Source: a virus. Taken from it: a stretch of 41,058 nt of DNA. Position 1 is the stretch's first letter. Every line of letters begins with the position of its first letter. This document shows, piece after piece, positions 1 through 41,058 of this stretch. The position numbers were made by a program, and so were the translations under genes. The stretch is taken from positions 1 through 41,058 of the IMG/VR virus record IMGVR_UViG_3300046376_000145. One strand, written 5' to 3'. The notes under the pieces are model-generated. The model did no database searches, had not been told where the DNA came from, and saw only the letters and a program-made list of their open reading frames with translations.

Positions 1-127
1 CGTCCACCGCCTCCTGGGCGCTGTACCACTGCTCCCCGCGCATGGTGTCGCGCCAGGCTGACGCCTCACCGCCGGCCTTGTCGGCGTACATGCTGGCGAT
101 GTTGTCGCTGACCTTGTCCAGTAGGTC
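1..127. repeat. Terminal direct repeat, left copy (contig circularises)
   Basis: Bases 1-127 are identical to bases 40932-41058. Both copies lie in the same reading frame of the capsid protease gene, which becomes one intact gene when the ends are joined. The length of 127 equals a common maximum assembler k-mer, so I read this as the overlap left when a circular (circularly permuted or concatemeric) phage genome is assembled, not as a biological terminal repeat. The unique genome is then 40,931 bp. Confidence 0.95.
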
Positions 128-922
128 GGCCAGGTCGCGCATGTCGGCGGCGTTGCCCCGGCACGCCCCCATGGCGTCGTGGATCATCATTGAGCTGTTG
201 GGCATCATCGTCACCGAGTCGGCGGCCATGCAGATGAACGACGCCGCCGAGGCGGCCAGCCCGTACACGGTGGCGTTGACGGTGGCCTTGTGCGCGCGGA
301 GCAGGTTGGCGATGGCGACGCCGTCGAACACATCGCCACCCGGCGAGTTGACCCGCAGGTGGATGGACGGCGCGGTGACGTCGGTGAGCTGGCGGGCGAA
401 GTCGGCGGCGGTGACGCCCCAGAAGCCGATCTCGTCCTGGATGTCCAGCACAGCCTCATCGGCGTTGGTGGAGTTGCTGAACTGGAACCAGGTCTTCCCG
501 TCACCGGCCAGCTGCGCCCGGGGGGCGTGCTGGCGCACCCGGTCCTCACTGGACAGCATCCCGAGCGTGACGGCCTGGTTCCAGAACGCCTTCAGTTCAG
601 CGCTCATGGAATCGCTCGCCTTCTTGTTGTAGTCGTTCAGGTGCGCCTGAAGGTGTGAGCGCACGCCGCTCTTGTCACCGCCGGGAATGCTCGATCCGGC
701 CAGCCGCGCCAATCCGTTTCGGCATCCCGGAATGTTCGCCGGCCCGCCGTCGGTGGTGTGGTGCGGGAATTTGTAGTCGTCCTTTTTGTCGCTACCGCTT
801 TCCGCCTGCCACGCCATGCAGTAGTGCAGAACGGATGCGGTGTTGGGCATCGCGGCCACAGCCGCCGGCCCATCCCACGGGGTGTTGACCGTGGATGTGT
901 GGTGGACGCCGATTGCGGGCAT
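1..922 (-). CDS. Capsid maturation protease, ClpP-like (S14), 5' part; continues at 41058-40720
   Basis: This serine protease should process capsid and scaffold during head assembly. The gene starts at ATG 922, overlapping the stop of the MuF gene (ATGA), and stays open to base 1; with the other end of the contig it encodes 377 residues. Residues 1-105 form an extra N-terminal domain (PHH at about 58, then a region ending SHLQAHLNDY). Residues from about 106 are ClpP-like: RVNSPGGDVFDG (190-201), GLAAS with the probable nucleophile Ser225, and MIHD with the probable catalytic His248. An internal ATG at 607 (residue 106) has AAGAAGG upstream and could give a protease-only form. The gene sits between MuF and major capsid, the usual place. 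Confidence 0.93.
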   Translation of the reverse strand, partial: MPAIGVHHTSTVNTPWDGPAAVAAMPNTASVLHYCMAWQAESGSDKKDDYKFPHHTTDGGPANIPGCRNGLARLAGSSIPGGDKSGVRSHLQAHLNDYNKKASDSMSAELKAFWNQAVTLGMLSSEDRVRQHAPRAQLAGDGKTWFQFSNSTNADEAVLDIQDEIGFWGVTAADFARQLTDVTAPSIHLRVNSPGGDVFDGVAIANLLRAHKATVNATVYGLAASAASFICMAADSVTMMPNSSMMIHDAMGACRGNAADMRDLADLLDKVSDNIASMYADKAGGEASAWRDTMRGEQWYSAQEAVD

Positions 923-1734
923 CACGCCGCCGCCTTTCGATAGACGCCGACAACTGTGCCCCGGCATCGGTCACGCCCAAGGCAGTCGATATAGCCGCGC
1001 ACGGGATAGTCCTCATACACCCGGCTGAAGTCACCATCCACGGTGTTGCCGAGCAGGGTCCCGTGGATCTCGTCGCACGGCTCGCACGTGTTGGTGTCTA
1101 GCACCTCGGACGCGTAGACGAACACGTCGTCCACACCGAGCAGGGTGAGCATGCGGGCGTGGTTGCCCGCGCCGTGCAGCGCCGCGCCGAGCACGTAGTT
1201 CAGTTGGGCGTCGGTCAGGTTGGCGACATGCTCGTGCACCAGCTGCTGAGTCTGCGGCACCGAGCTGTTCGGCCCGTGCACGCGGGCCGCCTCGCTGCCA
1301 GCGGACTGGCCGAGACTGGTGGCCAGCAGCGTCACCGCGATGGTCGCCTCCACCTCCAGCTCGGCGTCGCTGGGTGTCTGCGGTGTGACGCCGGTGGCGT
1401 CCTGTGCGACCAACTCGGCGGCGGCCAGCGTGGCGCTGGTGGCGGCGAAGGCGGACAGGGCGCGGGTGACCATGCGCCGGGCGTTGTCCAGCGACGGCAG
1501 GCCGAGCCGCGCCAGGCCGGCCTTGTCGCCGGCGTGCAGCGTCTTGCCGATCTCGCCCACAAACCACTGCGTCCAGGTGCTCTTCACCGTCGCCCACGAC
1601 GCCACCAGCGCGGTCAGCGCGATGCCGAGCGCCGCGGCCACCGGGGCCAGGTCCACGGACTCGGCGGCCTGTGGATCCTTGCTACCCAGCGTGTCCATAC
1701 GGACCACAGTCGGTGACATTCCGGCGCCGGTCAC
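922..1734 (-). CDS. MuF-like minor head protein
   Basis: This is a 270-residue minor capsid protein that probably sits at or near the portal. The C-terminal region carries a Mu gpF-like signature with conserved cysteines: NTCEPCDEIHG, then a Cys-containing stretch ending RCRGTVVGVY. The N-terminal half is Ala-rich helix. The start is GTG 1734, overlapping the portal stop (GTGA), and its own stop overlaps the protease start. The portal-MuF-protease-capsid order is standard for HK97-type head modules. Assignment rests on motif and position. Confidence 0.85.
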   Translation of the reverse strand: MTGAGMSPTVVRMDTLGSKDPQAAESVDLAPVAAALGIALTALVASWATVKSTWTQWFVGEIGKTLHAGDKAGLARLGLPSLDNARRMVTRALSAFAATSATLAAAELVAQDATGVTPQTPSDAELEVEATIAVTLLATSLGQSAGSEAARVHGPNSSVPQTQQLVHEHVANLTDAQLNYVLGAALHGAGNHARMLTLLGVDDVFVYASEVLDTNTCEPCDEIHGTLLGNTVDGDFSRVYEDYPVRGYIDCLGRDRCRGTVVGVYRKAAA

Positions 1735-3113
1735 AGGTCACCCCAGCTGGGCGCGAACTGGTCCACGAACGCCTGCACCGCGCGCCGGCCGGGCATCGTC
1801 GCCATGATCTCGGGCAGTGACTTGGCCTGCTGGGGCGTCACCACCGGTGTGTCCTGGTTCGGCCCCGGCGGCCCGACGAAGCGCATGGCCGGCATGGACA
1901 GCGACGCCAGCACGTCGTCCGGGTGCCAGCCGGCGGCCACCATCTCGGCGGCAGCGTGCGAGTTGCTGGCGGTGGTGGCGGCGTCGGCCTGCCAGTCCTC
2001 GGGGATGATGTTGTCGAAGTCGAAACAGAACGTGCCGCTGGCCCCGCTGGCGAACATGGGCAGCAGGTACCAGTTGAGCGCGGCCCGCCACCGACGCGCC
2101 TTGTTGGTGATGGTCCACTTGGTCCACACATACTCGGACGCCTCGGCGTTGGCGCGGTTGACGTCCTCGGTCACGCCAATGATGCTCTTGGGTGTCCGGA
2201 AGCCCTCGTAAATGGCGTTCCGGTCATCCTGCCTCATCTGCGTGAACTGCATGTCCTTGAGCGAGACATCATTCTGAATCCACTTGCCGCGCTCCAGAAT
2301 GGCGACACGATGCGCATTCCGAACGCCACGGTGCTGCTCCGCCCACCGTTCGGTGACCTCGGCCAGCTCCCTTTCGGTGAGCAATGCTTCCTCATCCAGC
2401 TGGATGATTCCGCCTGGATTCGCGCCATTCTTGAAGAAGTTCCGGCGGTATTCCGACGTCATGTGCGCGGCTTCGAGGTCGGTCAGTAGCGGCTTGGCAG
2501 GCGACATGCCGCCGAGCGGGTCGTTCGGGTCCGGCACCTGGATGGGAATGACCTCATCCAGCTGGAGCGGAATGAACGTGCCGTCGTCGCGGATGTAGGC
2601 GTACCCAGCCAGGAACTGCTCGGGATCGGGCACCGGCACGATGCGCGTGCGGATCACCGGCCACATGGACGTGGGGATGCCGGCGGTGCGCGCCACCACG
2701 AGGTAGACCAGGCCGGTCAGCTCCACCAGCAGCTGGCTGTACTCCACGAAGAACTGCTGGTGCATGAACGCGTTGGGCTTCTGCCACAGGCGCAGCGCGG
2801 CGTGGTCGGGGACTTCCTTGCGCGGGTCCGGACCGCTGATCCGGCCGCGGCCGGTGCTGGTCTGGAACAGCCGCCACTCCAGGCCGCCGACGGCCTCGGC
2901 GTTGAGCGCCGCCGCCGAGTAGAGCGGCGTCGACTTGCCGTACTGGTCCACCTGGCGCTGGCTGTCGTTGCCCTTGCCGGTGAGCATGGTCAGCGCCGAC
3001 GCGCGCCGTGACCCGGTGATCGGCACCGGCGGGCGCTCGCCCTCGGGGAGTGCCGGTGCAGCGTTCGTGGTGACCCGCCGCGCCAGTGAGCTACCGAGGG
3101 ACCGCACCGCCAT
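1731..3113 (-). CDS. Portal protein, HK97/SPP1-type
   Basis: This 460-residue protein should form the dodecameric ring through which DNA enters the head. Features of the phage portal family include LLVELTGLVYLVVART, the GMSPAKPLLTDLEAAHMTSEYRRNFF region shortened here as GMSPAKPLL...YRRNFFKNGANPGG, and a C-terminal helix region ending AFVDQFAPSWGDL. I chose ATG 3113 (MAVRSLGSS) with AGAGGACGG upstream; the frame stays open further upstream but that stretch overlaps the previous gene and is Arg/Ser-rich shadow. It follows large terminase and a small membrane protein. Confidence 0.92.
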   Translation of the reverse strand: MAVRSLGSSLARRVTTNAAPALPEGERPPVPITGSRRASALTMLTGKGNDSQRQVDQYGKSTPLYSAAALNAEAVGGLEWRLFQTSTGRGRISGPDPRKEVPDHAALRLWQKPNAFMHQQFFVEYSQLLVELTGLVYLVVARTAGIPTSMWPVIRTRIVPVPDPEQFLAGYAYIRDDGTFIPLQLDEVIPIQVPDPNDPLGGMSPAKPLLTDLEAAHMTSEYRRNFFKNGANPGGIIQLDEEALLTERELAEVTERWAEQHRGVRNAHRVAILERGKWIQNDVSLKDMQFTQMRQDDRNAIYEGFRTPKSIIGVTEDVNRANAEASEYVWTKWTITNKARRWRAALNWYLLPMFASGASGTFCFDFDNIIPEDWQADAATTASNSHAAAEMVAAGWHPDDVLASLSMPAMRFVGPPGPNQDTPVVTPQQAKSLPEIMATMPGRRAVQAFVDQFAPSWGDL

Positions 3114-3384
3114 TCTGGCCACCGTCCTCTGCCTCGCCCGACGCGCCGCCGGTGATGTAGTCCAGGGCGAAGAACGAGATACCGACAGCCACGAACCCCG
3201 CCACCTGGGTCCATTGGAACATGGCATAGTCGATGGCTGCCAAGCCGCAGGCCTGGAGCGCGACCGAGCGGATGCTGGCGGCGCTGCGCCGGGTCAGCTT
3301 CGCAACCCGGTCCGCGAGGCGCAGGGCCCGGCCGCCAGCGGTCTGGACGGCGGCCACGCCGAGGGTGGAGACACTGGCGGTCAT
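3091..3384 (-). CDS. Small membrane protein between terminase and portal
   Basis: A 97-residue protein starting at ATG 3384, with GAGGAGA upstream and a 4-base ATGA overlap with the large terminase stop. A basic helix (about residues 18-38) is followed by one or two hydrophobic segments (about 40-75), then a Gly-rich acidic tail. It overlaps the portal start by 23 bases. Small membrane proteins occur at this position in other actinophages but I know no function. It could act in DNA packaging at the membrane, though nothing in the sequence shows this. Confidence 0.75.
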   Translation of the reverse strand: MTASVSTLGVAAVQTAGGRALRLADRVAKLTRRSAASIRSVALQACGLAAIDYAMFQWTQVAGFVAVGISFFALDYITGGASGEAEDGGQNGGAVPR

Positions 3385-4781
3385 GCTGCTCTCCTCTTGA
3401 TTCCCGAGGTGACCCGGTCCACCCGGGCCACGACGTAGCGCATGGCGTCCATGCCGTGGTCGTTCTCCTTGACCGGCACGTCCTTGCTGACCTTGCCCTC
3501 CTGCTGATCCCACACGTAGGAGCCGATCTCGTCCAGTGTGGACGCCGGTTTGCCCGCGTCACGAAGGCTCTGGTCCAGCTTGGCCAGCGCGCCGCGGAGC
3601 AGGTAGAGCCGCGGCCGGCCGTCGGCCTGGACCTTGAGCCGGGACTGCACGGCCTGGATGCCTGGCTTGACCCACTTCACCGCCGACACCGTGCCGCGGC
3701 CGTAGTGCTTGCGGAAGGTGGCGCGGTCCTCGGCGTCGTGGTCGCAGATGATCGACCACGCCTCGGGCTCGCGCTCCTGGCCCTTGGCGTTGAAGATCAC
3801 CCGGCGGAGGTCTTTGACGTGGTCCTCCACCAGGCGCTGGGTCATGTACTGCTCGGCGTAGAGGTAGAGCCGGCCGTCGTCGTCCTCGGCCCACCGCTGG
3901 ATGACGGTGGGGTTGGTGAACCCGAAGTCGATGCTCCACCAGCGCTGCCAGTGCCAGGGCAGGCCCTTGGCGCACAGTCGCGTGTCGGGCCACCCATCAT
4001 GCAGGGCGGCGATGTCCGCGAGCGTCGGGCTGTGCACGGCTGCGTCATAGGACTCATACACCTGGCCATCGGTGGCCACCCACTTCCCGTCACGGAGCCG
4101 GGCCAGGCGGACGCCGGTGAGGTCGTCCAGCCGGCCCATGTAGTCCGCGCCGTCGGCGGTGAGCGTGCCGTCGCGCTGGTAGAGCCGGGGGTTGTCCTTG
4201 TGCCGGGACTCGAACAGCACGGTGACGCCAGCGTCGGCGCGTTGCTTGAGCCAGTGCGTCGGCGTGTCCGGGTTGGTGTCCGCGATCAGCTGCTGGAAGC
4301 TGACCACGCCGTTGCGCAGTCGGGTGTTGGCCATCTCCCAGTCGGTGATGGTGAGCTGGGTGGCTTCCTGCACGTAGATGGCGTCGTACTCGGACGACAT
4401 GATCTGATCCGGGTTGTTCATGCCGCCGATGGCGATGAACGACCCGTTGGTGTAGCGGTAGCCCGCGGCCTCGGACCGGCTACCACCGAAGTAGTCGCAG
4501 AGGCCGAGCGCCAGCGCCTCCTTGGCGACGTGCTCTTTCCAGGTGACCAGCGCGGTGGAGGCCAGGTCGGCGGCCACCTTGCGCAGGATCAGTCCGCGCA
4601 TGCCGGGGTTGAGCAGCGCCATGAGGTGGAGCTTCTCCAGGCAGGCACGCGTCTTGCCGGTGCCGGCCGGCCCGGACAGCAGCACTTCTTTGCCGCGGTA
4701 GCCGAACAGCGACTTGGCCGCGCCCCACGGTTCGTAGACGTGGCGGACGGTGGTGCGCGGCCGGGTCAGCGCCGACGTCAC
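3381..4781 (-). CDS. Terminase large subunit
   Basis: This 466-residue protein is the ATP-driven DNA packaging motor and nuclease. The N-terminal ATPase shows Walker A SGPAGTGKT and a Walker B-like strand IYVQEAT, where Gln replaces the usual Asp before the catalytic Glu. The C-terminal RNase H-like nuclease has Asp residues in SIDFGFTNP, ICDHDAEDR and NDHGMDAMRY. The start is GTG 4781, overlapping the previous stop (GTGA); the longer open frame upstream is Arg/His-rich shadow. It lies after the small subunit and three tiny genes. Confidence 0.95.
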   Translation of the reverse strand: MTSALTRPRTTVRHVYEPWGAAKSLFGYRGKEVLLSGPAGTGKTRACLEKLHLMALLNPGMRGLILRKVAADLASTALVTWKEHVAKEALALGLCDYFGGSRSEAAGYRYTNGSFIAIGGMNNPDQIMSSEYDAIYVQEATQLTITDWEMANTRLRNGVVSFQQLIADTNPDTPTHWLKQRADAGVTVLFESRHKDNPRLYQRDGTLTADGADYMGRLDDLTGVRLARLRDGKWVATDGQVYESYDAAVHSPTLADIAALHDGWPDTRLCAKGLPWHWQRWWSIDFGFTNPTVIQRWAEDDDGRLYLYAEQYMTQRLVEDHVKDLRRVIFNAKGQEREPEAWSIICDHDAEDRATFRKHYGRGTVSAVKWVKPGIQAVQSRLKVQADGRPRLYLLRGALAKLDQSLRDAGKPASTLDEIGSYVWDQQEGKVSKDVPVKENDHGMDAMRYVVARVDRVTSGIKRRAA

Positions 4782-4912
4782 CGCAGCACCAGCCACAGCG
4801 TGTCGACCACCGCGATGAACGTGATCAGGCCGGTGTCCAGCCAGTCGTGCCACCGCGGCCGGCCGTGGGGCAGCCACAGCTGCGATGGGGGCTTCACCGT
4901 CGGTCCAGCCAC
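4778..4912 (-). CDS. Predicted 44-residue single-span membrane protein
   Basis: GTG 4912 to the stop at 4778. A short polar N-terminus (residues 1-22, Pro/Trp-rich) precedes one hydrophobic helix (about residues 28-43, ITFIAVVDTLWLVL). The stop overlaps the large terminase GTG start, and its start lies inside the end of the 66-residue gene, so translation is probably coupled. No family recognised. Confidence 0.5.
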   Translation of the reverse strand: MAGPTVKPPSQLWLPHGRPRWHDWLDTGLITFIAVVDTLWLVLR

Positions 4913-5094
4913 GACCAGGCGGCGGCGACGTGCCGCCAGCGCAGCGAGGTGACGGCGTTGACCAGGCGCATCGGCATGCACAGGCCGAGCGCCATGCAGC
5001 CGAGCCACACCAGCAGGCCGGGCACGCCGCAGAGGCCGACCAGCACGAGCGTGGCCGCGAGGTAGGCCAGCGACACGCCGACGATGCGGGTCAT
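4894..5094 (-). CDS. Predicted 66-residue membrane protein
   Basis: ATG 5094 overlaps the stop of the upstream 109-residue gene (ATGA). Two hydrophobic segments (about residues 3-22 and 26-45) end in a basic, Trp-rich tail (RWRHVAAAWSWLDRR). The position just before large terminase and the overlap chain support a real gene; the function is unknown. Confidence 0.6.
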   Translation of the reverse strand: MTRIVGVSLAYLAATLVLVGLCGVPGLLVWLGCMALGLCMPMRLVNAVTSLRWRHVAAAWSWLDRR

Positions 5095-5420
5095 GGCCGC
5101 ATCGGTCCGTTCCACTCGACATCGGGATCAGCGGGTTCGGTGCCGACCTCCACCCACGTGGCGTCGCCGTTGGGACAGACGTGACCGCCATCGTGCCCAG
5201 CGTTCAGATGGCACCAGTGCTGCCTGCGGAACCCAGGGTCGATCAGGCCGGCCGAGCACGGAGCCGGCGCGTCGGGGTCGTCCTGGACAGGCCGAGGGGC
5301 GCAGTCGACGGCGTTCATGGCTCCGATCACGCCGCCGCCCGCGAGCGCCATCAGCAACTCAACCGGAACTGATACCGGATTGTTACTCGGCGGGGGCGCC
5401 ATTCCGTCACTCTGCGTCAC
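5091..5420 (-). CDS. Protein with a Cys2His2-like motif, between terminase subunits
   Basis: A 109-residue protein starting at GTG 5420, overlapping the small terminase stop (GTGA). The N-terminal third is Pro/Ala-rich with a short hydrophobic stretch (about residues 20-35). The C-terminal part carries Cys, then CHLNAGHDGGH, fitting C-x14-C-x5-H-x3-H. The same spacing occurs repeatedly in the plus-strand early genes at 12.3-14.8 kb, so this is the one late-operon member of that set. Metal binding is inferred from the residues only. Confidence 0.7.
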   Translation of the reverse strand: MTQSDGMAPPPSNNPVSVPVELLMALAGGGVIGAMNAVDCAPRPVQDDPDAPAPCSAGLIDPGFRRQHWCHLNAGHDGGHVCPNGDATWVEVGTEPADPDVEWNGPMRP

Positions 5421-5929
5421 TTCAGCGCCTCCGGATCGACACCGACGACGCTGTACTCCACCGTGGCGTCCATCGTGACCTTCTGCTGGGTGGGCGCGTT
5501 CTCCCCCATCAGCACCGACAGCTGCGCGTGGATCATGCGCGCCTCACGGATCGCGGCCAGCTTGGGCGCGTCGTCCACCAGCGGCTTGCCCGTAGTCGGG
5601 TCGTGCACCACCACGCCGTTGCTGTGCGCCACATGGTCGCGGTCCATGACCTCCTGGGCGCGGCGCATGAGCTCGGCCAGCTGCTCGGACCGCTCGGCCC
5701 GCAATTCGGCCATGGCCGGCGCGGGGATGGCCCGCAGCGCCCGCCGCCACTGCTCCCACACCGATTGCTTGGACGGCGCGTGGCCCGTCTTGCCCGGATC
5801 GGTGGGCCACTCGCCGGCCTCCCACAGCCGCCGTCCGATCTCGTCGAACGGGATGGCATCCCGGCGCAACTCCACGATCCGCATGCGGGCGATGGCCCCG
5901 GCTTCCTCTTTCCAAACGCCTCTGTCCAT
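5417..5929 (-). CDS. Terminase small subunit
   Basis: This 170-residue protein is likely to recognise the packaging site and deliver DNA to the large subunit. A helix-turn-helix-like N-terminus (about residues 14-40, with FDEIGRRLWEAG) is followed by long charged helices suited to oligomerisation (about 65-100 and 120-145) and a short C-terminal tail. It is the first structural gene of the late operon. The start is ATG 5929, with GGGAGGCGG about 13 bases upstream. Assignment is by helix-turn-helix, position and size. Confidence 0.82.
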   Translation of the reverse strand: MDRGVWKEEAGAIARMRIVELRRDAIPFDEIGRRLWEAGEWPTDPGKTGHAPSKQSVWEQWRRALRAIPAPAMAELRAERSEQLAELMRRAQEVMDRDHVAHSNGVVVHDPTTGKPLVDDAPKLAAIREARMIHAQLSVLMGENAPTQQKVTMDATVEYSVVGVDPEALK

Positions 5930-5984
5930 GCCGCCGGCTCACCGCCTCCCGAGGTCAGGTGGCGTAGTCACAATGACGATGCCA

Positions 5985-6001
5985 CGTTGCACACGGTAGC
6001 A
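5985..6001 (-). promoter_or_regulatory. Late-operon promoter candidate (TGCTACCGTGTGCAAC copy 2)
   Basis: Read on the minus strand, TGCTACCGTGTGCAAC occupies 6001-5986 and repeats exactly at 6401-6386. TACCGT (5998-5993) fits an actinobacterial -10 box (TAnnnT). Transcription should begin about 5986-5985, leaving a leader of roughly 56 bases before the small terminase gene. TTGC...GCAA also flanks the box, so a repressor or activator site is possible. No clear -35 box is visible. Confidence 0.6.
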
Positions 6002-6007
6002 AGAAGC

Positions 6008-6035
6008 GGCGGCGAACACGCGGTCCACCGCCGCC
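6008..6035 (-). terminator. GC hairpin before the late promoter
   Basis: GGCGGCG (6008-6014) pairs with CGCCGCC (6029-6035) around a 14-base loop. On the minus strand it lies just after the helix-turn-helix gene stop and is followed by CTTCTTGC, then the TACCGT box. It probably ends the helix-turn-helix transcript before the late promoter. Confidence 0.5.
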
Positions 6036-6037
6036 TG

Positions 6038-6385
6038 TCAGCCTACTTGGTGAGCTTCTTCACTAGCCACCGGACGATCGGATGGCCCGGCTCCTTCGCC
6101 GGTTTCGGTGGGTCGTGCTTGCCCATCAGTCTGCTCCCCGTCGCTCACGATGACCCAGTCGGTGCGCTCGAACTCCTCCAGCTTGGTGAGCCGGTAGCGC
6201 ACCAGCGGGTGGCCGCCGGCGCGGCGCTTGAACAGCACCACCGCGCCGGCGGGCAGTGCGCCGCGCTGGCGGTAGTAGTGCAGCTGGCGGACGCTGCACC
6301 CCAGGTAGCGGGCCGCCGCGTGCCGGCTGAGAAGTCCGGGGGCGTTCGGATCCACCCGCTCTCCGGTGTCGATGTCGTCCGTCAT
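6038..6385 (-). CDS. Helix-turn-helix DNA-binding protein (MerR/excisionase-like fold)
   Basis: A 115-residue protein. Residues about 16-50 (LLSRHAAARYLGCSVRQL, then YYRQRGALPAG) match the winged-helix layout of MerR/HTH_17-type domains; the tail is polar and acidic. I chose ATG 6385, seven bases after the TACCGT box and with no ribosome binding site, which suggests a leaderless message. Lying alone between a terminator-promoter unit and the late promoter, it is a candidate regulator of late genes. It is not evidence for lysogeny because no integrase is present. Confidence 0.75.
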   Translation of the reverse strand: MTDDIDTGERVDPNAPGLLSRHAAARYLGCSVRQLHYYRQRGALPAGAVVLFKRRAGGHPLVRYRLTKLEEFERTDWVIVSDGEQTDGQARPTETGEGAGPSDRPVASEEAHQVG

Positions 6386-6401
6386 GTTGCACACGGTAGC
6401 A
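6386..6401 (-). promoter_or_regulatory. Leaderless promoter of the helix-turn-helix gene (copy 1 of the repeat)
   Basis: The 16-base sequence is identical to 5986-6001. On the minus strand TACCGT (6398-6393) is followed by seven bases, GTGCAAC, and then directly by the ATG at 6385. A transcript starting seven bases after the -10 box would begin at the start codon. No Shine-Dalgarno sequence is present. Confidence 0.6.
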
Positions 6402-6433
6402 CGGACGGGCCGCCGAGTGTGACGGCCCGTCCG
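6402..6433 (-). terminator. Terminator of the replication gene
   Basis: CGGACGGGCCG (6402-6412) and CGGCCCGTCCG (6423-6433) form a perfect 11-bp stem with a 10-base loop, four bases after the stop codon of the polymerase fusion. It abuts the next promoter, so termination and re-initiation are packed into under 50 bp. It lacks a T-run, as is common for actinobacterial terminators. Confidence 0.7.
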
Positions 6434-6437
6434 CAGG

Positions 6438-9400
6438 TCAGCCGCTGTGCCAGCTGCGCGCCGGCGGGCCGCCAGCCGAGGCCGTGATGGCGATGTCGCC
6501 GAGACGGTGGGTCATCACCCGCATGAGCGTGTCCAGGCCGTCCTGCGCCCGGTCCTCACGGGCCATGGCCACCACCTCGTCGTGCACCGGCATGAGCGTG
6601 CCGCCGCCGTGCTCGGTGCCGTCCCAGGCCACCAGGGTGTCGCCGAGCAGTTCCCGCGCGGTGCCCTGGATGAGGTAGTTCGGCCCTTTGTGCGGCTGGC
6701 GCGGGTCCAGGTGGATGATCCGGCCGCTGTAGGTGCGGAACGCCCGGTTGCCAGCCCGGATGGCGGCCTTGATCTCCTCGGACCACTGGGCGAGCCGCGG
6801 GGTGAGCTGGCGCAGCGCGTCGACGGCGGCGGCGACGATCTCGGTGGAGACGCCGCTCTGTTTGGCCAGGGTGTCGTAGCCGCCGCCGTAGATGTGGCCG
6901 AACACGATCCGCTTGGCCAGGGTGCGGCACTCGTCCGCGAGTTCTTCGCCGAACACCTGGGCCGCGATCATGCGGTGGATGTCCAGGCCCTGCTCCAGCG
7001 CGGCCCGCAGCACGGGGTCTCCGGACAGCGCGGCGGCCACCCGCAGTTCCACGCCTTCGAAGTCAGCCGAGACGATCATGAACCCGTCGTCGGCCAGGAC
7101 GCACTCCCGGATGCCGCCCTTCTTGCTGATCTGTTGCATGTTGGGCCGCACGCAACTCATCCGGCCGGTGTCCGCGCCGAGGGTGTAGACCGTCGGCCGC
7201 ACCCGCCCGTCACCCTGGAGCACGGCGATGCGCCAGGGCCGCAGGATCAGCTTGAGCGCGGTGTCCTGGTGCCGCCAGTCCAGGACCAGCCGTGCGGCGG
7301 CCTGAGCGGGCCCCTGGCGCTCCGCGAGAGTGTTCATGACGTCCTTGGCTGTCGACGGCGCTCCCTTGGGCGTCAGCGGCAACTGGACGCCGAGCGCGGT
7401 GAACGCCACGCCGAGTTGCTTGGGGCTGGCGGGGTTGTCGATGCCCAGGGTGTCGCGGACCTTCTCCCGCAGCTCCCGCTCCAGTGCGTCCCGGGTGTCG
7501 TGCTGTTCAAGCACGCGCTCGGCGTCCAGCGGGAAGCCGAAGGTGGCGGCGGGGGCCACGACGCGCTGGATGTGGCGCTCCCGGGCGTGCACGTCGGGAT
7601 CGGGCGCGGGCAGTTCCAGCGCCAGCAGCGCGCCGTCCAGCACGTCGGCGCAGGCGTAGGTCTGCATGGTGGCGCAGCGGCGGTCCACCTGGAGCCACCC
7701 GGACTTCTCGGCCGGGGTGGTGGCCTCGGTGTCCTTGAGCCAGTCGGCGGCGGCGAACAGCGCCGAGCGCGCCTCGTCCGCCCCAGGGCTGACCGCCTGT
7801 GCGCCGAGCACCGCGGCGCTGGCCGCCTTCAGACCCGGGTCGCCGCCGGCCGAGCTGGGGTCGGCCAGCTTGGCGGGCAGCACGGTGTCCTCCATCTTGG
7901 CCCACAACTCGTCGTGGCTGGCGATGCCGGCGTGGTGCAGGGCCGGGATGTCGGCGTTGGCGTTGTGGGCGTGCAGCACCTCGGCGCGCTTGAGCGCGGC
8001 GGTGGCGATGGCGCAGCAGACGGCGCAGTCGGCGTCCAGGTCCACGGCCAGCACGCGGGTGCCGAGTTGGACGGTGCGCAGCGCGTACAGCGGATGGCCG
8101 ATCGGGTAGCCCGAGGTCTCCACGTCCACGGTGAGGTGGCCGCGGCTCTTGGCCATGGCGTCGGTCAGCAGCGGACCCACGTGGACGTGCTCCAGATGCC
8201 GAGGGGTGGGCGCGGTGCGCCGGACCACCACTGGCAGTTCCAGCAGCGGCCCCGCCAGCTCGGCCACGTGGGCCGCACGCTCGGCGGCCTTCTCGGCCCG
8301 CTTGCGCTCCGCCGCGGTGGACTCCCCGGGCTGACGCCGTGTAGCCGACTTGCGCGGCGGAGCCGATGGCGGGGTTGGCGGCTGGCGGGGCATTCCCCTA
8401 TCTGTTCTGTGTACTACTGTGCTTACTCCATTTGTACTACTACCTCCTTCTCCCCCTTCCTTATTACCCTTTTGACTCGCCAAGCCGCCAAGAGGGAAGA
8501 GAGAAAGGGGGGTTGAACTGGGGTTTTCCGGGGTGGCGGGTTCCGCTGGCGACTCGGTCTCAGAGCCGCCAAGTTGATCACCCGTACCCGCCACCCCGGC
8601 GCCGCTTTTCGCAGATGGAGCAGTCGGCTCCTGGGCCGGCGGCTGGTTGGCGGGTTCCGCCGGCGCGTACTCGCCAGCCGCCGCCACCGGGTTTGTGTTG
8701 AACACGGAGTAACCGCCAGGGCCGCCGAGGCGCAGCGCCCGCATCCAGAGACCACCGCGCTTCTCGGACGGGTAGCCGGCGGCGGACAGGTTCCGGCCGA
8801 ATCTCGTCTCGGACACCGTGCCGTGTCGGTAGGCCGGGTTGTGCTCGCACCAGACCCGGTAGGCCTCATAGAGCGCTCGGCCCGGGGTGCCGATCGGATC
8901 TGGCGTGGTGCAGGCCGTGCGCCAGGCGCTGACGGTGTCCTGCATGTCGACGATCTCGGCGGTGGTGGCGCGCACCATGTCGGGCGCGTTCTCGTTCAGC
9001 CCGATGGACCGATCGGCCAGCCACGCGCCGGCTCGGCGCATGAGCGCCGCCAGCACGCCGGGAGCCTCGGCCAGCCACGCCGGGCCGGACAGCGCGCCGA
9101 CGGCCTCCCGGGCCCGGCGCACGTCGGCCGGGTCGCCGTCGCAGGGCACCAGACGCACCCGTCGGCGCAGCGCCGGGTCGGTGAGCTGGGGTTCGTCGTT
9201 GGTGGTCATCACCAGCGTGTGGGTGGGGGCGAAGGTGACGGGGTTCTGGTTCATGGCGTTGCCGGTCAGCGGGATGCCGCCGGTGAGTTGTTTGAGCCGT
9301 TCGATGGCCAGGTGCCCGCGCCGGGGCCCTTCGTCCACCACCGCCATCCGTCGGCCCTTGAGCGCGTAGATGACGCTGGCGTGCGTGTTGTCGGCTCCCG

Positions 9401-11108
9401 CGAGGATGCGGGGGTCCGCGGCCATGGCGTAGTTGCCGAGCACGTTCATCACCAGGTCCACCACCGAGGACTTCCCCCGACCGTGCTCCCCGTAGAGCAC
9501 CGGCAGGGCGGCGTCGGCGTGCCCGGTGAGGCTGACGCCGAGCAGGGTCAGCGCCCACTCCCGCACCGCCTCGTCGGGCCACACCGACTTCAACAACTGG
9601 TCCCACAGCGGGGTGGGCATCGCGAAGTCGGGGGCGAACCGGGCGGTGCGCAGGTGCGGCGTGGCCGGGTTGAGCACGTCGGCCTGTCCGGTGCGCAGGT
9701 CATAGGCCCGGCCGCCGGCCCACAGCACGTCCGGCTCGGCGTCCAGCGCGGACAGATCGATGTGGCTGGGGTGGTTGCCCAGCGCCAGCACCGCCTGGGT
9801 CATGGCTGCCAGCGACGTCGGCGACAGCCCCGAGTTGCCCTGTCCGCCCTGTCCGCCGAGTTTGCCCGTGTAGCAGTCCCGCCGCCAGGACCGCCAGTGC
9901 TCGGCGGTCCACTCGTCCTTGTCCTTGGGCCGCGGCGTGACGCCGAGCGGCATGTGATCGGCCGCCCGCGCCACCAGTCCCCGGCCGACGGCCGCCTTGG
10001 TGGACAACTCGGTCCAGACCTCGGGCGTCTTCCACTCCACGAACACCGCGGTGTCGGGCGAGTAGCGCAGCGTCGGCCACTGGTGCGCCAGGATGGCCTG
10101 GGCGTGCTCCTGCGGGTTGCCCGCTCGGGTGGGGTCGTAGAGCGGCAGTGTCATGGCGGCCGGCCGGGGCGCTGCCGCCGGCGGCTGTGCGGCCTGCTGT
10201 CGGGCGGCCACGATGTCCTCGTCGGACAGGACGCTGTGGGGCCGCGCGATGCCGTCGTTCAGTCCGGTGCCGATCCACTCGGCGTCCTTGGCGTCCATCG
10301 GCGCGGACCACGCCGCCCGGACCGCCTTCTCCAGCTCGAACTCGGCGTCGCCCCGCGACAGCACGCCAGCGCCGACGTAGCCGCCGATGGTGTACGCCGC
10401 GCGCATGAGCACGTCGCGGTAGCCCTGCTGGGGCCCTGTGGGCGCGGCCGCCGCGGCCAGTTCCCGGGCGATGGCGGCATGTGCGGTGGCCAGGTTGTGT
10501 GGCTCCCGCTGGGTCGACCACTGGGCGTAGAGGCTCGGGTTCCCTTGCTCCGCAGGTCCGGATGGCGTTCTCGGTTCGGCCGGCCCGGTCAGCGCCAGCA
10601 CGGCGTCGGGCACCTCGGGCAGATCGGTCACCGGAACCACGGCGGACAGGTGCCGGCCTTCCCCGACGGCCACCGCGTAGCCGTTGGTGGCGTCGCCCCG
10701 GGTGTCCACGCCGGGCGCGATCCGGCCGGCGGTCTGCGGCAGGGACTGCCCGTCCGCACGCCGGCGGTAGTACAGATGGGCACCGCCGCGCGGGGTGAGA
10801 CCGACCATGGCCGAGCCGGGCAGGCCCTGCGACGTCCACCAGGTCACGCCGTCCACGCCGTCTTTGACATCCAGGTCCACGATGGCCACACCGCTGTGCC
10901 GGGACAGCACGGCGAAGCCGTCGGCCCCCTGCGCCAGCCAGAAATCTACGGCGGCGATGTCCCGGACGCCGGCGTCATCGGCCGCGTAGGGACACATCGG
11001 CGTCTTGCCCCGCATTGGCAGCAGGACGTAGCCAGCGGCCAGCAGCGCGTACGCTCCGGCGGCGGTGTTCCCGGGCAGCCCAGGAACGCCTGTCGTGCTA
11101 GATTCCAC
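6438..11108 (-). CDS. Fused PrimPol - D5/SF3 helicase - 3'-5' exonuclease - family A DNA polymerase
   Basis: A single open frame of 1,556 codons from GTG 11108 (AGTAGGTAG upstream). Residues 1-175 are a bifunctional primase-polymerase domain: VDLDVKDG with Asp78/Asp80, GGAHLYY (108-114), GVDTRGD. Residues about 500-690 are a D5/SF3-like helicase: Walker A GEHGRGKSS (540-548), Walker B MAVVDEG (588-594), LVMTTNDEP and arginines ALRRR. Residues 850-945 are a low-complexity linker. Residues about 985-1165 are a proofreading exonuclease: VDVETSG (Asp995, Glu997), HNANAD, and YACAD (Tyr1151/Asp1155). The rest is family A polymerase: motif A SADFEGVELRV (Asp1349), O-helix Arg1395/Lys1399/Phe1403/Tyr1407, and motif C VHDEV (1508-1512). 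All catalytic residues are intact. In phages I know, these are two genes. Confidence 0.93.
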   Translation of the reverse strand: MESSTTGVPGLPGNTAAGAYALLAAGYVLLPMRGKTPMCPYAADDAGVRDIAAVDFWLAQGADGFAVLSRHSGVAIVDLDVKDGVDGVTWWTSQGLPGSAMVGLTPRGGAHLYYRRRADGQSLPQTAGRIAPGVDTRGDATNGYAVAVGEGRHLSAVVPVTDLPEVPDAVLALTGPAEPRTPSGPAEQGNPSLYAQWSTQREPHNLATAHAAIARELAAAAAPTGPQQGYRDVLMRAAYTIGGYVGAGVLSRGDAEFELEKAVRAAWSAPMDAKDAEWIGTGLNDGIARPHSVLSDEDIVAARQQAAQPPAAAPRPAAMTLPLYDPTRAGNPQEHAQAILAHQWPTLRYSPDTAVFVEWKTPEVWTELSTKAAVGRGLVARAADHMPLGVTPRPKDKDEWTAEHWRSWRRDCYTGKLGGQGGQGNSGLSPTSLAAMTQAVLALGNHPSHIDLSALDAEPDVLWAGGRAYDLRTGQADVLNPATPHLRTARFAPDFAMPTPLWDQLLKSVWPDEAVREWALTLLGVSLTGHADAALPVLYGEHGRGKSSVVDLVMNVLGNYAMAADPRILAGADNTHASVIYALKGRRMAVVDEGPRRGHLAIERLKQLTGGIPLTGNAMNQNPVTFAPTHTLVMTTNDEPQLTDPALRRRVRLVPCDGDPADVRRAREAVGALSGPAWLAEAPGVLAALMRRAGAWLADRSIGLNENAPDMVRATTAEIVDMQDTVSAWRTACTTPDPIGTPGRALYEAYRVWCEHNPAYRHGTVSETRFGRNLSAAGYPSEKRGGLWMRALRLGGPGGYSVFNTNPVAAAGEYAPAEPANQPPAQEPTAPSAKSGAGVAGTGDQLGGSETESPAEPATPENPSSTPLSLFPLGGLASQKGNKEGGEGGSSTNGVSTVVHRTDRGMPRQPPTPPSAPPRKSATRRQPGESTAAERKRAEKAAERAAHVAELAGPLLELPVVVRRTAPTPRHLEHVHVGPLLTDAMAKSRGHLTVDVETSGYPIGHPLYALRTVQLGTRVLAVDLDADCAVCCAIATAALKRAEVLHAHNANADIPALHHAGIASHDELWAKMEDTVLPAKLADPSSAGGDPGLKAASAAVLGAQAVSPGADEARSALFAAADWLKDTEATTPAEKSGWLQVDRRCATMQTYACADVLDGALLALELPAPDPDVHARERHIQRVVAPAATFGFPLDAERVLEQHDTRDALERELREKVRDTLGIDNPASPKQLGVAFTALGVQLPLTPKGAPSTAKDVMNTLAERQGPAQAAARLVLDWRHQDTALKLILRPWRIAVLQGDGRVRPTVYTLGADTGRMSCVRPNMQQISKKGGIRECVLADDGFMIVSADFEGVELRVAAALSGDPVLRAALEQGLDIHRMIAAQVFGEELADECRTLAKRIVFGHIYGGGYDTLAKQSGVSTEIVAAAVDALRQLTPRLAQWSEEIKAAIRAGNRAFRTYSGRIIHLDPRQPHKGPNYLIQGTARELLGDTLVAWDGTEHGGGTLMPVHDEVVAMAREDRAQDGLDTLMRVMTHRLGDIAITASAGGPPARSWHSG
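8391..8520 (-). other. AT-richer linker-coding stretch inside the replication fusion
   Basis: This stretch is visibly poorer in G+C than the surrounding sequence. On the minus strand it holds A_AAG_GGT (8472-8466) in zero frame, TAA (8466-8464) in the -1 frame, a perfect AAGGAGGT (8449-8442), an ATG ten bases later (8431) whose frame stops after two codons, and an in-frame ATG (8393, residue 906). It encodes Gly/Ser/Lys-rich, unstructured sequence between helicase and exonuclease. It looks like a former intergenic region captured by fusion. Confidence 0.55.
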
Positions 11109-11180
11109 GCGTTCTACCTACTTTCATGAACGTTTGGTTATGCATGCCCGGCCTGGTCAGCTGGTCGTGCGGTGGAACTG

Positions 11181-11236
11181 ATCACTCCTCCAGGGTGATT
11201 GGCCCTCACTGTACCCACGGTGGGGGCCTTCTTCTG
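11181..11236 (+). terminator. Tandem hairpins upstream of the early operon
   Basis: ATCACTC (11181-11187) pairs with GGGTGAT (11193-11199), one G-U. GGCCCTCAC (11201-11209) pairs with GTGGGGGCC (11220-11228), also with a G-U, and is followed by TTCTTCTGTTG. The second looks like an intrinsic terminator on the plus strand. It lies in the 223-bp region between the divergent replication gene and early operon, so it may insulate the early promoter or attenuate a leader transcript. Confidence 0.5.
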
Positions 11237-11294
11237 TTGTGGGAGCTCGGACTCTACGCCGGAACCGCTGTCGGCTGGGGCAAGAGGCACCGAG

Positions 11295-11331
11295 TTGCAA
11301 AGCCGTGCAGGGTGAGCGTACCGTGGCGGCC
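11295..11331 (+). promoter_or_regulatory. Early-operon promoter, leaderless type
   Basis: TTGCAA (11295-11300) is a -35-like box, an 18-base spacer follows, and TACCGT (11319-11324) is the -10 box. Seven bases later comes ATG 11332, which lacks a ribosome binding site. The -10 sequence and the 7-base gap to the start codon match the promoter at 6386-6401. Confidence 0.6.
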
Positions 11332-12021
11332 ATGGACAACACCAACACCACCCAGGAGCGGGCCGCCGCGCTGGAGCTGGCCACCAGGGCGGCGGAGTCC
11401 CGCTTCCTGCTGAAGTCGTTCCAGACCGAGGACGGCGACAACCGCGACCCCGTCACCAGCGCGGCCCCCAAGATCACGATGTGGGGCGTGTTCGACGACA
11501 CCGCCCGCGCCGACGGGCGCAACGGCATGGTCTGGCTGCCCAAGGAGGGCTTCCAGGCCGCCTTCACCGAGGCCGAGGCCGCCGACCTGTGCGCGGCGGT
11601 GCGGGCCCGGTTCGTCGCCGAGGCGATGGGGCTGTGGGACACGCTGAACAACGCCGAGGCGGTGCCGGCGCACCAGGTGGTGCGGCTGGACAACTTCCAC
11701 GAGGACGCCGCCGCCCAGGCCGAGCACACCCGGCTGGCCCAGCTGACGGCGATGTACGACCAGGTCAAGCGGGAGGCCGACGACGCCGCGGCGCTACTCA
11801 AGGAGGTGACCGACGGGATCAAGGCCGAGCTGCGCCGGATCTACCCCCAGCAGGCCGACTTCACCGTCACCTCGGGCGCGCTGGCCCATCCGCTGACGCT
11901 CCAGCGCGTGGTCAGCCGGGTTTTCGACTCGGCCGGCGCACGCACGGTGCTGTCCACCGAGCAGTACGACGCGCTGTGCAAGGACCGCGAGTCGTGGATC
12001 CTCAAGGCCAAGAAGGGCTGA
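11332..12021 (+). CDS. Unknown 229-residue protein, first gene of the early operon
   Basis: I chose ATG 11332 because it follows the TACCGT box by seven bases; the frame is open further upstream but across the promoter and terminator. The protein is acidic and helical, with a coiled-coil-like segment at about residues 125-165 and a C-terminal Lys-rich end. No known domain is recognised. As the first expressed early gene it could act on host functions or replication, but the sequence does not say. Confidence 0.8.
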   Translation: MDNTNTTQERAAALELATRAAESRFLLKSFQTEDGDNRDPVTSAAPKITMWGVFDDTARADGRNGMVWLPKEGFQAAFTEAEAADLCAAVRARFVAEAMGLWDTLNNAEAVPAHQVVRLDNFHEDAAAQAEHTRLAQLTAMYDQVKREADDAAALLKEVTDGIKAELRRIYPQQADFTVTSGALAHPLTLQRVVSRVFDSAGARTVLSTEQYDALCKDRESWILKAKKG

Positions 12022-12023
12022 TC

Positions 12024-12293
12024 ATGACCTCCATCCGCACGCTGCTCGGCGGGCACGGCGCGACGCCGAGCCGGGACACCCAGGCCGCGCCGCACCCGAT
12101 GCGCACCCGCCGAACCGTGCTGTCCAGCCTGCGCTCCAGCAACCCCACCATCCGAGCCAGCGCCAAGACCGCCGCCATCGCGCTCGGCGTGGTGCCTGCT
12201 CCGACGCCGCGGCCGGTGGGCTGGCGCAGGCCCAAGCCGCACCGCCCGTTGGTGCCGTTCGCCACCGGCACCCGACGCACCAGGGAGGGCTGA
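12024..12293 (+). CDS. Small basic protein (89 residues)
   Basis: ATG 12024 with AGAAGGG seven bases upstream. The protein is rich in Arg, Pro and Thr with a predicted pI far above neutral, which would suit nucleic acid binding. It has a helical patch (about residues 28-55) and a Pro/Arg-rich tail. No family recognised. Confidence 0.65.
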   Translation: MTSIRTLLGGHGATPSRDTQAAPHPMRTRRTVLSSLRSSNPTIRASAKTAAIALGVVPAPTPRPVGWRRPKPHRPLVPFATGTRRTREG

Positions 12294-12296
12294 GCC

Positions 12297-13199
12297 GTGA
12301 CGTACGAGATCACCGGCGCGGACCGCTGCACGGCATCCGGACGCTACGGCAACCGCTGTGCGCTGGTGGCCGGGCACAGGGCCGCCGCGGGCACCCTGCA
12401 CGCCACCGTCTACGGCCGTCGGTTCGCCCGGACGGGGGACGACTACGTCAGCGAGGGACAGGCCCAGTTCCCCCGGCCGATTCCGGCGGTGTGCGACAAG
12501 GTGTCCATGGCCGGCGCGGGGTGCCTGCGGGACAAGGGGCACGACGGCTACCACCAGTGGGCGGAGTCGTCCGTGTTCAACCAGGCCACCGGCCGGTTGG
12601 CCGAACGCCTGGAGAGCAAGATGGACCGGCACGAGGCGCTGTCCACCTTCGCCAACGCGGCGGCCATGGACACGTTGCTCGGCCGGGAGCAGAAGGCCCG
12701 GGAGGCGATGGTCTCCGAGCTGGTGCGCGACATCGGCAAGTTGTCTGGTCGGGTGGAGCGACTGGAGCCGAAACTGACCAGCGCCGAGGTGTTCCAGCGC
12801 GACCTGGTCACCGGTCAGCAGCTGCACGCGGTGAAACAGGAGTTCGCCCTCCAGAAGCACGTCAACAACCGGTGCGACCACCTGGCCCGAGAGATCGGCT
12901 TTCTCCGCAAGGAACTGGCTGACGTGGCCACGCAGGGCAAGATCACGGCCGAGGCCGTGGAGTGGCTGGAGAACCCGGCCCGTGAGTGGACCAGCACCAG
13001 CCCTGAGCCGCCCCGGGACCGGAAGTACACCGACCGGTACGACTACGTGTGGGGGTACACCTCCAACACGCACGGCACCGGCTGGACCTTCAACTACAGG
13101 GGCCCGGACGATCACGGCCCGTTCTACCGCTGGGCGGACCTGTGCGCCGGCTCCACCAACACCACCGCCGACTTCCCGTGGAAGGAAGTGTCCGAGTGA
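12297..13199 (+). CDS. Protein with two Cys/His motifs and a coiled coil
   Basis: A 300-residue protein starting at GTG 12297. Near residue 11 is C-x9-C-x5-H with a His further on. Near residue 65 is a canonical module, C-x9-C-x5-H-x3-H (CLRDKGHDGYH). A long helical, heptad-like region follows (about residues 95-220), then an aromatic-rich C-terminal domain. The layout suggests metal-binding heads on a dimerising stalk. The stop overlaps the next GTG. Function unknown. Confidence 0.75.
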   Translation: MTYEITGADRCTASGRYGNRCALVAGHRAAAGTLHATVYGRRFARTGDDYVSEGQAQFPRPIPAVCDKVSMAGAGCLRDKGHDGYHQWAESSVFNQATGRLAERLESKMDRHEALSTFANAAAMDTLLGREQKAREAMVSELVRDIGKLSGRVERLEPKLTSAEVFQRDLVTGQQLHAVKQEFALQKHVNNRCDHLAREIGFLRKELADVATQGKITAEAVEWLENPAREWTSTSPEPPRDRKYTDRYDYVWGYTSNTHGTGWTFNYRGPDDHGPFYRWADLCAGSTNTTADFPWKEVSE

Positions 13200-14140
13200 G
13201 CCGCTCCGAGCTCCAGCGGGAGTACACGCTCCAGGACGCCATCAGCGCGCTGATCAGCTTCGACAATGACATGCCGGCGGGGGAGCAGGCGGCCGGCTGG
13301 CTGGTCAAGACCATGGCCGAGCTGGAGGCCAAGGCCGAGGCCGCGGCGAAGGTGGAGCGGATCGTGGTGGCCGAGGTGCGCCCGGGCGACACGGTGATCG
13401 TGACCCTGCGGGAGCACCTGGACGTGTCCATGCACGAGTGGTCCGAGCTCCAGCGGGCGTTCACCACCCAGTTCCGCCAGGTGACCGGCATCCTGGACCT
13501 GCGGGTGGTGGTGCTGGTGGACGGAGCCGGCATGTCGGTTCTGCGGGTGGCGCCGGAAACCACGGAGAGTGACCAGGGTGTCACCACGCAGTTGGCGTGC
13601 CCGTCGGTGTACACCGGGCCGCAGGGGCGGCTGGAGTGTGACCGGAAGGTGCTGCACAGCGGCAACCACATGGCGTCGCTGCCCCTGCGGGGCGACGCGT
13701 TCGACGGTGGCGTGGTCGGGTGGGACGACGCCGAGCAGGATGGCGCGCGCTGCCCGATCACCGCGCCCAAGCCTTGCGTGCTGGAGATCCGGCACCCCGG
13801 CAACCACCGGAGCAACTCGGGCACCGAGTGGCCGAACCCGCCGTCGCTACTGTCGCGGCCGTCCACGATCAGGCGAGCCCCCGACCCTTCCGAGTCGGTC
13901 ACCCCTGATCAGTGGCACCAGACGCATACCGACATAGAAGACGGGAAGTGGCGTCAGGCCCCCGACCACCAGCCCGACGCCCGGCCGGCCAAGGACGGTG
14001 AGGTGGTGTGTGCCAGGGAGAACCGGGTGACCCCCACTCGCCCGTATCCGTCCTGCACGCTACCCAAGTGGCACGACGGCCCGCACATGGACGCCATGGC
14101 TATCGCGCACGCCGGCAAGGCCGGGGAGGTGTGGGAGTGA
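13196..14140 (+). CDS. Protein with three Cys2His2-like motifs (314 residues)
   Basis: GTG 13196 overlaps the previous stop (GTGA). The N-terminal ~120 residues look like a helical domain followed by a mixed sheet (VIVTLREHL, LDLRVVVLVDG). Then come three modules fitting C-x(7-14)-C-x5-H-x3-H: CDRKVLHSGNH, CVLEIRHPGNH and, near the C-terminus, CTLPKWHDGPH. The modules are separated by Pro-rich linkers. The function is unknown; metal binding is inferred. Confidence 0.75.
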   Translation: MSRSELQREYTLQDAISALISFDNDMPAGEQAAGWLVKTMAELEAKAEAAAKVERIVVAEVRPGDTVIVTLREHLDVSMHEWSELQRAFTTQFRQVTGILDLRVVVLVDGAGMSVLRVAPETTESDQGVTTQLACPSVYTGPQGRLECDRKVLHSGNHMASLPLRGDAFDGGVVGWDDAEQDGARCPITAPKPCVLEIRHPGNHRSNSGTEWPNPPSLLSRPSTIRRAPDPSESVTPDQWHQTHTDIEDGKWRQAPDHQPDARPAKDGEVVCARENRVTPTRPYPSCTLPKWHDGPHMDAMAIAHAGKAGEVWE

Positions 14141-14538
14141 GCGAGTTCGAGAAGCTCAGGAGCCGGCTGAGCCAGATCGGGGGCGAGTCGGACCCGTACG
14201 GCGGCAGTGACGAGGTGATCGGCCTGCTGGCTGTCGCCGAGGGGCTGGCCGAGGTGATCGCGCTGCTGAAGCCGCTGGTGGAGATGGTCACCGTCAAGCC
14301 GGAGCCGGTGAAGTTGTCCGGGTTCACACCGCGGTGCCAGGCCGAGCAGGGTGGCATCGGTTGCGAGCGGACGGCGGGGCACTACGACCCCCACGAGAAC
14401 AGAACCGAGGGCGAGAAGTGGTTCGAGCACTGCCACGCCCCGCACCAGTTCGCCGGGGAGGGCAAGCCTCGGTTCTGCGTCCTGGTCACCGGACACGACG
14501 GTGTGCACACCGACGGCGACGAGGGGAGGTTCTGGTGA
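14137..14538 (+). CDS. Protein with two Cys2His2-like motifs (133 residues)
   Basis: GTG 14137 overlaps the previous stop, with GGGGAGG seven bases upstream. A helical N-terminus (about residues 1-50) precedes two modules, CERTAGHYDPH (C-x8-C-x5-H-x3-H) and CVLVTGHDGVH (C-x14-C-x5-H-x3-H). It belongs to the same set as its neighbours; function unknown. Confidence 0.72.
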   Translation: MSEFEKLRSRLSQIGGESDPYGGSDEVIGLLAVAEGLAEVIALLKPLVEMVTVKPEPVKLSGFTPRCQAEQGGIGCERTAGHYDPHENRTEGEKWFEHCHAPHQFAGEGKPRFCVLVTGHDGVHTDGDEGRFW

Positions 14539-14828
14539 TCGACCTGCTGATCGACCTTCTGGGTGGCGCGCTGGACGCCGTGATCGATTGGCGGGTGGAG
14601 CACAAACAGCGCCACAACCGGCTGCCCGTGCGGCTGGCCAGCGAGCTCACCGAGCGCTGTCTGGAACGGTTCGGCGACACCAGCGACGCTCCCGAGTGCC
14701 AGCAGCTCAGGGGTCACGCCGGGGAGCACTACGACCCGCGTCCACACGGCGTGATCCACGACTTCCGGTGGACGTACAGCGCCGGCCCGGACGGAACGCT
14801 GTATGTCGAAGGGAAGTGGCTCCAGTGA
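14535..14828 (+). CDS. Protein with one Cys2His2-like motif (97 residues)
   Basis: GTG 14535 overlaps the previous stop. An amphipathic or hydrophobic N-terminal helix (VIDLLIDLLGGALDAVIDW) leads to a basic stretch and one module, C-x12-C-x5-H-x3-H (CQQLRGHAGEH). The tail is aromatic (TYSAGPDGTLYVEGKW). The stop overlaps the start of a 20-residue gene. Confidence 0.7.
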   Translation: MIDLLIDLLGGALDAVIDWRVEHKQRHNRLPVRLASELTERCLERFGDTSDAPECQQLRGHAGEHYDPRPHGVIHDFRWTYSAGPDGTLYVEGKWLQ

Positions 14829-14887
14829 GCGACACGTGTTGGGAGCACCAGGTCGTGGACTGTCCGGTGTGCGGGGCGAAGAAGTGA
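14825..14887 (+). CDS. 20-residue Cys-rich microprotein
   Basis: GTG 14825 overlaps the previous stop (GTGA) and its own stop overlaps the nuclease start GTG 14884, so both ends lie in the same overlap chain as the neighbours. The peptide has one N-terminal Cys and a CPVCG zinc-knuckle-like end. Its main role might be translational coupling, or it could bind metal. It is too short for homology. Confidence 0.5.
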   Translation: MSDTCWEHQVVDCPVCGAKK

Positions 14888-15723
14888 CCGGGGGGCCGAG
14901 CCTGGCGGCGTTCTTCGCCGCGCCCAGCAGCGCGCCCCGGCTCGCCTCGGGCAACACCGAGTGGGCGCAGCGGATGGCCGCCGAGGTCAAGGCCGTCATC
15001 CGGCACGCCAGCGAGTGGGCTCCGCGCTCCCAGCAGGTGCACCTCGGGCCGAGCGAGCTCGGCGTGGAGTGTGACCGCCAGGTGGTCGGCAAGCTGGTCC
15101 GGGAGACGCCCACGAACCACGTGTTCGACCCGTGGCCGTCGTTCATGGGCACCGCCGGGCACGCCGCGATGGAGAAGGCGTTCCAGGACGACAACCGGCG
15201 GATCGCGCCGCTGCCCGGGGAGCCGCCCGACTTCGTGCGGTGGCTGACCGAGACGCGGGTGGTCCCGCACCCCGAGCACCCTGGCACCGCCGACCTGTAC
15301 GACGCCCGGGAGCGGGCGGTGCTCGATCACAAGTTCCTCGGCGACTCCAGCCGGGAGAAGGTGGTGGCCGGCCGGGTGTCGCGGAAGTACAGGCGTCAGC
15401 TACTGCTCTACGGCCTGGGCTACCTGCGGGCCGGGCGGCCGGTGGACCGGGTGGCGCTGATTGCCTACCCGCGCACGCGGTCCACCCTGGACGGCCTGTA
15501 CGTGTGGGAGACGCCGTTCGACGCCGACGCGGTGGCCGAACTGGTGGACACCTTCGCCGAGACGGCGCGGCGCAAGGGCTACGCCGCCGAGGTGGCCGCT
15601 GGCCGGATGACCCTGGAGCAGGTGCCCCGCACGCCGGTCCGGGACGAGTGTTTCTACTGCCCCTTCTACCGCCCCGAGGGCGGACACGGGCCGGCCGTCG
15701 GCTGCCCGGGAACGGTGGGATGA
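14884..15723 (+). CDS. Cas4/RecB-like PD-(D/E)XK nuclease with Fe-S cysteines
   Basis: A 279-residue exonuclease, probably acting on DNA ends in replication or recombination. The catalytic set is visible: His93 in GTAGHAAME, Asp137 in GTADLYD, Asp148 and Lys150 in LDHK, and Gln172 in RRQLLLYG. Four cysteines at 63, 256, 259 and 274 fit the [4Fe-4S] cluster of Cas4-type nucleases. It is not linked to CRISPR here. The start GTG 14884 overlaps the microprotein stop. Confidence 0.88.
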   Translation: MTGGPSLAAFFAAPSSAPRLASGNTEWAQRMAAEVKAVIRHASEWAPRSQQVHLGPSELGVECDRQVVGKLVRETPTNHVFDPWPSFMGTAGHAAMEKAFQDDNRRIAPLPGEPPDFVRWLTETRVVPHPEHPGTADLYDARERAVLDHKFLGDSSREKVVAGRVSRKYRRQLLLYGLGYLRAGRPVDRVALIAYPRTRSTLDGLYVWETPFDADAVAELVDTFAETARRKGYAAEVAAGRMTLEQVPRTPVRDECFYCPFYRPEGGHGPAVGCPGTVG

Positions 15724-16187
15724 TGACCCAGCAGTACGACCCCAGAGACGAGTTCGCGTCCGAGCCGCTGGAGTGGGCCGACACGCACCAACACGACGAC
15801 CCGAGGGTGGAGTGCCCGCCGGTGTCCGGTTGGCTGGAGGGCCCGGACGGTGTTGAGCCCGTGCCGGCCCCCGCTGCTCCCGCACCGCCCCAGCGCCCGG
15901 TGGCGCACACCATCGACATCGGTCTGCGCAACGGCGAGACGGGCCACGTCGTCCTGGACGGCGTCGACATCGGCACGTGCGTCGTGGGCGCGGTGCTGTA
16001 CCTGTCGCCGGGCCGCGGGCCCCACGTCGTGCTTGAACTGCTGCCGGGGGAGACGGCACTGCACTCGGACGTGGCGCACGTGGAGGTGGGCGGCCTGACC
16101 CGCGACGTGCTGACCCGGCTGGGCTGGACGCCGCCGGCCGCGCCGAAAGTGCCTGTTGCAACCGAAGGCAACGGCGTGCAAGACTGA
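15720..16187 (+). CDS. Unknown acidic protein with a C-terminal beta domain (155 residues)
   Basis: ATG 15720 overlaps the nuclease stop; ATG 15723 is an alternative. The N-terminal ~55 residues are acidic and Pro/Ala-rich and probably unfolded. Residues about 60-135 look like an all-beta domain (TIDIGLRNG, GHVVLDGVDIGT, PHVVLELLPG). No function can be assigned. The structured leader of the next gene starts right after its stop. Confidence 0.7.
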   Translation: MMTQQYDPRDEFASEPLEWADTHQHDDPRVECPPVSGWLEGPDGVEPVPAPAAPAPPQRPVAHTIDIGLRNGETGHVVLDGVDIGTCVVGAVLYLSPGRGPHVVLELLPGETALHSDVAHVEVGGLTRDVLTRLGWTPPAAPKVPVATEGNGVQD

Positions 16188-16291
16188 CACCGGCGGGGCG
16201 GCTGCGTAGTTCGCCTCTGTTGGACCGCACGGTCCCCAAGCGGCCTGTTCGTCGCCCCGCCACCCGGTGGCCCGTCCCCATCAGGACGGGC
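16188..16291 (+). promoter_or_regulatory. Structured intergenic RNA candidate before the putative SSB
   Basis: CACCGG (16188-16193) pairs with CCGGTG (16264-16269) and CGGGGCG (16194-16200) with CGCCCCG (16253-16259), with a 4-base bulge. Inside is GGACCG-CA-CGGTCC (16222-16235), which could equally be an operator. Directly after, GCCCGTCC (16270-16277) pairs with GGACGGGC (16284-16291). The element starts at the base after the upstream stop codon and ends 45 bases before the next start. It could be a terminator, a leader RNA or a protein-binding site for autoregulation. Confidence 0.5.
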
Positions 16292-16336
16292 ACACCCAAC
16301 CACCAACCATGATCACAATCTGAATCGAGAACCGCA

Positions 16337-17335
16337 GTGACCTACCCACAGCAGCAGTACCCGGGGTACGGCCAGCAGCCGGCACCCGTAGCGCCTCCGG
16401 TGCCGGGCGGCTTCGTCCAGCAGCCGCAGGGCTACGGGCAGCCGGCCCCGCAGGGCTACCCCCAGCAGCCCCAGTACGGCCAGCAGCAGCCCTACGCCGC
16501 GCCACAGTACGCGCCGGCTCCGCAGTACTACCCCCAGCCCGAGCAGCCGCCGGTGGTCCCGGGCAACCTGGACAGCTTCTACAACCAGCCGGCCGTCGGT
16601 GGCGGCAAGTCGCTGAAGTTCGAGCAGCTCGGCCAGTTCCACGACGTCGTGTTCCCGCGCGACGTGGCCGACTCGGACGTGCAGGCGCAGATGGAGATGA
16701 CTCCTCCCGGCGTGCCGCCGCGGGTCAAGAAGTTCCGCGATGGCAGCACGATGTACGTGCTGGTGCTGCCCCTGCTGACCATGGACGGCCAGCCGGCCAC
16801 CCACTACGTCCGCGGGCCCGAGCGGGAGAAGATGATCGAGGCCATGCAGCGGGCCGGCGTGCAGCCGGACGCCGACGGTCACTACCGGCCCAAGAAGGGC
16901 GACCGGGCCCGGATCACCTACGTCGGCAACACGCCGACCAGTTTCGGGCAGCCGCGCAAGGATCGGGACTGGCAGTACGTTCCGGCCACCCAGGCCGGCG
17001 GCGGCATGAACACCGCCCAGCAGTTCGCCCCGCAGCCGCCGGCCCCCGCGCCGGTCCAGCAGCCCCAGCAGGCTCCGCAGGTCCCCGGCTACGGCGCTCC
17101 GATGCCGCAGATGCAGCAGGCTCCGAACGGTGGCGTCCAGCAGGCGTACCCGCCGGCGCAGCAGCCGCCGATGGGCCAGTTCGTCACTCCCCAGCCGGAG
17201 CAGGCCCAGCCGACGCCGGGCGCTGCCGCGCCGGCCCAGGGTGGCGCGTACGTGCCGGCGGGCATGGACCCGTCAAGCCCGGCGTTCGCCGCGTTCCAGC
17301 AGCTGATCGGCCAGGCGGCCCAGCCCCAGCAGTAA
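16337..17335 (+). CDS. Putative single-strand DNA-binding protein with low-complexity arms
   Basis: A 332-residue protein starting at GTG 16337. Residues 1-75 and about 215-330 are Pro/Gln/Gly/Tyr-rich repeats (QPQGYGQ, QQPQYGQQQ type) and must be disordered. The central domain (about 80-205) has alternating strands compatible with an OB fold (FEQLGQFHDVVFP, MYVLVLPLLTM, GDRARITYVGN). The position among nuclease, helicase and resolvase supports an ssDNA-binding role; this is inference. An alternative is another structural or RNA-binding protein. Confidence 0.6.
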   Translation: MTYPQQQYPGYGQQPAPVAPPVPGGFVQQPQGYGQPAPQGYPQQPQYGQQQPYAAPQYAPAPQYYPQPEQPPVVPGNLDSFYNQPAVGGGKSLKFEQLGQFHDVVFPRDVADSDVQAQMEMTPPGVPPRVKKFRDGSTMYVLVLPLLTMDGQPATHYVRGPEREKMIEAMQRAGVQPDADGHYRPKKGDRARITYVGNTPTSFGQPRKDRDWQYVPATQAGGGMNTAQQFAPQPPAPAPVQQPQQAPQVPGYGAPMPQMQQAPNGGVQQAYPPAQQPPMGQFVTPQPEQAQPTPGAAAPAQGGAYVPAGMDPSSPAFAAFQQLIGQAAQPQQ

Positions 17336-17385
17336 GCCCCATCGGACGCCGCTACCGAACCGGCGGAATCCCCGTCCGACACCAT

Positions 17386-17420
17386 GCGGCCCGCTGGTTC
17401 CTCGATCGCCGGCGGGCCGC
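17386..17420 (+). terminator. Hairpin after the putative SSB
   Basis: GCGGCCCGC (17386-17394) pairs with GCGGGCCGC (17412-17420) over a 17-base loop, followed by TCTTCGTCCT. It lies 51-85 bases after the stop codon and may reduce read-through into the micro-gene chain. Confidence 0.5.
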
Positions 17421-17440
17421 TCTTCGTCCTGGAGGACGTC

Positions 17441-17668
17441 ATGACCCTGATTGACAAGCGGGGCACCGGCGCTACGGCGTACTCGGCCCCCTACTACGTG
17501 TACGAGATCCAGGTGACGCTGCCGGTGTCGCTGGAGGACGCGAGCCTCGGCGGGACTGTCGGGCCCGAGCACGTGGAGGAAGCGGTCCGGGACGCGCTGG
17601 TGGAGTTGCTGGAGTGCGGCGACGCCGTGGACGTCACCATCATCGGTTTGACCTCGGAGCGACGGTGA
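17441..17668 (+). CDS. Unknown 75-residue protein
   Basis: ATG 17441 with GGAGGA six bases upstream. The protein shows alternating strands (YYVYEIQVTLPVSL) and an acidic helix (about residues 40-57), suggesting a small alpha/beta domain. The stop overlaps the first of four tiny membrane-protein genes. No function recognised. Confidence 0.65.
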   Translation: MTLIDKRGTGATAYSAPYYVYEIQVTLPVSLEDASLGGTVGPEHVEEAVRDALVELLECGDAVDVTIIGLTSERR

Positions 17669-17754
17669 CCGCCGTGCTGGCCGTGATGGCCGTCGCCCCG
17701 CTGATCAGCCTGGTGGTGTCGCTGTGGCGAGAGACCAGCGGGGGACTGCGGTGA
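17665..17754 (+). CDS. 29-residue single-span membrane microprotein (1 of 4)
   Basis: GTG 17665 overlaps the previous stop (GTGA) and its stop overlaps GTG 17751. One hydrophobic helix (about residues 3-20) is followed by WRETSGGLR. The double overlap and the conserved small-membrane-protein layout argue for translation. Confidence 0.5.
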   Translation: MTAVLAVMAVAPLISLVVSLWRETSGGLR

Positions 17755-17903
17755 ATGACGGCATGTTCCCGACGTTCGGGGAGTTCCTGGTGCAGGCCGC
17801 CGAGTTCTTCCTGGGCATCGTGGCCCTCCTGGGTGGCATCGGCGTCGGTATCGCCGTGCTGGTCCTGGTGATCGGCTGGGCGGTTCGGAGGATGGACCGG
17901 TGA
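17751..17903 (+). CDS. 50-residue membrane microprotein (2 of 4)
   Basis: GTG 17751 overlaps the previous stop. An amphipathic start (FPTFGEFLVQAAEFF) runs into a strong hydrophobic segment rich in Gly/Val/Leu (about residues 20-43) and ends in VRRMDR, giving positive charge on one side. The stop overlaps GTG 17900. Confidence 0.55.
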   Translation: MNDGMFPTFGEFLVQAAEFFLGIVALLGGIGVGIAVLVLVIGWAVRRMDR

Positions 17904-18004
17904 GCGTCCTGGACTGGCTCCTGCTCGGCTCCGTCGGCGGCCTGCCCGTCGCCGCGGTCATCGCCCTTGTCGTGGTGGTGCTGATCCTAGGGAGGGGGAA
18001 GTGA
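17900..18004 (+). CDS. 34-residue membrane microprotein (3 of 4)
   Basis: GTG 17900 overlaps the previous stop. The hydrophobic helix (about residues 12-30, VAAVIALVVVVLIL) ends in GRGK. The stop overlaps GTG 18001; GGGAGGGGG just upstream of that GTG would serve as its ribosome binding site. Confidence 0.5.
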   Translation: MSVLDWLLLGSVGGLPVAAVIALVVVVLILGRGK

Positions 18005-18105
18005 GTGGGCTGTGGTGGCTGCTGCTGGCCCCGGCCAGTTTCACGCTCGGCTGGTGGCTGGGCGCGAAACTGGCTCGGTGGACGGAACGGGAGCAGAACC
18101 GATGA
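18001..18105 (+). CDS. 34-residue membrane microprotein (4 of 4)
   Basis: GTG 18001 overlaps the previous stop. A Trp/Leu-rich hydrophobic stretch (GLWWLLLAPASFTLGWWLG) is followed by a charged tail with RWTEREQNR. The stop overlaps the helicase ATG 18102 (ATGA), so the chain feeds directly into the helicase. Confidence 0.5.
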   Translation: MSGLWWLLLAPASFTLGWWLGAKLARWTEREQNR

Positions 18106-19904
18106 ACGCCCTGCACGCCGAGATCCACGCCGACGGCGACCGGGTGATCCTGTTCGCCGACGGGCCGGACATCGCCGCCATCGCCCAGGGGCTGGAACTG
18201 CTCACCCCGCTGATCAAGCCCACCGACCCGCCCGGCGCGCTTCAGGCACCGCTGTGCTGGCCGCTGGTCGTGCAGCTGGCCATCCAGTACCCCGGCGTGT
18301 TCTTCCCGGGCCCGCGGCTCCAGGCGTGGATCGCGGGTCAGGTGTCGGCCCGGATGCCACAGGACGATCCCGAGTCGTGGGTGCCGCTGGGCAACGAGAC
18401 GGCGTTCGGGGGCAAGACACCCCGCCTCTACCAGCTGGAGGGGGCACGGATGCTGGCCGGCACCGGCCGGGGCTTCCTGTTCGACGACCCCGGCACGGGA
18501 AAGACGATCACGGCGATTCTGGCGGTGCTCCGATTGCGGGCGGCCGGCGTGATCCCGCTGGCCGGTCCGATCGTGGTGGTGTGCCCCGGCACCGTGCAGG
18601 ACAGCTGGGTGCGCGCCTGGCGGGAGTGGACGACGTTGTCCGCGGTGGCCTGGCGGGGCACGCCGGACCAGCGCCGGCGCAAGGCCGGCATCGCGGATGT
18701 CTACGTGGTCAGCTACGCCACCGCCCGCAATGACGCCGTCGCCCCGCGCAAGGCCACCCCGACGCATCCCCGACGAGTGGCCGGCCCGCTGTGGGAGATG
18801 ATGCCGTCAGTGGTGATTGTGGATGAGTGCCACGCCCTGAAGAACCGGGACTCCAAACAGTCACAGGTGGTCCGCTCACTCGGTTCCCGGGCCCGGGCGG
18901 TGTTCGCGCTGTCGGGGACGCCGATCACGCACACCGTACGCGACCTGTGGCCGAACATGGCGATGGTCGACCCGGCTGGTTACCACTCCGAGGAGAGGTT
19001 CACCTCCCGCTACGTGCTCACCACGAAATCGGACTACGGCGAACCCGAGGCGCTGGGCATCCAGCCCTGGCGACAGGCCGAGTGGGACATGGCGCTGCTG
19101 GGGCAGTACCGGCGGGTCAGCAAGGCCGACGTCCTTCCGCAGCTTCCGCCCAAGGTCTACTCGGTGCGGGAGGTGGACCTGCCGCCGGAGTACCGCAAGG
19201 CCTACGACGACCTGGAGGACCAGATGCTGGCCGAGCTCCCGGGGGAGGATGTGGAGCTCAAGACCATGACCGAGCTGTCCAAGCTGGAGCTGCTGTGCCG
19301 GCTGGCCTGTGCCGCCGCCGACGTGTTCACGGTGCTGGTGGAGGTGGTCAACCCGCTGACCGGGGAGACCGAGATGGAGGAACGGGCCCGGGCGACGCTG
19401 CGTGCGCCGAGCTGGAAGGCCGACGCGCTGGTGGAGGTGCTGGACGAACGGCCCGGGCAGCAGGTGGCCGTGTTCGCGCCGAGCCGGCAGATGATCGACG
19501 TGGCCCACGAGGTGGTCACGAAGGCGGGCTACCGGTGCGCGCTGATCGTCGGCGGGCAGTCGGCGACGCAGCGCACGGCGGAGGTGGACCGGTTCCAGGC
19601 CGGCGACGCCGACGTGATCCTGGTGACCACCTCGGCCGGCGGCGTCGGCATCACGCTGACGGCGGCGTCGGTGGTGGTGTTCCTGCAACGCCCCTGGAGT
19701 TACGTGGAGGCCAGCCAGGCCGAGGACCGCTGCCACCGCATCGGCTCGGAGATCCACGACTCGATCGAGATCATCGACATCGTGGCCCGGCGCACCGTCG
19801 ACTCGCGGGTGCGTGAGGTGCTGCGCACGAAGGCGGGCGCGCTGGCCGAGCTGGTGAAGGATCCGAGGATCGTGCGGGAGGTGCTCGGCGGTGCCCAACG
19901 CTGA
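18102..19904 (+). CDS. SNF2/DEAD-box family helicase (superfamily 2)
   Basis: A 600-residue DNA-dependent ATPase. Residues 1-100 are a phage-specific N-terminus; motifs follow: Walker A DDPGTGKT (128-135), Walker B DECH (241-244), motif III SGTP (271-274), and motif VI QAEDRCHRIG (about 541-550) with VTTSAGGVGITLTAA before it. The QxxDRxHRIG box is typical of SNF2 proteins. Its place between putative SSB and resolvase points to replication or recombination, for example fork remodelling. The start is ATG 18102. Confidence 0.92.
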   Translation: MNALHAEIHADGDRVILFADGPDIAAIAQGLELLTPLIKPTDPPGALQAPLCWPLVVQLAIQYPGVFFPGPRLQAWIAGQVSARMPQDDPESWVPLGNETAFGGKTPRLYQLEGARMLAGTGRGFLFDDPGTGKTITAILAVLRLRAAGVIPLAGPIVVVCPGTVQDSWVRAWREWTTLSAVAWRGTPDQRRRKAGIADVYVVSYATARNDAVAPRKATPTHPRRVAGPLWEMMPSVVIVDECHALKNRDSKQSQVVRSLGSRARAVFALSGTPITHTVRDLWPNMAMVDPAGYHSEERFTSRYVLTTKSDYGEPEALGIQPWRQAEWDMALLGQYRRVSKADVLPQLPPKVYSVREVDLPPEYRKAYDDLEDQMLAELPGEDVELKTMTELSKLELLCRLACAAADVFTVLVEVVNPLTGETEMEERARATLRAPSWKADALVEVLDERPGQQVAVFAPSRQMIDVAHEVVTKAGYRCALIVGGQSATQRTAEVDRFQAGDADVILVTTSAGGVGITLTAASVVVFLQRPWSYVEASQAEDRCHRIGSEIHDSIEIIDIVARRTVDSRVREVLRTKAGALAELVKDPRIVREVLGGAQR

Positions 19905-20091
19905 CTTCGATGTGTGCTGGTGCGGCCACCCGTGGAGCGAGCACATTGAGTCCTACGACTGGTGCAACGTCACGGGCTGTTCTGGTGACTGCTACCAGGA
20001 CGATCGACGGGCGTCGACAGTGCCCTGCACGTGTGAGGTCTTCCGGCTGTGGTACCGGGATGAGGGGCCGCCGCCTGGCGCCCATGGATGA
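19891..20091 (+). CDS. Cys-rich zinc-binding-like protein (66 residues)
   Basis: GTG 19891 lies 14 bases inside the end of the helicase gene. Cys/His residues are dense: CWCGHPWSEH, CNVTGCSGDC, then CTCEVF. This is enough for one or two metal sites. Similar CWCGH-starting small proteins are familiar from actinophages, without known function. Confidence 0.7.
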   Translation: MPNADFDVCWCGHPWSEHIESYDWCNVTGCSGDCYQDDRRASTVPCTCEVFRLWYRDEGPPPGAHG

Positions 20092-20123
20092 TCTTGGTCG
20101 GGGCGTTTCCGCAGGTAAAAGGC

Positions 20124-20196
20124 CCTTGCGCTCAGTTGCAACTTGAGCCATACTGGTTCCACACCGCACCACCAACTTCACACCGAGGAGTACCAG
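20124..20196 (+). promoter_or_regulatory. Repeated promoter/leader element, copy A
   Basis: CCTTGCGCTC, two bases, then TTGCAACTTG (20124-20145) recurs at 24860-24881. TTGCGC (20126-20131) followed by 17 bases and CATACT (20149-20154) could be the -35 and -10 boxes. Further on, CACACCGAGGAG (20179-20190) is also shared and supplies the ribosome binding site six bases before ATG 20197. Both copies head an operon-like block, so coordinated control is likely. Confidence 0.55.
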
Positions 20197-21129
20197 ATGA
20201 CCAACTACGTCGGCACCACCGGGAACACCGTCCACATGGCTGCCAACACCCGCACGGCTCGCTGGGCCTGCCGCCCGCGCACCGAGCTGGCTCCCTGCGT
20301 CGCCGGCACCACCCAGACCGACGCCGCCGTGACCTGCGGGAGCTGCCTGCGGGTCGCCCGTCGGGCCCACGAGCTGGCCGACGCCCTGGTGACCGCGATG
20401 GCCGAGGGTCGGGCCGAGGCCGAGCGCCACACCATGTCCAGCATCGAACACGGCCACGTCGACATGTTCGCGCCGGCCCCGCTCCTGCGCTCGGCTCTGG
20501 CCTCGGGTGTCAACTCGGTGTCGTACTGGTTCGGCGTTGGCGAGGTGGAGGGCGTCAGCAACGCCGCGTACATGATGCGCCGCCGCGAGCTGGAGCTGGC
20601 GCACCTGGAGACGCTGGCCGCCGAGGCCGAGTTGGAGGCGCACCGGATGAACGTCTGCGACCCCACGTTCGGCTACCCGGGCCGCATGGCCGACGTTGAC
20701 GCCGCCCACGAGCTGGCCAACCGGATCAACCCGACGGGCATCGTGACCGAGATCGGGCTGGGCCAGGACCTGCAGCTGCACACCCGGACCGACTGGACCA
20801 CCAGCACGCTGCACGCCGAGGCGCTGGTGATGGACCGCGAGCTGGACCTGGCCAAGGACGAGGTGTTCGAGCGGCCGGAGATCACGACCCCGGACAGCGT
20901 GCCCACCCTCACCGGCACCGAGCTGGCCGAGCAGGTGGCGCGGTGTCGGCGGCTGGCCCAGCGCCACATCGATCGGGGGCAGGCGGCCGAGGCAGCGGAG
21001 TACTGGTTCGCGATGTGGATGGCCCGCCGGGAGATCTCCTACCGCGCCCAGTTGCTGCCCGCCGACCACGTCTACGCCGAGCGCCTCGCCCCGCCCACGT
21101 CGGCCGGCGACAGCGTCCGTCGCCCCTGA
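20197..21129 (+). CDS. Unknown 310-residue protein
   Basis: ATG 20197, six bases after GAGGAG. The N-terminus has a Cys/His cluster (WACRPRTELAPCVAG, then CGSCLRVARRAHELA) that may bind a metal; the rest is mainly helical and acidic with a coiled-coil-like part (about residues 125-155). The gene has its own promoter candidate and is followed by a very strong hairpin, so it may be expressed independently and highly. No function recognised. Confidence 0.78.
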   Translation: MTNYVGTTGNTVHMAANTRTARWACRPRTELAPCVAGTTQTDAAVTCGSCLRVARRAHELADALVTAMAEGRAEAERHTMSSIEHGHVDMFAPAPLLRSALASGVNSVSYWFGVGEVEGVSNAAYMMRRRELELAHLETLAAEAELEAHRMNVCDPTFGYPGRMADVDAAHELANRINPTGIVTEIGLGQDLQLHTRTDWTTSTLHAEALVMDRELDLAKDEVFERPEITTPDSVPTLTGTELAEQVARCRRLAQRHIDRGQAAEAAEYWFAMWMARREISYRAQLLPADHVYAERLAPPTSAGDSVRRP

Positions 21130-21139
21130 CCCACGAGCA

Positions 21140-21179
21140 GACGGCCGGCCCCGGCGGGAGAACCCCGGGGCCGGCCGTC
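21140..21179 (+). terminator. Strong hairpin after the 310-residue gene
   Basis: GACGGCCGGCCCCGG (21140-21154) and CCGGGGCCGGCCGTC (21165-21179) form a perfect 15-bp stem with a 10-base loop. There is no T-run. It would stop or thin transcription before the resolvase gene, whose own ribosome binding site (GAGGAGAA) lies just beyond. Confidence 0.7.
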
Positions 21180-21200
21180 GCACCACATGAGGAGAACGAC

Positions 21201-21827
21201 ATGATCAGCGTGATCGGGATCGACCCCGGCGGCACCACCGGCGTGGCCCTGCTCCAGATGCGCCCGGGTGCCGACGGGACGCCGCGCTACTGCTGCCCCA
21301 AGGCGTTCCAGGTGGGCAGCCGACGCGCCGGCAAGGGCGAGAAGTCCGAGGACACCGTGGAGCGCCTGGAGTCCGAGTTCGGCCTGCTGTTCGCGTCTTC
21401 CCGGTACTCCTCATCGCGTCACGTGATGTTCGCGGTGGAGAAGTTCGTGGTCGGTCCCCGGTCCGGCCGGGTCGGCACCCCACAGGCCTCGGAGGTGGCC
21501 CGCAAGGTGATCGGCCAGCTGTGGACCCTGGCGCACGACCTGAACGCCGGCATCGTGGAGCGCACGGCCAGCCAGGTGAAGTTGTGGGCCACCGACGCCC
21601 GACTGCGCCGAGCTGCCGGGGCACAGGCGGTGCGCGCCGATCCCGGCACCGGGTTCGTGCCCAACGGGCTGGAGTCCTCCCTCTACGACGCCACCGCTCG
21701 GCTCCCGCACGCCCGGGACGCCGCCCGGCACGCGCTGTTTGCGGCGGTCCAGGACGTCCATTGGCCCGACCCGCTGTCCCGCGCATACTGGGAACCGCTG
21801 GACGCGCTGACCAGCAGGAACGACTGA
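21201..21827 (+). CDS. RuvC-like Holliday junction resolvase
   Basis: A 208-residue RNase H-fold nuclease that would cut branched DNA before packaging. IGIDPGGTTGVAL holds Asp8, VMFAVEKFV holds Glu80, and HARDAARHALFA holds Asp173 with His177, matching the acidic triad layout of RuvC-type resolvases. ATG 21201 follows GAGGAGAACGAC. It fits with the nearby nuclease and helicase. Confidence 0.82.
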   Translation: MISVIGIDPGGTTGVALLQMRPGADGTPRYCCPKAFQVGSRRAGKGEKSEDTVERLESEFGLLFASSRYSSSRHVMFAVEKFVVGPRSGRVGTPQASEVARKVIGQLWTLAHDLNAGIVERTASQVKLWATDARLRRAAGAQAVRADPGTGFVPNGLESSLYDATARLPHARDAARHALFAAVQDVHWPDPLSRAYWEPLDALTSRND

Positions 21828-21848
21828 ACGACCCCTGGAGATGTGACT

Positions 21849-22262
21849 ATGCCTCATTTGCGCAACGTGGGACCGGGGGCTCCGAGACAGGGCCGCCCGG
21901 CCGGCTCGGCCGAGCCGTTCGCGATGCCCAGCCACCGCCCCGAGCCGTGGACCGAGCAGGCGGCGTGCCGGCCCGAGCGCTTCCCGTCGCACCGGATCGA
22001 GGCCGACGGGCGGCTGGTGCTGCTGGAGCCGAACGACTGGCACCAGGCCGCCAACTCGCCGCGGACGGCCTGGGCGCGGGAGGTGTGCGCCGGCTGCCCG
22101 GTCCGGGCGCAGTGCCAGGAGTACGCCGTGCGCAAGCGGATCGACAACGGCATCTGGGGTGGGCTGACCGAGAAGGAACTGCGCTTGCTGCTGCGCCGGG
22201 CCTACCAGCAGGCGCGGGCCAAGTCGTTCGTGGTGATCCGCGGCCGGAAGGAGACGGCGTGA
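21849..22262 (+). CDS. WhiB-family iron-sulfur transcription regulator
   Basis: A 137-residue protein with the four WhiB cysteines: Cys40, then CAGCPVRAQC giving Cys80, Cys83 and Cys89, followed by GIWGGLTEKE (101-110) and a basic C-terminus. WhiB proteins bind a [4Fe-4S] cluster and the host sigma factor. They are confined to actinobacteria and their phages, which supports the host call. I chose ATG 21849 with GGAG eight bases upstream; GTG 21843 is possible. There is an extended loop between Cys40 and Cys80. Confidence 0.93.
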   Translation: MPHLRNVGPGAPRQGRPAGSAEPFAMPSHRPEPWTEQAACRPERFPSHRIEADGRLVLLEPNDWHQAANSPRTAWAREVCAGCPVRAQCQEYAVRKRIDNGIWGGLTEKELRLLLRRAYQQARAKSFVVIRGRKETA

Positions 22263-22501
22263 GCACGCACAAGTGTCGGCACTGCGGGGAGGACATCCGC
22301 TCGGTGCGGCTGTGGCTGCCCCGGCCACCCGACTGGCCCGGCGGGATCCTCACGCCGCCGCCGTTCGACACCGCGTACGAGGCGCTGGAGGACGGCGGCC
22401 GGTTCTGCCGAGGCGTGGACACCTGGACGTGGAACCTGACCGGCGCGGAGCAGACCGAGGTGCAGTTGCCCCATCAGCCGATGCCCAGGATCAGGACCTG
22501 A
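22259..22501 (+). CDS. Small CxxC protein (80 residues), last early gene
   Basis: GTG 22259 overlaps the WhiB stop. The N-terminus has CRHCGEDI, a zinc-knuckle-like pair, with another Cys near residue 50; the rest is Pro/Trp-rich. It ends the plus-strand operon before a 15-bp terminator hairpin. No function known. Confidence 0.65.
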   Translation: MSTHKCRHCGEDIRSVRLWLPRPPDWPGGILTPPPFDTAYEALEDGGRFCRGVDTWTWNLTGAEQTEVQLPHQPMPRIRT

Positions 22502-22503
22502 CC

Positions 22504-22519
22504 GGCGCCATTTTGTGAC
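22504..22519. repeat. 16-bp repeat at a convergent junction, copy 1
   Basis: GGCGCCATTTTGTGAC is identical to 27723-27738. Both copies lie at the end of a plus-strand operon facing a minus-strand operon, next to a terminator hairpin. The role is unknown. Confidence 0.6.
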
Positions 22520-22529
22520 AGGCAGTTGA

Positions 22530-22566
22530 CCAGCCCCCCGCCCGGGGCTAACGGGCGGGGGGCTGG
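22530..22566. terminator. Bidirectional terminator between early and lysis operons
   Basis: CCAGCCCCCCGCCCG (22530-22544) and CGGGCGGGGGGCTGG (22552-22566) form a perfect 15-bp GC-rich stem with a 7-base loop. It sits 28 bases after the last plus-strand stop and 5 bases beyond the last minus-strand stop, so it can serve both. Confidence 0.85.
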
Positions 22567-22571
22567 AGCGT

Positions 22572-22745
22572 TCAGCGCTGCTGCCGTCCGAGGTTGGCCC
22601 ACTCCGCCAGAAGCGCGGTGTGCTCGGGGTTGAACACACAGCCGATCGGGCGGCTCACGCCGTCGTCGGTGTCCAGGTAGAGCGTGTGCGGGTTGTGCGT
22701 GCCCTGCCTGATCTCGCCGTCCATGGACAGGTCGAAGTCCTCCAT
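22572..22745 (-). CDS. Unknown 57-residue acidic protein, end of lysis cassette
   Basis: ATG 22745 to the stop at 22572, just before the shared terminator. The acidic N-terminus and the patterned strands (NPHTLYLDTDD, RPIGCVFNPEHTA) suggest a small folded protein. The ribosome binding site is weak. It follows the holin candidate by 13 bases; no function recognised. Confidence 0.55.
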   Translation of the reverse strand: MEDFDLSMDGEIRQGTHNPHTLYLDTDDGVSRPIGCVFNPEHTALLAEWANLGRQQR

Positions 22746-22758
22746 CACGCCGAACAGC

Positions 22759-23067
22759 CTACGGCGTCGGCCCGGGCTGGAGCGGCACGACGGGCGCGGC
22801 CGGCGCAGCAGCCGGCACCGCGGTGTCGATGGCGTCGTCCATGGCGTCCACGCCGGCCCGCACCGCGTCGGCCAGCGAGCGCGCCTCGGCCGCCACCGCG
22901 TAGTGCTTCGCGAGGAACACACCGACGGCCAGCCCGACGCCGGCCAGCCCGCCGGCCCACTGCGGCAGGCCCGGCACGGCCACCGGGGCCACTGTGATGG
23001 TGCCGACGGCCAGCACACCTTCGATCGCGGTCCACAGCGCGCCGGCCGTGGTCTGGAGCTTGTTCAT
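22759..23067 (-). CDS. Holin candidate
   Basis: A 102-residue protein with two hydrophobic segments (about residues 14-32 and 36-54: AVGTITVAPVAVPGL and AGGLAGVGLAVGVFLA), then a charged helix and a Pro/Ala-rich C-terminus. ATG 23067 follows AAGGAGAC. Its place directly after the endolysin supports a holin, which would form membrane holes to time lysis. Three other small membrane proteins are nearby, so the exact holin is uncertain. Confidence 0.7.
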   Translation of the reverse strand: MNKLQTTAGALWTAIEGVLAVGTITVAPVAVPGLPQWAGGLAGVGLAVGVFLAKHYAVAAEARSLADAVRAGVDAMDDAIDTAVPAAAPAAPVVPLQPGPTP

Positions 23068-23078
23068 GACCGTCTCCT

Positions 23079-23987
23079 TCAGGGAGTCACGACGACGAAC
23101 GAGGTGTCGCCGCGGAGGTGGCTCAGCACGTCCGTGAGCGCCGCGGTGACGTCGGCCTTGGTGGCACCGCCGCCGGTGCCCGTGCCGGCGGGCAGAGCGG
23201 CCACCTGGGCCTTGAGCGCGTCCAGCTCGGCCCGGGTGTCCAGTGCCGCGATCAGCGCCTGGCCGACGTTGACGTAGTCGGCCGGGTGGTTCGGGTCGCC
23301 GCCGGGCCGCAGGACGTTGTACTGCATGAGCAGGCCGATGTCATCGTTGGTCAGTGCCACGGTTGCCTCCGCTGTGTGCTGTCCGAAATTGGACTGTCGT
23401 GCCTCGTTGACGTCGCAGCCGACGCCGCCCACCTGCACCTCACCGATGCGCTGGAGCAGGTGGATTCGGGGGTCCACCTGGCCGCCGGACCACGCCATCG
23501 TCTGCCAGGCCCAGCTGGCCAGGTTGGCGTCCAGAACCCGGCTGACCGCGTAGAAACCGCCGTAGACGCCGACCTGCCACGCCGGCATCACGGCGCGGAT
23601 CCCGGTGAAGTAGTCCCTCACCGGCCCCAGCTTGGCCGCGGGGTCGGCGTTGCCCGGCGCGTAGTCGGGGATGTCGAAGTCGACGGCGAAGTAGATCGGC
23701 CGGCCCGGCAGGCCGACGGCGCGCGCGGCGGCCAGGGCGGCCCCGGCGTCGGCGGCTCCCGCGGCCGGCCCCTGCGTCGCCCGATCCGGCCCGGACAGCA
23801 GCTTGCGCTCCCACACCAGCGCGATGTCCACGCCGTTCGCCTGGAGGTCGGCGACCTCGGCGGCGGTGAGGTTGGCGCGGCCGCCGCCGAGGCCGTTGTC
23901 CAGGTAGCGGATCACGAAGTTGTAGCCGGCCACGCGGATGATCCGGCCGCCGGGCCAGCCGGCCGAGTAGTCCAGTCCGAGCGTCAT
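23079..23987 (-). CDS. Endolysin (LysA), Rv2525c-like / DUF1906 glycoside-hydrolase-like
   Basis: A 302-residue lysin. Residues 1-200 match the DUF1906 barrel fold: GLDYSAGWPG at the start, FVIRYL, IYFAVDFDIPDY, VGVYGGFYAV, and ASWAWQTMAWSGG near the end. Asp6 and the acidic pair in VDFD are likely catalytic. The C-terminal ~80 residues contain a helical heptad region (LDTRAELDALKAQVAAL) after a Gly/Thr linker, perhaps for oligomerisation or wall binding. The start ATG overlaps the previous stop. Confidence 0.85.
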   Translation of the reverse strand: MTLGLDYSAGWPGGRIIRVAGYNFVIRYLDNGLGGGRANLTAAEVADLQANGVDIALVWERKLLSGPDRATQGPAAGAADAGAALAAARAVGLPGRPIYFAVDFDIPDYAPGNADPAAKLGPVRDYFTGIRAVMPAWQVGVYGGFYAVSRVLDANLASWAWQTMAWSGGQVDPRIHLLQRIGEVQVGGVGCDVNEARQSNFGQHTAEATVALTNDDIGLLMQYNVLRPGGDPNHPADYVNVGQALIAALDTRAELDALKAQVAALPAGTGTGGGATKADVTAALTDVLSHLRGDTSFVVVTP

Positions 23988-24301
23988 GAGTCCCCCTCGG
24001 TGCGGATGTAGCTGACCAGCCGATCGATGATCAGCGCCGCCGTGATGAACGACAGCGCCAGCCGGTCGGGGTTGGTGCTGGGGTGGGTGTGCAGGGTGAC
24101 CAGCCCGATGGCCGAGGACGCGTAGAGCAGGCCGATCACGCCGTACAGGGTCAACGTGTTGCGGCGCTCCCGCTTCACCGCCCGGGCCTCACCGGGCCGC
24201 GCCCGCCAGGGCTTGACGTTGACCAGGTACAGCCCGAGGAACGTGGCGATGCCGGCCGCGCCGACGCCGAAGAACAGCCACGCCAGGATGAGGGGGATCA
24301 C
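23984..24301 (-). CDS. Three-span membrane protein of the lysis cassette
   Basis: A 105-residue protein with hydrophobic segments at about residues 2-27, 50-70 and 80-95 and a basic loop (RARPGEARAVKRERRN). It overlaps the endolysin start (ATGA) and the previous stop. It could be a second holin or antiholin; actinophages often carry two. Evidence is topology and position. Confidence 0.6.
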   Translation of the reverse strand: MIPLILAWLFFGVGAAGIATFLGLYLVNVKPWRARPGEARAVKRERRNTLTLYGVIGLLYASSAIGLVTLHTHPSTNPDRLALSFITAALIIDRLVSYIRTEGDS

Positions 24302-24504
24302 GCTCGGCTCCCGTAGCGTCGCAGGGCCGCCGCCGCGGCCTCACCGATGTGATTGCGCTTCCACTCCACCTCGGCGGCCCGGATGACCGGCTGGGCGTCG
24401 GCCGCCATCTGCTGGGCCTCGGCCAGGCGCTGCTCAGAGTCGGCCAGCGCACAGGCCGGATCGATCCGGTCGCGCTTCTTCCCCCAGTGCAGCCACCTCA
24501 TCAT
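24298..24504 (-). CDS. Small helical protein of the lysis cassette (68 residues)
   Basis: ATG 24504 overlaps the previous stop (ATGA); ATG 24501 is an alternative. A basic Trp-containing start (MMRWLHWGKKRDR) is followed by a long charged helix (about residues 20-62). It is likely soluble or peripherally bound to membrane. Small proteins of this kind sit beside lysins in actinophages; the function is not known. Confidence 0.6.
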   Translation of the reverse strand: MMRWLHWGKKRDRIDPACALADSEQRLAEAQQMAADAQPVIRAAEVEWKRNHIGEAAAAALRRYGSRA

Positions 24505-24824
24505 GTGCCGATCCCCTGTCGCTCGGGCGGGTCGCCGTTGATGGTCAGGGACCGGAACTGCTCCACCGTGCGGACAGCCATCTGGACGCCCGGCTGGAGC
24601 TGGAGCAGCGTCTGGGCCAGGGTGTCGCCGCGCTCCTGCTCCCGCTCATAGGCTTCCTGGAGCTGGTCCAACCTGCTGCCCACGACCAGCCGGCCGGTGA
24701 GCAGCAACCAGAGGATGAACCCGCCGCCGCCGAACAGCAGGGCCACCGCGACGAACCAGCCACCGGCGACGCCGAGCACCTGTGACCAGGCGTTCACGTC
24801 GATGCTGCCGGAGTCCGTTCCCAT
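24501..24824 (-). CDS. Membrane protein with coiled coil, first gene of lysis cassette
   Basis: A 107-residue protein. One strong hydrophobic segment (about residues 24-50) is followed by a heptad-like helix (LDQLQEAYEREQERGDT) and a polar tail. It resembles single-span, spanin- or holin-accessory-like proteins of actinophages. I chose ATG 24824, six bases after a TACCAT box; the longer GTG start at 24848 would place the promoter inside the gene. Confidence 0.6.
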   Translation of the reverse strand: MGTDSGSIDVNAWSQVLGVAGGWFVAVALLFGGGGFILWLLLTGRLVVGSRLDQLQEAYEREQERGDTLAQTLLQLQPGVQMAVRTVEQFRSLTINGDPPERQGIGT

Positions 24825-24836
24825 GCCGCGATGGTA
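24825..24836 (-). promoter_or_regulatory. Lysis-operon promoter candidate (leaderless-like)
   Basis: TACCAT (24836-24831, minus strand) fits TAnnnT and is followed by six bases and ATG 24824, close to the TACCGT-N7-ATG arrangement seen elsewhere in this genome. No clear -35 box and no ribosome binding site are visible. Confidence 0.4.
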
Positions 24837-24859
24837 ACCCGATGCCACTTCAGATACGT

Positions 24860-24924
24860 CCTTGCGCTCCCTTGCAACTTGTGGGAAGCTTGTTGTGCGC
24901 AGCCCCTAACTCCACACCGAGGAG
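24860..24924 (+). promoter_or_regulatory. Repeated promoter/leader element, copy B
   Basis: CCTTGCGCTC, two bases, TTGCAACTTG (24860-24881) matches 20124-20145, and CACACCGAGGAG (24913-24924) matches 20179-20190. GAGGAG lies six bases before ATG 24931. The distance between the two shared blocks is similar in both copies. The -10 box is unclear here (GAAGCT at the 17-base position). Confidence 0.5.
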
Positions 24925-24930
24925 CACCCC

Positions 24931-25254
24931 ATGACCACCAGCGTTCTGGCCCAGACCGTCCCCGCCGGCTACTCCATCAGCTACCGCATCGTCGACAGCG
25001 TCGACAACCAGGGCGAGCCGTGCGCGGTGTGCCAGGACGTGGACGCCACGGTGGAGGCCACCGTCTACGGCGTGGTGATGTCCGAGGGTGCCAACCTGTG
25101 GATGGCCGTCGACTGCTGCTCCGCCTGCGCCGTGACGAACGTGGCGGCCACCATGGACCCGACGGCCGATGTGGTCGTGGAATACGTGGTCGACCAGGAC
25201 GATGACCGCATGCACGGCCCCGACTGCGTGTGCGTGCACCCCGACGCCCGGTGA
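24931..25254 (+). CDS. Cys-rich unknown protein (107 residues)
   Basis: ATG 24931 after GAGGAG. Cys pairs occur in EPCAVCQD and DCCSACAV, with CVCVH at the C-terminus, giving enough ligands for a zinc site. The rest is beta-like and acidic. Its leader is shared with the 310-residue gene at 20197. Function unknown. Confidence 0.72.
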   Translation: MTTSVLAQTVPAGYSISYRIVDSVDNQGEPCAVCQDVDATVEATVYGVVMSEGANLWMAVDCCSACAVTNVAATMDPTADVVVEYVVDQDDDRMHGPDCVCVHPDAR

Positions 25255-25460
25255 AGCGCCGACAGCGCGGCGGGGTGGTGGTCGACCTCGGCAACGGGTC
25301 GGCCACCGTCACCGTCGACGACGGCCAGCACGGCGGCACCTGGTCGGGCGTGACCCGGCGCGGCGTCGCCGAGGCCATCGGCCGGGACGGCTGGCGGCTC
25401 GTCGGGGACCTCAAGACCAGCCCATACGCGAACGGCGCGGTGGGCCGAGTGAAAAGGTGA
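25251..25460 (+). CDS. Small basic unknown protein (69 residues)
   Basis: GTG 25251 overlaps the previous stop (GTGA). KRRQRGG starts a beta-rich, SH3-like-looking sequence (GVVVDLGNGSATVTVDDG), then a helix and a basic tail. Not recognised; the fold is a guess. Confidence 0.6.
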   Translation: MKRRQRGGVVVDLGNGSATVTVDDGQHGGTWSGVTRRGVAEAIGRDGWRLVGDLKTSPYANGAVGRVKR

Positions 25461-25462
25461 CT

Positions 25463-25819
25463 ATGGAATACCTGAGCGAGGTGAACGCCGTGCCGGCGGC
25501 CTACAGCGAGCTGGCCGCCGCGCTGGAGCGGATCTCCCCGGCCCGGCGCGATCAGCTGCTGAACGGGGAATGGGAACTGGAGACGCCGGCCCTGCGGGTC
25601 GACTGCGGCCCACAGCCCCGGTCGCTGTTCATCGGCTCGGCGCACGGGGTGTTCACCACCGCCACCGCGTCCGCGACCACGCAGGCCTTCGTCAAGCCGG
25701 TGGACCTGGAGGTGCCCGGCCGTTGGCCGTGCGGAGCGCCCCGGATGACCCGGGTGCGCGGTGTTCAGCTGGTGGACGCCGACGGGGCCGAGCTGGCCAT
25801 GCAAGTGAGGCCGGTCTGA
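25463..25819 (+). CDS. Unknown 118-residue protein
   Basis: ATG 25463 with AAAAGGTG six bases upstream; GTG 25457, which overlaps the previous stop, is the alternative. A helical N-terminus (about residues 10-35) is followed by a beta-rich region. The stop shares a base with the next start (TGATG). No function recognised. Confidence 0.62.
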   Translation: MEYLSEVNAVPAAYSELAAALERISPARRDQLLNGEWELETPALRVDCGPQPRSLFIGSAHGVFTTATASATTQAFVKPVDLEVPGRWPCGAPRMTRVRGVQLVDADGAELAMQVRPV

Positions 25820-26019
25820 TGGCGAATCCGTACAAGGACACACCGACGGCGGACCTGAAGATCCTGCGCGCTACCGAGGTGCAGACCAGGAACCTGGCGC
25901 GAAAGATAAAGAATGAGGCGGACCGCACGCGGTTGGTCCGGGCGGCCTCGGAGCGAATCGGCAAGATTGACGCCGAGTTGCGCCGACGCCGGACCGGGGG
26001 CTTCAGTGCCCGCGGCTGA
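25819..26019 (+). CDS. Small charged helical protein (66 residues)
   Basis: ATG 25819 overlaps the previous stop. Almost the whole protein is a charged helix with heptad-like spacing (ADLKILRATEVQTRNLARKI, then RRRRTGG). It may bind nucleic acid or dimerise. The next gene starts inside its last codons. Confidence 0.6.
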   Translation: MANPYKDTPTADLKILRATEVQTRNLARKIKNEADRTRLVRAASERIGKIDAELRRRRTGGFSARG

Positions 26020-26176
26020 CAACGACAAGTGCGATGTCTGCAAACGCAACGTCGCGCTGTATGTGGAGAAGAAGAGACGCCGGGGCAAACTCACCCGTGA
26101 CCAGCTCTGCGCTGGCTGTTTGCAGGGCTGGTACGGAAAGCACGGCCTCGGACCCGAAGACCTGAAGCGCCGATAG
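26006..26176 (+). CDS. Zinc-ribbon-like protein (56 residues)
   Basis: GTG 26006 overlaps the previous gene by 14 bases, with CCGGGGG upstream. CDVC (about residues 9-12) and CAGC (about 37-40) form a classic four-Cys ribbon spacing, separated by a basic stretch (EKKRRRGKL). It may bind nucleic acid. Function unknown. Confidence 0.65.
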   Translation: MPAADNDKCDVCKRNVALYVEKKRRRGKLTRDQLCAGCLQGWYGKHGLGPEDLKRR

Positions 26177-26187
26177 GAGAGAGTGTC

Positions 26188-26601
26188 GTGGGTTGGTTCA
26201 CCACCCAGAAGAACGAGACGATGGCCGGCAAGGCGAAGCGCGTCACCAAGGAGAAGTTCGACGACGCCAAGTCGGCCGCCACGCCGTCCAACATCCGCGC
26301 TAACCGCCACGCCGCCAAGGGCGGCAACCTCTGCATCGGATGCAGCAAGCCGGTCCGCGGCGGCAACGTCCACAAGAAGTGCGCCGGCAAGGTCGCATCC
26401 AACTACACCTCCCTGATGGCCAAGGAGTTGGCGCAGCAGAAGCAACAGGCCAGGGTCAACCAGGCGAAGGCGGCCCGGGACGCCGACAGGGCCAAGCGTG
26501 AGCAGCGCGCCGCCCAGATCGCGGCCCGCAAGGCGGCGGCCAAGGCGCGGACGCAGAAGAACCAGCCCGAGCCCAAGAAGAAGACCGGGGGATGGTGGTA
26601 G
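26188..26601 (+). CDS. Lys/Arg-rich coiled-coil protein with CxxC knuckle (137 residues)
   Basis: GTG 26188 after AGGAGAGAG. A CIGC pair and HKKC around residues 49-67 form a possible zinc site. The C-terminal half is a long Ala/Lys/Arg/Gln helix (about residues 75-122), ending EPKKKTGGWW. The very basic helix would suit DNA or RNA binding. No family recognised. Confidence 0.65.
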   Translation: MGWFTTQKNETMAGKAKRVTKEKFDDAKSAATPSNIRANRHAAKGGNLCIGCSKPVRGGNVHKKCAGKVASNYTSLMAKELAQQKQQARVNQAKAARDADRAKREQRAAQIAARKAAAKARTQKNQPEPKKKTGGWW

Positions 26602-26603
26602 CC

Positions 26604-26822
26604 ATGAGCAACACCCGTAGCGGCGTCATCACGTGCCCGAAGTGCAGGAAGTACGACCTGCCGGCCACCCTGACCATCGGCACCACCAAGGCGAAATCAC
26701 GGGTCATCTACCAGAAGCACTTCAAGAAGGACGCCGCGCCGGAGAAGTGCCCGGGCGGCACGCTCCTGTACCGAGCGTTTCCGACGTGGGCGCGCAAGGC
26801 TGTCGCGGACCTGCCCGACTGA
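26604..26822 (+). CDS. Zinc-ribbon-like protein (72 residues)
   Basis: ATG 26604; ATG 26592 is an alternative. CPKCRKYD near the N-terminus and KCPGG further on give three clear Cys ligands with nearby His. The basic strand region (KAKSRVIYQKHFKK) could contact nucleic acid. The stop overlaps the next ATG. Confidence 0.6.
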   Translation: MSNTRSGVITCPKCRKYDLPATLTIGTTKAKSRVIYQKHFKKDAAPEKCPGGTLLYRAFPTWARKAVADLPD

Positions 26823-27043
26823 TGGCCAAGAAGATCACCCGCCGGGGACACTGCCCGTCCTGCCACACCCAGCAGGACGGCGTGTTCACCGGGGGCAGCC
26901 GGAGCAGCGCGGCCACGTTCGCGTGGAAGAAGCACAACGCCCCGGCCCTGGATCCCGCCCTGGCCTATCAGTGCTCGCTGTCCGGCCGCCCGTTGCCCAT
27001 CCACCTGTGGCCCGACTGGGCCGCCGAGAGGTTTGAGGACTGA
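26822..27043 (+). CDS. Zinc-knuckle-like protein (73 residues)
   Basis: ATG 26822 overlaps the previous stop (TGATG). GHCPSCH near residue 9 is a CxxC knuckle with flanking His; one further Cys lies near residue 50. It resembles the preceding gene in size and layout, suggesting an old duplication. Function unknown. Confidence 0.6.
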   Translation: MAKKITRRGHCPSCHTQQDGVFTGGSRSSAATFAWKKHNAPALDPALAYQCSLSGRPLPIHLWPDWAAERFED

Positions 27044-27045
27044 TC

Positions 27046-27216
27046 ATGCACACCGACAGGAACAATCGGGACAGCCTGTGGTTCGCGCTGGCGGCCGGAC
27101 TGGTGTCGCTGACCGTGGTGGCGTTCATGCTGGCCGCGTTCACCGCGATGCCGACCCCCGCCACGCCGGCCCCGGTCATCGTGGCCCCGGCGCAGACCGT
27201 GGGGGTGACGCCGTGA
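27046..27216 (+). CDS. 56-residue single-span membrane protein
   Basis: ATG 27046, two bases after the previous stop. A polar N-terminus (MHTDRNNRDS) precedes a hydrophobic helix (about residues 12-33) and a Pro/Ala/Val-rich tail probably outside the membrane. The stop overlaps GTG 27213. Confidence 0.55.
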   Translation: MHTDRNNRDSLWFALAAGLVSLTVVAFMLAAFTAMPTPATPAPVIVAPAQTVGVTP

Positions 27217-27311
27217 GCGTGTGGGAGAGCGTCCAGGAGTTCGGCGCGGCCGTCGCGCTCGGCGGTCTGGGCCTCCTGGTGGTGTGGCTGCGCGCCAGGG
27301 TGCTCCGGTGA
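27213..27311 (+). CDS. 32-residue single-span membrane microprotein
   Basis: GTG 27213 overlaps the previous stop, and its stop overlaps GTG 27308. The hydrophobic helix (about residues 10-26) ends in RARVLR. This is part of a second chain of overlapping tiny membrane proteins. Confidence 0.5.
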   Translation: MSVWESVQEFGAAVALGGLGLLVVWLRARVLR

Positions 27312-27430
27312 GCGGCCGAGACTGGAGAAGCCGCCTGCTCTACGCGGTGCCGTGGGTGGTCTTCCTGGTCGCCCTGTCGGCGCTGGTGGTCTGCTGGGTG
27401 GCATGGGCGATGGGAGGACCGACGGGATGA
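27308..27430 (+). CDS. 40-residue single-span membrane microprotein
   Basis: GTG 27308 overlaps the previous stop. A basic start (SGRDWRSR) is followed by a strong hydrophobic helix (about residues 11-35, with VVFLVALSALVVCWV). The stop overlaps ATG 27427. Confidence 0.52.
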   Translation: MSGRDWRSRLLYAVPWVVFLVALSALVVCWVAWAMGGPTG

Positions 27431-27603
27431 CCGGGAAACACAGACTCAAGGAGACCGCGCCGGGCGGCGGCCAGCACCGCGCCGACGGTGAGGCAGCCGA
27501 CCCGATCGAGGTGAAGCGGGAGCCGGGAAAGAACCTGGCCAAACCGCTGGTCCGGGAGAAGGCGGCCGAGCTGTACGAGAACCGGACGAAGGGGATCAGG
27601 TGA
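27427..27603 (+). CDS. Small polar protein (58 residues)
   Basis: ATG 27427 overlaps the previous stop (ATGA). The protein is charged and Gly-rich, with a C-terminal helix (AKPLVREKAAELYENRTKG). No domain recognised. The stop overlaps a 21-residue gene. Confidence 0.55.
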   Translation: MTGKHRLKETAPGGGQHRADGEAADPIEVKREPGKNLAKPLVREKAAELYENRTKGIR

Positions 27604-27665
27604 CCGGCACCGTGTGCTCGAAGTGCGGTGACCCCCGCTGCGCCGGTGATTGCGGCCCCTACTGA
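27600..27665 (+). CDS. 21-residue Cys-rich microprotein
   Basis: GTG 27600 overlaps the previous stop (GTGA). The peptide has CSKCGDPRCAGDC, four Cys in 13 residues, enough for one metal ion. Only the overlap and the Cys pattern support it. It parallels the 20-residue CPVC gene at 14825. Confidence 0.45.
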   Translation: MTGTVCSKCGDPRCAGDCGPY

Positions 27666-27686
27666 CGGGGTAGGTAGACAGGGCAG

Positions 27687-27709
27687 CCCCCGGACTCGAC
27701 ATCCGGGGG
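27687..27709. terminator. Bidirectional terminator between the small-gene and late operons
   Basis: CCCCCGGA (27687-27694) and TCCGGGGG (27702-27709) pair over a 7-base loop, 22 bases after the last plus-strand stop and 36 bases beyond the last tail gene on the minus strand. The plus-strand tail TTGTCCGCTTTCT is moderately T-rich. Confidence 0.75.
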
Positions 27710-27722
27710 TTGTCCGCTTTCT

Positions 27723-27738
27723 GGCGCCATTTTGTGAC
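27723..27738. repeat. 16-bp repeat at a convergent junction, copy 2
   Basis: Identical to 22504-22519 and likewise beside a convergent terminator. A diverged relative of this copy and its flank lies at 5395-5420 (22 of 26 bases match 27723-27748). Here it is followed by GTGACG-CTG-CGTCAC, a small inverted repeat overlapping the tail gene stop. Confidence 0.6.
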
Positions 27739-27744
27739 GCTGCG

Positions 27745-28206
27745 TCACGGGCCGAACACCAGGGCGTGCCACTTCGTGTGGGTCTGGTACGTCGTGGCGG
27801 TGTCGGTGCCGCCGGAGTGCGCGCCCTGAAGCTTGATCGTGTGGTTGCCGGCCGCGCCCAGGGTGGCTATCCACATCTGCATGACGGTGCCTCGGACGCC
27901 GGTGGCATGCGACTCCGAGCCGTCGGGGGCGACGCCGTCAACCAGACAGGTGCCGACGAAGATGCCCCAGGCGGTGGTGACGGTGGAGTTCGAGCCGACG
28001 TCGAACACGGCCCAGATGGCCACCTTGGTGTTGGCGTACTGGGTGGAGAAGGTCAGCGTGGCCCCGCTGATGTCGGCGGCGGCGGCGGTGCCGGGACCGT
28101 AGGTCTGCGTCACCGCGGTCTGCGTCGCGCCGAGCATCTGCAACGCCGTGCTGCCGATGGTGTCCAGCGTGGCGGTGCTGATCTTCTGGCCCGCGGTGAA
28201 CGTCAT
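27745..28206 (-). CDS. Tail fibre / minor tail protein (153 residues)
   Basis: The last gene of the late operon. ATG 28206 overlaps the previous stop (ATGA). A short helical start (AGQKISTATLDTIGSTALQML) is followed by a beta-sandwich-like sequence (TLTFSTQYANTKVAIWAVFDV, MQMWIATLGAAGNHTIKLQG), of the sort found in tail fibre tips and receptor-binding heads. The role is inferred from fold type and position. Confidence 0.7.
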   Translation of the reverse strand: MTFTAGQKISTATLDTIGSTALQMLGATQTAVTQTYGPGTAAAADISGATLTFSTQYANTKVAIWAVFDVGSNSTVTTAWGIFVGTCLVDGVAPDGSESHATGVRGTVMQMWIATLGAAGNHTIKLQGAHSGGTDTATTYQTHTKWHALVFGP

Positions 28207-30575
28207 GTCACGCCTCCAATGGCGATTACCGGCGGGTTCCACAGCCGGACGTCGGCCCCGGCGGGCAACGCCTTGGTGACGGTGGTCGGGTCCACGGTGA
28301 AGGTCTGCGGGGACGTCCCGCCGGTGATGGCGGTGACGGTGACCGGGATGCCCTGGACCGCGATGGTGAGCGGGAAGTCGTCGGCTGTGGTTGTCCACGC
28401 CGACTTGTCGGCGCTGTAGACCTGGATGCTGTTCGCGCCGGGAGCCACCGGCAGGCCAACCTGGGAGCTGACCGTGTCGCAGCGGGCCACGTTCTCGCCG
28501 GTGTCGCCGGACGGCTTGGCCACCAGCGCCACGTGCCAGGGGTCGTACGGCACTACGTTGACCGTGGTGTCCCACAGGAATTTGTCGATCATGTAGGTGT
28601 AGCCGAGCACCATGTACTGCTGGGTCCAGGGCGGCATCTGCGGGTAGACGTCGGCCAGGTGGGTCACGTCCATGCGCATGACGCAGTCCACGTTGGTGTT
28701 GGTGACGAACGGCGACATCAGCTCGGGGTTGTGGTGAAAGGCGAGCTGGAACGACGGCACCCGGTAGCCGTCAGGGGTGAACTGGTGCGCCAGCCAGGAG
28801 GCCAGGTTCTGCTGGGCCTTGACGCCAAATCCGCCGGTCTGGGTGCCGACGGCGGCGTCGGCGTTGCCGAACACGTTGATCGTGGCGCTGTCCGGGTACA
28901 CCCCGGCGTTGACGGTGCTCTGAAGGTTGGAGGGGTCAGTGAGCGAGAAGCTGACCGACGGGCCGCCGCGCTGCGCCACCGTCCAGCTGTTGCGCAGCTG
29001 CTGGTCGTCATCCACCGGCGCGAACGGAGGCATGAGCTGGGTGCGCGCGTCCACGGTCAGCGCCGGCGTCAGGTTCTCCAGCAGCAGATGGGAATCGAAG
29101 GTCAACGAATCGTTGTGCCCGTCGGTGACGATCGCGGCGTCGGTCGCCTCGCACTCCCGAATCAGGTTGATCAGCGTGTCAATCCGCTGGGGTCCCATCC
29201 GCTGGGGGAACGACATGCCGTCCCCGAACACCGTCGGCGTCGGCGCTCCGACCAGTGCCAGCAGCCGGGTCACCCGGTCGTAGGAGTACTCGCCGTCGTA
29301 GGCGTTGAGAGGGCCGCCCAGTTCGAAGATGTCCGAGGACTGGCTCTGCACGGTGATGTGGCCGAGCGAGAACGTGGAGTTGGCGATGCCAGTGGGCAGG
29401 ATGGAGAAGTACTGCGGCGTGCCGATCGTCCTGGCCGTGACGGTGTTCGAGGAGTACCCCGCGCTACCGGCCCCGATCTTGTAATAGGTCACCATCGTCG
29501 CGATGTCGGACCCGCTGGTGGACAGCGCCAGGCCGAGCGCGCCCGAGGTGCCGTCCACGTTGAACGTCGCTGCCACGCCGTTGAAGATCAGCGTCCCGAC
29601 GGGGTCGTAGACGTTCAGCTTCAGCGAGCCGCCGGTGCCGTAGAGGACGTCGAACCGGGCCGCGGTGCCGCCGAGGGTGAACAGGCGCAGCACCACGGTG
29701 CCGTCCGGGAGCGCGCCGGACGCTGTCGGCCAGTTCACCACCATCCGGATCTGCACCGCGCCAGTGGAAACGTAGGAGGGGATGAACCCGACCAGCGTGC
29801 TGCCGGTGGATCCGCCAAGCGTCGGCAACGCGTCGGAAGCGACGATCGTGGTGTTCGAGTGCGCCGACACCGCTCCGATGGAGGTCATGGGCGCAGCGCC
29901 GAGCGGGCCAGCCGGCGCGAACGCGATGGCCCCGGTGGGATCCTCCAGCGGCCAGTAGGCGACCAGGTTGGACACTCCGGGGGTGTACTGGCGCAGGGTG
30001 GACAGCAGCGGTTGGTTTCCCTGGCCTAGCCGGCGCAGGGTGCCCGCCGCGGTCAGCGTCACCACCGCCCACCGGCCGGTGACGTCGAAGCCGGGCTGGA
30101 GCGACACCGCACGGCCCTGGAACAGCTTCTTGGACCCGGCCACGTCGTCGCCGCCGAACACCGCCCGCACCCGGACCGGCAGGCCTCGGCGCACGTTCGG
30201 CCAGTTCGAGGAGAACGGCGACTTCGAGTAGGCGTTCTGCCGGTTGTTCAGGGTCAGCGTCATCTGCGCCGGGCTGGAGGTGGAGCGGGCGTCCTGTTTG
30301 CCGACGGTGATCATGATCTTACGGTTGTTGCCGATCTCCACGTCGGTGGTGATGTCGGTCCACGCCCAGGTGTTGGGGTCGCCGGTGAGGTTCGCGCCGA
30401 ACGCGGCCTCCACCACCAGCCGCAGGCCGCCGCCCGGGAACTGCTGGTCCAGGATGGTGACGCCCTTGAGCGGGCCAGACGCGCCGGCGTCGAACCCCGC
30501 GCCGGGGACCGAGGCGTGCTTGCCCCGCACCTCCCACTCGGACCACCGGGGAGCAATCGATGCCCGCTTGGCCAC
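28203..30575 (-). CDS. Minor tail protein / tail hub with LamG-like insertion
   Basis: A 790-residue tail-tip protein. GTG 30575 follows a perfect AAGGAGGTGA. Residues 50-190 hold an N-terminal domain with features of tail hub proteins (MTLTLNNRQNAYS, GLPVRVRAVF, LFQGRAVSLQPGF). Residues about 202-415 look like a concanavalin/LamG-like domain starting VAYWPLEDPTGA, a known way to attach a sugar-binding module. The remainder returns to the hub (SYDRVTRLLALVG, WTVAQRGGPSVSF) and ends in a small beta domain. It is the likely host-recognition protein. Confidence 0.82.
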   Translation of the reverse strand: MAKRASIAPRWSEWEVRGKHASVPGAGFDAGASGPLKGVTILDQQFPGGGLRLVVEAAFGANLTGDPNTWAWTDITTDVEIGNNRKIMITVGKQDARSTSSPAQMTLTLNNRQNAYSKSPFSSNWPNVRRGLPVRVRAVFGGDDVAGSKKLFQGRAVSLQPGFDVTGRWAVVTLTAAGTLRRLGQGNQPLLSTLRQYTPGVSNLVAYWPLEDPTGAIAFAPAGPLGAAPMTSIGAVSAHSNTTIVASDALPTLGGSTGSTLVGFIPSYVSTGAVQIRMVVNWPTASGALPDGTVVLRLFTLGGTAARFDVLYGTGGSLKLNVYDPVGTLIFNGVAATFNVDGTSGALGLALSTSGSDIATMVTYYKIGAGSAGYSSNTVTARTIGTPQYFSILPTGIANSTFSLGHITVQSQSSDIFELGGPLNAYDGEYSYDRVTRLLALVGAPTPTVFGDGMSFPQRMGPQRIDTLINLIRECEATDAAIVTDGHNDSLTFDSHLLLENLTPALTVDARTQLMPPFAPVDDDQQLRNSWTVAQRGGPSVSFSLTDPSNLQSTVNAGVYPDSATINVFGNADAAVGTQTGGFGVKAQQNLASWLAHQFTPDGYRVPSFQLAFHHNPELMSPFVTNTNVDCVMRMDVTHLADVYPQMPPWTQQYMVLGYTYMIDKFLWDTTVNVVPYDPWHVALVAKPSGDTGENVARCDTVSSQVGLPVAPGANSIQVYSADKSAWTTTADDFPLTIAVQGIPVTVTAITGGTSPQTFTVDPTTVTKALPAGADVRLWNPPVIAIGGVT

Positions 30576-30622
30576 TGAACTTCACCTCCTTCAGCTGAAC
30601 ACCGGACAATGGCGCCAGAACG

Positions 30623-31135
30623 TCACTCCTCGTGACAGATCCAACACAGCATGTTGACCGAGGCGGCGAAGGTGGCCCGGATCCGCAGAAACTTGCTGAT
30701 GTTGATCCACGGCCGTTCGTCGGGCATCCACTGGTAGACGTAGTCGATCGAGTCCGAGCCGGCGGTGCTGCTGACCTTGTTGGTGTCCAGCGACCGGGTG
30801 GTGGTGACGCTGCCCTCCGCCGAGGCGGTGTACCCGGTGGCCGTCGCGCCCAGCGTGAGCAGGGACGCCGGCAGGCCGGGGTAGAGCGGCTGCACGCCCG
30901 CGGGGACGTGCGCGGTGACGGTGGCGGCCACGTCGGTCTCCAGCAGCTCGATCACGCCACTACCCGAGGCGGGAAGGGCGTCCAGCTGGAACCCCCAGCT
31001 GATCAGCCGCACCATGCGCGTGCTCGGCGTCGCCAGTTGGAGCATGGTCTTGAGCGCGGTTCCCGTGGCCACCGCCGTCGGCGCGGCCGCGGCGACCATG
31101 GGAACGTTCCAGGTCTTGTACTCATGGATGCCCAT
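30623..31135 (-). CDS. Unknown tail-region structural protein (170 residues)
   Basis: ATG 31135 with GTGAAAGG upstream. It lies between tape measure and tail hub, where a distal tail protein would be expected, but no Dit signature is visible. The sequence is beta-rich (VRLISWGFQLDALPASGSG) and ends in LCWICHEE. Related proteins with a similar Cys-ending motif occur in Streptomyces phages to my knowledge. A distal tail or baseplate role is inference. Confidence 0.65.
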   Translation of the reverse strand: MGIHEYKTWNVPMVAAAAPTAVATGTALKTMLQLATPSTRMVRLISWGFQLDALPASGSGVIELLETDVAATVTAHVPAGVQPLYPGLPASLLTLGATATGYTASAEGSVTTTRSLDTNKVSSTAGSDSIDYVYQWMPDERPWINISKFLRIRATFAASVNMLCWICHEE

Positions 31136-31147
31136 ACCGGCGGCCTT

Positions 31148-33691
31148 TCACCTCTGGTTGAACTGCGGATAGATCTTGATCAGGCCCTGGTAGAACAGCT
31201 GCATGATGGCGGTGGCCAGCGCGCCGTCGGTGTTCCCGGCGAACCGTACGTCAATGGACTGCGGAGCACTGCCACCGCCGGAGCCGAGCGCGTCGGTGAT
31301 GGCCTTGTCCACACCGGACCGGGGAACCACCGTCGCGCCCACCTGGTCGCGGATCAGCTCGGCCCCCTGCTCACCGACCACCCGGAAGCCTCCAGGCAGC
31401 ACCATGCCGCTGGCCGCGCCGGGCATCGGGGAGGTGACGCCGCCCGAGGCCGAGGCGGTGTGGCCGCCGCCGAACCGCAGGGCCTGCGTGTTGCCGGTGA
31501 CGGTGTCGATGGTGACCACCGCGCGCTGGCCGTTGATGTAGCGCAGCAGGTTCTGGGTGGCGTCCATGGCCGGCTGGGTGTTGGCGTGCACCTGCGTGCT
31601 GATGCTCTTGGGCACCAGGCCGTAGGTGTCGATCAGACGGTTGATCTGGTCCTTGGTCAGCCCGGCCGCGGCCAGCACGCCGTAGAGCTGCTGGCGGTTG
31701 GTGTCCAGCGTCTGGTTGATCTCGGCGGTGGAACGGCCGGCGTTGGCCATGGACTGCGCCTGCCCGGCCCAGCCGACCTGCGCCGCCTCCAGCACGGTGA
31801 GCACGGCGCGGCCCCGGGCGCTGTTGGTGTCCAGCTCTCCGTTCAACCCGAACACCGCGCCCTTGGCGCTGGCCATGGACGTGGAGAAGCTGTCCAGCGC
31901 GGTGCCAAGCTGGGCGGCGTAGTCCTGCGCCTTCTGCATGCCGTGGTCGCCCATGATGGCCAGCGTGTCGGTCAGCGCCTTGATCTTGGCGTCCGTGGTG
32001 GACGCCGCCGCGCCCATGATGTCCAGGTCGGCCTTGAGCTGCGAGGTGTTGGAGCTGGCTGACTGGGTGGAGCTGGCCAGGATGTCGGTGCTGCCCGACA
32101 GCTGCGACGCCGTGATGGCGGTCAGGCCCATGCCGGCGGCCCAGTCGTTGTACTTCTTCAGCGCGTCGTCGGCGACTTGCTTGTTGTCCTGGACCTTCTG
32201 GGTGAGCTCCCCGATCTGCCGGGCGTTGCTGCCCGCCATCTGCCCGTAGACGCTGGAGTCCTGCGTGCCCTGGACCTGCGCCGCGGACAGCGCGATCGCG
32301 CTGTTGGTGTAGTCCTGGTTGGCCGCGCGGGCGTCGGCCATCTCCTTGCGCGCCTTCGCCGCCTGGGTGCCGCCCTGCTCCAGGGACGCCGCCAGCTTGT
32401 CCGAGGCGTCGGTCAACGCGGTGGCGTGCGCGCTGTCCAGCTCCATCACGGTGCCGAGCACGGCCAGGCCGACGCCGATGATCGGCAACGAGTCGCCGAC
32501 CTTGCCCAGCCCCTTGGACATCGTGCTGGTGACGTTGCCGAACGTCGTGCCCTTGGTGCCGGCCTTGTCCAGCGAGTCGGCCATGCTGCTGATCGGGCCC
32601 TGGAGCTTCCCGAGCAGGCTGGCGTTCATGTAGGCCGACAGCGCGGTGCCGCCGAAGGTGCCCAGCAGCGACGACACCGGCCCGAGCGCGCTGATCAGCG
32701 CGTTGATCACGGTGAGGTCGGTCTGGATGCCAGCCCCCAGCGCCGGCATCGCGGTGCTGGACAGCCCGCTGATCACGTCGCCGACGGAGTGCAGGGTGGT
32801 GACCAGCGTCCCGCCGGTGTGGGCGAAGGTGTCGGACAGGTCGCCTATCAGGTGCCCCGCCACGGTCTCCAGGGTGGCGATGACCTGGCCGACGTAGCCG
32901 ATCGAGGTACCGATCTGCGTGCTGTGCTGGCTGACGTCGCTGGCCATCTGGCCGGTGGCCTGCCCGACGGTGGACATCAGCCCGGACAGCCCTTGGAACA
33001 CCGGGATCATCCGGCCGCTGGCCGCGGTCAGCCCGGGCATCGCCTGGGTGGCCAGCCCCGTGATGCCCTGGGCGAACAGCGCGATGTCGGGGCCCATGTT
33101 GCCCAGCGCGGTGCCGACGGCCGGCCGGAGGTTGTCGAACCCGACCTTGATCGTGCCGATGGCCTGCGTGACCGGCTTGGACATTTCGCTGCCCCAGGCC
33201 TGCGACGTGGTGACCACGTCCGCCTTGAACGCCTGGAGCTGGGCCTTGACGCCGTCGTTGCTCTTGGCCACGACGGCGGCCAGCCCGATCAGGCCGAGGC
33301 CGACGCCACCGACGATGGCCGCGCCGGCCGCCGCGCCGATCAGCGGTGCCCCCGCGAGGATCAGCGGGCCCAGGATGCCGCCCTGCCCGGCCGCGTTGGC
33401 GTCAGCCTTCGCCTTGTCCTTGGCTGCCTTGCCAGCCTCGGTGGCGGCATCCTCGCCAGCCTTCTTGGCGGCCGGCTTGACGGCGTCGTCCATGCCCTTG
33501 CCGAACGACTTGCCGGCGTCCTTGCCGTCCTGCTCGGCTTTCGGGGCGACACCCTTGGTGCCCTCGGTGACGCCCTTCTGGAAATCCTCGCCCGCCTGCC
33601 GGCCGGTGACGCCGAAACCGCCGCGGATGATGTCGCGGACGCCAGCGGTGTCGTCCCGGGCGGTGACGCGGATGATGACCTCGTTCGCCAT
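31148..33691 (-). CDS. Tape measure protein
   Basis: An 847-residue protein that sets tail length and enters the cell envelope on infection; at about 0.15 nm per residue it predicts a tail near 125 nm. The N-terminus is helical and rich in Lys/Ala/Asp. Hydrophobic segments lie at about residues 104-142 (Ala/Gly/Ile-rich) and around 395-410. Long helices dominate. The C-terminus has GGVTSPMPGAASGMVLPGG and VGEQGAELIRD, a typical tape-measure end. ATG 33691 shares a base with the stop of the frameshift product. Confidence 0.93.
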   Translation of the reverse strand: MANEVIIRVTARDDTAGVRDIIRGGFGVTGRQAGEDFQKGVTEGTKGVAPKAEQDGKDAGKSFGKGMDDAVKPAAKKAGEDAATEAGKAAKDKAKADANAAGQGGILGPLILAGAPLIGAAAGAAIVGGVGLGLIGLAAVVAKSNDGVKAQLQAFKADVVTTSQAWGSEMSKPVTQAIGTIKVGFDNLRPAVGTALGNMGPDIALFAQGITGLATQAMPGLTAASGRMIPVFQGLSGLMSTVGQATGQMASDVSQHSTQIGTSIGYVGQVIATLETVAGHLIGDLSDTFAHTGGTLVTTLHSVGDVISGLSSTAMPALGAGIQTDLTVINALISALGPVSSLLGTFGGTALSAYMNASLLGKLQGPISSMADSLDKAGTKGTTFGNVTSTMSKGLGKVGDSLPIIGVGLAVLGTVMELDSAHATALTDASDKLAASLEQGGTQAAKARKEMADARAANQDYTNSAIALSAAQVQGTQDSSVYGQMAGSNARQIGELTQKVQDNKQVADDALKKYNDWAAGMGLTAITASQLSGSTDILASSTQSASSNTSQLKADLDIMGAAASTTDAKIKALTDTLAIMGDHGMQKAQDYAAQLGTALDSFSTSMASAKGAVFGLNGELDTNSARGRAVLTVLEAAQVGWAGQAQSMANAGRSTAEINQTLDTNRQQLYGVLAAAGLTKDQINRLIDTYGLVPKSISTQVHANTQPAMDATQNLLRYINGQRAVVTIDTVTGNTQALRFGGGHTASASGGVTSPMPGAASGMVLPGGFRVVGEQGAELIRDQVGATVVPRSGVDKAITDALGSGGGSAPQSIDVRFAGNTDGALATAIMQLFYQGLIKIYPQFNQR

Positions 33692-33843
33692 CAGTCCTCA
33701 CCTCCCAGGTTCATGATGGCCACGTGCTGGAGCAGGAGGGCGTCCTCGGCCATCAACTCGGACAGGGTGTACGACCCTGGGTAGCGCTTCATCAGCGTCT
33801 CCAGGGTCTGCGCCCGGGTCAGCTCGGGAGGTCGGGCAAAGCT
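33691..33843 (-). CDS. Tail assembly chaperone, frameshift extension (gpT-like)
   Basis: This frame lies at -1 relative to the upstream chaperone and has no start of its own. It encodes about 50 residues, including LTRAQTLETLMKRYPGSYTL and ending HVAIMNLGGED, and stops at the tape measure start. Tailed phages commonly make a G-GT pair by -1 slippage just before this point. The overlap with the chaperone is open from about 33843 to 33819. A GGGA run at 33846-33843 is the best slip site; I see no canonical heptamer. Confidence 0.65.
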   Translation of the reverse strand, partial: SFARPPELTRAQTLETLMKRYPGSYTLSELMAEDALLLQHVAIMNLGGED

Positions 33844-34247
33844 CCCATCGGGATCTGCGACTCGTCCACCGAAGTTCCTCCAGTGTTCGAGTCGTGCGGC
33901 AAAGGGCGGGGCACCGTCGCTGTCTCCCACAGCCAGGATCCGAGGATCCGGCCGCCGACGTCCTGCGGGAGCTGGTGGAGTCCCTCCAGCGTGGCAGGGA
34001 GCGGCCGGTCCCCATCCTCCAGGTTCCAGGACACCAGCCGGGCGGCGAACACCGCATACAGCTCGGCCAGCCGCTTGGTGCGCTCGGCCTCGGACGTGGC
34101 AGGGTCGCGGAACCACGCCATGTCGTGGTGCTCCAGCGACTCGCCCACCGACGGCGGGCGCACCTTGATCTCGAACTCGTCCAGGTCTTCGTCACCCGGT
34201 GAGCCGTCGAAGATCAGGACGTATGTCCTGCGGGGTACCTGTGCCAT
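33819..34247 (-). CDS. Tail assembly chaperone (gpG-like)
   Basis: A 142-residue soluble protein that should hold the tape measure protein during tail assembly. Helical and acidic, with GESLEHHDMAWF and RTKRLAELYAVFAARLVSW. It lies directly before the tape measure and ends in a region where the -1 frame is also coding. ATG 34247 follows GAGGGG closely. Confidence 0.78.
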   Translation of the reverse strand: MAQVPRRTYVLIFDGSPGDEDLDEFEIKVRPPSVGESLEHHDMAWFRDPATSEAERTKRLAELYAVFAARLVSWNLEDGDRPLPATLEGLHQLPQDVGGRILGSWLWETATVPRPLPHDSNTGGTSVDESQIPMGALPDLPS

Positions 34248-34253
34248 CGCCCC

Positions 34254-34670
34254 TCACGTCCAGGTCGGCACCGCGCCGTCGGCGAGAACGCCGGGCACGG
34301 TCCAGGTGAACGCGCCACCAGCAGCGCGCTTGAGCTGGTAGTCAGTGAGCACGCAGTTGTTGGACAGCGTACTGGTGACCGCGTTGACGGTCAGCGCCAG
34401 CACGACAGCGCGGGTCACCGACGTAGAGCTGATCGTCTTGAACACGTCGTGGGACTGGTTGGTGGAGTTGTTGAACACCCCGTTGAGCTGGATCGAGTAG
34501 TCCGCGAGCAGCAGCAGCCGCTCGAACGCGAACTTGTCCACACCGGTGATGTCCTGCACCGCACGGGGCAGGGCGTAGTTGAAGTCGGTGACGTCGTTGC
34601 TGATGACCCGGTTGGTCGGCGTGGCGTCCTGCACCGTCACCGAGTACCCGAGGCCGGAAGCCTTCGCCAT
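34254..34670 (-). CDS. Tail tube protein paralogue B (138 residues)
   Basis: ATG 34670 with AGGGAGAC upstream. The N-terminal ~65 residues match the 251-residue tube protein at 35222: both begin MAK-SGLG and share AVQD-TG--KFAFERLLL followed by D--I and FNN/FWNN. The C-terminal half differs and ends in WTVPGVLADGAVPTWT. It is probably a second tube, tail-collar or terminating ring subunit. Which of the two is the main tube cannot be told from sequence. Confidence 0.72.
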   Translation of the reverse strand: MAKASGLGYSVTVQDATPTNRVISNDVTDFNYALPRAVQDITGVDKFAFERLLLLADYSIQLNGVFNNSTNQSHDVFKTISSTSVTRAVVLALTVNAVTSTLSNNCVLTDYQLKRAAGGAFTWTVPGVLADGAVPTWT

Positions 34671-34680
34671 TGGTGTCTCC

Positions 34681-35205
34681 CTAACTGGTGATCTGCTGGG
34701 TGATCCGCTCCAGGGAAGAGCGGAAGTCGTCCAGGAACGGGTCCGGTCCGCTGTGGGCGCGCACCACCCGGCCCCAGTGGTCGCGCACCTTGAACAGCGG
34801 GTTGACGGCCTCGGTGGCGCGGTGGTCGTTGCGATTCATGCACTCGGTGCCGGGAGGGAACACGAACACGGCCATGGTGTTGCCCACCGGCGTGAACTCC
34901 TCGCCCCGGTCCACCGCCAGCGCTGCGCCCCGCTCGTTCCACGCCGCACCGGTGAGCTCGGTGTGCGAGCGGGTCTTGTCGTGGCGGATGAACTCGGCCT
35001 GCATCGCGCCGAGGTTCGGGTCCGACGGATCCACGATGGTGGCCCAGCCGGTGCGCATCCAGGCGCAGCCGACTTCCTCGCAGGTCGCCTTGCGCCAGGT
35101 GATCTCCGCCGACGCGCCGAAGTTCTGCTGCTCGGTGAACGTGTTGTGCAGCGAGTGCTCGCGGTCCCCTCGCTGCGCCCATCCGGGCGGGACTAGTGCC
35201 TCCAT
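34681..35205 (-). CDS. Unknown tail-region protein between the two tube genes (174 residues)
   Basis: ATG 35205. The N-terminus HSLHNTFTEQQNFGASAEI, ATCEEVGCAWMRTGW and a C-terminal KVRDHWGR segment resemble a family I recall from Streptomyces phage tail regions, with no known function. Conserved His/Cys residues could bind metal. It interrupts the tube paralogues, so it may come from the same duplication region. Confidence 0.65.
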   Translation of the reverse strand: MEALVPPGWAQRGDREHSLHNTFTEQQNFGASAEITWRKATCEEVGCAWMRTGWATIVDPSDPNLGAMQAEFIRHDKTRSHTELTGAAWNERGAALAVDRGEEFTPVGNTMAVFVFPPGTECMNRNDHRATEAVNPLFKVRDHWGRVVRAHSGPDPFLDDFRSSLERITQQITS

Positions 35206-35221
35206 CGTGATCCCCTGTCTG

Positions 35222-35977
35222 CTAGAAGGAAACGGCCTGCGTGTTCTTCACGACGTTGACCGCGAACTTGACCGAGGTGAACCCACCGGTGGTGACGGTG
35301 GACGCCCGGACGTACTGGCGCAGCGTCGCCACCCCGCCGATGGCCAGCCGCGAACCGAGCGGGCTCGGGAGGCTGGTGATCTGGGCGAACGCGCCGCTGG
35401 CCACGTCGGCGAAGGTGACGTTGTCGGCGCTGTCCTGGAGCTTGATCGTCACGTCAGTTCCGGTGAAGGCGTTGACGTGGAGGTAGGCCTGCCAGCCGAA
35501 CGAGGTGGACGCGCCGGCGTTCCAGGCGGTGCCGTTGGTGGCAGCCACGTCGGTGCGGAACCCGGCGGTGAGCTGGTTGGCCCACTCCAGCCCGAACCCG
35601 TTGCCCTGGGCGTCCACGTTGCCGAGCAGGTCGCCGGCCGCGCCGCGCTTCCAATCGAAGTCGACTTGCTTGCCGAGCAGGTTGGCGGCGGGGTTGCCGA
35701 TGGCCGCGCCGTGCAGGTAGCTCACCAGCCGGTCGCCGCGGGGCAGCGTGGACAGCACGCCGTGCTCGGCCCCGACGCCGACGGCGTTGTTCCAGAACGG
35801 GGTGAATTTGATGACGCCGTCCCGCTTGAGCAGCAGCCGCTCGAACGCGAACTTACTCAGCCCGGTGACGTCCTGCACCGCGGCCGGGCAGGCCAGCGTG
35901 TCCACCACGCCGACGTCGCCGGACAGGTCAACGCCGTCCACAAAGAGGAAGTCGCCGAGGCCGGAACTCTTCGCCAT
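35222..35977 (-). CDS. Major tail tube protein candidate, paralogue A (251 residues)
   Basis: ATG 35977 overlaps the previous stop (TGATG), with AAAGGTGG upstream; GTG 35980 is possible. The N-terminal domain shares the tube signature with paralogue B. Residues about 150-245 form an extra beta domain (GWQAYLHVNAFTGTDVTIKLQ, ASTVTTGGFTSVKFAVNVVK) that could be surface-exposed, as in Ig-like tube decorations. The size suits a main tube protein. Confidence 0.78.
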   Translation of the reverse strand: MAKSSGLGDFLFVDGVDLSGDVGVVDTLACPAAVQDVTGLSKFAFERLLLKRDGVIKFTPFWNNAVGVGAEHGVLSTLPRGDRLVSYLHGAAIGNPAANLLGKQVDFDWKRGAAGDLLGNVDAQGNGFGLEWANQLTAGFRTDVAATNGTAWNAGASTSFGWQAYLHVNAFTGTDVTIKLQDSADNVTFADVASGAFAQITSLPSPLGSRLAIGGVATLRQYVRASTVTTGGFTSVKFAVNVVKNTQAVSF

Positions 35978-36255
35978 CACCCACCACCTTTCACTGCCAC
36001 ATCATCGCTCACGGGCTGCCCGAGTGCGGCCACCTGGCCGGCGGTGGGTGGGTTGTTCGGGTGGTGCCGCCAGCACACGGTGTGTCCGTCGACGGCGACC
36101 TTGCCGAACCGCCAGCAGCGCTTCACGTGGCAGTTGTGTTTGTAGGCGAACACGGCCACCGCGCCGAACATGGACAGGTCCGAGCCGAATCCGGACCAGA
36201 AGTTGTACCAGGTGCCTGATCCGTTCAGGCCCAGCACCTCGATCAGCCAGTCCAT
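35977..36255 (-). CDS. Small membrane-associated protein with His/Cys cluster (92 residues)
   Basis: ATG 36255. The N-terminal half has FWSGFGSDLSMFGAVAVFAY, probably one membrane helix; then HNCHVKRCWRFGKV and CWRHHP provide Cys/His ligands. Proteins with the same SGFGSD...NCH...CW...HHP layout are common in actinophage tail regions, but their job is unknown. The stop overlaps the tube gene start. Confidence 0.7.
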   Translation of the reverse strand: MDWLIEVLGLNGSGTWYNFWSGFGSDLSMFGAVAVFAYKHNCHVKRCWRFGKVAVDGHTVCWRHHPNNPPTAGQVAALGQPVSDDVAVKGGG

Positions 36256-36259
36256 GGGG

Positions 36260-36742
36260 TCACCTCACCTGGGGCCAGACGTTGGCCAGCAGCACCGGCA
36301 CCGTGATGTCCATGATGCGGTAGAGCGCCGACACCTCGGGCGCGCCTACCTTCATATAGCCGCAGTTCGCGGACAGCCGCACACCCTGCTCGCCGAGCAG
36401 GTCAATGGCGTAGACCGTTTCGCCGAAGGTGAACGCGCCGTTGAACGCCTGCATGATGGTGGCGGTGGCGTGCATCATCTTGGGATCCACCACGTCCGGC
36501 GTCTGCTGCGCCACCGCGAGGTAAAGCCGAATGGTGAACGTGACCCGCAGGCTGGTGACGTTGACGCCGGACAGGCCTTCCACCGGCTCGATAGCGCCGG
36601 GCGCGGGGAACACGGCGGCCACGAACTGGCCGATATTGCCGTCCAGTTCGAACGCCTGCACCGAGTCGAACAGCGCCGTGCGGGCGCAGTAGTCGACGAT
36701 GTCGGTCAGTAGCTGACCATAATCGAACCCACCTTCGCTCAT
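36260..36742 (-). CDS. Tail terminator / neck protein candidate (160 residues)
   Basis: ATG 36742 (MSEGGFDYGQ) overlaps the previous stop (ATGA); the upstream open frame is shadow. Alternating helices and strands (LLTDIVDYCARTALFDSVQAF, RVTFTIRLYLAVAQQ, ETVYAIDLLGEQG) fit head-tail joining proteins of the gpU type, and the position after the connector supports this. Confidence 0.68.
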   Translation of the reverse strand: MSEGGFDYGQLLTDIVDYCARTALFDSVQAFELDGNIGQFVAAVFPAPGAIEPVEGLSGVNVTSLRVTFTIRLYLAVAQQTPDVVDPKMMHATATIMQAFNGAFTFGETVYAIDLLGEQGVRLSANCGYMKVGAPEVSALYRIMDITVPVLLANVWPQVR

Positions 36743-37128
36743 GCGTTCATCCTGTCCACGAATCGGCGCACGTCGTTCTCCACGTACTTCAGCACGCCGC
36801 GGTTCAGCTTGGCCGTCTCCTTGAGGAACAGGTGATAGCCCTTGAACCTGGTCTTGGGGTAGTTGCGGCTGCCGATGCCCTCCAGCCACCACGCATAAAC
36901 GGTGCCCTCACCGTCGATCTTCGACGCGCCGAACGACAACGGGGACGCCTTGACGGTTCCCTCATAGTGGCCGGTGGGCACCTTGAACGTGGCGAACATG
37001 GTGGTGCGCAGTTCTCGGGTCCCCTGATCGGCGACATTCATGGTCATGTCTTCCATGAAATGGCGCATGCCGGCGTCCCATTCCGCCGAATCGAAGAACG
37101 GGCCCTTGTATTCGACGGTCCAGCTCAT
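36739..37128 (-). CDS. Head-tail connector, HK97 gp10-like (129 residues)
   Basis: ATG 37128 overlaps the adaptor stop. Helical N-terminus, then a strand-rich segment with TVYAWWLEGIGSRN and a C-terminal helix (KYVENDVRRFVDRM). The WWLEGIGSRN box is typical of HK97 gp10-type neck proteins. It should join head and tail. Confidence 0.75.
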   Translation of the reverse strand: MSWTVEYKGPFFDSAEWDAGMRHFMEDMTMNVADQGTRELRTTMFATFKVPTGHYEGTVKASPLSFGASKIDGEGTVYAWWLEGIGSRNYPKTRFKGYHLFLKETAKLNRGVLKYVENDVRRFVDRMNA

Positions 37129-38189
37129 ATGTGCCGCGCGGGTGTGCGGACGCGCATGCGTCGCTGGTAGGCCTGCCGGACCTGCGCCCACAGCACGTCG
37201 GCGGTGCCCACCTTCATCAGACTGCCGTGCTCGATCACCAGCGTGTAGCCGGCGCGCTCCAGGCCGAGCAGGCGCAGCGTCTCGGCTAGGGCCAGCGTCT
37301 GCACGCCGGCCGGCGTGACGTGCACAGCGATGGGCGCGTTGGCGGCGTGGCTGGCCGCGGTGGTGCCGAGGACGCCGCGGACCAGGGTGAGCTGGCGGGA
37401 CACGTAGACCGTCGCGCCGGTGAGGTGCGTGGCCAGCGGCGTGCCGTTCCAGGACCGCTTCACCAGTAGGTTGTTGCCCGCCACCACCTGAATCAGCATC
37501 TGCTCCCCGTCGACGGTGAGCAGCTCCCCGGCGAAGAACATCGCGCCGTTGGACACGACCACCGTGTTGGCGGCGTTGGTGGCGGCCATGTCGGCCTGGA
37601 GCGTCTGGCCGGAGGTGGCCGGGACCTTGTCGGTGACCAGCATCCGCTCGGTGTCCACACGGAGCACGGAGCCGACGCCGACGGCGCTGCCGTTCGAGCA
37701 GACGGCGGTGACAGCCGAGGCGTTGACCACGGCCAGTGTGCCGCCGGCGGCCTCCACGAGCGGGACGGCCAGGAACAGCCCGGTGACCGCGATGGCGCGC
37801 TGGTAGGTGGCGGTGGACATGAACGTGGCGTCGGTGGCCAGGTTCGTCTCCAGGTAGGTGAACGGGGCGGTGCTGTCGTCCACCCCGTTGCGCGCCAGGA
37901 CGCCGGCAGTGATGTCGACGCCGCCCGAGGTCACCTGCGTCGGCGCGGCGGCCATGTCGTTGCCGTTCAGCCACAGCCGCCAGGTGAGTGAGTACTGATG
38001 GTCCATCCAGTCGAAGAACCGGGTGTCGGTGACCGGCCAGAACGCGCCGGCCGGCCGGCGCATGTCGGCGTCGATGATGGCCGAGGCCGCGCTGATCTCC
38101 CGGACGATCTGGGCGTCGTTGATGGCGGGGGCCGTGACGTTGATCGCCGCCTTGACCTGCTCCAGCGTGCAGTACATCGGGTCCACCAC
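37125..38189 (-). CDS. Head-tail adaptor with inserted beta repeats (354 residues)
   Basis: Adaptor proteins bind the portal after packaging. GTG 38189 (or GTG 38186, ATG 38177) lies just after AGAGGGGG. Residues 7-75 fit a gp6-like helical adaptor (CTLEQVKAAI, IVREISAASAIIDADMRRPAG). From about 150 two related units appear: G-x-L-x-VD-x-E-x-MLV at about 173-187 and 220-233, the second followed by SWNGTPLATH and then RGVLGTTAASH. The C-terminus (ETLRLLGLERAGYTLVIEHG) returns to helix. The family is usually much shorter. Confidence 0.72.
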   Translation of the reverse strand: MVDPMYCTLEQVKAAINVTAPAINDAQIVREISAASAIIDADMRRPAGAFWPVTDTRFFDWMDHQYSLTWRLWLNGNDMAAAPTQVTSGGVDITAGVLARNGVDDSTAPFTYLETNLATDATFMSTATYQRAIAVTGLFLAVPLVEAAGGTLAVVNASAVTAVCSNGSAVGVGSVLRVDTERMLVTDKVPATSGQTLQADMAATNAANTVVVSNGAMFFAGELLTVDGEQMLIQVVAGNNLLVKRSWNGTPLATHLTGATVYVSRQLTLVRGVLGTTAASHAANAPIAVHVTPAGVQTLALAETLRLLGLERAGYTLVIEHGSLMKVGTADVLWAQVRQAYQRRMRVRTPARHI

Positions 38190-38201
38190 GACCCCCTCTC
38201 G

Positions 38202-38612
38202 TCAGTTCTGGTCAGCCGCCGGGCCCGACTGGCGGGTAGGCGCTGTCTGCGGTGCCGTCCCATCGCCAGCCGTCAAACCGGCAGTAGACGGCGTCGTCGG
38301 GGCCGACGCGGATGGGCTCACCGCATCGGGGGCAGGCCTGGGGGAAGGTGTCTCGCCACTCTTCTCGGACCTGTCGACAGTAGGTGAAGATGTTGAGGGC
38401 TCCGTACCATCCGGCCCCGTCTGGCTGGCTGATGGCTGCTCACCTCCAAGATCATCTCCGGGCGCCGCGCCGTGGTTGGCGGTGGGCGTGACGTGCAGCG
38501 TCACCGGGTTGCCGTCGGCGTCGTAGCCGGTGAACACGTTGCCCGAGTCGTCCACCGACAGGCCCGGGAACGCCCCGGCATGCGGGTTGTCGCTCGGTTC
38601 GGGGTGCGTCAT
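38202..38612 (-). CDS. Pro/Ser/Thr-rich disordered protein (136 residues)
   Basis: I chose ATG 38612 with AAAGGA eight bases upstream. A short folded start (VDDSGNVFTGYDADGNPVTLHV) is followed by low-complexity Pro/Ser/Thr/Ala sequence to the end. It sits between head genes and could be an adaptor of capsid surface or an assembly aid. No known family recognised. Confidence 0.6.
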   Translation of the reverse strand: MTHPEPSDNPHAGAFPGLSVDDSGNVFTGYDADGNPVTLHVTPTANHGAAPGDDLGGEQPSASQTGPDGTEPSTSSPTVDRSEKSGETPSPRPAPDAVSPSASAPTTPSTAGLTAGDGTAPQTAPTRQSGPAADQN

Positions 38613-38677
38613 GGTCTGGTCCTTTCCCGGGTGCCGACTGGAACGCCGCACGGACAGGGGGTACGCGCGACGAACCA

Positions 38678-38697
38678 GACGGCAGTCGAGTGCCGTC
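38678..38697 (-). terminator. Small hairpin overlapping the stop of the 168-residue gene
   Basis: GACGGCA (38678-38684) and TGCCGTC (38691-38697) pair over a 6-base loop. Short stem and no T-run: probably a weak attenuator or mRNA end. Confidence 0.35.
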
Positions 38698-39202
38698 AGA
38701 ACAGAAGCGGCTGGAGGTTCACCGGGTTGAAGCGCTCGGACATGTCAGCCGCCTCCATCAGCACCACCGCCGAGCGCGCGACGGCCACCGTGGCGATGTC
38801 CAGGCTGACGTAGTCGTAGCCGGACAGCAGCGCCGGGACGTGGATCTCCACGACGGCGATGCACTGTTTGGTGGCGTTGGCCGCGCCGAGCACGCGGATC
38901 GTGCCGTCGGTGGCCGCGTTGGCCACGTTCGTCCACACCTCGGTGTTGGCCAGCAGGGTGGCCGACTTCAGGTAGAGGTGGTCGCAGACGTAGGGCTGCG
39001 CCGAGCCGCCGGACGAGGCCTGCCACTGGTTGACGGTCATGACCACGTCGGCGTTGCCCGAGGCCGCCGCGCCCAGCGCCACCACGAAGTTGGGGTTGTT
39101 GAAGTTGCGGACGTTGGTCCGCTTCCCCGTGATGGCGGTGGTGGACAGGTCGGCGGACAGGCCGTCGAACCCGAGGTCGAAGGTGTATCCCAGCTTGAAC
39201 AC
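38696..39202 (-). CDS. Unknown head structural protein after the capsid gene (168 residues)
   Basis: GTG 39202 with GAGAAAGG upstream. Beta-rich sequence (GYTFDLGFDGLSADLSTTAI, NADVVMTVNQWQASSGG, AVVEIHVPALLSGYDYVSLDI). Immediately downstream of the major capsid and behind a strong hairpin, this is where head decoration proteins often lie. Decoration or cement function is inference from position and fold type. Confidence 0.62.
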   Translation of the reverse strand: MFKLGYTFDLGFDGLSADLSTTAITGKRTNVRNFNNPNFVVALGAAASGNADVVMTVNQWQASSGGSAQPYVCDHLYLKSATLLANTEVWTNVANAATDGTIRVLGAANATKQCIAVVEIHVPALLSGYDYVSLDIATVAVARSAVVLMEAADMSERFNPVNLQPLLF

Positions 39203-39247
39203 GATGGTGCCTTTCTCGTCGTTCCGATCGAATGACCCTGGAACGCA

Positions 39248-39282
39248 CCGGCCGGGGCGGTCTGGACCACCGCCCCGGCCGG
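39248..39282 (-). terminator. Strong hairpin after the major capsid gene
   Basis: CCGGCCGGGGCGGT (39248-39261) and ACCGCCCCGGCCGG (39269-39282) form a perfect 14-bp stem with a 7-base loop, four bases beyond the capsid stop codon. It may stabilise the capsid message 3' end and reduce downstream transcription, allowing far more capsid than connector protein. Confidence 0.75.
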
Positions 39283-39286
39283 GGGC

Positions 39287-40723
39287 TCAGTGCGCCAGCA
39301 CCACGTAGGGCGACAGCTTGACGCTGGAGTTGTTGTGCGGGGTGATCGGGGCCGGCAACCAGGGCCGGCCGTCCACGCGCTCGATCGCGCGGAACGCGGT
39401 CTTGTCGGTGCCGAACAGGTAGTCGGCGCTGGACTCCACCTGCATCATCTGCCGGTCGCCGACCAGGTACTCCGAGAAGTCGACGAACATGCAGTCCGGG
39501 TTGGTGCCGGCGGCGAAGCCGAGCGGGCCGATCTTCTCCGTGAACAGCACCGGGCGGCCGAGGATCGTGGGCGTCGGGTCGCCGACGGCGTTCGGGATCC
39601 ACAGCATGACCGGGACCGGGATGGTGCCGCCGCCGCCGCCGCTGTTCGGGATGAAGTAGAGCTCGGCCATCTCGGCGAAGGCGTCGTGCGACAGAACCCA
39701 GCAGGTGTTGGGGATGCTGGCCGGGTACATGGACTGGTACATCGCCACCAGATCCTCGTACCGGATGTGGTTGGTGGTCGTGCGGGTCACCGACACCACG
39801 CCGCTGCCGTTGACGACGCCCAGCGGCTGGGTCACGCCGTCACCGGTGAGGAAGGCGATGTCCTCGAACCAGGTCACACCCTGCGGGAACTTCGCCGAGA
39901 ACCAGGACATGAACGCCGGCGCGTCCAGCATCAGCTCATTGGGGATGCCGGCGTAGCCCATCAACTTCTTGGCGTCCAGGGTGACCTGGCCGAACTTCGC
40001 CGAGCTGTCGACGCCCGGCGCACCCTCGGCCGCCCAGAAGAACTGGAGGCCACCGAAGATCGAGGTGACGCGGGACCGCTCGTCGACGGCCGGGATCGGC
40101 ACCTTGAGCGAGTCCATCTGGATGACGGTGGCGCGCTGGCGCACGATGGAGGTGGGCAGCGCCAGCTGGAGGATCTCGGAACGCAGGATCTCGGGGATGA
40201 GGAAGCCGCCGTCCGAGGGCACGACGCTGCCGTAGGAGTTCTGAATCTCCTGGAGCGCCACCAGCCGGTTGACCATGTCAGCCCGGTTGGGCACGTTGAA
40301 CGAGGACCGGCCCATGGCGTGCACCGCGGCGAAGTACTCCCAGGCGCTGGTGAACTTGTCGTCCACCGACGCGCCCAGCGCGCGCTTGCTCCACAGCTGG
40401 CCCTTGGACGTGCGGGCGTTGTGCAGGCCCATGCCGCGGCGCTTCTGCTGGAGCGCGGCCATCGCCTCGCCCGCCTTGAAGCCCTTGGGCAGCTCGTTGC
40501 CGTGGTCCTCCAGGTACTGGACCAGCTCCAGTTCCTTGGCGGCGGCGATGTCGGCGGTGGCCACCTTGCCGGCGTTGGTCTTGGCCCACTCGTTGGCGTA
40601 CTGCTCACCGAACGCCTTGAACTGCTGCGCCGCGAACACCGGATCCGTGCTGATCTTGTTCCGGATGTCCTCGGTCAAGTAGGTGCCGAGTGCGTCCGGA
40701 TTCGTGGGAATCGCCGTGGTCAT
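39287..40723 (-). CDS. Major capsid protein, HK97 fold
   Basis: A 478-residue coat protein. ATG 40723 overlaps the protease stop (ATGA); the longer open frame upstream is inside the protease gene. The N-terminal ~150 residues are charged helices (AAKELELVQYLEDHG, EAMAALQQKRRG) that probably act as a scaffold removed by the protease. The coat follows: GGFLIPEILRSEIL, TGDGVTQPLGVVNGSG, and PVLFTEKIGPLG near the end, all typical of HK97 coats. Confidence 0.94.
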   Translation of the reverse strand: MTTAIPTNPDALGTYLTEDIRNKISTDPVFAAQQFKAFGEQYANEWAKTNAGKVATADIAAAKELELVQYLEDHGNELPKGFKAGEAMAALQQKRRGMGLHNARTSKGQLWSKRALGASVDDKFTSAWEYFAAVHAMGRSSFNVPNRADMVNRLVALQEIQNSYGSVVPSDGGFLIPEILRSEILQLALPTSIVRQRATVIQMDSLKVPIPAVDERSRVTSIFGGLQFFWAAEGAPGVDSSAKFGQVTLDAKKLMGYAGIPNELMLDAPAFMSWFSAKFPQGVTWFEDIAFLTGDGVTQPLGVVNGSGVVSVTRTTTNHIRYEDLVAMYQSMYPASIPNTCWVLSHDAFAEMAELYFIPNSGGGGGTIPVPVMLWIPNAVGDPTPTILGRPVLFTEKIGPLGFAAGTNPDCMFVDFSEYLVGDRQMMQVESSADYLFGTDKTAFRAIERVDGRPWLPAPITPHNNSSVKLSPYVVLAH

Positions 40724-41058
40724 ACCGCAGTCCCTTCGTTCCACGCCCGCGAGAATGCCGAGGCGTCCCAATTCGTAGTAGGCGCGGCGGGCTGCTGTGC
40801 CTTCGCCGCGATGGTAGACGGTGCCGGCGCTGACTGGCGGCCGTCGAATCGGTAGAACGACATGTTCCACCGCTGGTCGGCCGTGTTCTCGGCCTGTGTT
40901 CCGGGCTCTCCGATGTGGTCGGCCAGGCCGGCGTCCACCGCCTCCTGGGCGCTGTACCACTGCTCCCCGCGCATGGTGTCGCGCCAGGCTGACGCCTCAC
41001 CGCCGGCCTTGTCGGCGTACATGCTGGCGATGTTGTCGCTGACCTTGTCCAGTAGGTC
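40720..41058 (-). CDS. Capsid maturation protease, 3' part (continues from base 1)
   Basis: This is the C-terminal part of the ClpP-like protease that begins at 922; codon phase is continuous across the join. It contains QWYSAQEAVDAGLADHIGEP, the helix that follows the catalytic core in S14 phage proteases, then a polar Pro/Ala-rich tail ending ASAFSRAWNEGTAV. The stop overlaps the major capsid start (ATGA). Bases 40932-41058 duplicate 1-127. Confidence 0.92.
   Translation of the reverse strand, partial: DLLDKVSDNIASMYADKAGGEASAWRDTMRGEQWYSAQEAVDAGLADHIGEPGTQAENTADQRWNMSFYRFDGRQSAPAPSTIAAKAQQPAAPTTNWDASAFSRAWNEGTAV
40932..41058. repeat. Terminal direct repeat, right copy
   Basis: Identical to bases 1-127; see the left copy. 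It should be counted once when the genome is closed. Confidence 0.95.

Follow-up and report, generated by a model that had tools for sequence, protein, structure and literature searches.

The gene described here probably encodes a self-contained replicase in which the DNA of an interdomain linker is at the same time a replication origin, and it would have been made by the joining of a rep gene to a polymerase gene through origin read-through. In the window, the whole stretch of 41,058 nucleotides that was analysed, a single frame of 1,556 codons runs on the minus strand from a GTG start at 11108 to a stop at 6438 and encodes 1,556 amino acids. Primase, helicase, proofreading exonuclease and polymerase domains sit in this one polypeptide, their enzymatic activities being predicted from sequence. 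For the clade of actinobacterial phages that share the gene, it is likely that the origin serves as interdomain linker of a one-gene replicon, whose initiation module can be swapped (as in locus L107) while fusion and array persist. The gene and its parts are:

6438-11108, minus strand: fused replicase gene, in the order PrimPol, D5/SF3 helicase, linker/putative origin, 3'-5' exonuclease, family A DNA polymerase
10608-11048, minus strand: PrimPol (AEP) domain, residues 21-167 (PF09250, E 1.8e-10, 42 bits against a cut-off of 22.8)
8835-9710, minus strand: P4/D5-family SF3 helicase, residues 467-758 (TIGR01613, 126 bits against a cut-off of 108.7)
8724-8891, minus strand: C-terminal domain of the helicase module, candidate iteron-binding domain, about residues 740-795
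8244-8723, minus strand: interdomain linker, about residues 796-955, frame open
8368-8656, minus strand: putative replication origin, with outer iterons, inner direct pair, AT-rich core and inverted inner copies
8648-8656, minus strand: outer iteron AACCCGCCA, exact
8585-8593, minus strand: outer iteron TGGCGGGTA (opposed, TGGCGGGT) in opposite orientation, one mismatch to TGGCGGGTT
8534-8542, minus strand: outer iteron AACCCGCCA, exact
8478-8491, minus strand: inner direct pair TTGGCGGC/TTGGCG (TTGGCGGCTTGGCG), spacing 8
8389-8477, minus strand: AT-rich core, 89 nt
about 8367-8388, minus strand: inverted inner iterons CCGCCAG/CCGCCAA/CCCCGCCA (CCGCCAGCCGCCAACCCCGCCA), spacing 7 and 9
7614-8147, minus strand: DEDDy 3'-5' exonuclease domain, residues about 988-1165, from motif residues and the structural model
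6504-7478, minus strand: family A DNA polymerase domain, residues 1211-1535 (PF00476, E 3.9e-48)

The earlier note had read four domains in this order in one uninterrupted frame, and Pfam, TIGR01613 and the motif residues confirm it, with exact coordinates and intact motifs; the note gave no strand. The PrimPol domain carries D78/D80, H111 and D135, and its motif I is nearly invariant in family alignment A3. TIGR01613 represents the C-terminus of P4-family primases (NCBIfam), and the proteins of loci L001-L003 score under its cut-off, at 84-89 bits. A Pfam match to DUF5906 covers helicase residues 538-644 (E 9.7e-9). The SF3 motifs are Walker A at G540-K546, Walker B at D592-E593 and motif C at N637, and G540, G545, K546, D592, E593 and N637 are invariant in alignment A3. 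Residues about 740-795, which follow, have a helix-strand pattern in the predicted structure, with good confidence across most of the region. The exonuclease domain of the window protein gave no Pfam match; its DEDDy residues (D995/E997, N1049/D1053, Y1151/D1155) are invariant across 12 relatives. The polymerase scores 164.7 bits with PF00476 (DNA_pol_A) against a cut-off of 34.3 and has motif A (D1349), motif B (R1395-K1399-Y1407) and motif C (H1509-D1510-E1511). The motif residues of polymerase and exonuclease are invariant or nearly so in family alignments A2/A4. The model of the polymerase half has a pLDDT of 92.5, with values above 90 across most of the exonuclease domain, and matches family A polymerases, phage G20c Pol I and Bst (7r0k among the entries matched). 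The N-terminal half is modelled at 76.8, good in the helicase and poor in PrimPol (mostly 50-60), and its fold matches full-length AsfvPrimPol and MPXV E5.

Helicase and polymerase share one ORF at 41 loci, which represent 35 distinct records, window included, after removal of six duplicates; the remaining pair L092/L259 is nearly identical. The carriers include prophages in Labedaea, Haloactinopolyspora and a Jatrophihabitans MAG, and two of the genomes come from cultured strains, Labedaea rhizosphaerae DSM 45361 and Haloactinopolyspora alba DSM 45211. A protein query retrieved three fused relatives with 55-59% identity, and the wider clade was found in bacterial genomes and viral contigs by a polymerase profile. 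A scan of genome contigs by full-length alignment gave no match, and the polymerase profile matched on the same contigs. Homologues spanning both halves, for which the earlier note had proposed a search, thus occur in 34 other distinct records, and the stop or frameshift in the linker that it had named as counting against the fusion is seen in none of the fused members. Its statement that the two halves normally occur separately in phages also held: in a tblastn search of 50,697 phage records, none of the 4,216 matching GenBank records aligned to 80% of the query at a single site, and in the best 60 of these 4,216 the match falls on at least two separately annotated genes.

Where the polymerase is at least 37% identical to that of the window and the contig is uncut, it shares one ORF with a helicase, except in L110 and L113; polymerases at 33% identity or less are all split or have no neighbouring helicase. 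In the polymerase tree, a quick search without bootstrap in which split sequences were represented by a subset, the fused sequences form one group (SH-aLRT 100, branch 1.35), with the phiC31-type split polymerases outside. Five sequences labelled as split fall within this group. Four of them (L097, L099, L106, L253) are 5'-truncated, their genes being cut at the contig end, and were dropped as split members of the clade; only L110 is genuinely unfused. L113 (7590-10267) encodes a relative of the fused-clade polymerases that is split over two frames, and a related helicase lies on the other strand.

The linker differs from the domains around it in base composition, with a GC content at codon position 3 of 0.56 versus 0.91-0.94 in the domains. 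The AT-richest 80 nt of the entire window (8398-8478) lie inside it. It is therefore more than a tether: around this AT-rich DNA lie short iterons that face inward, an array with the look of a replication origin, which the earlier note had missed. Only two exact copies of AACCCGCCA occur in the window, both in the linker, and seven of 100 window shuffles have as many anywhere. The window iterons are degenerate, the array is weaker than in most relatives, and the count of inverted 8-mers is not unusual compared with other parts of the same gene. When the whole window was scanned for the layout without a preset motif, the linker site (8491-8376) ranked first with a score of -0.64, the best of 12 local-composition shuffles scoring 1.59; only these 12 shuffles were used, and the scoring was set after the relatives had been seen.

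The array is clearer in the family. Of 26 members tested, 25 have the 80-nt AT maximum of the gene in the linker. The iterons differ by member (GTGACGGAT, TGACGGGTT, TGGAGGGTT, TGGCGGGTT, CGGACAGTT and others) while most of the clade arranges them alike: two or three copies in direct orientation come first, then a single inverted copy and a closely spaced direct pair, and beyond the AT core stand inverted copies followed by others. Where direct copies lie close together, the distance between them is usually 9 nt (19 cases) or 11 nt (20 cases). Exact 8-mer iterons typically number 5-13 per 600 nt of linker, against 0-2 in the rest of the locus. No clear iterons were found in L089 and L112, and few in L102. 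L089 (3978-9692) is a frame of 1,905 amino acids in which a LAGLIDADG match separates D5_N from DUF5906, possibly an intein in the helicase.

When viral contigs were scanned for the layout at the DNA level only, GTGACGG gave at least 120 matches and TGGAGGG 35, mostly outside long frames. Because a scrambled-iteron control pattern gave 30 matches in viral contigs, the match counts by themselves prove little; either the layout is no rarity by itself, or the scrambled motif is itself an iteron. The informative outcome of the scan is the recovery of fused genes: among the layout matches listed were eight fused replicase genes that protein search had missed (L208, L240, L251, L292, L298, L302, L308, L314). 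The matches L295 and L301 were dropped since the ORFs they span look unrelated by eye, and L248/L273 look like anti-sense frames. Two-sided arrangements of iterons around an AT core (L169-L323) recur in many viral contigs, for the most part away from long frames, and perhaps represent a widespread origin type.

L110 gives a view of the same element outside a reading frame. Its polymerase is 44% identical to that of L021 and has a separate ORF, which is preceded by GGAGG, 3' of the array; an ORF of 789 amino acids ends at 7454. BLAST recovered no helicase match for the latter, which may be called primase-like from its position and N-terminal look only. Between the two genes, at about 7455-7600 (within the stretch 7455-7660), CACTGGGT/ACCCAGTG copies form an array that includes a small AT-rich hairpin. 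L298, its sister in the tree, is fused and has the array within the frame. Since L110 is split and its sister fused, the same kind of element is a spacer in one and a linker in the other. This supports fusion by origin read-through as a plausible route, the direction of change not being settled, and L110 may be a secondary split instead of the ancestral state.

Several other explanations have to be considered. The two halves are adjacent genes in many phages, and an assembly or sequencing error could join them into a single frame; because 34 independent records, including the two cultured strains, carry the same fusion, this explanation is rejected, its probability being negligible. Alternatively, the fusion could be genetic only, with two products made in the cell through an internal translation start in the linker or proteolysis. 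The length, low complexity and GC3 drop of the linker would fit this, as would the in-frame GTG/ATG codons found near the polymerase start in some members. However, no start codon with a Shine-Dalgarno sequence is positionally conserved across members, whereas the unfused L110 does have GGAGG ahead of its polymerase ORF, and the frame stays open through linkers of widely differing sequence. It is thus unlikely that the members generally make two products.

With regard to the array, it might be the by-product of a repetitive, disordered peptide linker (e.g. VTDVTD repeats) that has no role as DNA. The linker peptides are rich in Pro, Ser, Thr and Ala and repetitive in some members, and all iterons of L001 and L003 are confined to one reading frame. 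On the other hand, same-orientation iterons occupy more than one reading frame in 23 of the 25 genes that have at least four copies, which implies selection on the DNA rather than on the peptide. In 24 of 26 members, inverted 8-mer pairs are more numerous than in codon shuffles of the same stretch (p <= 0.027), and a comparable array is non-coding in L110. A peptide origin of the iterons is rejected for most members by the frame and inverted-repeat tests and, as a general explanation, is very improbable. Iteron arrays serve also as operators and partition sites, and the fusion could be real while the array is a regulatory operator, for a repressor or for autoregulation by the replicase, or a partition-like site. 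Against this, the array is internal to the gene and distant from the region likely to hold the promoter (11109-11238), no other point of the genome is as AT-rich as its core, and in published SaPI origins the iterons follow directly on a P4/D5-family initiator module (PMC7581432). A role as operator or partition-like site instead of origin is therefore quite improbable, and the linker is best regarded as the putative replication origin of the phage, SaPI-like and translated through.

In SaPI origins, the iterons frame an AT-rich core. The same arrangement of opposed short iterons around such a core is present in the linker, degenerate in the window and clear in most relatives. The position differs, as the array lies in the coding sequence in the window and its fused relatives and is non-coding, as in SaPIs, only in L110, where it follows the primase-like ORF. 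A mechanism can be proposed by analogy with SaPI Rep, whose C-terminal domain recognizes its origin and whose iterons lie directly downstream of the rep gene (PMC7581432). The C-terminal domain of the helicase module would bind the iterons that flank the AT-rich core, and two rings would load on either side and melt it. The tethered primase and polymerase would then begin synthesis at the melted core. Within one chain, PrimPol would prime, the P4/D5-type SF3 ring would unwind, and the exonuclease-family A polymerase unit would copy and proofread. As for ancestry, a polymerase gene downstream of a SaPI-like rep-ori unit would have been joined to rep via read-through of the origin, the origin DNA thereby being turned into a flexible protein linker. 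If initiator and origin co-evolve as parts of a single gene, iteron sequences would be expected to switch among relatives under a constant layout, as is seen.

The initiation modules vary within the clade. Two types of PrimPol domain occur, one having the motif II histidine and the other lacking it. That of the window (10608-11048) is of the His type, and its closest relatives, L001-L003, together with other Arg-type members, are without it. Because of this discordance, the N-terminal PrimPol domain was probably exchanged, judging from the sequences. At L107 (5085-9416), the fused replicase has an AAA_25 (RecA-fold) helicase in place of SF3/D5 and retains PrimPol and Pol A; this helicase being of another class, the fusion was recognized only with its own helicase as query. 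The L107 linker contains an iteron-like array, CAGGACAGC.

The window belongs to a tailed phage, with genes for a terminase, portal, protease and major head protein, and an actinobacterial host is suggested by a WhiB regulator and by its relatives. The genes for the head protease and the major head protein lie at opposite ends (1-967 and 39287-41058). Since joining the ends puts them in the right order, the window probably represents the whole phage genome, either circular or permuted. Among 20 window ORFs searched with PHROGs (ten also with Pfam), no second polymerase, primase or DnaB-type/replicative helicase was found. A SNF2-type helicase is encoded at 18012-19901 and an exonuclease at 14803-15720, the latter with a PHROG match and a weak PD-(D/E)XK Pfam match. 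An ORF of 170 amino acids between the replicase and the terminase (5417-5929) matches PHROG_645, labelled RNase E (E 9e-7), and has no Pfam match. Upstream of the replicase, the divergent intergenic region 11109-11238 contains a GC-rich inverted repeat and is likely a promoter/terminator region.

If this reading is correct, one gene would constitute a minimal transplantable replicon, and its product would be a candidate enzyme for possibly primer-independent, proofreading synthesis. It would also be a second, independent four-activity replicase beside GP55, built from a family A polymerase, PrimPol and a D5 helicase. To our knowledge, no other replicase has an origin inside its gene, between helicase and polymerase. 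The arrangement raises the questions of how a helicase ring can function when each of its subunits bears a tethered polymerase (six in the hexamer supposed by the earlier note) and of how iteron specificity and initiator co-evolve within one DNA stretch.

One-protein replicases, Pol I-SF3 fusions and origins in initiator genes are already known; their combination, with a family A polymerase and the putative origin as coding linker across a clade, was not found described in the literature searched. There, no direct precedent was found for a phage PrimPol-helicase-Pol I fusion or for an origin within a primase gene, beyond GP55, TVpol-S3H and lambda O. The two halves also occur, in this order and at about 28-31% identity to the window protein, in the phiC31-type actinophages (such as Shady, TG1, Floof and CliffHanger). 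However, their primase/helicase and Pol I are two genes, often with other genes between, whereas the window has a single ORF and its polymerase belongs to a different tree group. No iteron/AT-rich array was found at the phiC31-type primase-polymerase junction, and the idea that the origin was already present in these phages was rejected on this ground. SaPI5 Rep and SCCmec Cch2 belong to the same P4/D5 helicase family as the window protein and likewise have iterons downstream of the helicase module; the SaPI origin is non-coding and 3' of the gene, whereas the putative origin of the window lies within the frame and is followed by a family A polymerase. In phage lambda, as in the window gene, iterons and an AT-rich tract lie in the initiator's own coding sequence, the origin being within gene O (PMC7466680). 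Lambda O, however, is an initiator only and not a helicase, primase or polymerase, and its array does not link enzyme domains.

The virophage protein TVpol-S3H (Sputnik V13, OLV25) resembles the window protein in that it combines a Pol I-related domain and an SF3 helicase in a single viral polypeptide (PMC3671162). Its polymerase domain stands at the N-terminus, TVpol forms a polymerase-primase family of its own, and the available part of that report mentions no AEP primase (PMC3671162). The closest counterpart in content is GP55 of lactococcal phage 1706, described in 2025 as a 'four-in-one replicase' and called unprecedented by its authors in the available text (PMC12205980). According to the same text, it is mainly a dimer in solution and, apart from SSB, the sole replication protein encoded by the phage 1706 genome (PMC12205980). 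Like the window protein, it is described there as combining an SF3 helicase, an AEP-type primase, a proofreading exonuclease and a polymerase in one phage protein. Its primase has its own alpha-helical domain, and the accessible part of the description contains no origin within the gene (PMC12205980). GP55 is arranged as helicase-primase-polymerase and ends in a family B polymerase domain, the mark of a GP55-like replicase, whereas the window polymerase is of family A. The window protein may work in a GP55-like manner while standing outside the GP55 group, and the two replicases are independent fusions.
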